In this document: in pieces, positions 1 through 40,276 of the stretch
Layout of the letters: each line of letters starts with the position of its first letter
Numbering within the stretch: the stretch's first letter is position 1
Origin: a virus
IMG/VR virus record: IMGVR_UViG_3300005825_000039
Coordinates: 1 to 40,276 of that record
Strand: one strand, 5' to 3'
Length of the DNA stretch: 40,276 nt
Made by a program: the position numbers and the translations under genes
The notes under the pieces: model-generated
Told to the model about the DNA's origin: nothing
The model's input: only the letters and a program-made list of their open reading frames with translations
Databases searched by the model: none

Positions 1-1
1 C

Positions 2-1495
2 CCTGATGAGAACCCGGTCAAGTGGGAAGAGTTTAAACAATACAACATCCAGGACGTGGTCGCGGAGCGCGACCTCTACCACTGGCTCCAGCGGTACCCG
101 ATGCCGCCCTCGGAGCAGGAGCTGTACGCGCTCGACCAGGACATCAACGACACCGGGCTCCCCATCAACATGCAGCTGGTGGAGGGCGCGTGCCACATCT
201 ATGCCGCGGAGAAGGCGCGGCTGTTCCAGCAGCTCAAGGAAGTCACCGGGCTCGACAACCCGAACAGCGTGCAACAGCTCATCCCCTGGTTCGCTGAGCA
301 GGGGCTCTCGATGCCCAACATGCAGAAGGACACGGTGGCCCAAGCTCTCACCATCCAGGGGCTCCCTGAGCGGCCCAGGGAGGCTCTGGAGATACGGCAG
401 AAGCTAGCCCGTACCAGTGCCGAAAAGTGGGTCGCCCTCCGCCGTTCCGTGGCCCGAGAGGATAGCAGAGCCCGCTTCATGTTCGCGATGAACGGCGCAT
501 CGAGAACGCTCCGGTGGGCCGGCCGTATTGTGCAGATTCACAACCTCCCCTGGACCCGAGTAAAGGCGCCGGGGCTGTCCACCCTGGTAGCCAGTGGCGC
601 CCGTGACATCGTGGCGATGCTCTACCCCGACGTGCTGGAGGTGCTCACCTCCACCATCCGCAACGCAATCACCGCCCCAGATGGGCACCTCCTCGTGGTG
701 GTGGACCTCTCGAATATCGAGTCCCGGGTCATCGGCTACGTGTCAGGTTGTGCCCGGCTGAACGCGGTCTTCACCGAGGGTCGCGACCCCTACCGGGATT
801 ACGCTTCGGTATTGTTCAGCATCCCAGAGCACGAGGTCACGAAGGAGCAGCGTAATTGGTGCAAGCCGCCGGCACTCGGATGTGGCTACCAGCTCGGCTG
901 GAGAGGACTCATCGAGTACGCTGAAGGGATGGGCGTGGAGATGGAGGAAGAGCAGTCCGCCCGAGCAGTCACCGTCTTTCGCTCCACCTACCATGAGATA
1001 CCGACGATGTGGCAGTGGCTCGCGAACGCATGCATTGCCGTGACCCGAGACCGAGGACTGCGTTTAAATGGGTATGCTGTATCGATATACAGGGATGAAA
1101 ACTTTCTCTTCATCGAGCTTCCCGGGGGCCACCGGCTGACCTACTTTCAGCCCGAAGTTCACGTCAACATGTGGGACCGCGAAGCGTTCACCTACATGGG
1201 TAAGAACCAAACCACGGGGCTGTGGAGCCGGGTCTTCACGCACGGCGGAAAGATAACGGAGAACATCGTGCAGGCCATCGCAAGAGATATCCTGGTCCAC
1301 GGCATGAAGCTGTGCGCGGCGAACGGGGTGCGCCTCATTGGTCACGTTCACGACGAACTCATTGCTCTGGTTAAGGCCGCCCTGGCGAAGGAGACAATGG
1401 AACGGATGATACGCTTGATGTCAGTTACCCCCGGCTCGCTCCCCGGGCTCCGGCTTGCTGCCGAGGGGTTCATAGCCAAGGAGTACAGGAAGTGA
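2..1495 (+). CDS. Family A (Pol I-like) DNA polymerase, 5'-truncated by the window edge
   Basis: Replicative phage DNA polymerase of family A. The frame is open from base 2, so the start and most of the 3'-5' exonuclease domain lie outside the window. The first visible residues contain an Exo III-type motif (YNIQDVVAERDL, near 41-75). Polymerase motif A is DLSNIESRV (catalytic Asp near 703). Motif B is an unusual RNWCKPPALGCGYQLG (Lys near 863). Motif C is HDE (near 1348). A GTG at 56 could be mistaken for a start but lies inside the exonuclease motif. The stop overlaps the next gene (TGATG), so the two are translationally coupled. An octamer GTTTAAAC lies at 31 and GTTTAAAT at 1062. The three polymerase motifs make the family assignment secure. 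Confidence 0.95.
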   Translation, partial: PDENPVKWEEFKQYNIQDVVAERDLYHWLQRYPMPPSEQELYALDQDINDTGLPINMQLVEGACHIYAAEKARLFQQLKEVTGLDNPNSVQQLIPWFAEQGLSMPNMQKDTVAQALTIQGLPERPREALEIRQKLARTSAEKWVALRRSVAREDSRARFMFAMNGASRTLRWAGRIVQIHNLPWTRVKAPGLSTLVASGARDIVAMLYPDVLEVLTSTIRNAITAPDGHLLVVVDLSNIESRVIGYVSGCARLNAVFTEGRDPYRDYASVLFSIPEHEVTKEQRNWCKPPALGCGYQLGWRGLIEYAEGMGVEMEEEQSARAVTVFRSTYHEIPTMWQWLANACIAVTRDRGLRLNGYAVSIYRDENFLFIELPGGHRLTYFQPEVHVNMWDREAFTYMGKNQTTGLWSRVFTHGGKITENIVQAIARDILVHGMKLCAANGVRLIGHVHDELIALVKAALAKETMERMIRLMSVTPGSLPGLRLAAEGFIAKEYRK

Positions 1496-1875
1496 TGTCA
1501 AACCCACTACGGCCAATAGTCGAGGCTGACGTGACAGCCGCCTGCGTGAAGCATGCGAAGTCGCTCGGGTTCCTATGCAGAAAGCTCGTATCCCCCGGGC
1601 ATCGTGGATTCCCGGACTACATGTTCGTCAACCCCGATGGGCTCCCCTTCTTCATCGAGTTCAAGGCTCCTGGAGAGAAACCGAAACCGTGGCAGGTGCG
1701 CGAGATGCACCGACTCGCACAGCAAGGACTTCACTGTTATGTCATCGACAACATCCCCGCAGGTGTCGACCTCGTTACCTTCCTGGCTGACTCTGAGCGA
1801 GTCGTTGCCGAAGCCCAAGCCGCAGCCGAGGAAATTGCACAGCTATCAGCAGAGAGCGGTCCAGCACATCATTGA
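1495..1875 (+). CDS. VRR-NUC domain nuclease
   Basis: A 126-residue single-domain VRR-NUC (PD-(D/E)XK superfamily) nuclease. The core is clear: an N-terminal helix (EADVTAACVKHAKSLG), then GFPDYMFV with the metal-binding Asp, then FIEFKAPGEKPKP with the E-x-K pair, then a downstream Gln helix (WQVREMHRLAQQG). Stand-alone VRR-NUC proteins are commonly encoded beside SNF2 helicases in phages and are thought to act as structure-specific nucleases in replication or recombination; the substrate here is unknown. ATG at 1495 overlaps the polymerase stop by one base; GTG at 1492 is an alternative. The C-terminus (about 25 residues, Ala/Glu rich) overlaps the helicase gene in another frame. Confidence 0.93.
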   Translation: MSNPLRPIVEADVTAACVKHAKSLGFLCRKLVSPGHRGFPDYMFVNPDGLPFFIEFKAPGEKPKPWQVREMHRLAQQGLHCYVIDNIPAGVDLVTFLADSERVVAEAQAAAEEIAQLSAESGPAHH

Positions 1876-3241
1876 CCACCCGTTCTGCGCGCTGTGGCTC
1901 GACATGGGGCTCGGCAAGACGGTCATCACGCTCACGGCTATATCTGAGCTGCAGCAGCGGCTCCTGTGCGGCTCGGTGATAGTGCTCGCCCCGAAGCGTG
2001 TCTGCCAAACGGTGTGGAGGCAAGAGGCGAAGAAGTGGCCTCACCTGAAGCACCTCCGATTCAGCTACATCGGTGGTGATGTGAAGGCGCGGACTCGTGC
2101 GTACCGGGTACCAGCAGACATCTACCTATGTGGCTATAGCAACATAGCGTGGCTCGTGGCACAGCTCGAACACCATTACCTGAAACGAGGGAAGTACCTT
2201 CCATTCAACATGGCAGTGTACGACGAGGTAACGAAACTTAAGCATGCGGAGACGCAGCGGCACGAAGCGTGGCGAACGCTGGTGCCGTTCTTGCAACGCC
2301 GGGTGGGCCTCACCGGAACTCCCGCGGCGCAGGGTTACGACAACCTCTTTGGGCAGTATCTCGCCATAGACGGAGGGCAACGGCTGGGCCAAGCCCACGG
2401 TGAGTTCAGGCGCAGTTTCTTTTGGTTCGAGGGTTTCGGGCACCAGGGAAAGTACGTTCCCCACGACCTCGGCCGGAAGCACATTGAGAACGCTCTCAGC
2501 GACATCACCATCCAGATGAACGCAGAGGACTACCTCGAAGTCCCTAGCGTAAGTTTAAACGATGTGAAGGTGGAGCTGTCTCCAGAACAGCGGGTGATGT
2601 ACGAACAGCTGGAGAAGGAGCTGTTCCTGAAGCTGGAGCAGACCAGCATCGAGGTGTTCAACGCTGCATCGCTCTCCATGAAGACCCGGCAGTTCGCCAA
2701 TGGTGCGCTCTACCACACCGACACCGATGGGCCGGCGAAGCCCTGGTCTATCGTGCATGAGCTGAAGTACGAGGTGCTCGACAGCATCATCGAGGAGGCC
2801 AACGAGAAGCCGGTGCTGGTCGCATACGCCTTCGTGCATGACGCGGAGAGAATCAAAAAGCGCTACAAGCACGTCGAGCACTTCAGTGCGAAGCTGAGCG
2901 AGAAGAAGGCTATCGACATGGAGGCTCGCTGGAACCGGGGGGATATCCCTGTCTTAATTGGACACCCACAGAGCATGGGCCATGGCCTGAACCTGCAGGA
3001 AGGCCCCTGCCAGGACCTTGTCTTCCTCGGGCTACCATGGTCCCTTGAGGACTACCTGCAGACCATTGGTCGCATCAAGAGGCAGGGCGGCCAGCAGCAC
3101 ATCACCGTACACCGGGTGCTCGCCCGGGCGACCACCGATATGGTGATGCTCCGGGCAATCAAGATGAACGACGACACCCAGGAGGGACTGAAGCAGGCCC
3201 TGAACGAGTACCGGCTGGAGAAGCTCACTGGAGCGGGTTGA
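1739..3241 (+). CDS. SNF2-family DEAD/DEAH-type DNA helicase
   Basis: About 500 residues. Visible helicase motifs: an N-terminal Q-like region (LHSYQQRAVQHI), Walker A DMGLGKTVITL, a DEVT box in place of DEAH, motif III GLTGTPAAQGYDNLF, and a C-terminal motif VI region (DYLQTIGRIKRQGGQ). This is the compact SNF2 form common in phages, probably remodelling branched DNA or assisting replication with the adjacent VRR-NUC nuclease. The start is uncertain: ATG 1739 has AAGGA about 10 nt upstream and overlaps the nuclease gene by 137 bp; GTG 1763 and TTG 1805 are alternatives. The conserved region begins near 1820. The 3' end overlaps the convergent structural gene by 17 bp, with no obvious terminator between. 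Octamer site at 2553 (S-L-N). Confidence 0.9.
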   Translation: MSSTTSPQVSTSLPSWLTLSESLPKPKPQPRKLHSYQQRAVQHIIDHPFCALWLDMGLGKTVITLTAISELQQRLLCGSVIVLAPKRVCQTVWRQEAKKWPHLKHLRFSYIGGDVKARTRAYRVPADIYLCGYSNIAWLVAQLEHHYLKRGKYLPFNMAVYDEVTKLKHAETQRHEAWRTLVPFLQRRVGLTGTPAAQGYDNLFGQYLAIDGGQRLGQAHGEFRRSFFWFEGFGHQGKYVPHDLGRKHIENALSDITIQMNAEDYLEVPSVSLNDVKVELSPEQRVMYEQLEKELFLKLEQTSIEVFNAASLSMKTRQFANGALYHTDTDGPAKPWSIVHELKYEVLDSIIEEANEKPVLVAYAFVHDAERIKKRYKHVEHFSAKLSEKKAIDMEARWNRGDIPVLIGHPQSMGHGLNLQEGPCQDLVFLGLPWSLEDYLQTIGRIKRQGGQQHITVHRVLARATTDMVMLRAIKMNDDTQEGLKQALNEYRLEKLTGAG

Positions 3242-5354
3242 CGACCCCTACGGAATCTTCAAGCCGCTCCCTCCCCTCCTGGCCGGCTGCAGCGCCGGGG
3301 CCGGCGAGACCGAAGCCTGGAGCACGCTCGAACACCGGGCGGGTCAGCTCCTTACGGAGGATGCTCTGGAGCCTCTGCCCGAGCTGCATCGCGAACATAC
3401 CCGTGGCCGCCCCACCGACCACGGCTCCGATGGAGTCCGATGCCCCCATCGCGCCGGCGCTGGTCATCAACGTCTCCAGCGCCGCGGTGAGGTTCGCGGA
3501 GTTCATGTACCCAGTTCCCGAGCGGTTGGTTGCCATCTGTTTCGGGATGAGGCGGGCCGCGTAGGAGTTCAGCTTTGCCAGCTCCCGGTGCTCCTGCGCC
3601 GTGAGAAGCCGCTCGATTAGAGCCGAGTTCTGCTCGTTCGCTTTCCGCCACGCAGTGGTGAACCTCTCGGGAGAGATGAGCCCATCTGGACCGGTAACCG
3701 CCAGTTTAAACCTCTCCATCGCCGCCCCCTTCAGGGCAGTGAAGACGGGTCCGTCGTGACCGTTCGCTTCCTGCACCCGCCGCAGCACCTCCAGGGTGTG
3801 CGTGTTCCCGAAGGGGTTCGCGCTCGGGCTGGTGGACCCGAAGATGAGTTCAGTCACCTTATCGCCCGAGACCTCCTTGTCCTCGATAACCCGCTGCAGT
3901 ACCTTCCCAGCGGGGTCAGGCTTCTTATCGCCCGACTTGTATCGCCCCCTCCGCGGTGAATAGAGGTGCCCATACTTGGCCCGATACTTGATGCCGTCCT
4001 GCAGCGCAGAGACCGCTGCCGGGTCTCCAGCGACCTTCCCTTGTCCGACTAGCCCGGCCAGCTCTTCATCGATGTTCTCCACCACCTGCCTCAGGACACG
4101 GTCTTCGCTCCGGGTCCCCTTTCCCACCCGGTTCGAGGCGAACTTCCGCAGCATATGAATCGCATCGGCGCCAACGGTGACCCGGGTGGTCCCGGGCGGG
4201 AGGTTCTCCGGCGTGACAAACTGCCGCGCCTTTCCCATCCAGTCCGCCACGTTCGGGAGCCCGGTCGGGTCGTGAACAGCTTCTGGCGGGAGCCGCTGTA
4301 TCACGCTGTCCACGAGGCCCTCCGCATCGGCCAGCTCTATGTCCACCTTGTTGTTTCGCATGTAGTCAAAGGCTTGGTCGACCTTATCGTTCAGCTCTTT
4401 CGCGCCCTCACGCAGAGGACCCACTCCGGCCATGACCCGCTGGGGCACCGTGCCCGAAGGGATGCTCGGGTCCGCTTTGTTCTGTACGGTACCGAGCCTC
4501 TCGCCAACGGCACCCCGTTGCGCGTTCAGGAAGTTCGTCGCCTCGTCCGCGACATCGGGCCCCTCCATCCCGGCGAGGAGCCGCTGCTCATAACGCTGGT
4601 CAACGACGTTCCCCGTCTCCTGCCCCCGAGTGAGGGGGAGCCCGGTAGCGGGGTCGGTGCGGTTGGTGATGGGAGGCATCCGCCCTGAGGAGCCGGCAGG
4701 AGGGGGAGGGAGCGCGGCACCACTCTCCCGCCCCAGGCCGGAGAGGGTCCTTGCGACGAGCTGGGGGGCCACATCCCCGACAGCGCCCCCTATCCCCCCG
4801 AAGAGGCTCTGCCGTAGCTTTCCCTGGGCCGTGTTCGTGGGGTCGAACTGGCTGATGCCCTGCGCGGACCCGTAGGCCAGCCCGCGTAGTGCTGAAGGCA
4901 CCGCGGCCAGGGGGCGGACCAGACCAGGGGCGACCCCTCCGGTGCTCACCACGTTGCCGGCCATCTCAGGAGCGACAGCCCAGGGGTACCCGGTCTGCAC
5001 GTCCCCCTGGTAACGAGCGATGTCCTCGTTCACCCCCCGGGTGTACTCGTCAGCAGTCCCCGGCGCCACAGCCCCTGCCATCTCCCCTACGTTTAAACCA
5101 AGCTGCTTCGCCCCCTGAAACGTGTTCATCATCCCCCGGCCGGCGGCGATTCCGGGGACGTCTAGGGGGCCGATGCCCATCCGCTGGAGCCGCATCCGGG
5201 CCTCCTTCGCGGGGTCGGTGCGGTGGGACATGTCTCGCTCCAGCCGCTGCCGCTGCTCCAGAGTACGGAGGTACTGGATGCCCTCGTCAGTGAGACGACC
5301 TGCGGACTTGGCTGCCCGGTACTGCTCAAGCTGTTGAAGTTCATCCTTGGTCAT
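3225..5354 (-). CDS. Large internal virion / DNA-ejection protein (candidate)
   Basis: A 709-residue protein and the last gene of the leftward structural operon. It starts with a charged helical segment (MTKDELQQLEQYRAAKSAGR), continues with Ala/Gly-rich stretches (residues about 90-200) resembling amphipathic or membrane-active segments of ejection proteins, then a long helical region. No enzymatic motif was recognised. It follows two other Ala/Gln/Gly-rich virion proteins, the usual arrangement of podovirus ejectosome proteins (three consecutive genes after the nozzle), so the call is by position and composition. The start overlaps the previous gene by four bases (ATGA). It contains octamer sites at 3704 (F-K) and 5091 (G-L-N). 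It converges on the SNF2 helicase. Confidence 0.6.
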   Translation of the reverse strand: MTKDELQQLEQYRAAKSAGRLTDEGIQYLRTLEQRQRLERDMSHRTDPAKEARMRLQRMGIGPLDVPGIAAGRGMMNTFQGAKQLGLNVGEMAGAVAPGTADEYTRGVNEDIARYQGDVQTGYPWAVAPEMAGNVVSTGGVAPGLVRPLAAVPSALRGLAYGSAQGISQFDPTNTAQGKLRQSLFGGIGGAVGDVAPQLVARTLSGLGRESGAALPPPPAGSSGRMPPITNRTDPATGLPLTRGQETGNVVDQRYEQRLLAGMEGPDVADEATNFLNAQRGAVGERLGTVQNKADPSIPSGTVPQRVMAGVGPLREGAKELNDKVDQAFDYMRNNKVDIELADAEGLVDSVIQRLPPEAVHDPTGLPNVADWMGKARQFVTPENLPPGTTRVTVGADAIHMLRKFASNRVGKGTRSEDRVLRQVVENIDEELAGLVGQGKVAGDPAAVSALQDGIKYRAKYGHLYSPRRGRYKSGDKKPDPAGKVLQRVIEDKEVSGDKVTELIFGSTSPSANPFGNTHTLEVLRRVQEANGHDGPVFTALKGAAMERFKLAVTGPDGLISPERFTTAWRKANEQNSALIERLLTAQEHRELAKLNSYAARLIPKQMATNRSGTGYMNSANLTAALETLMTSAGAMGASDSIGAVVGGAATGMFAMQLGQRLQSILRKELTRPVFERAPGFGLAGPGAAAGQEGRERLEDSVGVVNPLQ

Positions 5355-6460
5355 TTCTTCAGGTGCCCCGGGTTGACCATCGGGAGCGGCCGGGACCCCA
5401 CCAACTTGTTGAAGTCACCCCGGAGCTTGTTCAGGTTGAACGCCAACTCCTCCGGGGGCTTGTAGTCGAAGGTGAAGTCAGCCAGCTCCTCCGCCCCCGC
5501 CGCGGCCCCCTTCTCCTTCAGGAAATTGAGCATCTTCTGGTGCTTGTCCTGGGCTCTGAGAGATGCGTTGCGGAGGATGTTCAGCAGTACGAAGTTCGTG
5601 AACGGCTCCAGCTTGGTCCCCGGCGAGATGCTGATGGCGTAGGCCCGCTCGCCCTCGGATATGGCCCCGGTGAACGCCTTCAGCTTTTCCAGCACCACCT
5701 CGCCCATCTGGCTGTTGAAGACCTCATAGCTCGCCACCGAGTTCGGGTCGAGCCCGAGGAACTTCGAGATGCCCTTACGGAGGTCCGCCCACTGCCCGGT
5801 GGGGGCGCCCTGAGCAATGAGGTCCCCTAGGACCTGGAGGCCCTGGTCCGCAGCGAAGAGGGCAGGACCCGCCTCCTGGTAGCCCTTGAGGGTCTCGCTC
5901 AGGGTTGACTGGTTCATCGCCTGGAAGGGGCTCACCTTGGCCCCGGTCGCGGGATACACGGTGGTGCCCCCGACATGCACCGACTGCGCCTTCGACTTGT
6001 TCAGCTCCATCATCGTGTCCATGATTCGGCTTCGGTCAGCGGGGTCGAGGCTGTTCAGGTAGTTCGCGGTCTGGATGTCCGCGGGGAGCTTCTCCGGCTG
6101 TGCCGCGTTCATTGCCATCTGGGTCATCAGCTCGGGCACCGACTCCGGGAAGTACTTCCCGAGGAAGCCCATCATCTGCTCGCCCTGAGGCCCGAGCATA
6201 CCTGCCGCCTGCTGCTGGAACTCCGGGCTCTGGATGCTCTGGAGCCGCTCCCGGCGCATGTCGAGGTCGCTCAACCTCTGCTGGTTCATCTGCTGCTCTT
6301 GGTCGCCCAGCAGATACTGCTGCTGACTCTGCATCCCGAGGAGGCCCCCGGTGCCGAGCGCTCCGAGCGCTCCCCGCTCGGGATTAGCGGCAAGAATCCC
6401 CAGCCCCATGTGGAACAGGGGGTTCTTCATCGCCCCATTGACCCGGTCTAGAAAGCTCAT
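5351..6460 (-). CDS. Virion protein, candidate ejection protein
   Basis: A 369-residue protein. The N-terminus (MSFLDRVNGAMKNPLFHMGLG) and a Gly/Leu-rich stretch are followed by a long Gln-rich helical region and a conserved-looking segment GAISEGERAYAISISPG near residues 280-300. It sits second in the trio of candidate ejection proteins. The start is ATG at 6460 behind GGAGG; the octamer GTTTAAAT (minus sense) occupies the spacer between ribosome binding site and start, and its last two bases are the first two of the ATG. The stop overlaps the next start (ATGA). No catalytic residues seen. Confidence 0.6.
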   Translation of the reverse strand: MSFLDRVNGAMKNPLFHMGLGILAANPERGALGALGTGGLLGMQSQQQYLLGDQEQQMNQQRLSDLDMRRERLQSIQSPEFQQQAAGMLGPQGEQMMGFLGKYFPESVPELMTQMAMNAAQPEKLPADIQTANYLNSLDPADRSRIMDTMMELNKSKAQSVHVGGTTVYPATGAKVSPFQAMNQSTLSETLKGYQEAGPALFAADQGLQVLGDLIAQGAPTGQWADLRKGISKFLGLDPNSVASYEVFNSQMGEVVLEKLKAFTGAISEGERAYAISISPGTKLEPFTNFVLLNILRNASLRAQDKHQKMLNFLKEKGAAAGAEELADFTFDYKPPEELAFNLNKLRGDFNKLVGSRPLPMVNPGHLKK

Positions 6461-6475
6461 TTAAACGCCTCCTCC

Positions 6476-7561
6476 TTAGTTCCCCGGGTACATCCCGTAG
6501 CCGTAGGGGCCGTAGTTCGGGTTCAGGGTCGGCGGCAGGAGCGACCTGGGCATGTCGAATCCGCCAGTGCCTTGCGGAACTTGCATCTCAGTGCCCATCC
6601 CCCCGAGGCCACTGAGGCCCCCCAGGGCGCTCCCCACGGCGCTCGCTGCGGTTCCCAAGCCCCCGAGGGCGCCCCCCACCCCAGGCATCCCCATCAGGGT
6701 TGTCCCCACGCCCAGGATGGCCTGCAGGGGGCTCATGCCGGGGCTCTTGCTCTCAGTGGCGGTGGTCCCCTCCGAGGTCCCCGTCGAGGTCCCCTCCGAG
6801 GTGCCCCCGAGCTGCCCGAGAGGGTACAGGAGGGAAGCCGCCCTCTGAGCTTGGGTGTAGGGCGCATCCTGGTTGTAGTAGTGCGCTGCCTGGGCCCCCT
6901 GCCTCGCCAAATCATCCTGAGCTTGGTACATGCTCCCCACACCGAACTGGGCCTGATAGGGCGCCTGGGAGAGGTTCAGCGCGGTCGGCGCGTAGTTCAG
7001 GCCGAACTGCTGCTGCTGCAGACCGCTGTTGTAAGCCCCGAGAGCAAGGCCCGCCTGGGCGTTGCTCAGCCCCTGGGAGGCGAGGCCGCCGGCAACACCC
7101 CTCGCGATGGCGTCCCGGCTGGAGCCGCCCTCCTGCCCCGCCATCGTGGTCCCGGTGCGGATGGCCGGCATGATGTTCAAATCAAGCCCCTGCTGCGCCT
7201 GCTGCGCGAGCGCGTTCGAGGCGCCCTGGTAGTAGGGGTTGCTCGCGAGGTCGGTCGCGTTGAGGGTCTGCTGGTACGCTCCGAGCGCAGGGTTAACCAG
7301 CCCCGGCATCACGTTCTGTGCGTTCGCCAGCTGCCCCTGGAGCGCTCCCGTCTGGGTCGCGTTCATTGGGGTGTAAGTGTCCCCATAGAACGACAGGGGC
7401 TGGTTCAGGATGTCAGTGGCTGCGCCCCCAAGCGCTTCCAGCCCCGGCACCGCGGGCGCGTAGGGGGCCCGCGTCATGTTCTGCGTCGAGTTCTGCGTCG
7501 TGCTCTGCTGGGAGCTTTTCCGCTGGGTTCCGCCCCCAAGGAGTCCACTCAGGAATCCCAT
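6476..7561 (-). CDS. Gln/Ala/Gly-rich virion protein, candidate ejection protein
   Basis: About 361 residues beginning MGFLSGLLGGGTQ, followed by a Ser/Thr/Gln linker, an Ala/Gln-rich central helix region, a Gly/Ala-rich hydrophobic segment (LGGLGTAASAVGSALGGL) and a Pro/Tyr/Gly tail. This N-terminal pattern and composition are typical of a widespread podovirus internal virion protein family. The longer frame to 7636 overlaps the upstream gene; AAGGAG six bases before ATG 7561 (three before ATG 7564) supports the short form. First of three candidate ejection genes after the nozzle gene. No enzymatic motif. Confidence 0.6.
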   Translation of the reverse strand: MGFLSGLLGGGTQRKSSQQSTTQNSTQNMTRAPYAPAVPGLEALGGAATDILNQPLSFYGDTYTPMNATQTGALQGQLANAQNVMPGLVNPALGAYQQTLNATDLASNPYYQGASNALAQQAQQGLDLNIMPAIRTGTTMAGQEGGSSRDAIARGVAGGLASQGLSNAQAGLALGAYNSGLQQQQFGLNYAPTALNLSQAPYQAQFGVGSMYQAQDDLARQGAQAAHYYNQDAPYTQAQRAASLLYPLGQLGGTSEGTSTGTSEGTTATESKSPGMSPLQAILGVGTTLMGMPGVGGALGGLGTAASAVGSALGGLSGLGGMGTEMQVPQGTGGFDMPRSLLPPTLNPNYGPYGYGMYPGN

Positions 7562-7571
7562 CATGCTCTCC

Positions 7572-8294
7572 TTATGTGAGGCCCGCCTGGACCCAGCCAC
7601 CGTCGTAGACGTAGAGACGATTATTGGCTGAATCATAGCAGATGGGCACGAAGCCCGACCTGGAGTTCGGGACCCCGGTGGGGACCCCGGACACCGAGGG
7701 TATAAACAGGAAGCCGTCGGTGCTTGTGGTCCCCAAGGAGCCTGACCCGAGTGCCACGTCGCCCCCGTCGAAAGCGGCGAGGTAGGTTTCGATGACGGCC
7801 TGGGTGTCGTGCGTCACCTGAGAGATGGTGTGCGACTTGGTGGACACCTTGCTCCGGTGCTCGACCACGTAGTTCTGGGCAGCCACCGAGTAGCTCGTGA
7901 GCGCCCTGACCTGGACCACTGCCTCAGACCCGAGTGCCGCGATGCTCGCGGTCTCCGTGCTGAGGTCGGTAGCGGTCACAACAAACGCAGCCTGCCCATC
8001 TGCGTTATCGAGGTACTGCGCTTTCGTGAAGACGTTGTTGAAGTCCTCAAGCGCCATCCGGCCCCACCTGGAGCCCGCCCAGTCCTCTGCATAGCCGTAG
8101 AACCCTTTCCCGGGCCCGGGGTCACCGGCGTCTCCGAAGTACTGGAGCATGCCTACCCGAGGCTTGTCAGGGACCCGCACCGGGTCCAGCTCCAGCCGGG
8201 TGGCGAGCGCATCGGCAATCGCAAGCAGCTGACTCCAGATGTAGTCCGGAGCCCACTCTTCGGGAACCGGGAGCGGGATGTACTCAGCGACCAC
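7572..8294 (-). CDS. Structural protein of the tail module, unknown role
   Basis: A 240-residue protein starting GTG GTC GCT behind GGGAG with a seven-base spacer, overlapping the nozzle gene end by 11 bp. The N-terminal 70 residues are globular (YIPLPVPEEWAPDYIWSQL). The C-terminal third is beta-rich and ends with a repeat-like surface segment (ICYDSANNRLYVYDGGWV), which resembles the short Tyr/Trp beta modules at the ends of tail-associated proteins. It lies between nozzle and ejection genes, so a tail accessory or virion protein is likely. No family was recognised with confidence. Confidence 0.55.
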   Translation of the reverse strand: MVAEYIPLPVPEEWAPDYIWSQLLAIADALATRLELDPVRVPDKPRVGMLQYFGDAGDPGPGKGFYGYAEDWAGSRWGRMALEDFNNVFTKAQYLDNADGQAAFVVTATDLSTETASIAALGSEAVVQVRALTSYSVAAQNYVVEHRSKVSTKSHTISQVTHDTQAVIETYLAAFDGGDVALGSGSLGTTSTDGFLFIPSVSGVPTGVPNSRSGFVPICYDSANNRLYVYDGGWVQAGLT

Positions 8295-9867
8295 CGGAAG
8301 GCTCCCATTCGAGGATGAGGCCCTTCACTCGCCAGCTCGCACCATCGGTGGAGCCGATGCGGAGGGTGTGGAAGAGCCCATCCGAGCGAGCGTCGACCCT
8401 GGTCATCTCACCCGGCACGAACGTCTCCACCTCACCCCATGTGACCGGCCCCTTCGGGGCGAGCTGAGAGCCCACCTGGACCGTGAAAGGCTGGCCCGAG
8501 GCCCGCACTCTCACCCCCACCACCGTCGCAGCCCCGGGCGCAATCTTGAGCCCGGTGCGCTCGACGTAGCACTCCGGGTAGCTCGCACCGAAGAGCCTCC
8601 CGTCATCGAACCGATAGATGCTGCCGGGGGTGGCGGAGAGGAGGATGTCGTTCGCCGCGTTGTAGGTTCGGGCGCCCCACCGCAGGAGCGGGTACTCGGT
8701 CCAGGCCATGCCCATGTCCGACCACAGGAGGGGTCCCGTATCGAGCACGAGCCCCCTCTGGATGTCCATCAGGGACGCCGGCAGCTCTCGTACGGTCCAG
8801 GGCGTCCCAGCCGCCCTGTAGTCCCACACGAGGGCCTTGGTGAGGAAGGACGCGCCCTGCTCCGGGAACGCCAGCCAGACCTCGTTGTGCTCCCGGTGGT
8901 GGACCATCACACAGCGGCCAAGGTTGTCCTGGTCGATGGTGCTGAAGAGCCACTCCCTGAGCCGCCGGTCGATGATGCTCTGGATAGAGCGGCCATCCGT
9001 GAGTAGTACGTCCCCATCACTTACGAACACCAGCGCCGCCGGCCGGTTGTCCTGCTGGCTGAACGAGCACAGCGCTCTCTTTGCGAGTAGCCCCGCTTCG
9101 AGAGAGATGTTCGTAAACCGGAACACCCGGGAGCCCCCGATGTAGCTCATCGCGTGGAGCTGGTTCTCCGCGAAGAGAGCGAGGATGTCCTGGACTTGGC
9201 TCGCATTCATGAGCCGGGCCGACTTGTCACCGAAGTTGTTGTAGCCGGCGTCGAGAGTCGGGTCTGTCTCGTCCCAGCTGGTCGGGAGGCCCGAGCCCGG
9301 GGCTTGATGGGACCACATCACCCGATAGGGGAAAGAGCTACCTCCGACCTCTACGTTCAGCGCCACCAGGAACTGTTTATAGGCTGCGATGGCCTGCGCT
9401 CGCCCCCCTGAGGGCCAGCCTGGAAGGAGGTCGAACGCGACCCCGGTGTCCATATTCCAGTAATGGGGCGCATCGAGCCCGTTTGTGATAACGAGGTTCT
9501 CGTTCAGGACGGTACTTGACCAGAGGTCCCCCGCGCCCCCTGTGAAGGGCACCGTGGGCGTGATGTCGGTGTGGTTCGTGCCATCGAAAGCGTAGGCGTC
9601 CGTGAGCCCCGCATAAACCCAGAAGTGCGCGGTGTCCCTCGTGACCGGGAAGATGCCGTAGGGCTGGACCGCGGGGGAAGCCACTGCGCTGTGCCCCGCG
9701 AAACTGACTATCTCGTCCTTGTCCATGCGGACATTTAAACCATCGCTCCAGGCATTGTCCGGCAGGTCCACCGGGTTCATGTCCTTCACGATGCCCACTG
9801 CACCGAGAGCCTCGATGGGGTACAGCTCGGGCTCGGCGTACTGCTTCGGGGCAAGCTTCAAGCTCAC
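8284..9867 (-). CDS. Tail nozzle / tail-stabilisation protein (P22 gp10-like beta-propeller, inferred)
   Basis: A 527-residue, beta-rich protein. Features of the podovirus nozzle family: an N-terminal 'n-x-D-L-P-D-N-A-W-S-D-G-L-N-V-R' segment (residues about 31-47), repeated W/Y-containing blades ('pygIFPVTRDTAHFWVYAGL', 'NVRMDKDEIVSFAGH'), and a DxD/DGRS segment (VSDGDVLLTDGRSIQSI). It would form the distal tube after the adaptor. The position between adaptor/fibre genes and ejection genes fits. The start ATG 9867 overlaps the upstream stop by four bases. The octamer at 9733 encodes G-L-N in the conserved N-terminal segment. Confidence 0.75.
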   Translation of the reverse strand: MSLKLAPKQYAEPELYPIEALGAVGIVKDMNPVDLPDNAWSDGLNVRMDKDEIVSFAGHSAVASPAVQPYGIFPVTRDTAHFWVYAGLTDAYAFDGTNHTDITPTVPFTGGAGDLWSSTVLNENLVITNGLDAPHYWNMDTGVAFDLLPGWPSGGRAQAIAAYKQFLVALNVEVGGSSFPYRVMWSHQAPGSGLPTSWDETDPTLDAGYNNFGDKSARLMNASQVQDILALFAENQLHAMSYIGGSRVFRFTNISLEAGLLAKRALCSFSQQDNRPAALVFVSDGDVLLTDGRSIQSIIDRRLREWLFSTIDQDNLGRCVMVHHREHNEVWLAFPEQGASFLTKALVWDYRAAGTPWTVRELPASLMDIQRGLVLDTGPLLWSDMGMAWTEYPLLRWGARTYNAANDILLSATPGSIYRFDDGRLFGASYPECYVERTGLKIAPGAATVVGVRVRASGQPFTVQVGSQLAPKGPVTWGEVETFVPGEMTRVDARSDGLFHTLRIGSTDGASWRVKGLILEWEPSGGR

Positions 9868-10151
9868 GTCAGGTCCTCCCCGAGCAGCACGAGAAGCTCC
9901 TGCACCGTGAGGCTAGGGTCTGCGAGGAGGGCGGTAACCTGGGCCTGGACCCCTGCATTACGCATCTCCCTCAACGCGGAGAGCAGCGCCGTCCCCACAG
10001 CGTGTGCGTTGCCGGCGGTAACGAGAGCCAGGAAGTTATCCCGCTCCCCGGCGTCCATCCTCTGGAGCGCGGTGAGCACTTCCGCAGCTGTGACTTCCGA
10101 GTTCGCCGTGGAGGTCAGCTTCTGGGTCAAGTACCGAGCAAAGGTAGCCAT
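9864..10151 (-). CDS. Small helical hypothetical protein
   Basis: A 95-residue Ala/Leu-rich, predicted all-helical protein (MATFARYLTQKLTSTANSEV...). Its ATG at 10151 overlaps the stop of the adhesin-like gene by one base, and its stop overlaps the nozzle start (ATGA), so it is coupled on both sides. No membrane segment or known motif. It may be a chaperone or minor component of the fibre/adhesin assembly, but the only evidence for that is position. Confidence 0.6.
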   Translation of the reverse strand: MATFARYLTQKLTSTANSEVTAAEVLTALQRMDAGERDNFLALVTAGNAHAVGTALLSALREMRNAGVQAQVTALLADPSLTVQELLVLLGEDLT

Positions 10152-11002
10152 CAGACTATTGCCCCCGCGTATGAGTAAATCGAACCCGTGAGCGAGTAGC
10201 CGCTCTTGTAGACTGCGTAGCCCGCGCTCCCGCTGGAGCCACCCGAGCCGGCGTCACCAGCGATCCCGCCCAGGACCCCTGCGGCGCCAGCGATGCCCGT
10301 AGAACCGTAGGACCCGCCCGCTCCCCCGGCGCCCGCGTAGGTGCTCCCGGTGTGAGCAGCGCCCGCTCCGCCAGAGCCTCCCCCGGAAGTGCTCCCAGGG
10401 TTGCCAGCCGTGCCAGAAGCGTAGGAACCAATGCCCCCCGCGCCCCCCCAGATGGACGCGTTGTTCTGGTAACTGTAGTAGCCTGCTCCGCCGCCGCCTC
10501 CGCCTCCGCCAAAGCCCCGGACGATAGAGTCAATGCCGAGACCGCCGCCGCCTCCGCCGCCGCCCCCTCCACCGTAGAACCGGATGAGGTTCCCCGGCTC
10601 TAGGTCTGCGTTCCGGTCCAGCACGAATGCGTATCCGCCGTTCCCGCCGGCCGCCCCGTCCCCGCCATTCTGGGGCGCCGTGCTTGCCCCGCCACCGGTT
10701 CCACCTCGACCTCCATAACCGAGGACTTCGCTGATTGTGGTCGCCCTGATTAGCAGCGTCGAGCCAGCGCCATAGCCAGTGCCGGTCCTCAACGCGTAGG
10801 TGTTCAAGCCCACACACTTCTTCCCATTTAGATTGAAGATGTAGGTCGCACCCGGGATGGTGATGTCGATGGCCGCAGACGCAAAGAGGGTCGCCATGTT
10901 GACGTCGGTATAGACATTGCTGCTCAACACCAGCTCGTACAACGCAGGAGGCGGCGGCGGTGGTGTCGGCGGCGGCGGGGTATGCATCCGAATAACGAAC
11001 AT
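10151..11002 (-). CDS. Glycine-rich tail adhesin / fibre-tip protein
   Basis: About 283 residues from ATG 11002, which overlaps the previous stop (TGATG). Order: a short N-terminus, a proline linker (PPPPTPPPPPP, residues about 8-19), a beta domain (about 20-85), then a long Gly-rich region with runs of up to eleven glycines, and a C-terminus with Tyr/Ser (SGYSLTGSIYSYAGAIV). Polyglycine-rich domains of this type occur in phage receptor-binding tips (for example the T4-type gp38 adhesins with a glycine-helix sandwich) and in other Gly-rich fibre ends. The upstream gene encodes a fibre N-terminal domain, so the two may form one fibre. The receptor is unknown. Confidence 0.72.
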   Translation of the reverse strand: MFVIRMHTPPPPTPPPPPPALYELVLSSNVYTDVNMATLFASAAIDITIPGATYIFNLNGKKCVGLNTYALRTGTGYGAGSTLLIRATTISEVLGYGGRGGTGGGASTAPQNGGDGAAGGNGGYAFVLDRNADLEPGNLIRFYGGGGGGGGGGGLGIDSIVRGFGGGGGGGGAGYYSYQNNASIWGGAGGIGSYASGTAGNPGSTSGGGSGGAGAAHTGSTYAGAGGAGGSYGSTGIAGAAGVLGGIAGDAGSGGSSGSAGYAVYKSGYSLTGSIYSYAGAIV

Positions 11003-11604
11003 CAGGTGGTGTACTCGGTTGCGGCATATCGCCACGTACCATCGGAGTCATCATAGTCCGCCACCATGATTACTACATAGCCATTCAGCCTGCTGAAGTT
11101 TTGAGTCCCAATGGCACCCACGTTGAATGGCACGAAGCAGGAGTAGCCGTCCCCTGCCCACTCCACTACGACCTCGATGTTTCCCGGCTGAGGGGTACCG
11201 ATGAAAGAGAGGGTAACGGTGCCAGTGAGCCGAAGCCGGAATCTGGTGTAGAGGTCGAGGTCCAGGTTTACCGCTCCGGAGACGTTCCCCAGGTTCACCG
11301 AGGAGATGCCCTGGGGCGCGGTGAACGTCCGCTTCTCGCTGGTGATGAGAGTCTCGGTATCGAGAGCAGCGTGCGCTGCGTTTTCGTTTGCTGACGTGAG
11401 CAAGCTCAGAATGAACGCCTGAGCCCCAGCGAGCGAGTTCAGCTCCGCGGTGGTAGCACTCATCTCGGCGCCGATGTTCGGGAACGACGCGAGGAGTACG
11501 TTCTTCAGAAGGCGGAGGTGGTCATCGCCCTCGTAAACGAAGTCGCCCGAGCTTGGGTAGCTGGCGACGAGTTCATCGATGTAGGTGGCGCTCTCGATGG
11601 TCAT
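11002..11604 (-). CDS. Tail fibre protein with tail-attachment-like N-terminus
   Basis: About 200 residues from ATG 11604, chosen because it gives an ATGA overlap with the adaptor stop and follows GGAG with a six-base spacer; ATG 11610 is an alternative. The N-terminus carries the familiar fibre/appendage pattern: 'ATYIDEL', then 'EGDDHLRLLKNVLLASFPNI', then 'SATTAELNSLAG'. That segment is found at the start of many phage tail fibres and tail-collar proteins. A beta-rich C-terminal half follows (about 100-200). It is probably the virion-proximal part of the receptor-binding apparatus with the downstream Gly-rich protein. Confidence 0.75.
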   Translation of the reverse strand: MTIESATYIDELVASYPSSGDFVYEGDDHLRLLKNVLLASFPNIGAEMSATTAELNSLAGAQAFILSLLTSANENAAHAALDTETLITSEKRTFTAPQGISSVNLGNVSGAVNLDLDLYTRFRLRLTGTVTLSFIGTPQPGNIEVVVEWAGDGYSCFVPFNVGAIGTQNFSRLNGYVVIMVADYDDSDGTWRYAATEYTT

Positions 11605-12236
11605 CCCCATCTCCCCTTTGCTGTCCGAATAGTGAGTCCTCCGCCGGCAGGGTATCGCTGTGCCTCATCGAACAGGATGAGGCTGTCTTCCTCCAGCTGC
11701 CGCATCGTGTGCCACGTCTGAACCCGCTCATCGTTCTTGAGGTACGGCTCTGCATGCTTCAAGGTGGTGTAAAGCAGGAGCCCCGGGAAATTCTCCAGCC
11801 ACCAGTTGCTGCTCACCGAGTCAGACAGCTCCTGGAACTTCGCCACCACCCCCGCCTCAATCTCCAGCACGCTAGAAGGCACCGGGCCGAGCTGGATACG
11901 GTCTCCATGCAGGGTGTACTTGTCCGGAGTTCCCGCAACGAGCAGGCGTTTGTCCGAGGTGAACTGCTCAGAGGTGATGTAGTCGATGGGGTCCGCGCCT
12001 ATCTGGTTTAAACGCAGCCACCGTAGGCTCTTGTACCGAGTCGGGTACTCCAGGTAGGGGGAGCCAGCTACCGTGTCCACGTACTCCACCGTCTCCATCG
12101 CGAAGAGGGTGAACTTTGCATTCAACTCCTTCTCCGCGAGCGTGATGAAGGCGGGCACCATCGCAGTGAGGTTGGTCTTCGCCAGCCACTCCGCCACCGT
12201 GGCTTTAAGGTCGGTGTAGGTAGTGAAAGCACTCAC
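11601..12236 (-). CDS. Head-tail adaptor protein
   Basis: A 211-residue protein with the podovirus adaptor pattern: an N-terminal 'tYTDLKATVAEWLAKTNLTA-vPAFITLAEKELN' helix pair followed by beta segments (YLEYPTRYKSLRWLRLNQIG, 'SEQFTSDKRL', 'DRIQLGPVPSSVLEIEAGV') and a C-terminal helix 'LLYTTLKHAEPYLKNDERVQTW'. Such proteins form a ring between portal and nozzle. The start is GTG 12236 overlapping the previous stop (GTGA). The octamer at 12006 encodes R-L-N within the conserved middle. Function comes from family resemblance and neighbourhood; I consider it likely. Confidence 0.72.
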   Translation of the reverse strand: MSAFTTYTDLKATVAEWLAKTNLTAMVPAFITLAEKELNAKFTLFAMETVEYVDTVAGSPYLEYPTRYKSLRWLRLNQIGADPIDYITSEQFTSDKRLLVAGTPDKYTLHGDRIQLGPVPSSVLEIEAGVVAKFQELSDSVSSNWWLENFPGLLLYTTLKHAEPYLKNDERVQTWHTMRQLEEDSLILFDEAQRYPAGGGLTIRTAKGRWG

Positions 12237-12715
12237 TTGCCACTGCTCCCGTTGACCCGGTCGGTGAGTTTCTCCACCGCTTCACGCAGCTCTCCCCTGC
12301 CCTCTCCTCCCAGCTTCACCTCAGTAGTGAGCGCCCTCAGGGAGGCAGTCATCTCAGAGAGGTTCCCCGCCACCCTATCTTGCGATATTCGCACTCCCTG
12401 TACTTCGGCCCGAATCTCCCCGGTTATCGAGTCCAGCGCGGAGAGCCGCTGGTCTCTGAGTGCGAAGTCTTTCCCGACGGCTGCCGAAGAGACGTAGCTC
12501 CCCTCTACCCTCCGGAGCCGTTCGTCCTGGACGTTGACATTGTGGTTGATGCTGGCCGCCCACCAGACTCCGACAAAGACCTGGGTCGCCACTGCGCTCA
12601 GTAGCATAAGGGCCCACTTGCGAACGACATCAGCGACAGCGTCCTCGATGAACTTCTTATCGCCATCGACTAGCGAACCCAGTTTTCGCCTCTCAGTGGC
12701 GCGAAGCTCGGACAC
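12233..12715 (-). CDS. Single-pass membrane protein with long coiled coil
   Basis: 160 residues starting at GTG 12715 with AAGGAGG nine bases upstream. Residues 1-32 are charged, about 33-56 form one hydrophobic segment (WALMLLSAVATQVFVGVWWA), and about 60-155 form a long charged heptad-like region (DERLRRVEG, 'LRDQRLSALDSITGEIRAEV', 'LREAVEKLTDRV'). The topology would suit an inner-membrane spanin-like protein or a tail/membrane adaptor. No o-spanin candidate with a lipobox was recognised nearby. Lysis and virion roles are both open. Confidence 0.6.
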   Translation of the reverse strand: MSELRATERRKLGSLVDGDKKFIEDAVADVVRKWALMLLSAVATQVFVGVWWAASINHNVNVQDERLRRVEGSYVSSAAVGKDFALRDQRLSALDSITGEIRAEVQGVRISQDRVAGNLSEMTASLRALTTEVKLGGEGRGELREAVEKLTDRVNGSSGK

Positions 12716-12751
12716 CTTGGCATCCCTCCTTGAGAAGTGAATAGCTGCTGT

Positions 12752-13267
12752 TTACGCGCTGGTCACGCTCGGGTCCACCTGGACATTCAGCGTGTCGCCG
12801 CTCTCCACGTCCCGGGTACTGGAGAAGCTCGCTTCACCGTAGAGAACTCCGGTGGTTCCCGTCGCTGCTGATGCCAGGAACGCACCATTCAGGGTCGCAG
12901 TTCCCGTGATAGGGAAGCTCGCCTTGCTGGAGCTGTTCGACATCGCTCCAGCGGCGGCAACCCCGTTCTTGGTCCAGGTCTGCCGGTTCCCGGTGTAGGT
13001 AGTGAACTCAGTCCAGCCGGCGTGGCTGGCGAGCGTGTCCCCGGCCGCAAGAGCCGAGAACGCGGCGTTGTTGATGAGCCCCACGTACCACGCGGTCTCC
13101 GGGGTCGTGCCCCCGAGGGTCGCATCGAGAAGGTTGTTCAGCCCCTCGGTGGTGACGAGGTTTGGAACCTCCTCCACCCACTTCAGGTTCCCATGCTTGT
13201 CAAAGCAGGTGATGCGATAGAGCGTCTTCGCAGCCACCAGCGCGGCCAGAGCTTGTACTACGTCCAT
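12752..13267 (-). CDS. Virion-associated beta-rich protein (fibre/decoration type)
   Basis: 171 residues. Contains the recurrent phage pattern 'NLVTTEGLNNLLDATLGGTTPETAWYVGLI', then 'WTEFTTYTGNRQTW' and 'ASFPITGTATLNGAFLAS', ending in a beta-rich tail. This combination marks a common phage structural-protein family usually next to tail fibre genes; the exact role is not established. ATG 13267 follows GAGAGG with good spacing and lies five bases from the fibre gene stop. A 36-bp gap with a ribosome binding site separates it from the membrane coiled-coil gene. Confidence 0.7.
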   Translation of the reverse strand: MDVVQALAALVAAKTLYRITCFDKHGNLKWVEEVPNLVTTEGLNNLLDATLGGTTPETAWYVGLINNAAFSALAAGDTLASHAGWTEFTTYTGNRQTWTKNGVAAAGAMSNSSSKASFPITGTATLNGAFLASAATGTTGVLYGEASFSSTRDVESGDTLNVQVDPSVTSA

Positions 13268-13272
13268 TCCGT

Positions 13273-16035
13273 TTACCTCTCAGTCCAGTCAGTGTCGTCT
13301 TTCGGTCTCAGAGTCCATGAGCCGGTTGCTGCGGGCCTCTCGACCCACGTAACGCTAACCCCTGAAGCAGGCTCCCACCTAAGTCTAGCCGATGCAGCGA
13401 AGGAGATGTAGGCGCCCAGGGAGATACTATTCGTGAGCCCTTCCGAGGCACCATACGCCGCCAGAAGAGCCTCTATCGGGAGGGCCACCTGGACCCCATA
13501 GACCGAGCCGGCGACCGAGAGGTCCATACTCACCTGGGCGACCAGGGACGCGACCTCCAGAGCCGCCAGGGTGCGGGAGCCGGTGATGTCCGCAACGCTG
13601 GCGATGGTGACTGTTCCAGTTACCGTGAGCGCCGCGGTTGTATCCACCCCCGCCTGGGCAGCGAGAGCCAGCGACCGCTCCAGCTCCGCGGTGGGAACTG
13701 CAGGGAGGACAGCGGTCACGGCTATCGCGATACTCTGGTTCGCAATCAGGTTCCCCAACGTGTTTAAACTAGCTGTGACTGGGAGCGATATGCTTGCTGA
13801 TAGCGCTAGTGGGTCGAGGGTGCAGTTGGACGCGATAGCGCTGCCGGCTGGCTCGGAGAAGCTGCCCCCTGAGCCGAAATTGTAGGCGAACTGAGAGACT
13901 CCCCCGCTAAGGTAAACGAGGGGCTGGCTCCCTGTCGGGGTCGAGCCATCCTGCCCAAGGTCCACCTGCTCCCGCCCGCTCGACCTGAACTTCTGGAGGG
14001 TCGCAGTGTCTGAGAAGTCCACATACTCTGCGGCGACCCAGAGTTCAGCGATACAGGCCTCGGGAGCATCCCCGGAGAGAACAGGGCCTCCCTGCCACAG
14101 CCCCAGCACGCCCCAGTAGTCCGCGCTCCACATGGTGTTGCCAGCATTGTGGGTGCCCAGGACCGTCATGGATACGTCGACCCCGTCTACGTACCCGATG
14201 AGGGTGCCGGTCCCGTTATTCCAGGCCAGTCCGATATGCTGCCACCGGCCGGCGGAGGCCTCGATGACACCGGCTGAGGAAGACTGATACGAGAAGAGGT
14301 CAGCACCGCTGGAATCCCTGCAGTACACGAACAGCCTTCCCTCGTCGGTGACCTCCAGCCCGAACCACCCTACGAAACCCCCTCCGCTGTTCCTGGACCC
14401 GAAGATAGGGAACTGAGCGCTGCCGCTGTCCGGGCCGTGCCAGTCGAACCAGAGCGAGATGGCCCCCACTGCGGAGTCGGACCCGAGGCTCCCCTCCAGG
14501 TAGTACCCGTCTGAAGCTCCCCCCGGCCCATACACCCCCATCGAGATGTTGGGCGCTCGGGAGGAGCTTGCCAAGCTCGCCACCACCGCAAGAGCGAGCT
14601 GCTCCATGAGCGTGAGGTTGCCCGTCTCTGCCACCGAGGCGGAGGCCGCCATCGCAGCGACCTCGCTCATGGTCAGCATCCGGGAGCCAGCCAGCGCTCC
14701 CTGCACGGCAAGTGATATCTGCTCCACCGTGGAGAGGCTTCTCCCGGGCGCCATCGTGCTTGAAGCCCCGAGGCTTACCGAGGCCCCAAGGACGGCGTTG
14801 CGAGAGCCAGCCAGCGCTCCCTGCGTGACGAGGCTTACCGAGGCCCCAAGGACGGCGTTGCGAGAGGAAGCAAGAGCCCCCGACGTGACGAGGCTTACCG
14901 AGGTCCCGAGGACGGCGTTGCGAGAGGAAGCAAGGGCTCCCGACGTGGCGAGGCTTACTGAGGCTCCAAGGGCAGCGCTACGAGAACCAGCCAGCGCCCC
15001 CGATGCGGTGACCGAGATGGTCTCGTTGAAGGTACTGCCTGTCGACACATATTCATGCGCCCCGATGTCCCACGTCGCATCACGAGTTACGCCAACGATG
15101 TCCGCCGGGAACGTGCCGGACAGGTCAGTGCCCTGGTCAACGAGCTTGCTGCTGCCGATGTTAGCGAGACTGAAATCATCGTTCGCGTAGTCGGTGAACT
15201 CTGTTGTGCTGACGCTGTTCTGCGTGATGTTCGGGCTGCTAGTGGACGCATTGTCGGTCGCATTGGTTGCGCCCGTGCCCCATCCAGTCCCGCCGTCCAC
15301 ATAGTCGTTCGTGCAGCCGATAGCGACACAATTTTTAAGGGTAGTAGTTCCCGCGCCAGTCGCCGATTTGAACCCCGTTGTACACTTGAACGCGCCGCAG
15401 TTGTAGATGTTCGCATTGCTGGTGCTACTGGAGGGAAAGAAGCCGTTAAGACCACCTCCGGCGATGCAGTTACGAAGCTCGTGAGCGACTGAGAATCCAT
15501 AAAATGAGAAGCAATAGCGGTTCGTCCCCGTTCCGCATCGGGATAGAACCCGCTCGACGTGGGTAACCTCACCTGAACTAAGCCTAAGACCGTAACTTGA
15601 TGTGCCGGTGCCCGCCAGCTCTATACCGCTGACCACAACACCAGGCTCTTGGACCTGCAAGCATATAGCAGACGCGTTCGTCGTAATCTCGTACCCTACG
15701 CCACGTAGCCCTCCGTGCGCGCACGTCTTGGTCGCCCCACCGATAGTAGCCCCGTCCCAGTCTCTGTCCCACGCCGTGTCATTGGCGATGATGATAAGAC
15801 CCTTAACATCCTCAACGGTCCAGCTAGATGTAAGGAAGTTCACAGTGTTGGCATCAGCTCCCGCCGCGCCCCGGTTGCAGTAGATAATCAGCCGGTTGCC
15901 AGTAGCAACGGTCCCCCGCTCTGCCAGCTCGCAGGCTTTCAGCGATGTATAGGCCGCATTCGAGCCTGAGAGCGCGTCAGTCGTGCCGTCTCCGCCCGCA
16001 CTACTGGTGTCGACGTAGCGGTAGGTGTCCGTCAT
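13273..16035 (-). CDS. Large tail fibre: beta-helix, 20-residue repeats, LamG-like domain
   Basis: 920 residues. Residues 1-335 resemble a right-handed beta-helix (repeated 'NC.a.gC' and G/N turns, e.g. YNCGAFKCTTG, LKNCVAIGCTN) ending with the 'DIGAHEY' terminus seen in pectate-lyase-like domains. Residues 340-499 are eight 20-residue repeats (consensus h-S-L-x4-G-A-L-A-S-S-R-N-A-V-L-G-A-S). Residues about 500-730 look like a concanavalin/LamG lectin domain ('GAISLWFDWHG', 'GRWQHIGLAWNNGTGTLIGYVDG'). Residues about 749-885 resume six or seven degenerate 20-residue repeats. A Trp-rich C-terminus (WVERPAATGSWTLRPKDD) follows. Probably the main receptor-binding fibre. The start overlaps the upstream stop (TAATG). 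It contains the octamer at 13762 (S-L-N). Confidence 0.82.
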   Translation of the reverse strand: MTDTYRYVDTSSAGGDGTTDALSGSNAAYTSLKACELAERGTVATGNRLIIYCNRGAAGADANTVNFLTSSWTVEDVKGLIIIANDTAWDRDWDGATIGGATKTCAHGGLRGVGYEITTNASAICLQVQEPGVVVSGIELAGTGTSSYGLRLSSGEVTHVERVLSRCGTGTNRYCFSFYGFSVAHELRNCIAGGGLNGFFPSSSTSNANIYNCGAFKCTTGFKSATGAGTTTLKNCVAIGCTNDYVDGGTGWGTGATNATDNASTSSPNITQNSVSTTEFTDYANDDFSLANIGSSKLVDQGTDLSGTFPADIVGVTRDATWDIGAHEYVSTGSTFNETISVTASGALAGSRSAALGASVSLATSGALASSRNAVLGTSVSLVTSGALASSRNAVLGASVSLVTQGALAGSRNAVLGASVSLGASSTMAPGRSLSTVEQISLAVQGALAGSRMLTMSEVAAMAASASVAETGNLTLMEQLALAVVASLASSSRAPNISMGVYGPGGASDGYYLEGSLGSDSAVGAISLWFDWHGPDSGSAQFPIFGSRNSGGGFVGWFGLEVTDEGRLFVYCRDSSGADLFSYQSSSAGVIEASAGRWQHIGLAWNNGTGTLIGYVDGVDVSMTVLGTHNAGNTMWSADYWGVLGLWQGGPVLSGDAPEACIAELWVAAEYVDFSDTATLQKFRSSGREQVDLGQDGSTPTGSQPLVYLSGGVSQFAYNFGSGGSFSEPAGSAIASNCTLDPLALSASISLPVTASLNTLGNLIANQSIAIAVTAVLPAVPTAELERSLALAAQAGVDTTAALTVTGTVTIASVADITGSRTLAALEVASLVAQVSMDLSVAGSVYGVQVALPIEALLAAYGASEGLTNSISLGAYISFAASARLRWEPASGVSVTWVERPAATGSWTLRPKDDTDWTER
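14541..15018 (-). repeat. Eight in-frame 60-bp repeats (20 aa) in the tail fibre gene
   Basis: Tandem units of exactly 60 bp. The four between about 14770 and 15010 are nearly identical at the DNA level (shared words aggcttaccgaggcc and gacggcgttgcgaga); the flanking units are diverged. In protein the hydrophobic-Ser position falls at residues 340, 360, 380, 400, 420, 440, 460 and 480. A second diverged set with the same 20-residue spacing is encoded at about 13381-13793 (positions 749, 769, 789, 809, 829, 849). The pattern suggests a repetitive shaft. The near-identical DNA copies suggest recent expansion by unequal recombination or slippage. Confidence 0.9.
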
Positions 16036-16451
16036 TACGGGGCGCCGAGGTCCGCATCAGTCAGCGTGATGCCAATGGCCTTCCGCTCGATGTAGAGCTT
16101 CGCCTGCTCCCAGGTGAACGTCGCGTAGCCGTCACGCAGGAAGCGGTTCCACTGACCGGGCGGGATGCGAGTCTGTTGTAGCCCCCACCGCTGGTGACGT
16201 GTGGTGATGCTGTCGTCCTGCGGGTCCCACTCTCGTTGGTTCTGCAGCTCGAACTGGTAGATGTTGTCGATGGGCACGCCAATGAGGAACACGTAAGCGG
16301 TGTTGGGCTGGATGTACTCCCGGGTGTACTCGGAACCACTCCAGGTGCCCATCTGCGCCGCCGGATGCGCGGCGACCATGTCGCCAACGGAGTAGCCTCC
16401 CTCCGAAGGGGAACCGTTATCAATCACAGATACCTGAACACAAACATCCAT
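16035..16451 (-). CDS. Small structural protein of the tail module
   Basis: About 138 residues from ATG 16451, which has an excellent ribosome binding site (GGGGGAGGAG about nine bases upstream); a longer frame to 16541 lacks one and overlaps the next gene. Residues include 'YSVGDMVAAHP', 'YTREYIQPNTAYVFLIGVP' and 'QWNRFLRDGYATFTWEQAKLYIERKAIGI', giving an N-terminal beta domain and a C-terminal helix pair. It lies directly upstream of the tail fibre with a one-base overlap. I do not recognise the family; a fibre-anchoring or neck role is a positional guess. Confidence 0.6.
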   Translation of the reverse strand: MDVCVQVSVIDNGSPSEGGYSVGDMVAAHPAAQMGTWSGSEYTREYIQPNTAYVFLIGVPIDNIYQFELQNQREWDPQDDSITTRHQRWGLQQTRIPPGQWNRFLRDGYATFTWEQAKLYIERKAIGITLTDADLGAP

Positions 16452-16473
16452 CACGGCAGCTCTCCTCCCCCCC

Positions 16474-16995
16474 TCAAGTTGATACGACAGCTGTCGCGTA
16501 AGTGTTCGCGAAGGAGGAGGCGCCATCCCAGGCTGGGTCAACTGTCACCACGATGCTCACGGTCTCCCCGATGGAGAGGCCAAAAGCCGTGCTGTTTGCT
16601 GTGAGCGTGCCTTCGAGCACGAAGGTCTTACCGACGATGCCGCTGCCCCCGGTGACGTTCCCCGTGATGACGACCCCTAACACGTTGTCGAGGACCTCGA
16701 AGAAGCCGGAGATGGCAGGGAGAGCGGTGAAGTCCGCAAAGACCTCGGTGGTCCCTCCATCGCCCGGGTCCGCGGTGTTGTCGCCCAGGTACGTCAGCTC
16801 ATCGACCGTATAATCGCAGCTGTACGCTCCCTCGGCTCCCTGAACCACCGAAGGCGTGAAGATGGCGGGGGCGGCCGACTGCTTCGCCGTAAGCACCGAC
16901 CACTGCCCTGGAATGAGCGGCACGAGGTTGCCCCCTTCCCTGGTGGTAGCGCGCTTTCTGGGCAACACCAACACCCTCCCAACCCGGCGCCCCAT
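16474..16995 (-). CDS. Beta-rich virion protein, possible decoration or neck protein
   Basis: About 173 residues from ATG 16995, chosen because it overlaps the upstream stop (TGATG). Residues 1-60 form 'MGRRVGRVLVLPRKRATTREGG'-type strands; the C-terminal half 'VFADFTALPAISGFFEVLDNVLGVVITGNVTGGSGIVGKTFVLEGTLTANS' is a Gly/Thr/Val beta domain resembling immunoglobulin-like or decoration folds. Between capsid/holin genes and fibre genes. No confident family; a fibre-side accessory protein is an alternative. Confidence 0.55.
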   Translation of the reverse strand: MGRRVGRVLVLPRKRATTREGGNLVPLIPGQWSVLTAKQSAAPAIFTPSVVQGAEGAYSCDYTVDELTYLGDNTADPGDGGTTEVFADFTALPAISGFFEVLDNVLGVVITGNVTGGSGIVGKTFVLEGTLTANSTAFGLSIGETVSIVVTVDPAWDGASSFANTYATAVVST

Positions 16996-17357
16996 CAGCG
17001 GGTCCCCGGCTTGCGACCACCGCTCGCTTCGCTCGTGCGAACCCTCTTGAAGTCGGGGTCGTTGATGAGCGCAATCAGCTTCGTCTCCCGCTCCTTTCGG
17101 TCGGGGCTGCGGAGCGCGGGATGGTCCCTCTTCCACCGCTCGTACAGCTCGATGGGGATACTCGCGACGTGGTGCCCGAACTTGTGCCGGTCGACGCTGT
17201 GCCCCCGCTCGGCTCGCAGCTCTGCGTTGCGGTCGAGGATGGCGTTCTCCTGTCGAGTGCTCTGCACCGAGGACGCTGTGAAGCCATCCTCATCGACCTC
17301 GACCACGTCGTACTGGTCCCCGTGGTCATAGACATCCGTGATGAATCGCCGGCCCAT
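16995..17357 (-). CDS. Conserved phage hypothetical protein downstream of capsid genes
   Basis: 120 residues, very polar. Starts MGRRFITDVYDHGDQYDVVEVD. The C-terminal half 'HHVASIPIELYERWKRDHPAL...KLIALINDPDFKRVRTSE' matches a pattern I associate with small phage proteins near the capsid gene (IP..-y..., L-N-D-P-D-.-.-.-.-R-T). ATG 17357 follows AGGAGG. Probable virion or assembly role, not proven. Coupled to the downstream gene by a TGATG overlap. Confidence 0.6.
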   Translation of the reverse strand: MGRRFITDVYDHGDQYDVVEVDEDGFTASSVQSTRQENAILDRNAELRAERGHSVDRHKFGHHVASIPIELYERWKRDHPALRSPDRKERETKLIALINDPDFKRVRTSEASGGRKPGTR

Positions 17358-17365
17358 GGGACCTC

Positions 17366-17572
17366 CTACTTCTTGAACGAGATGCCCGTGTTGGTCTTGA
17401 ACCGGAAGAAGATGTTCACCAGCGTACCGAGCCCGGTAGCGATGGCTGCCTGTTCATCCACTCCGACAGTGACCCCCTGGGATTGAGCCACGAGGACCCC
17501 CATTGAGGCCGCGAGACCGATGCCGTTTACCCAGAGGGTCCAGGAATCTCGCGGTGGCTTTGTCTCTGGCAT
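17366..17572 (-). CDS. Holin-like small membrane protein
   Basis: 68 residues with two hydrophobic segments: residues about 12-34 (LWVNGIGLAASMGVLVAQS) and about 42-58 (AIATGLGTLVNIFFRF), then a basic tail (FKTNTGISFKK). The pattern 'W-x-N-x-...-A-A-I-x-x-x-L-x-x-x-V-N-I-x-x-R-F-x-T' is typical of a common small phage membrane protein often annotated as holin or putative holin. Start ATG 17572 follows GGAGG. It sits immediately downstream of the capsid gene and its hairpins, far from the endolysin at 34150. Confidence 0.65.
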   Translation of the reverse strand: MPETKPPRDSWTLWVNGIGLAASMGVLVAQSQGVTVGVDEQAAIATGLGTLVNIFFRFKTNTGISFKK

Positions 17573-17592
17573 TGCTCCCTCCTATTTAAACA

Positions 17593-17648
17593 GAGGGGGC
17601 GCTAGGCCCCCTCCGTAGTGGTTGACCGCTCCCCTTCAGGGGACGGTC
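17593..17648 (-). terminator. Two hairpins downstream of the capsid gene
   Basis: Reading leftward after the capsid stop: a bulged hairpin (arms at 17624-17634 and 17639-17648) and then an 8-bp GC-rich hairpin (GAGGGGGC arms at 17593-17600 and 17606-17613). The second is followed on the minus strand by TGTTTAAAT, where the octamer ATTTAAAC (plus sense) takes the place of a clean U-run. Likely a partial terminator or mRNA-stability element giving high capsid expression relative to downstream genes. Confidence 0.6.
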
Positions 17649-17649
17649 A

Positions 17650-18693
17650 TCAGACGGTCATCGCCACGGTTGCATCGATGTCAGTGATGACTGCGGACGC
17701 CGCCTCGTTCTTGCAGATGAGAGCGTAGTCCACCAGCAGCTCCCGGTTCTGCGCGTCACCCGTGGTCGCCAGCTCGATGGTCCGGAAGTTCCGGAGGTAG
17801 CTGACCGCCCACATCGCGGCCGAGTAGATGTACAGCACCGAGGCGTTCGGTACGGTCCCGTTGTGGAAGATGAAACGGTTCGGGATGATGGTCAGCGCCC
17901 CGAAGTCGGACACGAAGACGTCGACCGCGCCGGTCGCCATGGCCTGCGACTTGCCGTCACCCGCGGTGTCCTTGTAGAGGGTGGCGACACGGGCCGAGGA
18001 GCTGAAGAGGAAGGTCGAGATGACCGTCTTCAGTGCCGGGGCCACCATGATGGTGTCCGAGTCCCCACCGCTGTCGTACTGAGCCTGGATGGCCGTCCGG
18101 AGCTTCGTCTCCGTGAGGGCGGCATCGGTGCCGGCAAGAGTGGCGCCTGCATCCGGGTAGCCGTAGGTCGTGCCCGAGAGGGTTCCCGCGCTCGAACCCG
18201 AGGCAGCCATCGTGGTGAAGTTGGTACGAATCCACGCCAGGAAGCCGGCGGTCGTGGAGGCGGCCGAGCTGGTGCCCGCCGAAGCCGCTTGGTTGGAGGT
18301 GATGATGGCCTCCATGTCGCGCTTCAGGGACTTGCTCGCCTTGCTGAGCTGGTAGGCCAGCTCCGTCCGACGACCGGCCTTGTTCACGGCATCGGCACGG
18401 CCCGAGACCTTGATAACCTTCGTGGAAATCTGGTGGTAGTTGCCGACCCGGTTGGTCGCCTCCGACTGGTCCGAACCCGCATCCGCACCGTCGATGGCGG
18501 CGTTGGCCGGGTTCACCGAGTGGAGGTTGTCCTGCTGCCACTCGGCCAGGGTGTTGCCCGAAGACTCGCGCCCGACACTGGACAGGAACTGGGTCCGGGT
18601 GGGGTCGATGTTGTAGATGATGTTCGACAGCTGCTCGCGCACAGAGTCGCCTGCGGTCGCGAGGTCGTAGCGGTCGTGATTGGTCGTGCTCAT
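17650..18693 (-). CDS. Major capsid protein (SU10-like / DUF5309-like)
   Basis: 347 residues with no cleavable prodomain evident. The N-terminus 'DLATAGDSVREQLSNIIYNIDPTRTQFLSSVG' and the segments 'NYHQISTKVIKVSGRADAVNKAGR', 'ELAYQLSKASKSLKRDMEAIIT', 'VAPALKTVISTFL' and 'DVFVSDFGALTIIPNRFI' form the characteristic pattern of the SU10-type HK97-fold capsid family. GAAGAGG lies seven bases before ATG 18693. It follows the scaffold gene and precedes two hairpins. This gene contains no octamer site. Confidence 0.92.
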   Translation of the reverse strand: MSTTNHDRYDLATAGDSVREQLSNIIYNIDPTRTQFLSSVGRESSGNTLAEWQQDNLHSVNPANAAIDGADAGSDQSEATNRVGNYHQISTKVIKVSGRADAVNKAGRRTELAYQLSKASKSLKRDMEAIITSNQAASAGTSSAASTTAGFLAWIRTNFTTMAASGSSAGTLSGTTYGYPDAGATLAGTDAALTETKLRTAIQAQYDSGGDSDTIMVAPALKTVISTFLFSSSARVATLYKDTAGDGKSQAMATGAVDVFVSDFGALTIIPNRFIFHNGTVPNASVLYIYSAAMWAVSYLRNFRTIELATTGDAQNRELLVDYALICKNEAASAVITDIDATVAMTV

Positions 18694-18720
18694 TGGAATG
18701 CCTCTTCAGCTGGATAAGGT

Positions 18721-19818
18721 TTAAACAGCCCCTATTGCTAGGAAAGCTGCTGCGGCATCGCGGTCGCTACCGCTTCGTGCCGCTCTCTTCAGGATGGCAG
18801 CCGCCTTCTCCCGCTGTGCGGTCTCAGGTGCTCGTGACGCTCCGGGTTTCAACCGTTTCGGGAGCTTCACCACTCGCTTTGCATCGGGCTTCGCGTTCTT
18901 CGCCAGTGCCTGATAGCGGAGACCGTCATGAATCACCCGCATCAGCCGGTGGTCCATCACCTTCGAGAACTCCTGCTCCGAGTAGCCGTAGCTCTGAAGG
19001 TACTTCCGCATCTCCTGCACCAGCGGGTCCCGCTTCGCGTCATCCCCGAACTCGGGAATCGCAGCGAGCAGCTTCCCCCACTCTCGCGTCTGGTACGCAT
19101 GAAGCTGCTGCTGCTGCATCGCTTCAGCCTGGGCCATCTCCTGCCGCCTGTGCTCTTCAATCGCACCGAGGCGGCTGTTGAGCGCTTGGTAGCGTTCCGC
19201 GTACTTCTGCCGCTCCAGAGCAGCGAGACCGGGGTCCCTCTCCTCTAGTGCCTTCCAGTCTTGGTCCTGGAACTCCTGCCCGAGGGCGGACTGGCTGACC
19301 CGGATGAGGTCCTCCGCATCCTGGAGCTTCTGCATGTACGACTGATGGGCCTGCTGCCTCTCTGCGACGAGCTTCTCCCGCTCGCCGCTCAGGGCTTCAT
19401 GCTTGCCATATAAGCTCTTGTCCAGCTGGTAGCTCTTGACAAGGTCCTTCAGGGTAGCGGTGGACTGCTCCCCATCCACGGTGACCTTGAAGAGGACGTT
19501 TCCGTCCTCTCCCTCGGGGAGCACGAGCGTGCCCTCCTCGACACCGAGGTAGGTGGCGAAGTCCGCCACATCCATCCCCTCATCAGGGGCATCAGCTTCC
19601 GCCGAGGGAGCCTCATCCTCGTCGGACGCTTCCTTCGAGGCCACCTCTGCAGCGGCCTCGTCATCTTCATCGTCAGCATCATCCGCTACGGCTGCTTTCG
19701 TCTTCGGCTTCGGCCGCGCCAGGGGGTTGCCCTCTTCGTCGCCCTTCAGGGCATCGAGAGGGTTCTCCGTGTCAGCGGCACCGAGTAGCGCTTCCAGCTC
19801 TTCAACGGGTGTGCTCAT
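18721..19818 (-). CDS. Capsid scaffold protein
   Basis: 365 residues. The N-terminal third is strongly acidic (DDADDEDDEAAAEVASKEASDEDEAPS). Next come a small domain (DGEQSTATLKDLVKSYQLDKSLYGKHEAL), a long Gln/Glu coiled coil (residues about 140-250) and a basic C-terminus (KRVVKLPKRLKPG...REKAAAILKRAARSGS) that would contact capsid subunits. Placement directly upstream of the capsid gene and composition are classic for scaffolds. ATG 19818 overlaps the upstream stop (ATGA). Its stop codon TAA is part of the octamer GTTTAAAC at 18719. Confidence 0.87.
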   Translation of the reverse strand: MSTPVEELEALLGAADTENPLDALKGDEEGNPLARPKPKTKAAVADDADDEDDEAAAEVASKEASDEDEAPSAEADAPDEGMDVADFATYLGVEEGTLVLPEGEDGNVLFKVTVDGEQSTATLKDLVKSYQLDKSLYGKHEALSGEREKLVAERQQAHQSYMQKLQDAEDLIRVSQSALGQEFQDQDWKALEERDPGLAALERQKYAERYQALNSRLGAIEEHRRQEMAQAEAMQQQQLHAYQTREWGKLLAAIPEFGDDAKRDPLVQEMRKYLQSYGYSEQEFSKVMDHRLMRVIHDGLRYQALAKNAKPDAKRVVKLPKRLKPGASRAPETAQREKAAAILKRAARSGSDRDAAAAFLAIGAV

Positions 19819-20201
19819 GTCCTTCCTCCACCATTCTCTCGGGCGTACATTGCCCGCTCCCTACGCCGCGAAGCCATCCCCGCGGTCCCGGTTGCCTTGT
19901 CGATACGCCGGAGCGCTTCCTCCGCATCTCCGCCGATACTGACCAGGGTCTTGAATGTCTCCTCGAAATCGTCCACCACCTTGGTCAGCATCCTGACGTA
20001 GAGCAGTTTCTGCTCGGCGGAGGGGTCGTTTAAAGAGACCGACATGAACTGAGCATAGCACCCGGTTTTCATGTCAGCCAATACTCGCTGAAACACCGGG
20101 TTCCTGAGAACCTGCTGGGAGTCGGAACCAATCCGCACGTCCTCCTGCAGGTTTCTCCCCTCTGGTTCCTTACCGAAGCCGGGTTCCTCGTTTAAACTCA
20201 T
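19815..20201 (-). CDS. Small head-module protein between zincin protein and scaffold
   Basis: About 128 residues from ATG 20201, which has AAGGAGGTG six bases upstream; the longer frame to 20246 lacks support. Contains 'NPVFQRVLADMKTGCYAQFMSVSLNDPSAEQKLLYVRMLTKVVDDFEETFKTLVSIGGDAEEALRR', a helical segment typical of a small protein encoded near portal/scaffold genes in podovirus-like phages; the biochemical role is unknown. Two octamer-type sites occur: 20190 (M-S-L-N, codons 2-4) and 20028 (S-L-N, variant CTTTAAAC in the minus sense). Confidence 0.65.
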   Translation of the reverse strand: MSLNEEPGFGKEPEGRNLQEDVRIGSDSQQVLRNPVFQRVLADMKTGCYAQFMSVSLNDPSAEQKLLYVRMLTKVVDDFEETFKTLVSIGGDAEEALRRIDKATGTAGMASRRRERAMYARENGGGRT

Positions 20202-20202
20202 G

Positions 20203-23130
20203 TCACTCACCTCCTTCCTGGCCCGACTCCTGAGTCTTCTTTGCAAGAGCCCCCAGGAGCGCGGTTACCCCCGAAACACCCCCCATCGCTGCGAGGAGGG
20301 TGGGGTCGATACTGCCGATGGGGAGCTTCCCAGTGAGGTAGAGGTCCCGGACCTCGGTCGGGGGCCTCCCGGTGCGCTCCGCGGTCTTCATGATGGCCTG
20401 GGAGATGAGTTCGAGCTTGCCGGCGCCGATGGGCGTATTCACCCCGGTCTGGCGTGCGAGAGCGCCCCATTGCAGAGCCTGGGCCGGTACAGATTGAATC
20501 CCCTGCCGCGCTGCAATCTCCTGATACCAAGGCCAGAGGGTATTCATCTCGGGGAGTGATACCGACTGCGCGTAGGCCTTGTTCGTGCGGGTGTCCGCGA
20601 GGCCTACACCCCGAGCCCAGTGCGCGTCTCCGACCGCGTAGTTGCTCTGCATCCCCAGCTCTGGGGGCCGGCCTGCCTTCTCGTAAGCAGCGACCTTCGC
20701 AGCGTCCCCGGTGGAGCCGGTCGCCAGGAAGCCCTCCATCGGCTTCGCCTGGGAGGTGCTGTGGTATGGGTGGGGCTTCATGAACGCCAGCTCGGGGTCA
20801 TCCGGGAAGCTCACCCGACCCCCGCCCTTCATTCCGCCGCGGTCCTTGAACTCCTGGAACCTGCCCTGGTTATTGAGCCAGTCTGCGGCAGAGCCTCGGT
20901 TTATCTCCCAGTCCACCGGGGAGCCTGGGCTCGCGAGCGAGGTCAGCCCATGGAGCATATTGAACCGCTCCGCAGCTTTCTCCGGCCCCAGTAACTGCAC
21001 CATCCGCTGGTAGAGCGGGTCCATCACGTACCAGCCCTGCATATCTCGCAGCCCTGGCGTGTTCTGGGCAGCGTCAAGGATGTTGCCGATACGTCGCTCA
21101 TTGCTGGGCGTCATGATGCGCTGCGCGGCCCTGCTCCCTCTCCCCCTCTCAGGGGTGGCCGGCGGCACCCACGGCTCCAGCGGGGGGCCCCCGTTGGCGT
21201 TCATGGCGTTGCCCTTCCCGACCGTGCTCGCGCGGGTGGCGCCGATGTTGGTGAGGTCCTCCCGGGTCACGCCCCACAGCTCCCGGAGTGCGGGGTCCTC
21301 GGGTGAAACCCGGACATCCTTCACGATGTCCGCGGGGTTGCCGTAGATGCCAGGGTACTCGGAGCGCTCCCGGCCGCCCCTGAAGCGGGTAGCGGAGCGG
21401 GTAACTGGGGGGACCGTGCCCTTGTTCGAGCCGCCCTCCCCCATCCTCTTCAGCTCCTTCTCCAGCTGCGCCTCGGTCATATCCGGGGCGGGCACCCCAG
21501 CCCCCTCGGAGGCCATCAACGCCGGGCCTCTGTTGTGGCCCATGAGCGCCGCCCGGTCAGCTGGAGTGTTTAAACCGTTCCCTTCGAGGTCGAGCGCGTC
21601 GTAGATGTCGAACTTGGTCCCCGTGGCCCCTGAGCCCGGGATTTTCTCGGGGGAAGCGTAAGCCCGGTAATTCCGGTGCATCCAGTACGGGTTGTCTCGA
21701 AGCTCGCTCAGGGGCTTGTTGAAGTCCCGCCCCGCGGACCACGCTGTCAGTTCCCCGGTGGAGTCCATGTACTTCTGGTACGCGCTCTTCCCCCTCCCGC
21801 CGAGCGCGTCCAGGAACTGTGCAGTGGTACGGCCAGCGATTCGGCCCCCCAGAGCATTCACCGCGCTCCGAACCGCTTCGGGGTCCTTGAGCTGCTCGTC
21901 TGTGAGGTTCACCCGGGGATTACTCCGCAGGATTCCCCTCGCTTCTGCCTCCAGAAAATCATCGGTGTATTGCCCCAGGTTCGCTCCAGGCTCCATCCCC
22001 AGGAAGTTGGCGAGAGCGTGGTTCCCTTCATGCACGATGGGCCCGAGGTAGCCCTTCTCCATGTTGGTCCCTATTTCGGCAAAGGGGTGCAGCCCGAATA
22101 TCTGCCCGTACTCGGTGTTGTCAGGCCCGCCCTGGAGGAGTGTGCCTCTGCCGTTCGGCCGCGCAAAGCCGCCATAGGTTTTCGCTGACTTCGCGGCTTC
22201 CTCGCTCGGGGTCCTGGGATACGCGAAGCCGACCGACACATCAGGCATGTTCGGATGCGCCTGCATCCCTCCCTCCCAGTCCACTGCATCACCGAGGCGG
22301 CCCTGCATCTGGGTCCCGGTAGCCCTACTCGTGCTCCACTTGAAGCCCTCAGGGACAGCGTTTCGCAGAGCCTCTATCTTCGCTGAATGCTCAGCGCTCC
22401 AGGCCATGTTCGCTTCCCGCTCCGCCCTCGTCATGGTTGGCCCGTACTTGTGCGGGGGCGGCTCCGTGATGAGGGCGGTGAGCTTGTCCAGGTACTCCTT
22501 GACGTTGGGCTTCAGCGCTATCTTGTCTGCAATTTGCTCGACCCAGGCGCCGTGACGTTTGCTCCAGCCGGTCTCTTTCAAGATGAGTTCGGCCGGGAAG
22601 CCCGCCTTGAGCATCCGCTGCGCCTCGGCTTTCATCTCCAGGTTGGCGATGGGGCTGTTCTCGTTGATGAACGAACGGACGGTACTCCGGCCGCTGTTCA
22701 CCGTGCCCTTGAGCCCGCCCCCTGAGAGCATCGCCGCGCCGAACTGGGTCGCGTTCATCGGGCCCAGAATGGTCGAGACGCTGTCGTAGACCATCTTCTG
22801 CTCGGGGGTCTGCAGGAACCCAGGCGTAGGCGCCCCCTGGTCCGTCCAGGCGCCCCCCGCCCTCTGCTGCGCGTCCCACTCCGCGGCTTTACGTTGACGC
22901 TCCGCCTCCTGCGTCCTGAGCGCTTCTCGGGAGTAGCCTGGGGTGCCGGGCTCCAGGTAGCCGGCGGAGCTGAGCTGGGGCGGAGAGGGGCGCGTGGCGG
23001 CGGAGTAGACCCTGCTCAGCAGCTCCAGCGGGTTCAGCACCGGGGTCTCCGGCCTGGGGATGTCCATGTTGGTCCCGCTGATGAGGCCGGAGCCGCTGAA
23101 CGCCTTCGAGAGATAATCAAGCGGCCCCAT
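20203..23130 (-). CDS. Large polyvalent-type protein with zincin metallopeptidase motif
   Basis: About 975 residues from ATG 23130 (overlapping the portal end by 14 bp). A GW-type module near residues 168-206 (LKAGFPAELILKETGWSKRHGAWVEQIAD) resembles the large polyvalent protein-associated domains of phages and mobile elements. A zincin motif IVHEGNHALA (HExxH at about 367-371) is followed by 'YTDDFLEAEARG', giving the likely third ligand Glu. The C-terminal 150 residues (LWPWYQEIAARQGIQS, 'GVNTPIGAGKLELISQAI') resemble a domain seen at the ends of other phage polyvalent proteins. Located between portal and scaffold, a slot often used for injected effector or protease domains. Substrate unknown. 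Octamer at 21568 (G-L-N). Confidence 0.75.
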   Translation of the reverse strand: MGPLDYLSKAFSGSGLISGTNMDIPRPETPVLNPLELLSRVYSAATRPSPPQLSSAGYLEPGTPGYSREALRTQEAERQRKAAEWDAQQRAGGAWTDQGAPTPGFLQTPEQKMVYDSVSTILGPMNATQFGAAMLSGGGLKGTVNSGRSTVRSFINENSPIANLEMKAEAQRMLKAGFPAELILKETGWSKRHGAWVEQIADKIALKPNVKEYLDKLTALITEPPPHKYGPTMTRAEREANMAWSAEHSAKIEALRNAVPEGFKWSTSRATGTQMQGRLGDAVDWEGGMQAHPNMPDVSVGFAYPRTPSEEAAKSAKTYGGFARPNGRGTLLQGGPDNTEYGQIFGLHPFAEIGTNMEKGYLGPIVHEGNHALANFLGMEPGANLGQYTDDFLEAEARGILRSNPRVNLTDEQLKDPEAVRSAVNALGGRIAGRTTAQFLDALGGRGKSAYQKYMDSTGELTAWSAGRDFNKPLSELRDNPYWMHRNYRAYASPEKIPGSGATGTKFDIYDALDLEGNGLNTPADRAALMGHNRGPALMASEGAGVPAPDMTEAQLEKELKRMGEGGSNKGTVPPVTRSATRFRGGRERSEYPGIYGNPADIVKDVRVSPEDPALRELWGVTREDLTNIGATRASTVGKGNAMNANGGPPLEPWVPPATPERGRGSRAAQRIMTPSNERRIGNILDAAQNTPGLRDMQGWYVMDPLYQRMVQLLGPEKAAERFNMLHGLTSLASPGSPVDWEINRGSAADWLNNQGRFQEFKDRGGMKGGGRVSFPDDPELAFMKPHPYHSTSQAKPMEGFLATGSTGDAAKVAAYEKAGRPPELGMQSNYAVGDAHWARGVGLADTRTNKAYAQSVSLPEMNTLWPWYQEIAARQGIQSVPAQALQWGALARQTGVNTPIGAGKLELISQAIMKTAERTGRPPTEVRDLYLTGKLPIGSIDPTLLAAMGGVSGVTALLGALAKKTQESGQEGGE

Positions 23131-25309
23131 CGGAGACCCCCGCCTTGTTGTCCGCATTCTGCTGTGAAAGGTCGACCTTTGCGGCAACCTCCAGCTCCGT
23201 GAGCTTGGTCGCCATCTCCTGGTAGAGCTTCTCGTATTTAAACACCAGCTCCGCAGAGCGACCTTGAGCTTCGAGGGCGGTCTTCATCCGGTCGTTCTCT
23301 TGCGACTTGCTCTCCAGCTCAGCCTGGAGCTTGATTATGGAGGCCTCCATCTGGTTCTCCTTCTGGGAGGCCTCCTGCTGCCGCTGAGCCTGCTCCTGAA
23401 TGAACTTCTTCGCCTCGTCGCTCTTCGGGTCCTGCCAGTAGTCCTCGGGCCTCCCGATACTGCTGAACCGGACATAGTCCTCTAGCGCACGGTGCATGTG
23501 GTCGTGCGTCACCAGCACCCCCAGCCCGCCCCCTGACGCGACCTGAGCCTGGAGCCCAATGACTTCCCGGATAAGCATCTGCTGCTTCATCCTGTCCCCG
23601 GTACCGAGGCCCACCTTCACGGTGGCCCCGCCCCGCTCTTTCCACTCGGTCGGGTTCACCGTGGTCCACTTCCCGCGAATCGGCACCGGGAGGGGCTGGT
23701 TCTGGTGCTTGGTGAGCAGTTCCCGGAGTATCAGCATCATCGGCTTCACGCCGGTCTCCGCGAGCACCCGCACGATGAGGCCGACCAGTTTCTCTTTTGC
23801 GGTCATCAGCCGCTCCACGCTGTGCGCGGGGCTGTTGCCCGGAATCATCCCCATCTCGGCGCCCTCAGGGCTCACCCCGGTACGGCCATCCCGGACCTTG
23901 TCCAAGTACTCCAGCGCGGTATATGCGGCCTGCCCCACTGGGGGCGTGATGAGCGGCTCGACCATCCCCGGCGCCTTCTGGCGGACGACTCCGCCAGGGC
24001 GGGAAGTCAGGAGGTCGTCCAGATTCACCTGCCCCACGACCGCGGCGACACGGGAATTGTTCTGGAGGTAGAGGTTGTCGAGGATGGAGCGCCAGATTCC
24101 CGTCTTCTGGTCGGCAATCATGCGGGCCCGGTCGTAGATGCTCATCCCGGTGAACTTGTGGGACATCAGAATCGGGGTCGTGCCGCAGAACGGGTGCCGG
24201 TCCCATGGCTCCATCGAGAGCAAGCTGAAGCTCCCGGTCTGGCCCCCTACGAAGCACTGGAACAGCTCAGGGACCCCATCTCCATAGAGGTCGAACTTGC
24301 GATAGCACTCGGTTATCTGCACCGTCCTGGAGAGGAGGTCCGAGCCCTCTCCATCAGTCCCGAAGCCAGAACCCATCTCCCTCTCGAAGCGTTCGCTACG
24401 CTCCTCGTCCTCGTCAATGCTGTAGGGCGGGAGGTCTTCCAGCTCCTCGATGCTCCAGCCCTCGTCCACCAGCGCACCGATGGTCGTGACCCGGCGGTGC
24501 CCGGTGAACCGAGCTTCATCCAGGATGATGGAGGTGTGGTCGGAGTTGAGGAGGAACTCCGAGTTCGGAATGCACTCGACCTTGCTCACGCTGTCGGTGA
24601 GGCGCCGCCGGATGGTGATGTCGTGGAGGGCGATGGTGGGCCCGAGCACCGGGGCGAGCTGGGGCGGGCTCTGCTCCTGGTAGCTACGGTGCTCGATGAT
24701 TTGGTCCTGCTCGTTTAAACCGGACAGCAGGGCCTGCATCTCGACATCGTTCTGCCCCTCGTAGGTCTCCCGCTTCACCTTGTTCTGCTGGCACTGGTAG
24801 ACCTTCACGACCCCGTTGCGTTCGAGGAGTGCGTCCTTCACGAACTCATGGAGCACCACGAAACCGTTGCACCGCTTGGAGAAGACGTAGTTGGTCGCCT
24901 CGGTCTCCAGGTCCGCCTGGGACTCGTCCTCCTCGCCCCTGGGGTCGAAGCTGACGACCCCGTTCGGGTCCATCAGCGACTCCATGATGGTGGGCATCAT
25001 CCACTCGATGACATCGGTCACGTCAGTGGACTGGACCGCTGAGCGACCCTCTTCCTCGTCCCCTCTGGGGTCGCCCCGGTAGTAGGCGTTGGCGAGGAGC
25101 CGGTCCTCCCGGAGCGAGCTGTAGTCGCCCCCGAGGCTGTCCTCTATGTCCTTGCTGAGGATGCTGAGAATCTCATCCTCGGTGAGAGCCCGGTCTTCCC
25201 CGGGCTCGGAGCTGTCGTCCGTGTCGGGAGCGTCGAACTCCTGCGCCAGCTGCTCTAGCAGAGCCTGCTCTTCGAGCTGACTCTCCATCTCATCTCTTGC
25301 TGTCGCCAT
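23117..25309 (-). CDS. Portal protein (P22/podovirus type)
   Basis: 730 residues. Acidic N-terminus, then 'DYSSLREDRLLANAYYRGDPRGDEEEGRSAVQSTDVTDVIEWMMPTIMESLM', the hallmark opening of the podovirus portal family, followed by 'FVKDALLERNGVVKVYQ', 'DRARMIADQKTGIWRSILDNLYLQNNSRVAAVVG' and a C-terminal coiled coil (residues about 640-720) consistent with a barrel/crown. Forms the dodecameric DNA gateway. ATG 25309 follows GGGAGCGGGG. It begins 18 bp after the tRNA-like RNA. Octamer sites at 23236 (F-K) and 24713 (G-L-N). Confidence 0.92.
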   Translation of the reverse strand: MATARDEMESQLEEQALLEQLAQEFDAPDTDDSSEPGEDRALTEDEILSILSKDIEDSLGGDYSSLREDRLLANAYYRGDPRGDEEEGRSAVQSTDVTDVIEWMMPTIMESLMDPNGVVSFDPRGEEDESQADLETEATNYVFSKRCNGFVVLHEFVKDALLERNGVVKVYQCQQNKVKRETYEGQNDVEMQALLSGLNEQDQIIEHRSYQEQSPPQLAPVLGPTIALHDITIRRRLTDSVSKVECIPNSEFLLNSDHTSIILDEARFTGHRRVTTIGALVDEGWSIEELEDLPPYSIDEDEERSERFEREMGSGFGTDGEGSDLLSRTVQITECYRKFDLYGDGVPELFQCFVGGQTGSFSLLSMEPWDRHPFCGTTPILMSHKFTGMSIYDRARMIADQKTGIWRSILDNLYLQNNSRVAAVVGQVNLDDLLTSRPGGVVRQKAPGMVEPLITPPVGQAAYTALEYLDKVRDGRTGVSPEGAEMGMIPGNSPAHSVERLMTAKEKLVGLIVRVLAETGVKPMMLILRELLTKHQNQPLPVPIRGKWTTVNPTEWKERGGATVKVGLGTGDRMKQQMLIREVIGLQAQVASGGGLGVLVTHDHMHRALEDYVRFSSIGRPEDYWQDPKSDEAKKFIQEQAQRQQEASQKENQMEASIIKLQAELESKSQENDRMKTALEAQGRSAELVFKYEKLYQEMATKLTELEVAAKVDLSQQNADNKAGVSDGAA

Positions 25310-25327
25310 CCCCGCTCCCGCTTGTGA

Positions 25328-25529
25328 TGGTGGACCTTGGAAGGATTCGGACCCTCCGCCGCAGAAACTCCGTCAAGCTTCTGCCACACGCTTCCTCTCC
25401 GGTTACGAGCCGGTGAGTGTGTCTCCTCGGGTAGCCTCATATTGAGCCAAGCTCGGACGGCTGGAGGAACCGTGGTCACCCGCTACATGAGAATCCAACC
25501 CCGGGGCTCTACCGCTGAGCTAAAGGCCC
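25328..25529 (-). ncRNA. 202-nt structured RNA with tRNA-like ends (interrupted or expanded tRNA-like gene)
   Basis: Minus strand, 5' end at 25529. It starts GGGCCTT-TA-GCTC-AGCGGTA-GAGC: a 7-nt acceptor arm and a perfect 4-bp D arm with an intact A-box. It ends with a T-arm-like hairpin (GGAGGG-TCCGAAT-CCTTCC, 6 bp, one base off the usual TTCRA loop) then AAGGTCC-A-CCA. The acceptor halves (25523-25529 and 25332-25338) pair over 7 bp with one G-U, and A73 and CCA are encoded. No anticodon arm fits. Instead about 146 nt lie between the D and T arms and contain at least four hairpins (ACGGT/GCCGT, GAGC/GCTC, CTC-CCGG/CCGG-GAG with loop CTCGTAA, GCAGAA/TTCTGC). The 5' end is one base past the terminase stop; the 3' end is 18 bp before the portal start. 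Confidence 0.6.
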
Positions 25530-25530
25530 G

Positions 25531-27132
25531 TCAAATTACACGCTTGTCAATGCCAGTGTAGTCCAACTCCCTATTCCAGTCATTCCCTGGTCTACGCCCG
25601 CTCTGGTGCGCTTCCTGGGCCCTCCGCCGGCCCTCATCGAGACCGGTGGTCGCCGTCTCCATATCGGCGCAGGCGTAGACGACTGCGTCCCCCCGGTCGG
25701 GAGAGCGCCCGAGCCTGTCCGCTCTGGCTAGTTCCTCCTTCGCCTCGACCTGGATGGCTCCGTACTTCCCAGCCATCACCAGCTTGTAGCGTGGGGCGGT
25801 CAGCTCAGCCAGGGTCTGGTCGTCAGGGTGGAGCGCGATGGCGTACTCCGACGCGGGGTCAAGCCGCTCCCGCATGGTCCAGTACCAGTAGGCCCGCTTG
25901 TTCTTGAACCGGAAGCGCCCGGTGCGGTCGAGGAGGGCAGTCCCCTCGGCACCGTTTAAACCTTCCACCATCACCCCGAGGAGGTCGAGGTGGTCCACCA
26001 CCGAGGAGCCGATTCCTATCACATCCACGTTTGCCTTGGCACCGCGGCGCAGGTTCTGCACCACCAACGCAGCCCCAGCTGGGCCGTTCGGGACCATCTT
26101 CCCGGGGAAGGCCTTCACTTCATCGAGCCAGTTCCCGTGCCGCGCAACAATCACGAACTCGTCCTTGCCGCCCCTGCTCGGGTCCACCCCGAGCGCGTCC
26201 ATCTCGCCCTTGTCGCCTTCCTTGCGTGGCTCCCACCGTTCCATCGCGGCCTCGACCCACGCAGTTGGTATCACTTGGTACTCGTGGTCCTCCACCCCGG
26301 CGTTGAAGTCGCCATCGAGCATCTGCGACCTGAGCGGCTCAGGGAGCGACTGCAGCTGGGCCCGGTACCCTGAGCGCAGGAGGAATGGGTTGTCCTCGAC
26401 ATGACTCGGGATGAAGGTCCTGGACTTCGGGACAATCAGCTCCTCCTTGCCGCCCTCACTGTGCAGGAAGGGGGCGCCGCTCTCCAGCTCCACATCCGCT
26501 TTCCCGAGGGTGGCGAAGTACCGCAGCTCCCCTGGCGCCGCCGGGTTCGGATGCCGGCGGTCAAGCCAGGGCGCCCAGTACTGGACCACCCACCGCTCCT
26601 CGGGTCGCGTTGGTGGGTTGCCTGCACAGACCACCCGCTTTCGCTGCTTCGGGTTCACCGAGCGAAGCCAGCCCATCAAGAACCTGAACTGGTCCGCGGT
26701 GAAGTGGCATATTTCATCGAAGCCGATGAGGTCGTGAGGGCGGCCCTGATACTTCCTCTCGTCGCCTACGTTGGGGCATGAGCCCAGCTCAATCTGCCGG
26801 TAAGGTTGAGGCCTGAATATCTTCTCAGAGCCGTTGTAGCAGTCCCGGGGCACCAGCTCCAGATAGCGGTCGATGATGCCCTGGAGCTGGGTCGCCTCCC
26901 GCCGGAACACGATGCTCTTGCTATGCTCGCTGAGGCTCAAGCCCACCAGGAGGTCAGTCTTGCCGCCACCGGCGGAGCCCCCATAGAAGATGATGTCTGC
27001 CTTCGATTCCCAGGCCGCGGTTTGCGGCCCCGGAAGCGGGACCCAGGCTCCTGTCTGTTTAAACAGCAGCTCCTGCTCCTCCCGGGACAGCGCAGCCACC
27101 AGCTGCTCCATCTGCTGTAGTGCGCTACTCAC
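25531..27132 (-). CDS. terL: Terminase large subunit
   Basis: 533 residues, an ATP-driven packaging motor with nuclease. Walker A GGSAGGGKTD at residues 51-60; Walker B DLIGFDE with catalytic D139-E140; coupling motif 'VCAGNPP' near 168-174. The C-terminal RNase H-like nuclease has a first Asp in GVDPSRGG (D317), a second in VDVIGIGS (D370) and a late 'SPDRGDAVVYACAD' segment. The start overlaps the coiled-coil ORF by eight bases. Octamer sites: 25954 (G-L-N) and 27057 (F-K). Immediately followed by the tRNA-like RNA and portal. Confidence 0.95.
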   Translation of the reverse strand: MSSALQQMEQLVAALSREEQELLFKQTGAWVPLPGPQTAAWESKADIIFYGGSAGGGKTDLLVGLSLSEHSKSIVFRREATQLQGIIDRYLELVPRDCYNGSEKIFRPQPYRQIELGSCPNVGDERKYQGRPHDLIGFDEICHFTADQFRFLMGWLRSVNPKQRKRVVCAGNPPTRPEERWVVQYWAPWLDRRHPNPAAPGELRYFATLGKADVELESGAPFLHSEGGKEELIVPKSRTFIPSHVEDNPFLLRSGYRAQLQSLPEPLRSQMLDGDFNAGVEDHEYQVIPTAWVEAAMERWEPRKEGDKGEMDALGVDPSRGGKDEFVIVARHGNWLDEVKAFPGKMVPNGPAGAALVVQNLRRGAKANVDVIGIGSSVVDHLDLLGVMVEGLNGAEGTALLDRTGRFRFKNKRAYWYWTMRERLDPASEYAIALHPDDQTLAELTAPRYKLVMAGKYGAIQVEAKEELARADRLGRSPDRGDAVVYACADMETATTGLDEGRRRAQEAHQSGRRPGNDWNRELDYTGIDKRVI

Positions 27133-27313
27133 TCGCCCCCTCCCTCATCATCCGTTTCAGTATCAAGCCCGCCACCTCCGCCCTCAGCAGCTTGTGCTTC
27201 AGCCCCCGCACCTGCTCCCGGAGCAGCTCGTTCTGCTGTGCCAGGATAGCCACCCGCTGCGCGAGGTTGCGCTTCTCTTCCTGGAGCAGGGCGTACTCGA
27301 CTTCTGTTCTCAC
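27125..27313 (-). CDS. Short coiled-coil protein overlapping terL
   Basis: 62 residues (GTG start at 27313, GGAG six bases upstream), almost entirely heptad-like (VEYALLQEEKRNLAQRVAIL, QNELLREQVRGLKHKLLRAE), followed by a basic tail. The stop overlaps the terL start by eight bases, so it is probably coupled to terminase. It is nested out of frame within the end of the zinc-ribbon frame. A dimerising terminase accessory factor is conceivable but unproven. Confidence 0.5.
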   Translation of the reverse strand: MRTEVEYALLQEEKRNLAQRVAILAQQNELLREQVRGLKHKLLRAEVAGLILKRMMREGASE

Positions 27314-27524
27314 CCTTCGCTCCAGCGGTTCTCCTCGGTGCCTTGGGCACCCTCACTCTGGTGTCGAGGTCGTACCGATGCCCGCACCCCAGGCACAGGA
27401 TATTCAGCCGGAACAGCTCAGGGAAGATTCGTTTGGGGTGCTCCCTGGAGAGGCAGCCGGGGCACAGCGCATAGCTGTAGCGAGCGCTGTGCGTCCGGCC
27501 GCCGAACCGGAAGCCGCTGCTCAA
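27129..27524 (-). CDS. Zinc-ribbon protein upstream of terL
   Basis: About 131 residues if it starts at TTG 27524, which overlaps the previous stop (TTGA). The N-terminal half has a four-cysteine ribbon: CPGC, then 19 residues, then CLGC, within 'YSYALCPGCLSREH...LNILCLGCGHRYDL'. The rest (Arg/Gly/Ala rich) looks like an out-of-frame reading of the coiled-coil ORF. The real product may therefore end early, or a +1 frameshift near 27320-27350 could join the ribbon to the coiled coil. Start and end are both uncertain; the Cys pairs are the real evidence. No RNA polymerase, helicase or terminase signature accompanies the ribbon. Confidence 0.45.
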   Translation of the reverse strand: MSSGFRFGGRTHSARYSYALCPGCLSREHPKRIFPELFRLNILCLGCGHRYDLDTRVRVPKAPRRTAGAKGENRSRVRPAPGREAQPRAAGGYPGTAERAAPGAGAGAEAQAAEGGGGGLDTETDDEGGGE

Positions 27525-27985
27525 GCTGGCGGCGATGGCGGCGACGGCTCCCGCTTCGGGAACCAGTGAGTGGCCTGATGCGGAGGCACCGCGGCCGGGG
27601 AGCAGATGACCCTCACTACCTGGGTCTCCCTGAGTCCTGGGGGCTCTTCCCTGAGCGGGAGGAGCCACCAGCACCAGCCGTCCTTGTCAGTCTCATGCGG
27701 CTCTGGCTCTCTGTGGAACCTCGGGACCCACAGGTCCTGCGCCGGCAGCTCCTGGTAGTTCGCCTCGAAGTAGCGCTTCGAGACCAGCCACTGGTCCGTG
27801 GGCGCGTCCCGGTTGACCGCAATCATGTCGCCCGGTTGGAGGTTCTTCATGTCTGCATCGGTCACTGTGATGCCCTCCAGGAACTCCCCCGGCACGTAGG
27901 GCCGCATCAGGGTCGTGCCGCTCCGGGCGTAGGGTTTGAACCCCTGGTTCATCAGGTACGTTCGGATGTCGTCGTGGTCGTTCAT
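27521..27985 (-). CDS. Hypothetical protein of the late operon
   Basis: 154 residues from ATG 27985 (AGGAGG seven bases upstream; ATGA overlap with the preceding stop). N-terminal part MNDHDDIRTYLMNQGFKPYA then 'VPGEFLEGITVTDADMKNLQPGDMIAVNRD', a small beta domain with the turn pattern 'LQPGDMIAVN'. The end is Trp/Pro rich (WCWWLLPLREEPPG). I do not recognise the family. Position suggests an early member of the packaging/late unit. Confidence 0.55.
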   Translation of the reverse strand: MNDHDDIRTYLMNQGFKPYARSGTTLMRPYVPGEFLEGITVTDADMKNLQPGDMIAVNRDAPTDQWLVSKRYFEANYQELPAQDLWVPRFHREPEPHETDKDGWCWWLLPLREEPPGLRETQVVRVICSPAAVPPHQATHWFPKREPSPPSPPA

Positions 27986-28530
27986 ATCGAATCCTCCTGC
28001 CATGGCTCTGCCTGCCTCACCTGCGGAGCGGGCTGTCTGTCCCTCGTTGTGAACCTCGCGATGAGGGTGGTGAGTTCAACCAGGAACCTGTGGGTCTCCT
28101 GCCTCTCCTGCTCCCTCAGCCTCTGCCAGAGAGCGCCCGAGTTCCGGTAGCTCTCGACCTTCTCCCGCAGCTCCACCAGCTCTGCGTCCCGCGCCTGCAA
28201 CTCGTGCTGCAGCATCTCCACCTTCTCAGTGGCTCGCAGGGGCGGGTCCACGGCGCTGGAGAGTGCGACCGAGGCGAGGGCGACCCCCACATCACCCTCG
28301 TCCAGGAGCACCGTGCCCCGGGTGGACTCGATGGTGCCGGGGCCGTTCCCGTCGAGCGTGGCCTCGCCCTCCTCCTCCTCCGCGTCCAGCGCCTCCGCCA
28401 AACGCCGGCCCAAGAACTCGACCTCCTCGGTCCAATGCCCCCGAGCCATCACCGCCCGCTGGTGCTCCTTTCGCAGCCGCGTCAGCTCGCTGTCCAGCCC
28501 CCTGTCCATCTCTCTATCGGTGGTGTCCAT
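27982..28530 (-). CDS. Coiled-coil hypothetical protein, first gene of the late operon
   Basis: 182 residues. Two charged helical segments (about 1-52 and 100-160: 'KVEMLQHELQARDAELVELREKVESYR', 'LREQERQETHRFLVELTTLI') are separated by an acidic Gly-rich linker. No known motif. ATG 28530 lies 24 bp left of a terminator hairpin with GGAG close upstream, leaving no room for a promoter. It overlaps the next gene (ATGA). A packaging-module accessory or small-terminase-like helical protein cannot be excluded. Confidence 0.55.
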   Translation of the reverse strand: MDTTDREMDRGLDSELTRLRKEHQRAVMARGHWTEEVEFLGRRLAEALDAEEEEGEATLDGNGPGTIESTRGTVLLDEGDVGVALASVALSSAVDPPLRATEKVEMLQHELQARDAELVELREKVESYRNSGALWQRLREQERQETHRFLVELTTLIARFTTRDRQPAPQVRQAEPWQEDSI

Positions 28531-28553
28531 CTCCAGCCCTCCATAAAGCGAAA

Positions 28554-28571
28554 GGGGAGCCTAAGCTCCCC
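28554..28571 (-). terminator. Rho-independent terminator between small early genes and late operon
   Basis: Perfect 7-bp GC-rich stem (GGGGAGC / GCTCCCC) with a 4-nt loop. On the minus strand it is followed by TTTCGCTTT, a U-rich tract. It lies 13 bp after the stop of the 66-codon gene at 28584 and 24 bp before the start at 28530. The plus-strand side lacks a T-tract, so it acts leftward. Confidence 0.8.
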
Positions 28572-28583
28572 GATGCGCCAGTG

Positions 28584-28784
28584 TCAATCCGGGTAATCGT
28601 ACTCCTCGGGGTGCGGCTGGGGCGGACCCTCGTAGAAGGGATTCGCGTGCCACACGTCCCGGTCAGTCAGTACCCAGGCGAGGTCGGGCCGGTTGGCGCC
28701 CAACTCCCGAGCCTCGGCCGCATCCCACTCGGCCTCGGTGCTGCACCGAAACTCACGTTCCTCGATTTCCTGCACGTTCCACAT
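28584..28784 (-). CDS. Small acidic hypothetical protein
   Basis: 66 residues (MWNVQEIEEREFRCSTEAEWDAAEARELGANRPD...), acidic, with a Pro/Tyr-rich end (PPQPHPEEYDYPD). ATG 28784 lies three bases from the previous stop. Third gene behind the strong minus-strand promoter and last before the terminator. No recognisable motif; acidic DNA-mimic or host-takeover peptides are common in such early positions, but nothing specific supports that here. Confidence 0.6.
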   Translation of the reverse strand: MWNVQEIEEREFRCSTEAEWDAAEARELGANRPDLAWVLTDRDVWHANPFYEGPPQPHPEEYDYPD

Positions 28785-28787
28785 GGC

Positions 28788-28988
28788 TCAGCCCTCCGTT
28801 CTGACTTCGATGAAAGCCGGGGCCGGCGACAGCTTCGCCGCGATATCCCCGAGCCGGCCCAGGGAGTCGTTGGGCTCACTCGCGGTGAGCGTGTCCACCA
28901 GCTCCTCCCCCGCCCACTTTGTAACCGTGAGGACCGCGTGGTCCGGGTGGATGACTACGAACGCCCGAGTCTCAGTAATGGTCTTCAT
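28788..28988 (-). CDS. Small hypothetical protein
   Basis: 66 residues with alternating beta pattern (MKTITETRAFVVIHPDHAVLTVTKWAGEELVDTL) and a short helical end. Tightly spaced between two other small genes (three bases on each side), second in the unit driven by the promoter at 29262-29290. Start preceded by GAGGGCTGAGCC. No known family. Confidence 0.6.
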   Translation of the reverse strand: MKTITETRAFVVIHPDHAVLTVTKWAGEELVDTLTASEPNDSLGRLGDIAAKLSPAPAFIEVRTEG

Positions 28989-28991
28989 GGC

Positions 28992-29216
28992 TCAGCCCTC
29001 CAGGTTGAATTGATTGCGGATGAAGCGCTGCATCCCGAGCACCGTCTTGCCGCTGAAGTTGGCACTCGCCATCGCGAGGCAGGCGGCGTTCTGCTGCGGG
29101 TCGATGTCCATATCCTTCGCGAACTGGTCCACCTCGGACAGCAGCATCAGGTCGCCCGAGAGCGCGTCGTGAAGCAGAGTGTTCTTCTTGATGAACTGGA
29201 TGGTGCTGGTGTTCAT
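28992..29216 (-). CDS. Small hypothetical protein, first of the leftward early unit
   Basis: 74 residues (MNTSTIQFIKKNTLLHDALS...MASANFSGKTVLGMQRFIRNQFNLEG), mixed helical. Its leader carries the conserved early-gene cassette: promoter, an 'TCCTCGTTGRCAGC' word, the octamer GTTTAAAC (29238), then ACACCGAGG before ATG. The same leader occurs on the plus strand before 35234 and, in part, before 37418. Likely an early host-interaction protein by position only. Confidence 0.6.
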   Translation of the reverse strand: MNTSTIQFIKKNTLLHDALSGDLMLLSEVDQFAKDMDIDPQQNAACLAMASANFSGKTVLGMQRFIRNQFNLEG

Positions 29217-29261
29217 GGTGGTGGCCTCGGTGTCTCTGTTTAAACGCTGTCAACGAGGAGG

Positions 29262-29290
29262 AGTATAGGAGCCTGATACGTTCGCGTCAA
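29262..29290 (-). promoter_or_regulatory. Sigma70-type early promoter with embedded operator
   Basis: Minus strand: -35 TTGACG (29285-29290), 17-bp spacer, -10 TATACT (29262-29267). The -35 and spacer contain the operator-like 16-mer TGACGCGAACGTATCA, matching the plus-strand early promoters. This is the best -10 of the set. It drives the three small genes leftward and, by read-through, possibly the late operon. The octamer GTTTAAAC lies at 29238-29245 in the transcribed leader. Confidence 0.85.
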
Positions 29291-29301
29291 CGCTCAGAAC
29301 A

Positions 29302-29727
29302 TTAACTTTTGTCCATGTTCAGGAAGTCGGGGACCTCGGGTTCCGCCGGCTCCAGCTCTCCCTCCACCGTCACGCCCTGGGAGCGAAGCAGGAACAGCAT
29401 CCTCGCGGCCAGCTCGGTCCTGTTCATCTCAGGCGCCAGCCGCTCTCCATCGGCCCCTGTGACCTCCACAGCTTTCAGGTCAGGCAAGACCTTGCCGAGG
29501 AGCTTGAAGCGGGCCTGGAGCGCGCTGGAGAGGCTGGAGACCCGCACTGCGTCAAGCGGCACCGACTCCCCACCGCTGGGCTCCTCCCCCCGCTCCAGCC
29601 GGCGGATGGTGTCCACGATTCCCTCCACCAGCCAGACACCGTTGATGCGGCCACGAATCTCATCCCGGGTCGCCGCCACCAGCTTCTGCCGCTCACTCGG
29701 GGTAAGCGCAAGTTTTTTCTCCGCCAC
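29302..29727 (-). CDS. Possible terminase small subunit
   Basis: 141 residues from GTG 29727 (AGGAG nine bases upstream). The N-terminus is helical with 'LTPSERQKLVAATRDEIRGRINGVWLVEGIVDTIRRLE', and the centre 'LSSALQARFKLLGKVLPDLKAVEVTG' resembles the helical segment of small terminases and related DUF proteins in podovirus-like phages. It ends with an acidic tail. It is separated from terL by about 2 kb, so this is tentative; a replication-associated protein is possible since the candidate origin is directly upstream. Confidence 0.45.
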   Translation of the reverse strand: MAEKKLALTPSERQKLVAATRDEIRGRINGVWLVEGIVDTIRRLERGEEPSGGESVPLDAVRVSSLSSALQARFKLLGKVLPDLKAVEVTGADGERLAPEMNRTELAARMLFLLRSQGVTVEGELEPAEPEVPDFLNMDKS

Positions 29728-29752
29728 CGTAGTTACTCCTGAAATTGTTCCG

Positions 29753-29976
29753 TTTGTGACAGTGTGACAGTGTGACAGTGAATCCCAAGTCGCTATAGCG
29801 TAAATGAGAGAACACCTTCTAATTCCTACACACTATCCTCTCCTCATGTGGACTACATATTCACTGTCACACTGTCACAAAAGTACTCGAATCCCCACTA
29901 CTTCAGCAGAATCAAGGGCTTAAAATTCTGCTACTTGTGACAGTGTTACCGTCACGTCACTGTCACGCACTGTCAC
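29753..29976. other. Candidate replication origin: GTGACAGT iterons in an AT-rich gap
   Basis: The longest gap in this arm (29728-29977). Three tandem GTGACAGT copies at 29756-29779, two inverted copies (ACTGTCAC) at 29863-29878, then one direct (29937) and two inverted (29959, 29969). A perfect 20-bp inverted repeat joins 29764-29783 to 29859-29878. Between them the DNA is AT-rich and contains the palindrome CGCTATAGCG (29791-29800); a hairpin AGCAGAAT/ATTCTGCT sits at 29905-29932. It abuts the 3' end of the SF3 helicase gene. Iterons, inverted symmetry, AT richness and neighbouring initiator-type genes fit an origin; a transcription regulator array is the alternative. Confidence 0.65.
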
Positions 29977-29977
29977 G

Positions 29978-32059
29978 TCAGAGCTGCCTCTCCAATTCTC
30001 TCCGCACATCCGCAGCCCCCGCAGTCTCCCACTGGATTGGATTTCGGAGTATCCGCGACCTCACTGTGCCCCACTCCCCTCCTAGATTCAGCCGCAGCTG
30101 CGGCAACCCCAGCTCCGTGAGTGCCATCCCGAGCGCTCTCCTCGCTCCCATTCCACCGAAGAGCCGTTTCGTGTCGTACCCGAGGAATGCCTGCTCGACC
30201 ATCTCAGTCGTCACCACATCCCGTGCGAGCTGACCCTCGCGTCGTTCAATCATCCCCCTCAGGAGCGTGCTCAGCTCGCTCTTGCTGTCTTCCCGCACAT
30301 CCGAGTGCCAGCAGGTGCGGGGTGGCGGCGCCCCCGGCTTGAAGTGGCTCAAGTCGCGTCTCAGGAGGTATCCCATGACCGCACGGTCGCCCCCTCCGTC
30401 GACCCACTGGTGGATGCCCCTCCAGTAGCGCACCCAGGGCTCGCTCGTGCGCTCCGCCTCACTGAAGCTCCTCCTGGCCCACATCATGAAGTAGCGGCGG
30501 TCGTGCTCGCTCACGTAGAGCGGGACGCTGTCGTTCGTGGTCAGCACCAGCTGCACCACGTTCGGTGCGTGGTAGGGCGCGAGCCCCTTCGGATGGATGC
30601 TGATGTCCTTCGGGGGCGCCGCGCAGAGCGGCTTCAGCTGGTTCTCGATGTCGCGTGCCTCACGCCGGCCACCGACCTGGGCCTCCTGCACGATGAGGAG
30701 CTTCTTGCCGGCGAGCCAGTCACTGAAGCCGGTGAGCAGGAGGTCCGCGGGGATGTCGCCCGTGTTGCCGAGCCCCACCGCTCTCCTGATGGGCTCCAGG
30801 ATGGTGTCCTTGCCCACACCCGGCATCCCTCCCATCACGATTGCGTGGTTCACCTTCAGGTGCGGGTGCTGCAGCAGGAACGCCATGTAGTCGAGGAAGT
30901 GCTCGACCTCCGCCGGCTCGAACTGCGCGACATCACGCAGCAGCTGCAGCCAGGGCTCCGCATCCCACTCTTCGTGCGGCGTCAGCTCTGTGGGGAACCA
31001 TGTGTTTAAACATCGTCTCCCGCCATGCCAGACCTCGCCCCCGCCCTCCCCCGCACCGGGCCAGTAGGTGAGCGAATCGAAGCGCTCGATGCCGCCATCC
31101 TCGAACGCTTCCTTGTAGCGGTCCTGCTCGCCCACATTGAATGACGCCCTGAAAGCTTCACGCTTGAGCAGCTGCCTCGCTCTGCGGTCGTAGACCCTGT
31201 CCAGTCCGATGATGTAGGCGAAGCGCTCACGCAAGCTCAGGGGGCTCCTCTCGCCCTCCAGCCGGGCCCGCTCACCCTTGAGGATGGTGCCCATCCGTTT
31301 CATCTCGGACCTGATAGCCGACACGGTGAGGCCGCTCACGTCCTTCAGCTGCGCGATGAGGCTCTCCTGCCAGAGCGGGTCCATCTCCAGGAGGTACGGT
31401 ATCTCCGCCCGAGCTGCCTCCACATCATGCGGCGGGAGCCGTGCGATGCGGGCCTGGAGCGCATCCGGTGTGATGAGCACCTCCAGCTCGGATATCGGTT
31501 TGAGGTCCTTAACCGGTTTGACAAGCCCCATCGACTCCAGGCTGCAGTGCTGCCCGTTCAGCTTGAGGAAGCTGGGTGTCTCCCGCTTCACTGGCAGCAG
31601 CATCGCGAGCGTCTTTGCCCTCGCCGCCTGCCGCTCCTCCATGGACTGCTTCGCCGGGAGCACGCAGTAACGCCACAGCCACAGCTCGGGGTCGCCCCTC
31701 CCGGCCCCACGGTGCTCCTCCGCTGCGTCAACGCAGTACCCGGAGTGCATCAGTATCGCGAGCACCGTGGTGGGGTCGTACCGCTTGAGGAGGCTGAGCG
31801 AGATGCCGTAGATGGCCGAGCTGCGGTCGTCACCGTAGCCGCCTGCATCGCCATCGTTGTAGAAGGCTCGCTGCTTGTCGTTTAAACCGAGGTACCAGCT
31901 CTCGGGGGCGTCGACCGTCTCCCACTCCGGGACCTCCACGCTGCGGTCAACCGTGCTCCGGTTCTTGCACCACTCCCGCAGCTCCGCCTCCAGCTCGGGA
32001 GGCATCTGGTACACCTTGAACGGGACCGGGTGCGCCAGGGTGTAGTAGATGTCACTCAT
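29978..32059 (-). CDS. SF3-type replicative helicase (DUF5906/D5-like)
   Basis: 693 residues. The N-terminal part (about 70-150, 'DDRSSAIYGISLSLLKRYDPTTVLAILMHSGYCV') resembles the PriCT-type segment that follows Prim-Pol domains. The helicase core has Walker A GGMPGVGKDT (residues 410-419), a Walker B-like LLIVQEAQ, and a sensor/Arg-finger region 'VLTTNDSVPLYVSEHDRRYFMMW'. The C-terminus is winged-helix-like. The Prim-Pol domain usually fused to this helicase is encoded separately just upstream. Start behind GGGAGGAG inside a 20-codon ORF. Octamers at 31004 (C-L-N) and 31880 (G-L-N). Confidence 0.9.
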   Translation of the reverse strand: MSDIYYTLAHPVPFKVYQMPPELEAELREWCKNRSTVDRSVEVPEWETVDAPESWYLGLNDKQRAFYNDGDAGGYGDDRSSAIYGISLSLLKRYDPTTVLAILMHSGYCVDAAEEHRGAGRGDPELWLWRYCVLPAKQSMEERQAARAKTLAMLLPVKRETPSFLKLNGQHCSLESMGLVKPVKDLKPISELEVLITPDALQARIARLPPHDVEAARAEIPYLLEMDPLWQESLIAQLKDVSGLTVSAIRSEMKRMGTILKGERARLEGERSPLSLRERFAYIIGLDRVYDRRARQLLKREAFRASFNVGEQDRYKEAFEDGGIERFDSLTYWPGAGEGGGEVWHGGRRCLNTWFPTELTPHEEWDAEPWLQLLRDVAQFEPAEVEHFLDYMAFLLQHPHLKVNHAIVMGGMPGVGKDTILEPIRRAVGLGNTGDIPADLLLTGFSDWLAGKKLLIVQEAQVGGRREARDIENQLKPLCAAPPKDISIHPKGLAPYHAPNVVQLVLTTNDSVPLYVSEHDRRYFMMWARRSFSEAERTSEPWVRYWRGIHQWVDGGGDRAVMGYLLRRDLSHFKPGAPPPRTCWHSDVREDSKSELSTLLRGMIERREGQLARDVVTTEMVEQAFLGYDTKRLFGGMGARRALGMALTELGLPQLRLNLGGEWGTVRSRILRNPIQWETAGAADVRRELERQL

Positions 32060-32114
32060 CAGGCGACTCCTCCCATGGGAAGGGGCATGGCTTCAGGACC
32101 GCTGAGCTGCTCAT
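32052..32114 (-). CDS. Tiny 20-codon ORF bridging two genes
   Basis: MSSSAVLKPCPFPWEESPDE. ATG 32114 overlaps the stop of the 66-codon gene (ATGA), its 3' end overlaps the helicase start by eight bases, and its last codons contain the helicase ribosome binding site. It may exist only to couple translation. 'LKPCPF' matches the start of the Lar-type zinc ribbon (usually KPCPFCG), but the remaining cysteines are absent. Confidence 0.35.
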   Translation of the reverse strand: MSSSAVLKPCPFPWEESPDE

Positions 32115-32311
32115 AGCTGCTCTCCTTCCTCGAAGCCTCGGGCTATCAGCACATCGTCGTTCGTCATCGGAACCCATTTCGTGCCAGTGACACGGGCGAA
32201 CCACTTCCCCCCGTACTTCCGAGCCTCCCAGATATGCCACTCACCTCCGTACCTGACCATGGCGTAGCGTTTCGGCCTGAGGCCCAGCAGCCTCCTCCAG
32301 AGCCAGTTCAT
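32111..32311 (-). CDS. Small basic Trp-rich hypothetical protein
   Basis: 66 residues: MNWLWRRLLGLRPKRYAMVRYGGEWHIWEARKYGGKWFARV..., basic and Trp/Tyr rich, with a beta pattern after an amphipathic N-terminus. ATG 32311 overlaps the Prim-Pol stop (ATGA), so it is part of the replication operon. It could bind nucleic acid or membrane, but no family is recognised. Confidence 0.55.
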   Translation of the reverse strand: MNWLWRRLLGLRPKRYAMVRYGGEWHIWEARKYGGKWFARVTGTKWVPMTNDDVLIARGFEEGEQL

Positions 32312-32820
32312 CGCCCGGTTACCGTGTATTCGCCGGCACCCTCTATCCGCGAGGGGGGCACGAGCACGTATGCGTTGTCGTTCTGGATGTCGAGACAGCC
32401 CATCGCGCTATGAGTGGTCGGGAAGCCCTCCAGGTACCGCATGTAGATGTGCTTCCCACCGGAGGGCGTGACCACCTCACAGAGGAACCCATCTACCTGC
32501 GGCGCCATCGCGCCGATGATGCGCTCGAAGAACAACACACCATCCGCCTCCCGCTGCTCCTGGGTCTTCACGTCGAGGTCGATGACGGTGAGGTTGCTCC
32601 CCTTGCCGGTCGCGATGGCGACATTGCTCCCAGGGTGCGCCCGGAACATGGAGAGCAACTCATCGAGGTCGCTGGTCGCCCGTTCCTTCCAGGCGAAGCC
32701 TGGGTAGGGAACCTTCGAGCGGGGGTAGATGGGAAAGCACCGAAAGCCATTGCTGGAGTAGAGCGCGAGCCAATACTCCAGTGCCTGTTGATAGGCCTGT
32801 TCTGTTTCTGTAGCATCCAT
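32308..32820 (-). CDS. Stand-alone Prim-Pol (bifunctional DNA primase/polymerase domain)
   Basis: 170 residues from ATG 32820 (GGAG seven bases upstream). It carries the AEP Prim-Pol signature: N-terminal 'ALEYWLALYSSNGFRCFPIYPRSKVPYPGFAWKE', 'GSNVAIATGKGSNLTVIDLDVK' with the metal-binding DLD motif, 'TPSGGKHIYMR' (SGGxH), and 'LDIQNDNAYVLVPPSRI'. Synthesises primers for the adjacent SF3 helicase. Unlike the common fused protein, it ends after the catalytic domain and is followed by two small ORFs before the helicase gene. Confidence 0.9.
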   Translation of the reverse strand: MDATETEQAYQQALEYWLALYSSNGFRCFPIYPRSKVPYPGFAWKERATSDLDELLSMFRAHPGSNVAIATGKGSNLTVIDLDVKTQEQREADGVLFFERIIGAMAPQVDGFLCEVVTPSGGKHIYMRYLEGFPTTHSAMGCLDIQNDNAYVLVPPSRIEGAGEYTVTGR

Positions 32821-32865
32821 GTTGCCACTCCTCAGTGGTCGTTTGTTGCCATTTTCGCTCCCTTC

Positions 32866-32892
32866 AGCCCCCGCTAACCCCGGGGGCTTTTT
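32866..32892 (+). terminator. Rho-independent terminator on the plus strand
   Basis: Stem AGCCCCC / GGGGGCT (32866-32872, 32882-32888), 9-nt loop, then TTTT. Oriented rightward, opposite to all neighbouring genes, and located between the Prim-Pol start and the Cro-like gene stop. It would stop plus-strand transcription before it enters the regulator gene. No T-tract on the minus side. Confidence 0.7.
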
Positions 32893-32896
32893 ACTG

Positions 32897-33142
32897 TCAT
32901 AGGCGCACCCCCAGCACCTCACGGGCGACCGTGATGTACTTCGCGAACTGAATCGCGACCGGGTTCGTGCGGCTCCCGTTGAGAAAGCTCCTGCAGCTCG
33001 ATGGCGGGAGCCCAGTGCGAGCGTGCAGCTCCGGCGCCCCCATCTTCGCGGCGAGGAGGACCTCCCTCACGTAGTGTGCCTCGCCCCTCTCCAGGTTGGC
33101 GAGGAACGATGTCGCGGTGACCCGCGGCTTCCTGGTCTTCAT
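32897..33142 (-). CDS. Cro/C1-type HTH transcriptional regulator
   Basis: 81 residues. The centre (about 26-58: VLLAAKMGAPELHARTGLPPSSCRSFLNGSRTNP) matches the XRE-type helix-turn-helix with the recognition helix around 'PPSSCRSFLNG'. Short basic N-terminus, no oligomerisation domain, so Cro-like. It is divergent from the rightward early genes. Two operator-like copies lie upstream: TGACGCGATTGAGTCA at 33187-33202 within a weak minus promoter, and TGACTCCCTTGTATCA at 33147-33162 overlapping its ribosome binding site. This suggests autoregulation and control of the operator-bearing promoters. No repressor partner was seen in the window. Confidence 0.75.
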   Translation of the reverse strand: MKTRKPRVTATSFLANLERGEAHYVREVLLAAKMGAPELHARTGLPPSSCRSFLNGSRTNPVAIQFAKYITVAREVLGVRL

Positions 33143-33146
33143 CGTC

Positions 33147-33203
33147 TGACTCCCTTGTATCAGTGGAACGGAGAGGCTATCATCGGTGACGCGATTGAGT
33201 CAA
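33147..33203 (-). promoter_or_regulatory. Operator pair and weak promoter of the Cro-like gene
   Basis: The minus strand carries TTGACT (33198-33203) with a weak -10 (TAGCCT at 18 bp). The 16-mer at 33187-33202 matches the operator TGACGCGAACGCGTCA of the 35163 promoter at 13 of 16 positions. The second copy (33147-33162) keeps the TGAC and GTATCA half-sites and covers the ribosome binding site AAGGGAG. The poor -10 contrasts with the good early promoters. Confidence 0.55.
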
Positions 33204-33218
33204 TCGGGGGCCACGGGA

Positions 33219-33494
33219 ATGGGATTCAGTTACCAATGCGGGCACCGCCACTGCCGCCAGCGCCGAACCTACCCCAGGCCTCTGGAGCGCTACAAGCGCA
33301 AGCCCCCCGGGGTGAACAAGGATGGGCTTTGCTCCTCATGTAACCGGGGTCATTTAAACGAGTGCGACAAGCACATCAGAGCCTGGAACAGGCGCATCGA
33401 GAACCTCTGCAGCTGCGGCTGTTTGAGGCACCCGCACAGGCCCGGGGAGGCTCCGGGGTGTGGGTACTCGGACCCATGGGGAGTAGAGCGATGA
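33219..33494 (+). CDS. Cys/His-rich zinc-binding early protein
   Basis: 91 residues from ATG 33219. Rich in paired Cys/His: 'SYQCGHRHCRQRRTYPRPLERYKRKPPG', then 'CSSCNRGHLNECDKH', then 'LCSCGCLRHPHRPG' with 'PGCGYSDP' at the end. The order matches a phage family of basic, Cys/His-rich early proteins beginning 'SY-C-...-C-...-L-E-x-Y'. Nucleic-acid binding is plausible. The stop overlaps the next start (ATGA). The octamer at 33352 lies in codons H-L-N. Confidence 0.7.
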   Translation: MGFSYQCGHRHCRQRRTYPRPLERYKRKPPGVNKDGLCSSCNRGHLNECDKHIRAWNRRIENLCSCGCLRHPHRPGEAPGCGYSDPWGVER

Positions 33495-33536
33495 ACACCG
33501 ACGACGCACGTAGAGCGATGAACACTGACGACACAA
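33483..33536 (+). repeat. 27-bp tandem duplication over a start codon
   Basis: The unit gtagagcgatgaacac-y-gacgac-r-ca occurs twice back to back with two to three substitutions. Each copy contains an ATG and an upstream AGAGCG, producing two candidate starts in frame for the gene 33491-33802. Confidence 0.85.
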
Positions 33537-33802
33537 TCTGCTACACGGTCGAGGCCACCCTGAACACTGACAATGACGACTTCCTCAGGCTCACCGTGGA
33601 AATCCCATACGCCCTCCTTACGAAGGTGGAGCCCCTCCTCTCCCCGAGGGAGCGGGCTCTTGTGGAGAGTTGCCTTGCGCTCCCCAACCGCGGCCCCCTC
33701 GGCCTTGTGACAGCCTTCGGAGTGCTCCTCTCAGCGGCGACTCGCCACGCCGCGCAGTACCACACCCTGGACGATGCGAACCCGGGCACTCCACCTAACT
33801 AG
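33491..33802 (+). CDS. Hypothetical early protein with duplicated start segment
   Basis: 103 residues from ATG 33491. The first nine codons (MNTDDARRA) are repeated as the next nine (MNTDDTICY) because a 27-bp block from 33483 is duplicated at 33510, so ATG 33518 is an equally good start. The rest is an alpha/beta domain: 'YTVEATLNTDNDDFLRLTVEIPYALLTKVEPLLSPRERALVESC'. No known family. Confidence 0.6.
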   Translation: MNTDDARRAMNTDDTICYTVEATLNTDNDDFLRLTVEIPYALLTKVEPLLSPRERALVESCLALPNRGPLGLVTAFGVLLSAATRHAAQYHTLDDANPGTPPN

Positions 33803-33811
33803 GATACGACC

Positions 33812-34078
33812 ATGAACGACATCATCCAGAACGTCACGCTCCCGATTGCCTTCTCCGTTACCCGGACCCGCACTTGGCTCGGCAAGAAAGACCCCATGGA
33901 CGGTACTCCCCTGAACGAGACCACCTACCGGGTCTCCGCTTACGTGAAGAACACCAGCATCAAGTTGGTTGATACCGGGGAGTGCAACGGAACGCTCTAC
34001 AAGTCCGAAGCTGCCGCGGTTCGCGCCTGCAAGAAGCTGCTCAAGGAGCTGCTGAAGAGGTGCTACCCGACCAAGTGA
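33812..34078 (+). CDS. Small hypothetical early protein
   Basis: 88 residues (MNDIIQNVTLPIAFSVTRTRTWLGKKDPM...AVRACKKLLKELLKRCYPTK): a beta-rich first part and a basic C-terminal helix. It has the conserved leader AGGATACGACC-ATG. Stop six bases before the promoter TTGACA at 34085. No recognised family. Confidence 0.6.
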   Translation: MNDIIQNVTLPIAFSVTRTRTWLGKKDPMDGTPLNETTYRVSAYVKNTSIKLVDTGECNGTLYKSEAAAVRACKKLLKELLKRCYPTK

Positions 34079-34084
34079 AAGCGC

Positions 34085-34113
34085 TTGACACGAACGTATC
34101 AGGGGAGGATACT
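34085..34113 (+). promoter_or_regulatory. Early promoter with operator; -10 centred in a palindrome
   Basis: -35 TTGACA (34085-34090), 17-bp spacer, -10 GATACT (34108-34113). Operator copy TGACACGAACGTATCA. The -10 lies at the centre of a perfect 8-bp inverted repeat, GGGGAGGA-TAC-TCCTCCCC (34102-34120). It drives the endolysin unit. Confidence 0.8.
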
Positions 34114-34149
34114 CCTCCCCACTGGAACCGAGACACCGAGGATACGACC

Positions 34150-34641
34150 ATGCGACCCTACACCTACGCCGACATCATCGATTTGACGCTGAGCGCTGGC
34201 TTGCTGCCCGACCGAATGAACACCCGCGCCGCCCGCCGGCTCGTGTTCGCCGCCGCCTACCAAGAGAGCGAGGTCAAGTTCCGGCGCCAGGGCGGAGGCG
34301 GCCCAGCCCGAGGGTTCGCCCAGTTTGAGCTGGGAGGCCCCGACAAACCCGGCGCCGGCATCCGGGGGGTGCTCGTGCATAAGAGCGCGGGCTACTACCT
34401 CAAGGACGCCCTCAAGAAGCTCAACCTCCCAACCAACTACCAGGAACTGCACCCGGTGCTGGAGTGGAACGACATGGCGACGGTGCTCGCGAGCCGCTGC
34501 CTCATCTGGACGCTACCGCAAGTGCTCCCAGCCACCGAGCTGGACGCCTATCGGCAGTACGACAGTGCCTGGAGGCCGAGCGCGAAACGCCCTCACGACT
34601 GGCCTGTGAGCTGGCGCATCGCGTGCGAGGTGTTCCCGTGA
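34150..34641 (+). CDS. Endolysin (lysozyme-like peptidoglycan hydrolase)
   Basis: 163 residues from ATG 34150, with the conserved leader CCGAGGATACGACC. The pattern 'RAARRLVFAAAYQESEVKFRRQGGGGPARGFAQFELGGPDKPGAGIRGVLVH' with catalytic-type Glu39 in Y-Q-E-S, and the C-terminal 'YRQYDSAWRPSAKRPHDWPVSW', match a compact lysozyme-like endolysin found in many phages of Gram-negative hosts. No signal peptide or membrane segment, so it needs a holin (candidate at 17366). Unusually it sits in the early arm behind an operator-bearing promoter. GTGA overlap with the next gene. Confidence 0.8.
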   Translation: MRPYTYADIIDLTLSAGLLPDRMNTRAARRLVFAAAYQESEVKFRRQGGGGPARGFAQFELGGPDKPGAGIRGVLVHKSAGYYLKDALKKLNLPTNYQELHPVLEWNDMATVLASRCLIWTLPQVLPATELDAYRQYDSAWRPSAKRPHDWPVSWRIACEVFP

Positions 34642-34862
34642 GAGTGCGTGAGCGGGCGAGGAGGCAGGGCCGGGCTCGGAAAGGCGCCACCAGGGGCTCG
34701 CCCCCGTGGCGTATGAAGTACCAGCCCGGCGTCGTCATCTTCTACGGGGGCTACAGCTCGTGGACAACCTGCTCCCCTCTTATCCTGGAGAGGGTCGAGC
34801 AGATGACTCGCAGGCTCAAGACTGATATGCGGCGGACGCAAGCCTGGGGGGAGGAAACGTGA
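34638..34862 (+). CDS. Small basic protein coupled to endolysin
   Basis: 74 residues from GTG 34638, which overlaps the endolysin stop (GTGA). Very basic N-terminus (RVRERARRQGRARKGATRG) followed by 'MKYQPGVVIFYGGYSSWTTCSPLILERVEQM'. No membrane segment or lipobox, so not an obvious spanin. Shares the endolysin transcript. Function unknown. Confidence 0.5.
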   Translation: MRVRERARRQGRARKGATRGSPPWRMKYQPGVVIFYGGYSSWTTCSPLILERVEQMTRRLKTDMRRTQAWGEET

Positions 34863-35062
34863 GGCGGGCAAACCGGGGGCTGCGACCGCAGCCCCCGCAC
34901 CCATTCGACGACATGCCCATCCAGGACATGGCCCTCCTACGCTGGCGCCAGGAGGGGCTCCGCGGGCCCTTCAGCCTGGATGAGAAGCAGCAGCTCATCG
35001 AGTGGCAAGAAGCGCAGGACGAGGAGGCCCTCCTCCGCCGCTGGCTCCAGGGGCAAGACTGA
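34859..35062 (+). CDS. Small hypothetical protein
   Basis: 67 residues from GTG 34859 (GTGA overlap). Pro/Arg N-terminus (RRANRGLRPQPPHPFDDMPI) and a helical, acidic C-terminus (DEKQQLIEWQEAQDEEALLRRWLQ). Last gene of the endolysin unit. No recognised family. After it the 171-bp gap to 35234 holds two octamers, an operator palindrome and a promoter. Confidence 0.5.
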   Translation: MRRANRGLRPQPPHPFDDMPIQDMALLRWRQEGLRGPFSLDEKQQLIEWQEAQDEEALLRRWLQGQD

Positions 35063-35117
35063 ATCCCGCCACCTCCCCCGCCCTCCTCTCCCTTGGAATG
35101 GTGCTCGTTTAAACTCG

Positions 35118-35135
35118 TTGATACAAGCGTATCAA
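35118..35135 (+). promoter_or_regulatory. Perfect operator palindrome TTGATAC-N4-GTATCAA
   Basis: An 18-bp perfect inverted repeat, the most symmetrical member of the operator set, preceded by GTTTAAAC (35107-35114). TTGATA could be a -35, but no good -10 follows at 17 bp, and a 6-bp hairpin (CATTAC/GTAATG) lies just downstream. Probably an operator, or a degenerate promoter upstream of the real one at 35163. Confidence 0.65.
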
Positions 35136-35162
35136 CATTACCATTCTGTAATGTTTCTCCCG

Positions 35163-35191
35163 TTGACGCGAACGCGTCAGGCGCCTAGACT
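35163..35191 (+). promoter_or_regulatory. Early promoter with operator
   Basis: -35 TTGACG (35163-35168), 17-bp spacer, -10 TAGACT (35186-35191). Operator copy TGACGCGAACGCGTCA. The transcribed leader contains GTTTAAAC at 35208-35215, then ACACCAAGGACACGACC before ATG 35234. Nearly the same leader as the minus promoter at 29262. Confidence 0.8.
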
Positions 35192-35233
35192 TCTCCTCGT
35201 TGGCAGCGTTTAAACGACACCAAGGACACGACC

Positions 35234-35482
35234 ATGAACATCATCCGCACCCTCCAGGACTTCATCGACACCGCGAAGGCCAACGGCTCCACCGACATCA
35301 CCGTCCGCGGCCCCCACTACAGCCGCTACTACAAGGACGACGGCTTCATCCGGGAGCTGCGGACCAAGAAGCACGACCACATGGCAGTGGCCTGGGATGA
35401 GCTGGGCAATGCCACGGTGCTGACCCTGAAGTGGACCGTCATCCAGCTGGTTGGGAGTGAGACCGAGAGCCTCCCCCGCTGA
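35234..35482 (+). CDS. Small hypothetical early protein
   Basis: 82 residues (MNIIRTLQDFIDTAKANGSTDITVRGPHYSRYYKDDGF...TVLTLKWTVIQLVGSETESLPR), alpha/beta. Own promoter (35163) and cassette leader. Its stop lies in a short hairpin (CCCCGC/GCGGGG, 35474-35489) followed by TT, perhaps a weak terminator ahead of the next promoter. Confidence 0.6.
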   Translation: MNIIRTLQDFIDTAKANGSTDITVRGPHYSRYYKDDGFIRELRTKKHDHMAVAWDELGNATVLTLKWTVIQLVGSETESLPR

Positions 35483-35489
35483 AGCGGGG

Positions 35490-35518
35490 TTGACACGAGC
35501 GTATCACTCCTGTAGATT
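35490..35518 (+). promoter_or_regulatory. Early promoter with operator
   Basis: -35 TTGACA (35490-35495), 17-bp spacer, -10 TAGATT (35513-35518), operator copy TGACACGAGCGTATCA. It and its leader are almost identical to the promoter at 35737, so the two appear to be duplicate cassettes about 247 bp apart. Confidence 0.82.
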
Positions 35519-35551
35519 CACCAACCACTGAGCAACACCGGGGACACGACC

Positions 35552-35740
35552 ATGAACTACATCCACAAGTTGCAGGAGCGGGTGGCGGAGCTGGAAGCAG
35601 AAAAGCTCGAAGCTCGGGAGGAGCTGGACGCGCTCGTGAGCTACCTGCTGAGTGCGAAGTTCAGCTCGGACCCCACGGTGCAGGTGCTCGATGTGCTGCA
35701 CCGCATTCAGGGGGCGAGGAACGCGCTCCTGGGGGATTGA
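35552..35740 (+). CDS. Small conserved phage coiled-coil protein
   Basis: 62 residues: MNYIHKLQERVAELEAEKLEAREELDALVSYLLSAKF... then a C-terminal helix with 'VLDVLHRIQGARNALLGD'. The 'MNYI-x-x-L-Q' start, N-terminal coiled coil and 'y-L-x-S-x-K-F' segment are familiar from a common small phage family of unknown function. Its stop overlaps the next promoter -35 (TTGACA). Confidence 0.68.
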   Translation: MNYIHKLQERVAELEAEKLEAREELDALVSYLLSAKFSSDPTVQVLDVLHRIQGARNALLGD

Positions 35741-35765
35741 CACGGACGTATCACTCCTGTAGATT
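35737..35765 (+). promoter_or_regulatory. Early promoter with operator
   Basis: -35 TTGACA (35737-35742), overlapping the upstream stop codon; 17-bp spacer; -10 TAGATT (35760-35765); operator copy TGACACGGACGTATCA. Drives the DUF3820-helicase gene through the leader CCCCGAGGACACGAAC. Confidence 0.82.
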
Positions 35766-35801
35766 CACCAACACGAACTGAGCAACCCCGAGGACACGAA
35801 C

Positions 35802-37340
35802 ATGAGCGCACCCACCATCACCTTCGGCAAGCACCGCGGCACCAGCATCGAGGAGGTCCCGACCTCCTACCTGCGATGGATGCTCCAGGCTGCGAGCAGC
35901 AGCTCCTCGGGACCCATCTACAACTTCTGCCGCGCCCACGGGGAATGGATGGCCGATGTCATCTCCCGCGAGCAGCAGCTGAAGGCCGCCGAAGTGGTCT
36001 TCGAGTACGAGCTGAACCCATCCCAGGCGGAGGCCAGCAACCTCCTGCAGAACTGGCTTGCGGACCCGCACGCCCCCTCCACGGCGAAGCTGGAGGGCGG
36101 CGCCGGCTACGGCAAGAGCTTCACCGTGCTCGACATCGTCCGGGGCGCCATCAGCCAGGGCTACACCGTGGCCGCCGCGGCCACCAGCTTCGTGGCGACC
36201 CAGGTCCTGGACAGCCAGCTCGGCAACATCGGCATCCCCTGCCGCACCCTCGCCAGCTCCCTGAAGCTGACAGTCGAGCGCGAGGGCGCCCGCTCCGACT
36301 ATGTCTGGGACCATGGTTCCAGCGATGACGCGCTCGGGCAGCTGACCGGGCCCCGCCGGCTCCTCATCGTGGACGAGTACTCGATGGTGGGGGATGACAT
36401 CGGTGAGAAGCTCCTGATGGGGGTGCAGCACTACGGGGGCCGCCTCCTGTGCGTGGGCGACCTGAAGCAGCTCCCCCCGGTCGGCCAGTCGAAGCCCTCG
36501 GTGCTGGCGGGCATCGAGACCAGCGTGACCCTCACGCAGCCGATGCGCTACAGCCCCGACTCCGACCTCTACGCACTGGAGCAGGACGTGCGCCACAACG
36601 GCTTCAGCGCGACCCTCTCGGCCTCCGACCACATCAGCATCCACTCGACCAGGGAGGCTCTCCTGGAGGCCTACGTGAGCAGCTACAAGGCCGCCCCGAC
36701 CGAGGACCAGCGGATGCTGTTCTTCCGCCGTGCGGATGTGGTCTCCGCGAACAACATCATCCGCTCGAAGCTGTTCGGCATCGAGGCGGCGGAGGAGGCT
36801 GTCATCGAGGACGAGAAGCTGCTTGTGATGGCTACCACTGATGTCCTCCCGATGGCCTCTGAGGAGACCCTCCGGATGTACAGCGGCACCAGCTACCGGG
36901 TTATCAGCCAGACCACAGTGGTCGTGCCCGGGACCGACTTCGAGTGCCACGCGGTGACGCTGGAGGACGGCCGCTGCTTCCCCATCATCTTCATGCTGAG
37001 CGAGACCAAGGCCGACCCCTCGAAGCTGGGTGGCACCGAGTGGACTCTGGCGCTGCGCCGCATCGCGGAGGAGTGCGAGATGACCGGGAACTGGGGCCCC
37101 TACTGGCACTTCAAAAAGCGCTTCCTGCCGGTCGGCTACGCCTACGCCATGACCGTTCACCGCTGCCAGGGGCAGACCGTGGACCGGGTCTTCTTCGAGG
37201 CGGGCTCGCTCCGCTGCGGCTACATGAGCGATGCGCTCCTCTACGTGGCCGCAACCCGGGCGAAGAAGGAGGTCCATGCGGTCCCCCTCAACGGGCTGGA
37301 GCGCGGGGGCTGGATGAACGACGAGGAGGAGGCAGCGTGA
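35802..37340 (+). CDS. DUF3820 domain fused to SF1 (Dda/RecD-like) helicase
   Basis: 512 residues. Residues 1-55 (ITFGKHRGTSIEEVPTSYLRWML...) match the DUF3820-type module also found at the end of exonuclease X-like proteins. The helicase core follows: Walker A EGGAGYGKS (98-106), motif II VDEYSM (D191-E192), motif III GDLKQLPPVG (near 220), motif V AMTVHRCQGQT (near 448) and motif VI YVAATRA (near 488). Dda-like helicases act 5'-3' in phage replication or recombination. Starts behind its own operator promoter. Confidence 0.9.
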   Translation: MSAPTITFGKHRGTSIEEVPTSYLRWMLQAASSSSSGPIYNFCRAHGEWMADVISREQQLKAAEVVFEYELNPSQAEASNLLQNWLADPHAPSTAKLEGGAGYGKSFTVLDIVRGAISQGYTVAAAATSFVATQVLDSQLGNIGIPCRTLASSLKLTVEREGARSDYVWDHGSSDDALGQLTGPRRLLIVDEYSMVGDDIGEKLLMGVQHYGGRLLCVGDLKQLPPVGQSKPSVLAGIETSVTLTQPMRYSPDSDLYALEQDVRHNGFSATLSASDHISIHSTREALLEAYVSSYKAAPTEDQRMLFFRRADVVSANNIIRSKLFGIEAAEEAVIEDEKLLVMATTDVLPMASEETLRMYSGTSYRVISQTTVVVPGTDFECHAVTLEDGRCFPIIFMLSETKADPSKLGGTEWTLALRRIAEECEMTGNWGPYWHFKKRFLPVGYAYAMTVHRCQGQTVDRVFFEAGSLRCGYMSDALLYVAATRAKKEVHAVPLNGLERGGWMNDEEEAA

Positions 37341-37343
37341 GAG

Positions 37344-37372
37344 TTGACACGAGCGTGTCAGGCCCGTAAACT
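37344..37372 (+). promoter_or_regulatory. Early promoter with operator
   Basis: -35 TTGACA (37344-37349), 17-bp spacer, -10 TAAACT (37367-37372), operator copy TGACACGAGCGTGTCA. GTTTAAAC lies in the leader at 37389-37396, followed by CCCGAGGAAGCCGAC before ATG 37418. Confidence 0.82.
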
Positions 37373-37417
37373 CCTCCCTGTTGACCCCGTTTAAACCGTG
37401 AACCCGAGGAAGCCGAC

Positions 37418-37867
37418 ATGAGCATGCACATCTCCGACATCAAGCCGTTCATCCTGGGTGGTAACGCCACCCTGACCCTGAAGTCCCTCGCGAGCGGAGG
37501 TCACTACACCTACCGCATCGTCCAGGCGAAGAACAAGGACACGGGGAAGCCGGAGCGCCGCTACTTCGTGTCGCTCCTGGTGGGGCCCGACAACACCAGC
37601 AACTACGAGTACATGGGGCTGGTCGAGCACCATGCCTCCGGGGAGCTGGGATTCCGCCTGACCAAGGCCTCGAAGACCAGCTACGAGGCTGCCAGCACCC
37701 GCGGCTTCATGTGGCTCATCGGCTGCGTCAACCGCGAGCGCGACATCAGCGACTGCGCCGAGGTCCACCACGCCGGCAAGTGCTCGGCCTGCGGCCGGAA
37801 GCTGACGACACCGGAGTCCATCAAGAGCGGGCTCGGCCCGGTCTGCGCGGCGAGGGCGGAAGCATGA
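37418..37867 (+). CDS. DUF6011-like zinc-binding early protein
   Basis: 149 residues. Residues 1-110 form a beta-rich domain ('TYRIVQAKNKDTGKPERRYFVSLLVGPDNTSNYEYMGLV'). The C-terminus 'HHAGKCSACGRKLTTPESIKSGLGPVC' matches the DUF6011 pattern C-x2-C-G-R-x-L-T-x-P-x-S-I-x2-G-x-G-P-x-C, a compact Cys4-type site. Function unknown; widespread in phage early regions. ATGA overlap with the next gene. First gene of a five-gene unit running to 38926. Confidence 0.82.
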   Translation: MSMHISDIKPFILGGNATLTLKSLASGGHYTYRIVQAKNKDTGKPERRYFVSLLVGPDNTSNYEYMGLVEHHASGELGFRLTKASKTSYEAASTRGFMWLIGCVNRERDISDCAEVHHAGKCSACGRKLTTPESIKSGLGPVCAARAEA

Positions 37868-38151
37868 ACACCGAGTACTTCCACCGCGACGTCACCCTCC
37901 CCGAAGCCAGGAGGGCCCGGCGGGAAGCGCTGAACCTCGGCAAGGGGAACGACCCCTCCTCCACTGCGAAGTTGGCGGCCCTGGCCGAGCGCTACATGAC
38001 CTGGGCCCTGAAGCAGGACCTGAAGCAGGTTCACGTCTTTCCCAGAAAGAGGGGCCGGGACAAGGTCGGCTCCCGCATCCGCAACCTCGCGGAGGCCTGG
38101 AGAATCGAGTGCGTCGAGCTGACGCCGGAGCAACAGGAGGACTACCGATGA
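37864..38151 (+). CDS. Small basic hypothetical protein
   Basis: 95 residues from ATG 37864 (ATGA overlap). Starts MNTEYFHRDVTLPEARRARREALNLGKGND, helical and basic, with the C-terminus 'RIECVELTPEQQEDYR'. Possibly nucleic-acid binding; no known domain recognised. Ends with an ATGA overlap to the next gene. Confidence 0.55.
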   Translation: MNTEYFHRDVTLPEARRARREALNLGKGNDPSSTAKLAALAERYMTWALKQDLKQVHVFPRKRGRDKVGSRIRNLAEAWRIECVELTPEQQEDYR

Positions 38152-38450
38152 ACACTTTGTCTAAACAGATTGACCGGCTCGCCAACACCATTGGCCTGGA
38201 GATAATCGATGTCCGGGAGTCCGGGCTCTTCTACAAGAGGGGCTATGTCCTGCGAACCCGTCCCCGCGAGCACGCACTGAGCCGCACGAATGTGGCCTAC
38301 CACCCTACCCAAGCGACGATGCTGGAGGAGGTTGTACGCCGGGTCGAGCGGGTCATGGAAGCCTGGGAGGTGCTGAAAGACCTCAACGACGCTCGTGACG
38401 CGCTGGCGGCTCGCAAAGTAAACGCCGGGAGGAACCGACATGCACGCTAA
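38148..38450 (+). CDS. Small hypothetical protein
   Basis: 100 residues from ATG 38148 (ATGA overlap). N-terminal 'LSKQIDRLANTIGLEIIDVRESGLFYKRGYVLRTRPREH', C-terminal helices 'MLEEVVRRVERVMEAWEVLKDLNDARDALAARK'. The sequence GTCTAAAC at 38159, one mismatch from the octamer, occupies codons S-K. It overlaps the next gene by 11 bp. No family recognised. Confidence 0.55.
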   Translation: MNTLSKQIDRLANTIGLEIIDVRESGLFYKRGYVLRTRPREHALSRTNVAYHPTQATMLEEVVRRVERVMEAWEVLKDLNDARDALAARKVNAGRNRHAR

Positions 38451-38673
38451 CGTCATCACACTCAAGGGGCAGCTCGCCCACGAGGGCGGGGAGTACCTCG
38501 CCATCGAGGTCTTCTCGAAGGTCGCCGGTCAGGACATTCGGACGGTGCTGAAGCTGCCCAGCTTCTACTACGACCAGCTGGAGTCGGTCTGCCAGAGCGC
38601 ACCCGCTGCGTTCTGCTGGGCCATCGCGGCGGCCATCAACGCGCAAGGAGACGGCAATGTACGGCAGGGATGA
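38440..38673 (+). CDS. Small hypothetical protein
   Basis: 77 residues (MHANVITLKGQLAHEGGEYLAIEVFSKVAGQDIRTVLKLPSFYYDQLE...). An N-terminal beta half and a C-terminal helical half with 'APAAFCWAIAAAINA'. GGGAGGAACCGAC precedes ATG. It overlaps its neighbours by 11 bp and 17 bp. Unknown function. Confidence 0.55.
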   Translation: MHANVITLKGQLAHEGGEYLAIEVFSKVAGQDIRTVLKLPSFYYDQLESVCQSAPAAFCWAIAAAINAQGDGNVRQG

Positions 38674-38926
38674 ATACATCGATAGCAGGGCCGGGGAGGT
38701 GGTCACCGAGGTGATGAAGCTGGTGGAGAGCGTGGAGCCTGAGGTCGCCCCGGTATTCTCCGCGAAGCTGGCTCAGGCTCTCGGGCAGAGGCCGCTCCCT
38801 GGAGGGGCCACTATCCCCTCCGCACTGCGCTACCAGAATGCTGTCGGCCTAAGCTCCCCGAAGGGTTTGGGTGCGTACGGTAACTCCATGGACCAGCTCT
38901 TCGGAGGGTTCTTCAGAGGATACTGA
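38657..38926 (+). CDS. Small hypothetical protein
   Basis: 89 residues from ATG 38657, preceded by AAGGAGACGGCA. N-terminal helix (DEYIDSRAGEVVTEVMKLVESVEPEVAPVFSAKLAQAL) and a Gly/aromatic C-terminus (GLGAYGNSMDQLFGGFFRGY). Last gene of the unit from the 37344 promoter. No membrane segment or family recognised. Confidence 0.55.
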   Translation: MYGRDEYIDSRAGEVVTEVMKLVESVEPEVAPVFSAKLAQALGQRPLPGGATIPSALRYQNAVGLSSPKGLGAYGNSMDQLFGGFFRGY

Positions 38927-38934
38927 AGAAGGAG

Positions 38935-38963
38935 TTGACACAAGCGCATCAAGCTGTTTAAAT
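38935..38963 (+). promoter_or_regulatory. Early promoter whose -10 is part of the GTTTAAAT octamer
   Basis: -35 TTGACA (38935-38940), 17-bp spacer, -10 TTAAAT (38958-38963), which forms the end of GTTTAAAT (38956-38963). Operator copy TGACACAAGCGCATCA. The block AAGCTGTTTAAATGCTCTCA is repeated at the promoter 39198. Confidence 0.75.
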
Positions 38964-39010
38964 GCTCTCATGCGAATCGTTTTAACCCGCCCGCCAGAGA
39001 GGATAGAAAG

Positions 39011-39187
39011 ATGAAAGCGATTATCAGCAAAAAGACCATAGAGACCCAGAGCTACAAGACCGGCGCGCCGGTACGCGCAAAGGCAAAGTGGCTGGTGATG
39101 GACGCATTGACGGGTCGGCTGATTGACACGGCCAAGACGCAGGCGCAGGCGCAGGAGCGCGCCCGGTTCGCTGGCTACACGATTTAA
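39011..39187 (+). CDS. Short basic hypothetical protein (58 aa)
   Basis: Starts MKAIISKKTIETQSYKTGAP and ends ARFAGYTI-stop. Basic with a beta-like N-terminal half, then a helical 'TAKTQAQAQERARF' stretch. The ribosome binding site GAGAGGA lies about eight bases from ATG 39011. It has its own promoter (38935) and is followed by another (39198), so it is a single-gene cassette. No known motif. Confidence 0.6.
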   Translation: MKAIISKKTIETQSYKTGAPVRAKAKWLVMDALTGRLIDTAKTQAQAQERARFAGYTI

Positions 39188-39197
39188 TGAGACGGCC

Positions 39198-39226
39198 TTG
39201 ACACTAGCGTATCAAGCTGTTTAAAT
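39198..39226 (+). promoter_or_regulatory. Early promoter whose -10 is part of the GTTTAAAT octamer
   Basis: -35 TTGACA (39198-39203), 17-bp spacer, -10 TTAAAT (39221-39226) within GTTTAAAT (39219-39226). Operator copy TGACACTAGCGTATCA. A short hairpin GGCTGCAGGGGCAGCC follows in the leader of the SprT-like gene. Confidence 0.78.
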
Positions 39227-39269
39227 GCTCTCACTGGCTGCAGGGGCAGCCTAAACCGAGGAAGCCGAC

Positions 39270-40055
39270 ATGAACCCGAGCAACACGACCTACGCGAACT
39301 CTGGTGCCTGCCGCCGCGCTGCGAAGAAGGCTCTGGGCGCCGATGCCGAGCGCGGCACCGACTTCCAGATGGAAGTGAACGAGGAGGGCCGCTGGTCCTG
39401 GTGGGCCCTCTCGAAGGAAGCCCCGGGCATCTCCACCGAGAGCCGCGGCCCGACCCGCGAGGGCTGGCTCCGGGAGCTGGTCTACCGCTCCCACGAGGAG
39501 CTGTTCCGAGACCCCACCTACTGCGAGGAGGCAGGGATGGTGCCGGCGGAGTTGCCGAAGTTCCGGGTGAGCTGCAGCTGGCCCGGCGGCGGCTCCCCCC
39601 GCAAGCGTATCGGTGAGTGCTGGCAGTCCACTGCGAGCGCGGACGGCGCCACCGAGATGATGGTGAGTCCCGCGGTCGGAGACCCGATGCAGGTGGCCGC
39701 GACCCTGGTGCATGAGATGATTCACATGTACCTCCCGGAAGCGAAGCACGGTCGCCAGTTCCGCCGGCTCGCGCTCGCGGTCGGATTGGAGGGCAAGATG
39801 ACCGCCACGGTGGCGGGAGACCGGCTCCGGGCTCGCCTGGAGAGCATGCTCCAGGACATGGGTCCCTATCCCCACGCTCAGCTGAGCACTGCCGGCCGCA
39901 AGAAGCAGAGCACCCGCCTCCTGAAGGTGAGCTGCATCGATGAGGAGAACTGCGGCTGCGTCTTCCGGTTGACCCTGAAGTGGGTTGAGCACGCCCACCA
40001 GGAGGATGTGGAACTGAGCTGCCCGGTGTGCAAGGGTGACGTGGAGCTGGGGTGA
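39270..40055 (+). CDS. SprT-like zinc metallopeptidase with C-terminal zinc ribbon
   Basis: 261 residues. The zincin motif HEMIH is at 148-152 in 'AATLVHEMIHMYLPEAKHGRQF', with the third ligand probably H160, as in SprT/Spartan-type proteins. A C-terminal ribbon has Cys at 222, 228/230, 251 and 254 (SCIDEENCGC ... SCPVC). SprT-like proteins cleave DNA-bound or crosslinked proteins in cellular homologues; the phage substrate is unknown. Leader CCGAGGAAGCCGAC before ATG 39270, own promoter at 39198. Confidence 0.85.
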   Translation: MNPSNTTYANSGACRRAAKKALGADAERGTDFQMEVNEEGRWSWWALSKEAPGISTESRGPTREGWLRELVYRSHEELFRDPTYCEEAGMVPAELPKFRVSCSWPGGGSPRKRIGECWQSTASADGATEMMVSPAVGDPMQVAATLVHEMIHMYLPEAKHGRQFRRLALAVGLEGKMTATVAGDRLRARLESMLQDMGPYPHAQLSTAGRKKQSTRLLKVSCIDEENCGCVFRLTLKWVEHAHQEDVELSCPVCKGDVELG

Positions 40056-40065
40056 CACGAAAGGG

Positions 40066-40095
40066 TTGACACGAACGCAGCAGGGGGGCTAGAGT
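40066..40095 (+). promoter_or_regulatory. Early promoter with -10 in the loop of a 9-bp hairpin
   Basis: -35 TTGACA (40066-40071), 18-bp spacer, -10 TAGAGT (40090-40095). The -10 is inside the loop of a perfect inverted repeat AGCAGGGGG / CCCCCTGCT (40079-40104). The operator copy is degenerate (TGACACGAACGCAGCA). A direct repeat of TGACACGAA lies just upstream (40053). Drives the gene at 40137. Confidence 0.65.
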
Positions 40096-40136
40096 CCCCC
40101 TGCTTCACCGAGATACCGTCAAAGAGGAAACCGACG

Positions 40137-40276
40137 ATGAGCATCGAAACTGAAATCAAAAGGCTTGCCGACGCGGTGTTCGCGCTCTCGCAGGCCGTCC
40201 CCCAGGCCCAGGCCGGCGCGCCGGCTCCCGCTCCCGCTCCCGCTCCGGCTCCGGCTCCCGCTCCCGCTCCGGCTCC
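40137..40276 (+). CDS. Early protein with Pro-Ala repeat linker, truncated by window end
   Basis: Starts MSIETEIKRLADAVFALSQAVPQAQAGAPAPAPAP..., a short amphipathic helix followed by at least nine Pro-Ala units that run off the window. The ribosome binding site GAGGAAACCGACG precedes ATG 40137. Pro-Ala linkers usually tether an N-terminal helix to a downstream binding domain. The rest is not visible, so no function can be given. Confidence 0.6.
   Translation, partial: MSIETEIKRLADAVFALSQAVPQAQAGAPAPAPAPAPAPAPAPAPA
40220..40276 (+). repeat. 6-bp tandem repeat (gctccs) encoding Pro-Ala
   Basis: At least nine copies of gctccc or gctccg run to the window end, in frame as A-P. Copy number is likely to vary between isolates through slippage. 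Confidence 0.85.

Follow-up and report, generated by a model that had tools for sequence, protein, structure and literature searches.

A 202-nt element on the minus strand of a viral DNA of 40,276 nucleotides, which was analysed over its full length (the window), has the ends of a tRNA gene, beyond what chance would give, but as a whole RNA it is not an ordinary tRNA. With a probability of roughly 55%, we consider it to be a single acquired tRNA gene that has been expanded and is probably decaying, perhaps a lone expansion without a settled function.

The element spans positions 25529-25328 (R1 = 25529 and R202 = 25328 in its own numbering) and lies between the large terminase subunit gene (terL, 25531-27132, minus strand; phrog_979, phrog_2) and the portal protein gene (23117-25309, minus strand; phrog_1216, PF23899 SU10_portal), with one base between it and the last base of the terL stop (25531) and 18 bases between its CCA and the portal ATG at 25309. 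An earlier sequence-only reading had given these limits and both distances without naming a strand, and they are exact when read on the minus strand, on which all features below are given; the tRNA-like arms that it described are likewise borne out. The 5′ strand of the acceptor stem, GGGCCTT (R1-7; 25523-25529), pairs with AAGGTCC (R192-198; 25332-25338) in 7/7 pairs, including a G-U at 3-70 of the alanine type, and this 3′ strand is followed by A at R199 (A73) and an encoded CCA at R200-202 (25328-25338 for strand, discriminator, and CCA together). Positions R8-24 read TA-GCTC-AGCGGTA-GAGC, in which the D arm (25506-25520) has 4/4 pairs and is matched by annotated phage tRNA genes. The T arm, GAGGG-TCCGAAT-CCTTC, has 5/5 pairs, to which an extra G173-C191 pair is added (six pairs, R173-191; 25339-25357; pair probability ~0.9), giving the 7+6 acceptor/T stack; matches to its 17-mer are ordinary tRNAs, among them intact viral tRNA genes. 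The T loop TCCGAAT, with C replacing T55, also occurs in viral tRNA genes of normal length (L026:1468-1545 and L027:4287-4361), so that this loop alone is no sign of decay. A 74-aa reading frame with a GTG start (25255-25479, minus strand) extends through the RNA and overlaps the portal gene in a different frame; nothing suggests that it is a gene.

That the ends are of tRNA type while the whole is not an ordinary tRNA follows from a pattern scan, from the targets of blastn matches, and from covariance scores. The scan, which combined acceptor pairing, T arm, CCA, and D arm and covered the window and 0.59 Mb (594 kb) of loci, returned at full stringency ordinary tRNA genes and this element only. 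A covariance model built from 20 ordinary phage tRNAs had its best match in the window at the 5′ end of the element (19.8 bits, E 8.6e-4; next best, 12.7), which is the only part of the element that it aligned well, whereas intact tRNAs mostly score >40 bits with the same model. Searching 50,697 phage records by blastn returned annotated genes for tRNA-Met, -Val, and -Ile as matches to the 5′ 24-28 nt, with E-values that are individually weak (0.6-8), the weight of these matches lying in the fact that the targets are tRNA genes in register; for the stretch behind these nucleotides, nothing beyond chance was found in the same records. ARAGORN made no call on the element, also with introns allowed and as a tmRNA, Rfam gave no family match even at E<=10, and neither recognised the whole molecule as a cloverleaf of ordinary size. 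The closest counterpart of the acceptor is found in an intact viral tRNA-Ala(TGC) (L137), which shares all seven acceptor pairs, G3-U70 among them, and A73 with the element; the other GGGCCTT tRNAs found carry G3-C70. This identity suggests, although it does not prove, an alanine-type origin of the element. Phage tRNA genes such as that of L137 share with the element the G3-U70 acceptor, A73, T8-A9, the D arm, and the T arm, from which the element departs in its ~125 extra nt, the lack of an ARAGORN call, and the 13-bp acceptor/T stack.

The extra bases, about 125 in total in the middle of the tRNA, lie on both sides of a hairpin that itself resembles an anticodon arm. The first stretch, of ~90 nt, runs from the D arm to this hairpin (R25-115; 25415-25505), gave no homologue among phages and plasmids, and folds no more stably than shuffles; the second, of 40 nt, replaces the variable loop (R133-172; 25358-25397) and is predicted to fold with a 10-bp hairpin at 25361-25384. 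The inner 148 nt fold at -54.7 kcal/mol, compared with -52.5 +/- 4.3 kcal/mol for shuffles, a value reached by 143/500 of them, and the whole RNA has a stability z of -1.76. The earlier description of ~146 nt of consecutive hairpins in place of an anticodon arm is thus right as to the extra inner sequence, but the hairpins are not statistically special, and "in place of" is not quite correct, since one inner hairpin is anticodon-like. This hairpin, ACCGG-CTCGTAA-CCGGA (R116-132; 25398-25414), in which CCGG-CUCGUAA-CCGG read from 25414 to 25398 has a likelihood of ~2% by chance, shows the make-up of an anticodon arm, with C32, U33, A37, A38, and the anticodon CGU. When the flanking stretches are omitted, ARAGORN recognises a normal-scoring tRNA-Thr(CGU) cloverleaf (111.5, and up to 116.5 with free trimming); with shuffled inserts, 5/300 reach 111.5 and 5/300 hold such an anticodon-like loop. 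Given this make-up, the ARAGORN score, and the rarity among shuffles, the hairpin may well be the original anticodon arm, now preceded by ~90 nt and followed by ~35 nt of added sequence. The 4-bp stem of the D arm can form, but the free minimum-energy fold lacks it (pair probability 0.02), R11-25 being paired with R119-135 instead.

Comparison with relatives indicates that the element is an addition at the terL-portal junction in one lineage, since the junctions of relatives hold nothing comparable. The nearest relative found, IMG/VR contig 3300022396_000298 (L002), is 56-58% identical in TerL and 45% in the portal protein; its terL stop overlaps the portal start. The TerL proteins of L002 and of the window (the latter of 533 aa, with residues 26-519 matching phrog_2) terminate at the same residue, which rules out the element as a lost terL C-terminus. 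In other relatives with terL followed by a portal-sized gene, the junction mostly measures -3 to 23 bases, with wider or unresolved gaps in a few loci, such as L006, L014, L046, L049, L050, L052, and L057, and with another gene separating the two in L066. None of the loci covered by a scan for tRNA-like elements (terL and portal kin from IMG/VR and GTDB genomes) contained anything comparable, and ARAGORN gave ordinary tRNAs only in the loci of major-capsid kin. DNA searches with the region and with the RNA alone against phages and plasmids gave meaningful matches for the 5′ tRNA half only, and the insert itself gave no homologue among phages, plasmids, and IMG/VR. The exact pattern TTTAGCTCAGCGGTAGAGCCCC had no match in IMG/VR, while the pattern of the D arm and CTCGTAA at their spacing had 50 matches and GGCCTTTAGCTCAG had 13, all of which were ordinary tRNAs or tRNA arrays on inspection. 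A 22-nt match in L012 sits within the terL reading frame and was taken as chance. The surroundings of the element show no promoter or terminator pattern, so that it is presumably co-transcribed with the packaging operon. Elsewhere in the window, the minus strand carries a split primase (29978-32922), consisting of a Prim-Pol domain protein (32308-32922) and a helicase/primase-like protein (29978-32059), each of which matches parts of phrog_1156.

From these observations, an ancestor of the phage would have gained one tRNA gene between terL and the portal gene, and this gene would then have expanded by ~90 nt between the D and anticodon arms and by ~35 nt in the variable loop, while the acceptor, D, and T arms and the CCA are kept. 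The ends could still be substrates for RNase P and 3′ nucleases, since the features read by these enzymes, the acceptor/T stack and the CCA, are intact, and a cut by RNase P at R1 could separate the terL and portal messages; decoding on the ribosome by the element as drawn is unlikely because 90 nt sit at position 26. Support for an expanded tRNA gene comes from the tRNA ends beyond chance, the acceptor identical to that of L137, and the anticodon-like arm within the insert; from the lack of an RNA at the junction in L002 and in kin whose terL abuts a portal-sized gene; and from an insert without excess stability or homologue and the lack of a promoter or terminator pattern around the element. 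Speaking against this explanation, neither the stems nor the CCA contain a mismatch, and the extra C191 has a partner in G173; an old relic would be expected to show less order. Arms as clean as these point to recent change or to selection, one sequence being compatible with either, and with the nearest relative at only 56-58% in TerL, a recent origin and an element conserved in closer kin are indistinguishable. Of the three possibilities raised by the sequence-only reading, a tRNA with an insertion and a decayed tRNA fit insofar as the element is tRNA-derived with extra sequence, whereas a new structured RNA finds no positive support: the insert has neither a homologue nor excess stability, and a single sequence leaves no room for covariation.

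A possible alternative is a functional tRNA-derived RNA of ~200 nt, with tRNA-like maturation of its ends, charging with alanine via G3-U70, and an inner domain with another task, for example as a decoy for tRNA-cutting defences or in a tmRNA-like role. Its clean stems, CCA, and alanine-type acceptor, and its retention in a tightly packed operon, would fit such a role, as would the finding that phage tRNAs counter tRNA-cutting defences (PMC10264068, PMC11555353), whereas an insert no more stable than shuffles, the lack of homologues, and the lack of an Rfam match at E<=10 argue against it. A more specific proposal, which we regard as doubtful, is that of a 202-nt alanine-accepting phage RNA, matured by RNase P from the packaging operon, in which the extra helices around the anticodon arm would give a new task (decoy, rescue, or late-message punctuation). 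tmRNA, an alanine-accepting tRNA-like RNA with a long insert, resembles the element in its G3-U70 acceptor, T arm, CCA, and long insert at the site of the anticodon arm. However, a D domain without a stem is a feature of tmRNA, whereas the element could form a complete 4-bp D stem, albeit one absent from its free fold, and it has no recognisable tag reading frame; tmRNA is disfavoured, as neither ARAGORN nor Rfam gave a tmRNA match.

That the element works in decoding, as a tRNA-Thr(CGU) or a misacylated Ala-type tRNA tolerating extra arms at position 26 and in the variable loop, is improbable. The anticodon-like arm does have U33 and A37, and the ARAGORN score is normal once the extra stretches are omitted, but an Ala-type acceptor would be combined with a Thr anticodon, position 27-43 would be A-A, and the D arm pairs with the anticodon-like hairpin in the free fold; furthermore, we know of no precedent for 90 nt at position 26 in bacterial tRNAs. 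A similarly improbable reading, if not more so, is that of an intron-bearing tRNA from which the insert is spliced out. Like tRNA genes with group I or bulge-helix-bulge introns, the element has intact tRNA ends on either side of extra sequence, but here this sequence lies at two places flanking the anticodon-like arm, so that two separate excisions would be required, and no intron family (Rfam, E<=10) or junction motif accompanies it. Excising any one stretch never leaves a convincing tRNA (best ARAGORN score, 108.8), and among six bulge-helix-bulge-like sites, those with an intron of 90-140 nt yield none, which tells against a classical intron as the insertion of the earlier reading. Anticodon-loop and bulge-helix-bulge introns were rejected, as their excision restores no good tRNA; a group I intron is disfavoured, there being no ribozyme core match at E<=10 and an insert too short for the known core.

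An assembly artefact fusing two molecules is very unlikely: the element comes from one metagenomic record without a second copy, but both ends build a single acceptor with matching strands, the end of TerL coincides with that in L002, the portal start is normal, and the G+C content of the element resembles that of the rest of the window. Hardly credible is a packaging RNA like that of phi29, which is similar in length and likewise found near packaging genes; the position between terminase and portal genes, on which the sequence-only reading had based its comparison, does agree, but the ends are tRNA-derived, the large terminase is an ordinary one (phrog_979/phrog_2, 533 aa) rather than a small phi29-type packaging ATPase, relatives sharing terminase and portal lack the element, and Rfam gave no match at E<=10.

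Two other phage tRNA loci came to light alongside the element. The first, found via blastn with the element, is an unannotated stretch of 86-91 nt that separates tRNA-Pro from tRNA-Gly in 20 records of Streptomyces phages from the genera Immanueltrevirus, Manuelvirus, and Flowerpowervirus, in which the 3′ half of a tRNA precedes its 5′ half. Candidates lie at L143:2950-3035 (Streptomyces phage Percastrophe MG663583.1, 16101-16186), L144:1450-1535, L150:1146-1231, L152:154-244, L153:153-243, and L154:154-244. Rejoined in the other order, the halves give a tRNA-Val(GAC) with ARAGORN scores of 119.9-121.2, with the anticodon AAC and 115.5 in FlowerPower, and with only 100.7-104.5 in Abafar and JXY1. 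Comparison of the genera shows changes on both sides of the anticodon stem (CCGGTC/GACCGG to CCGCTC/GAGCGG) and an exchange of the acceptor strands from TCACC/GGTGA to GGTGA/TCACC, where Abafar and FlowerPower have a bulged base. Judged by these sequences, the stretch looks like a conserved, real circularly permuted tRNA gene in phages, the rival being a relic of tandem duplication; the proteins of Percastrophe that were examined included no RNA ligase. A 2014 review counted 34 permuted tRNA genes in six algae and one archaeon (PMC3978253), and our literature search on permuted tRNA returned no phage-related title or abstract. This tRNA-Val may merit more attention than the 202-nt element. The second locus is in Aeromonas phage PS1 (L147; MN032614.2, 22327-22977), where a 28-nt 5′ half of a tRNA lies directly upstream of an HNH endonuclease gene and a complete tRNA-Met lies behind it; in phage AVP1, the sequence of this half belongs to an intact tRNA-Met, and PS1 looks like a case of an endonuclease gene inserted at a tRNA gene.

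As a functional RNA, the 202-nt element would represent a new tRNA-derived RNA in which the signals for maturation and charging are intact. As nothing more than an expanded, decaying tRNA, it would show the remodelling of a tRNA gene inside a late structural operon, at a place where relatives have no spare base.
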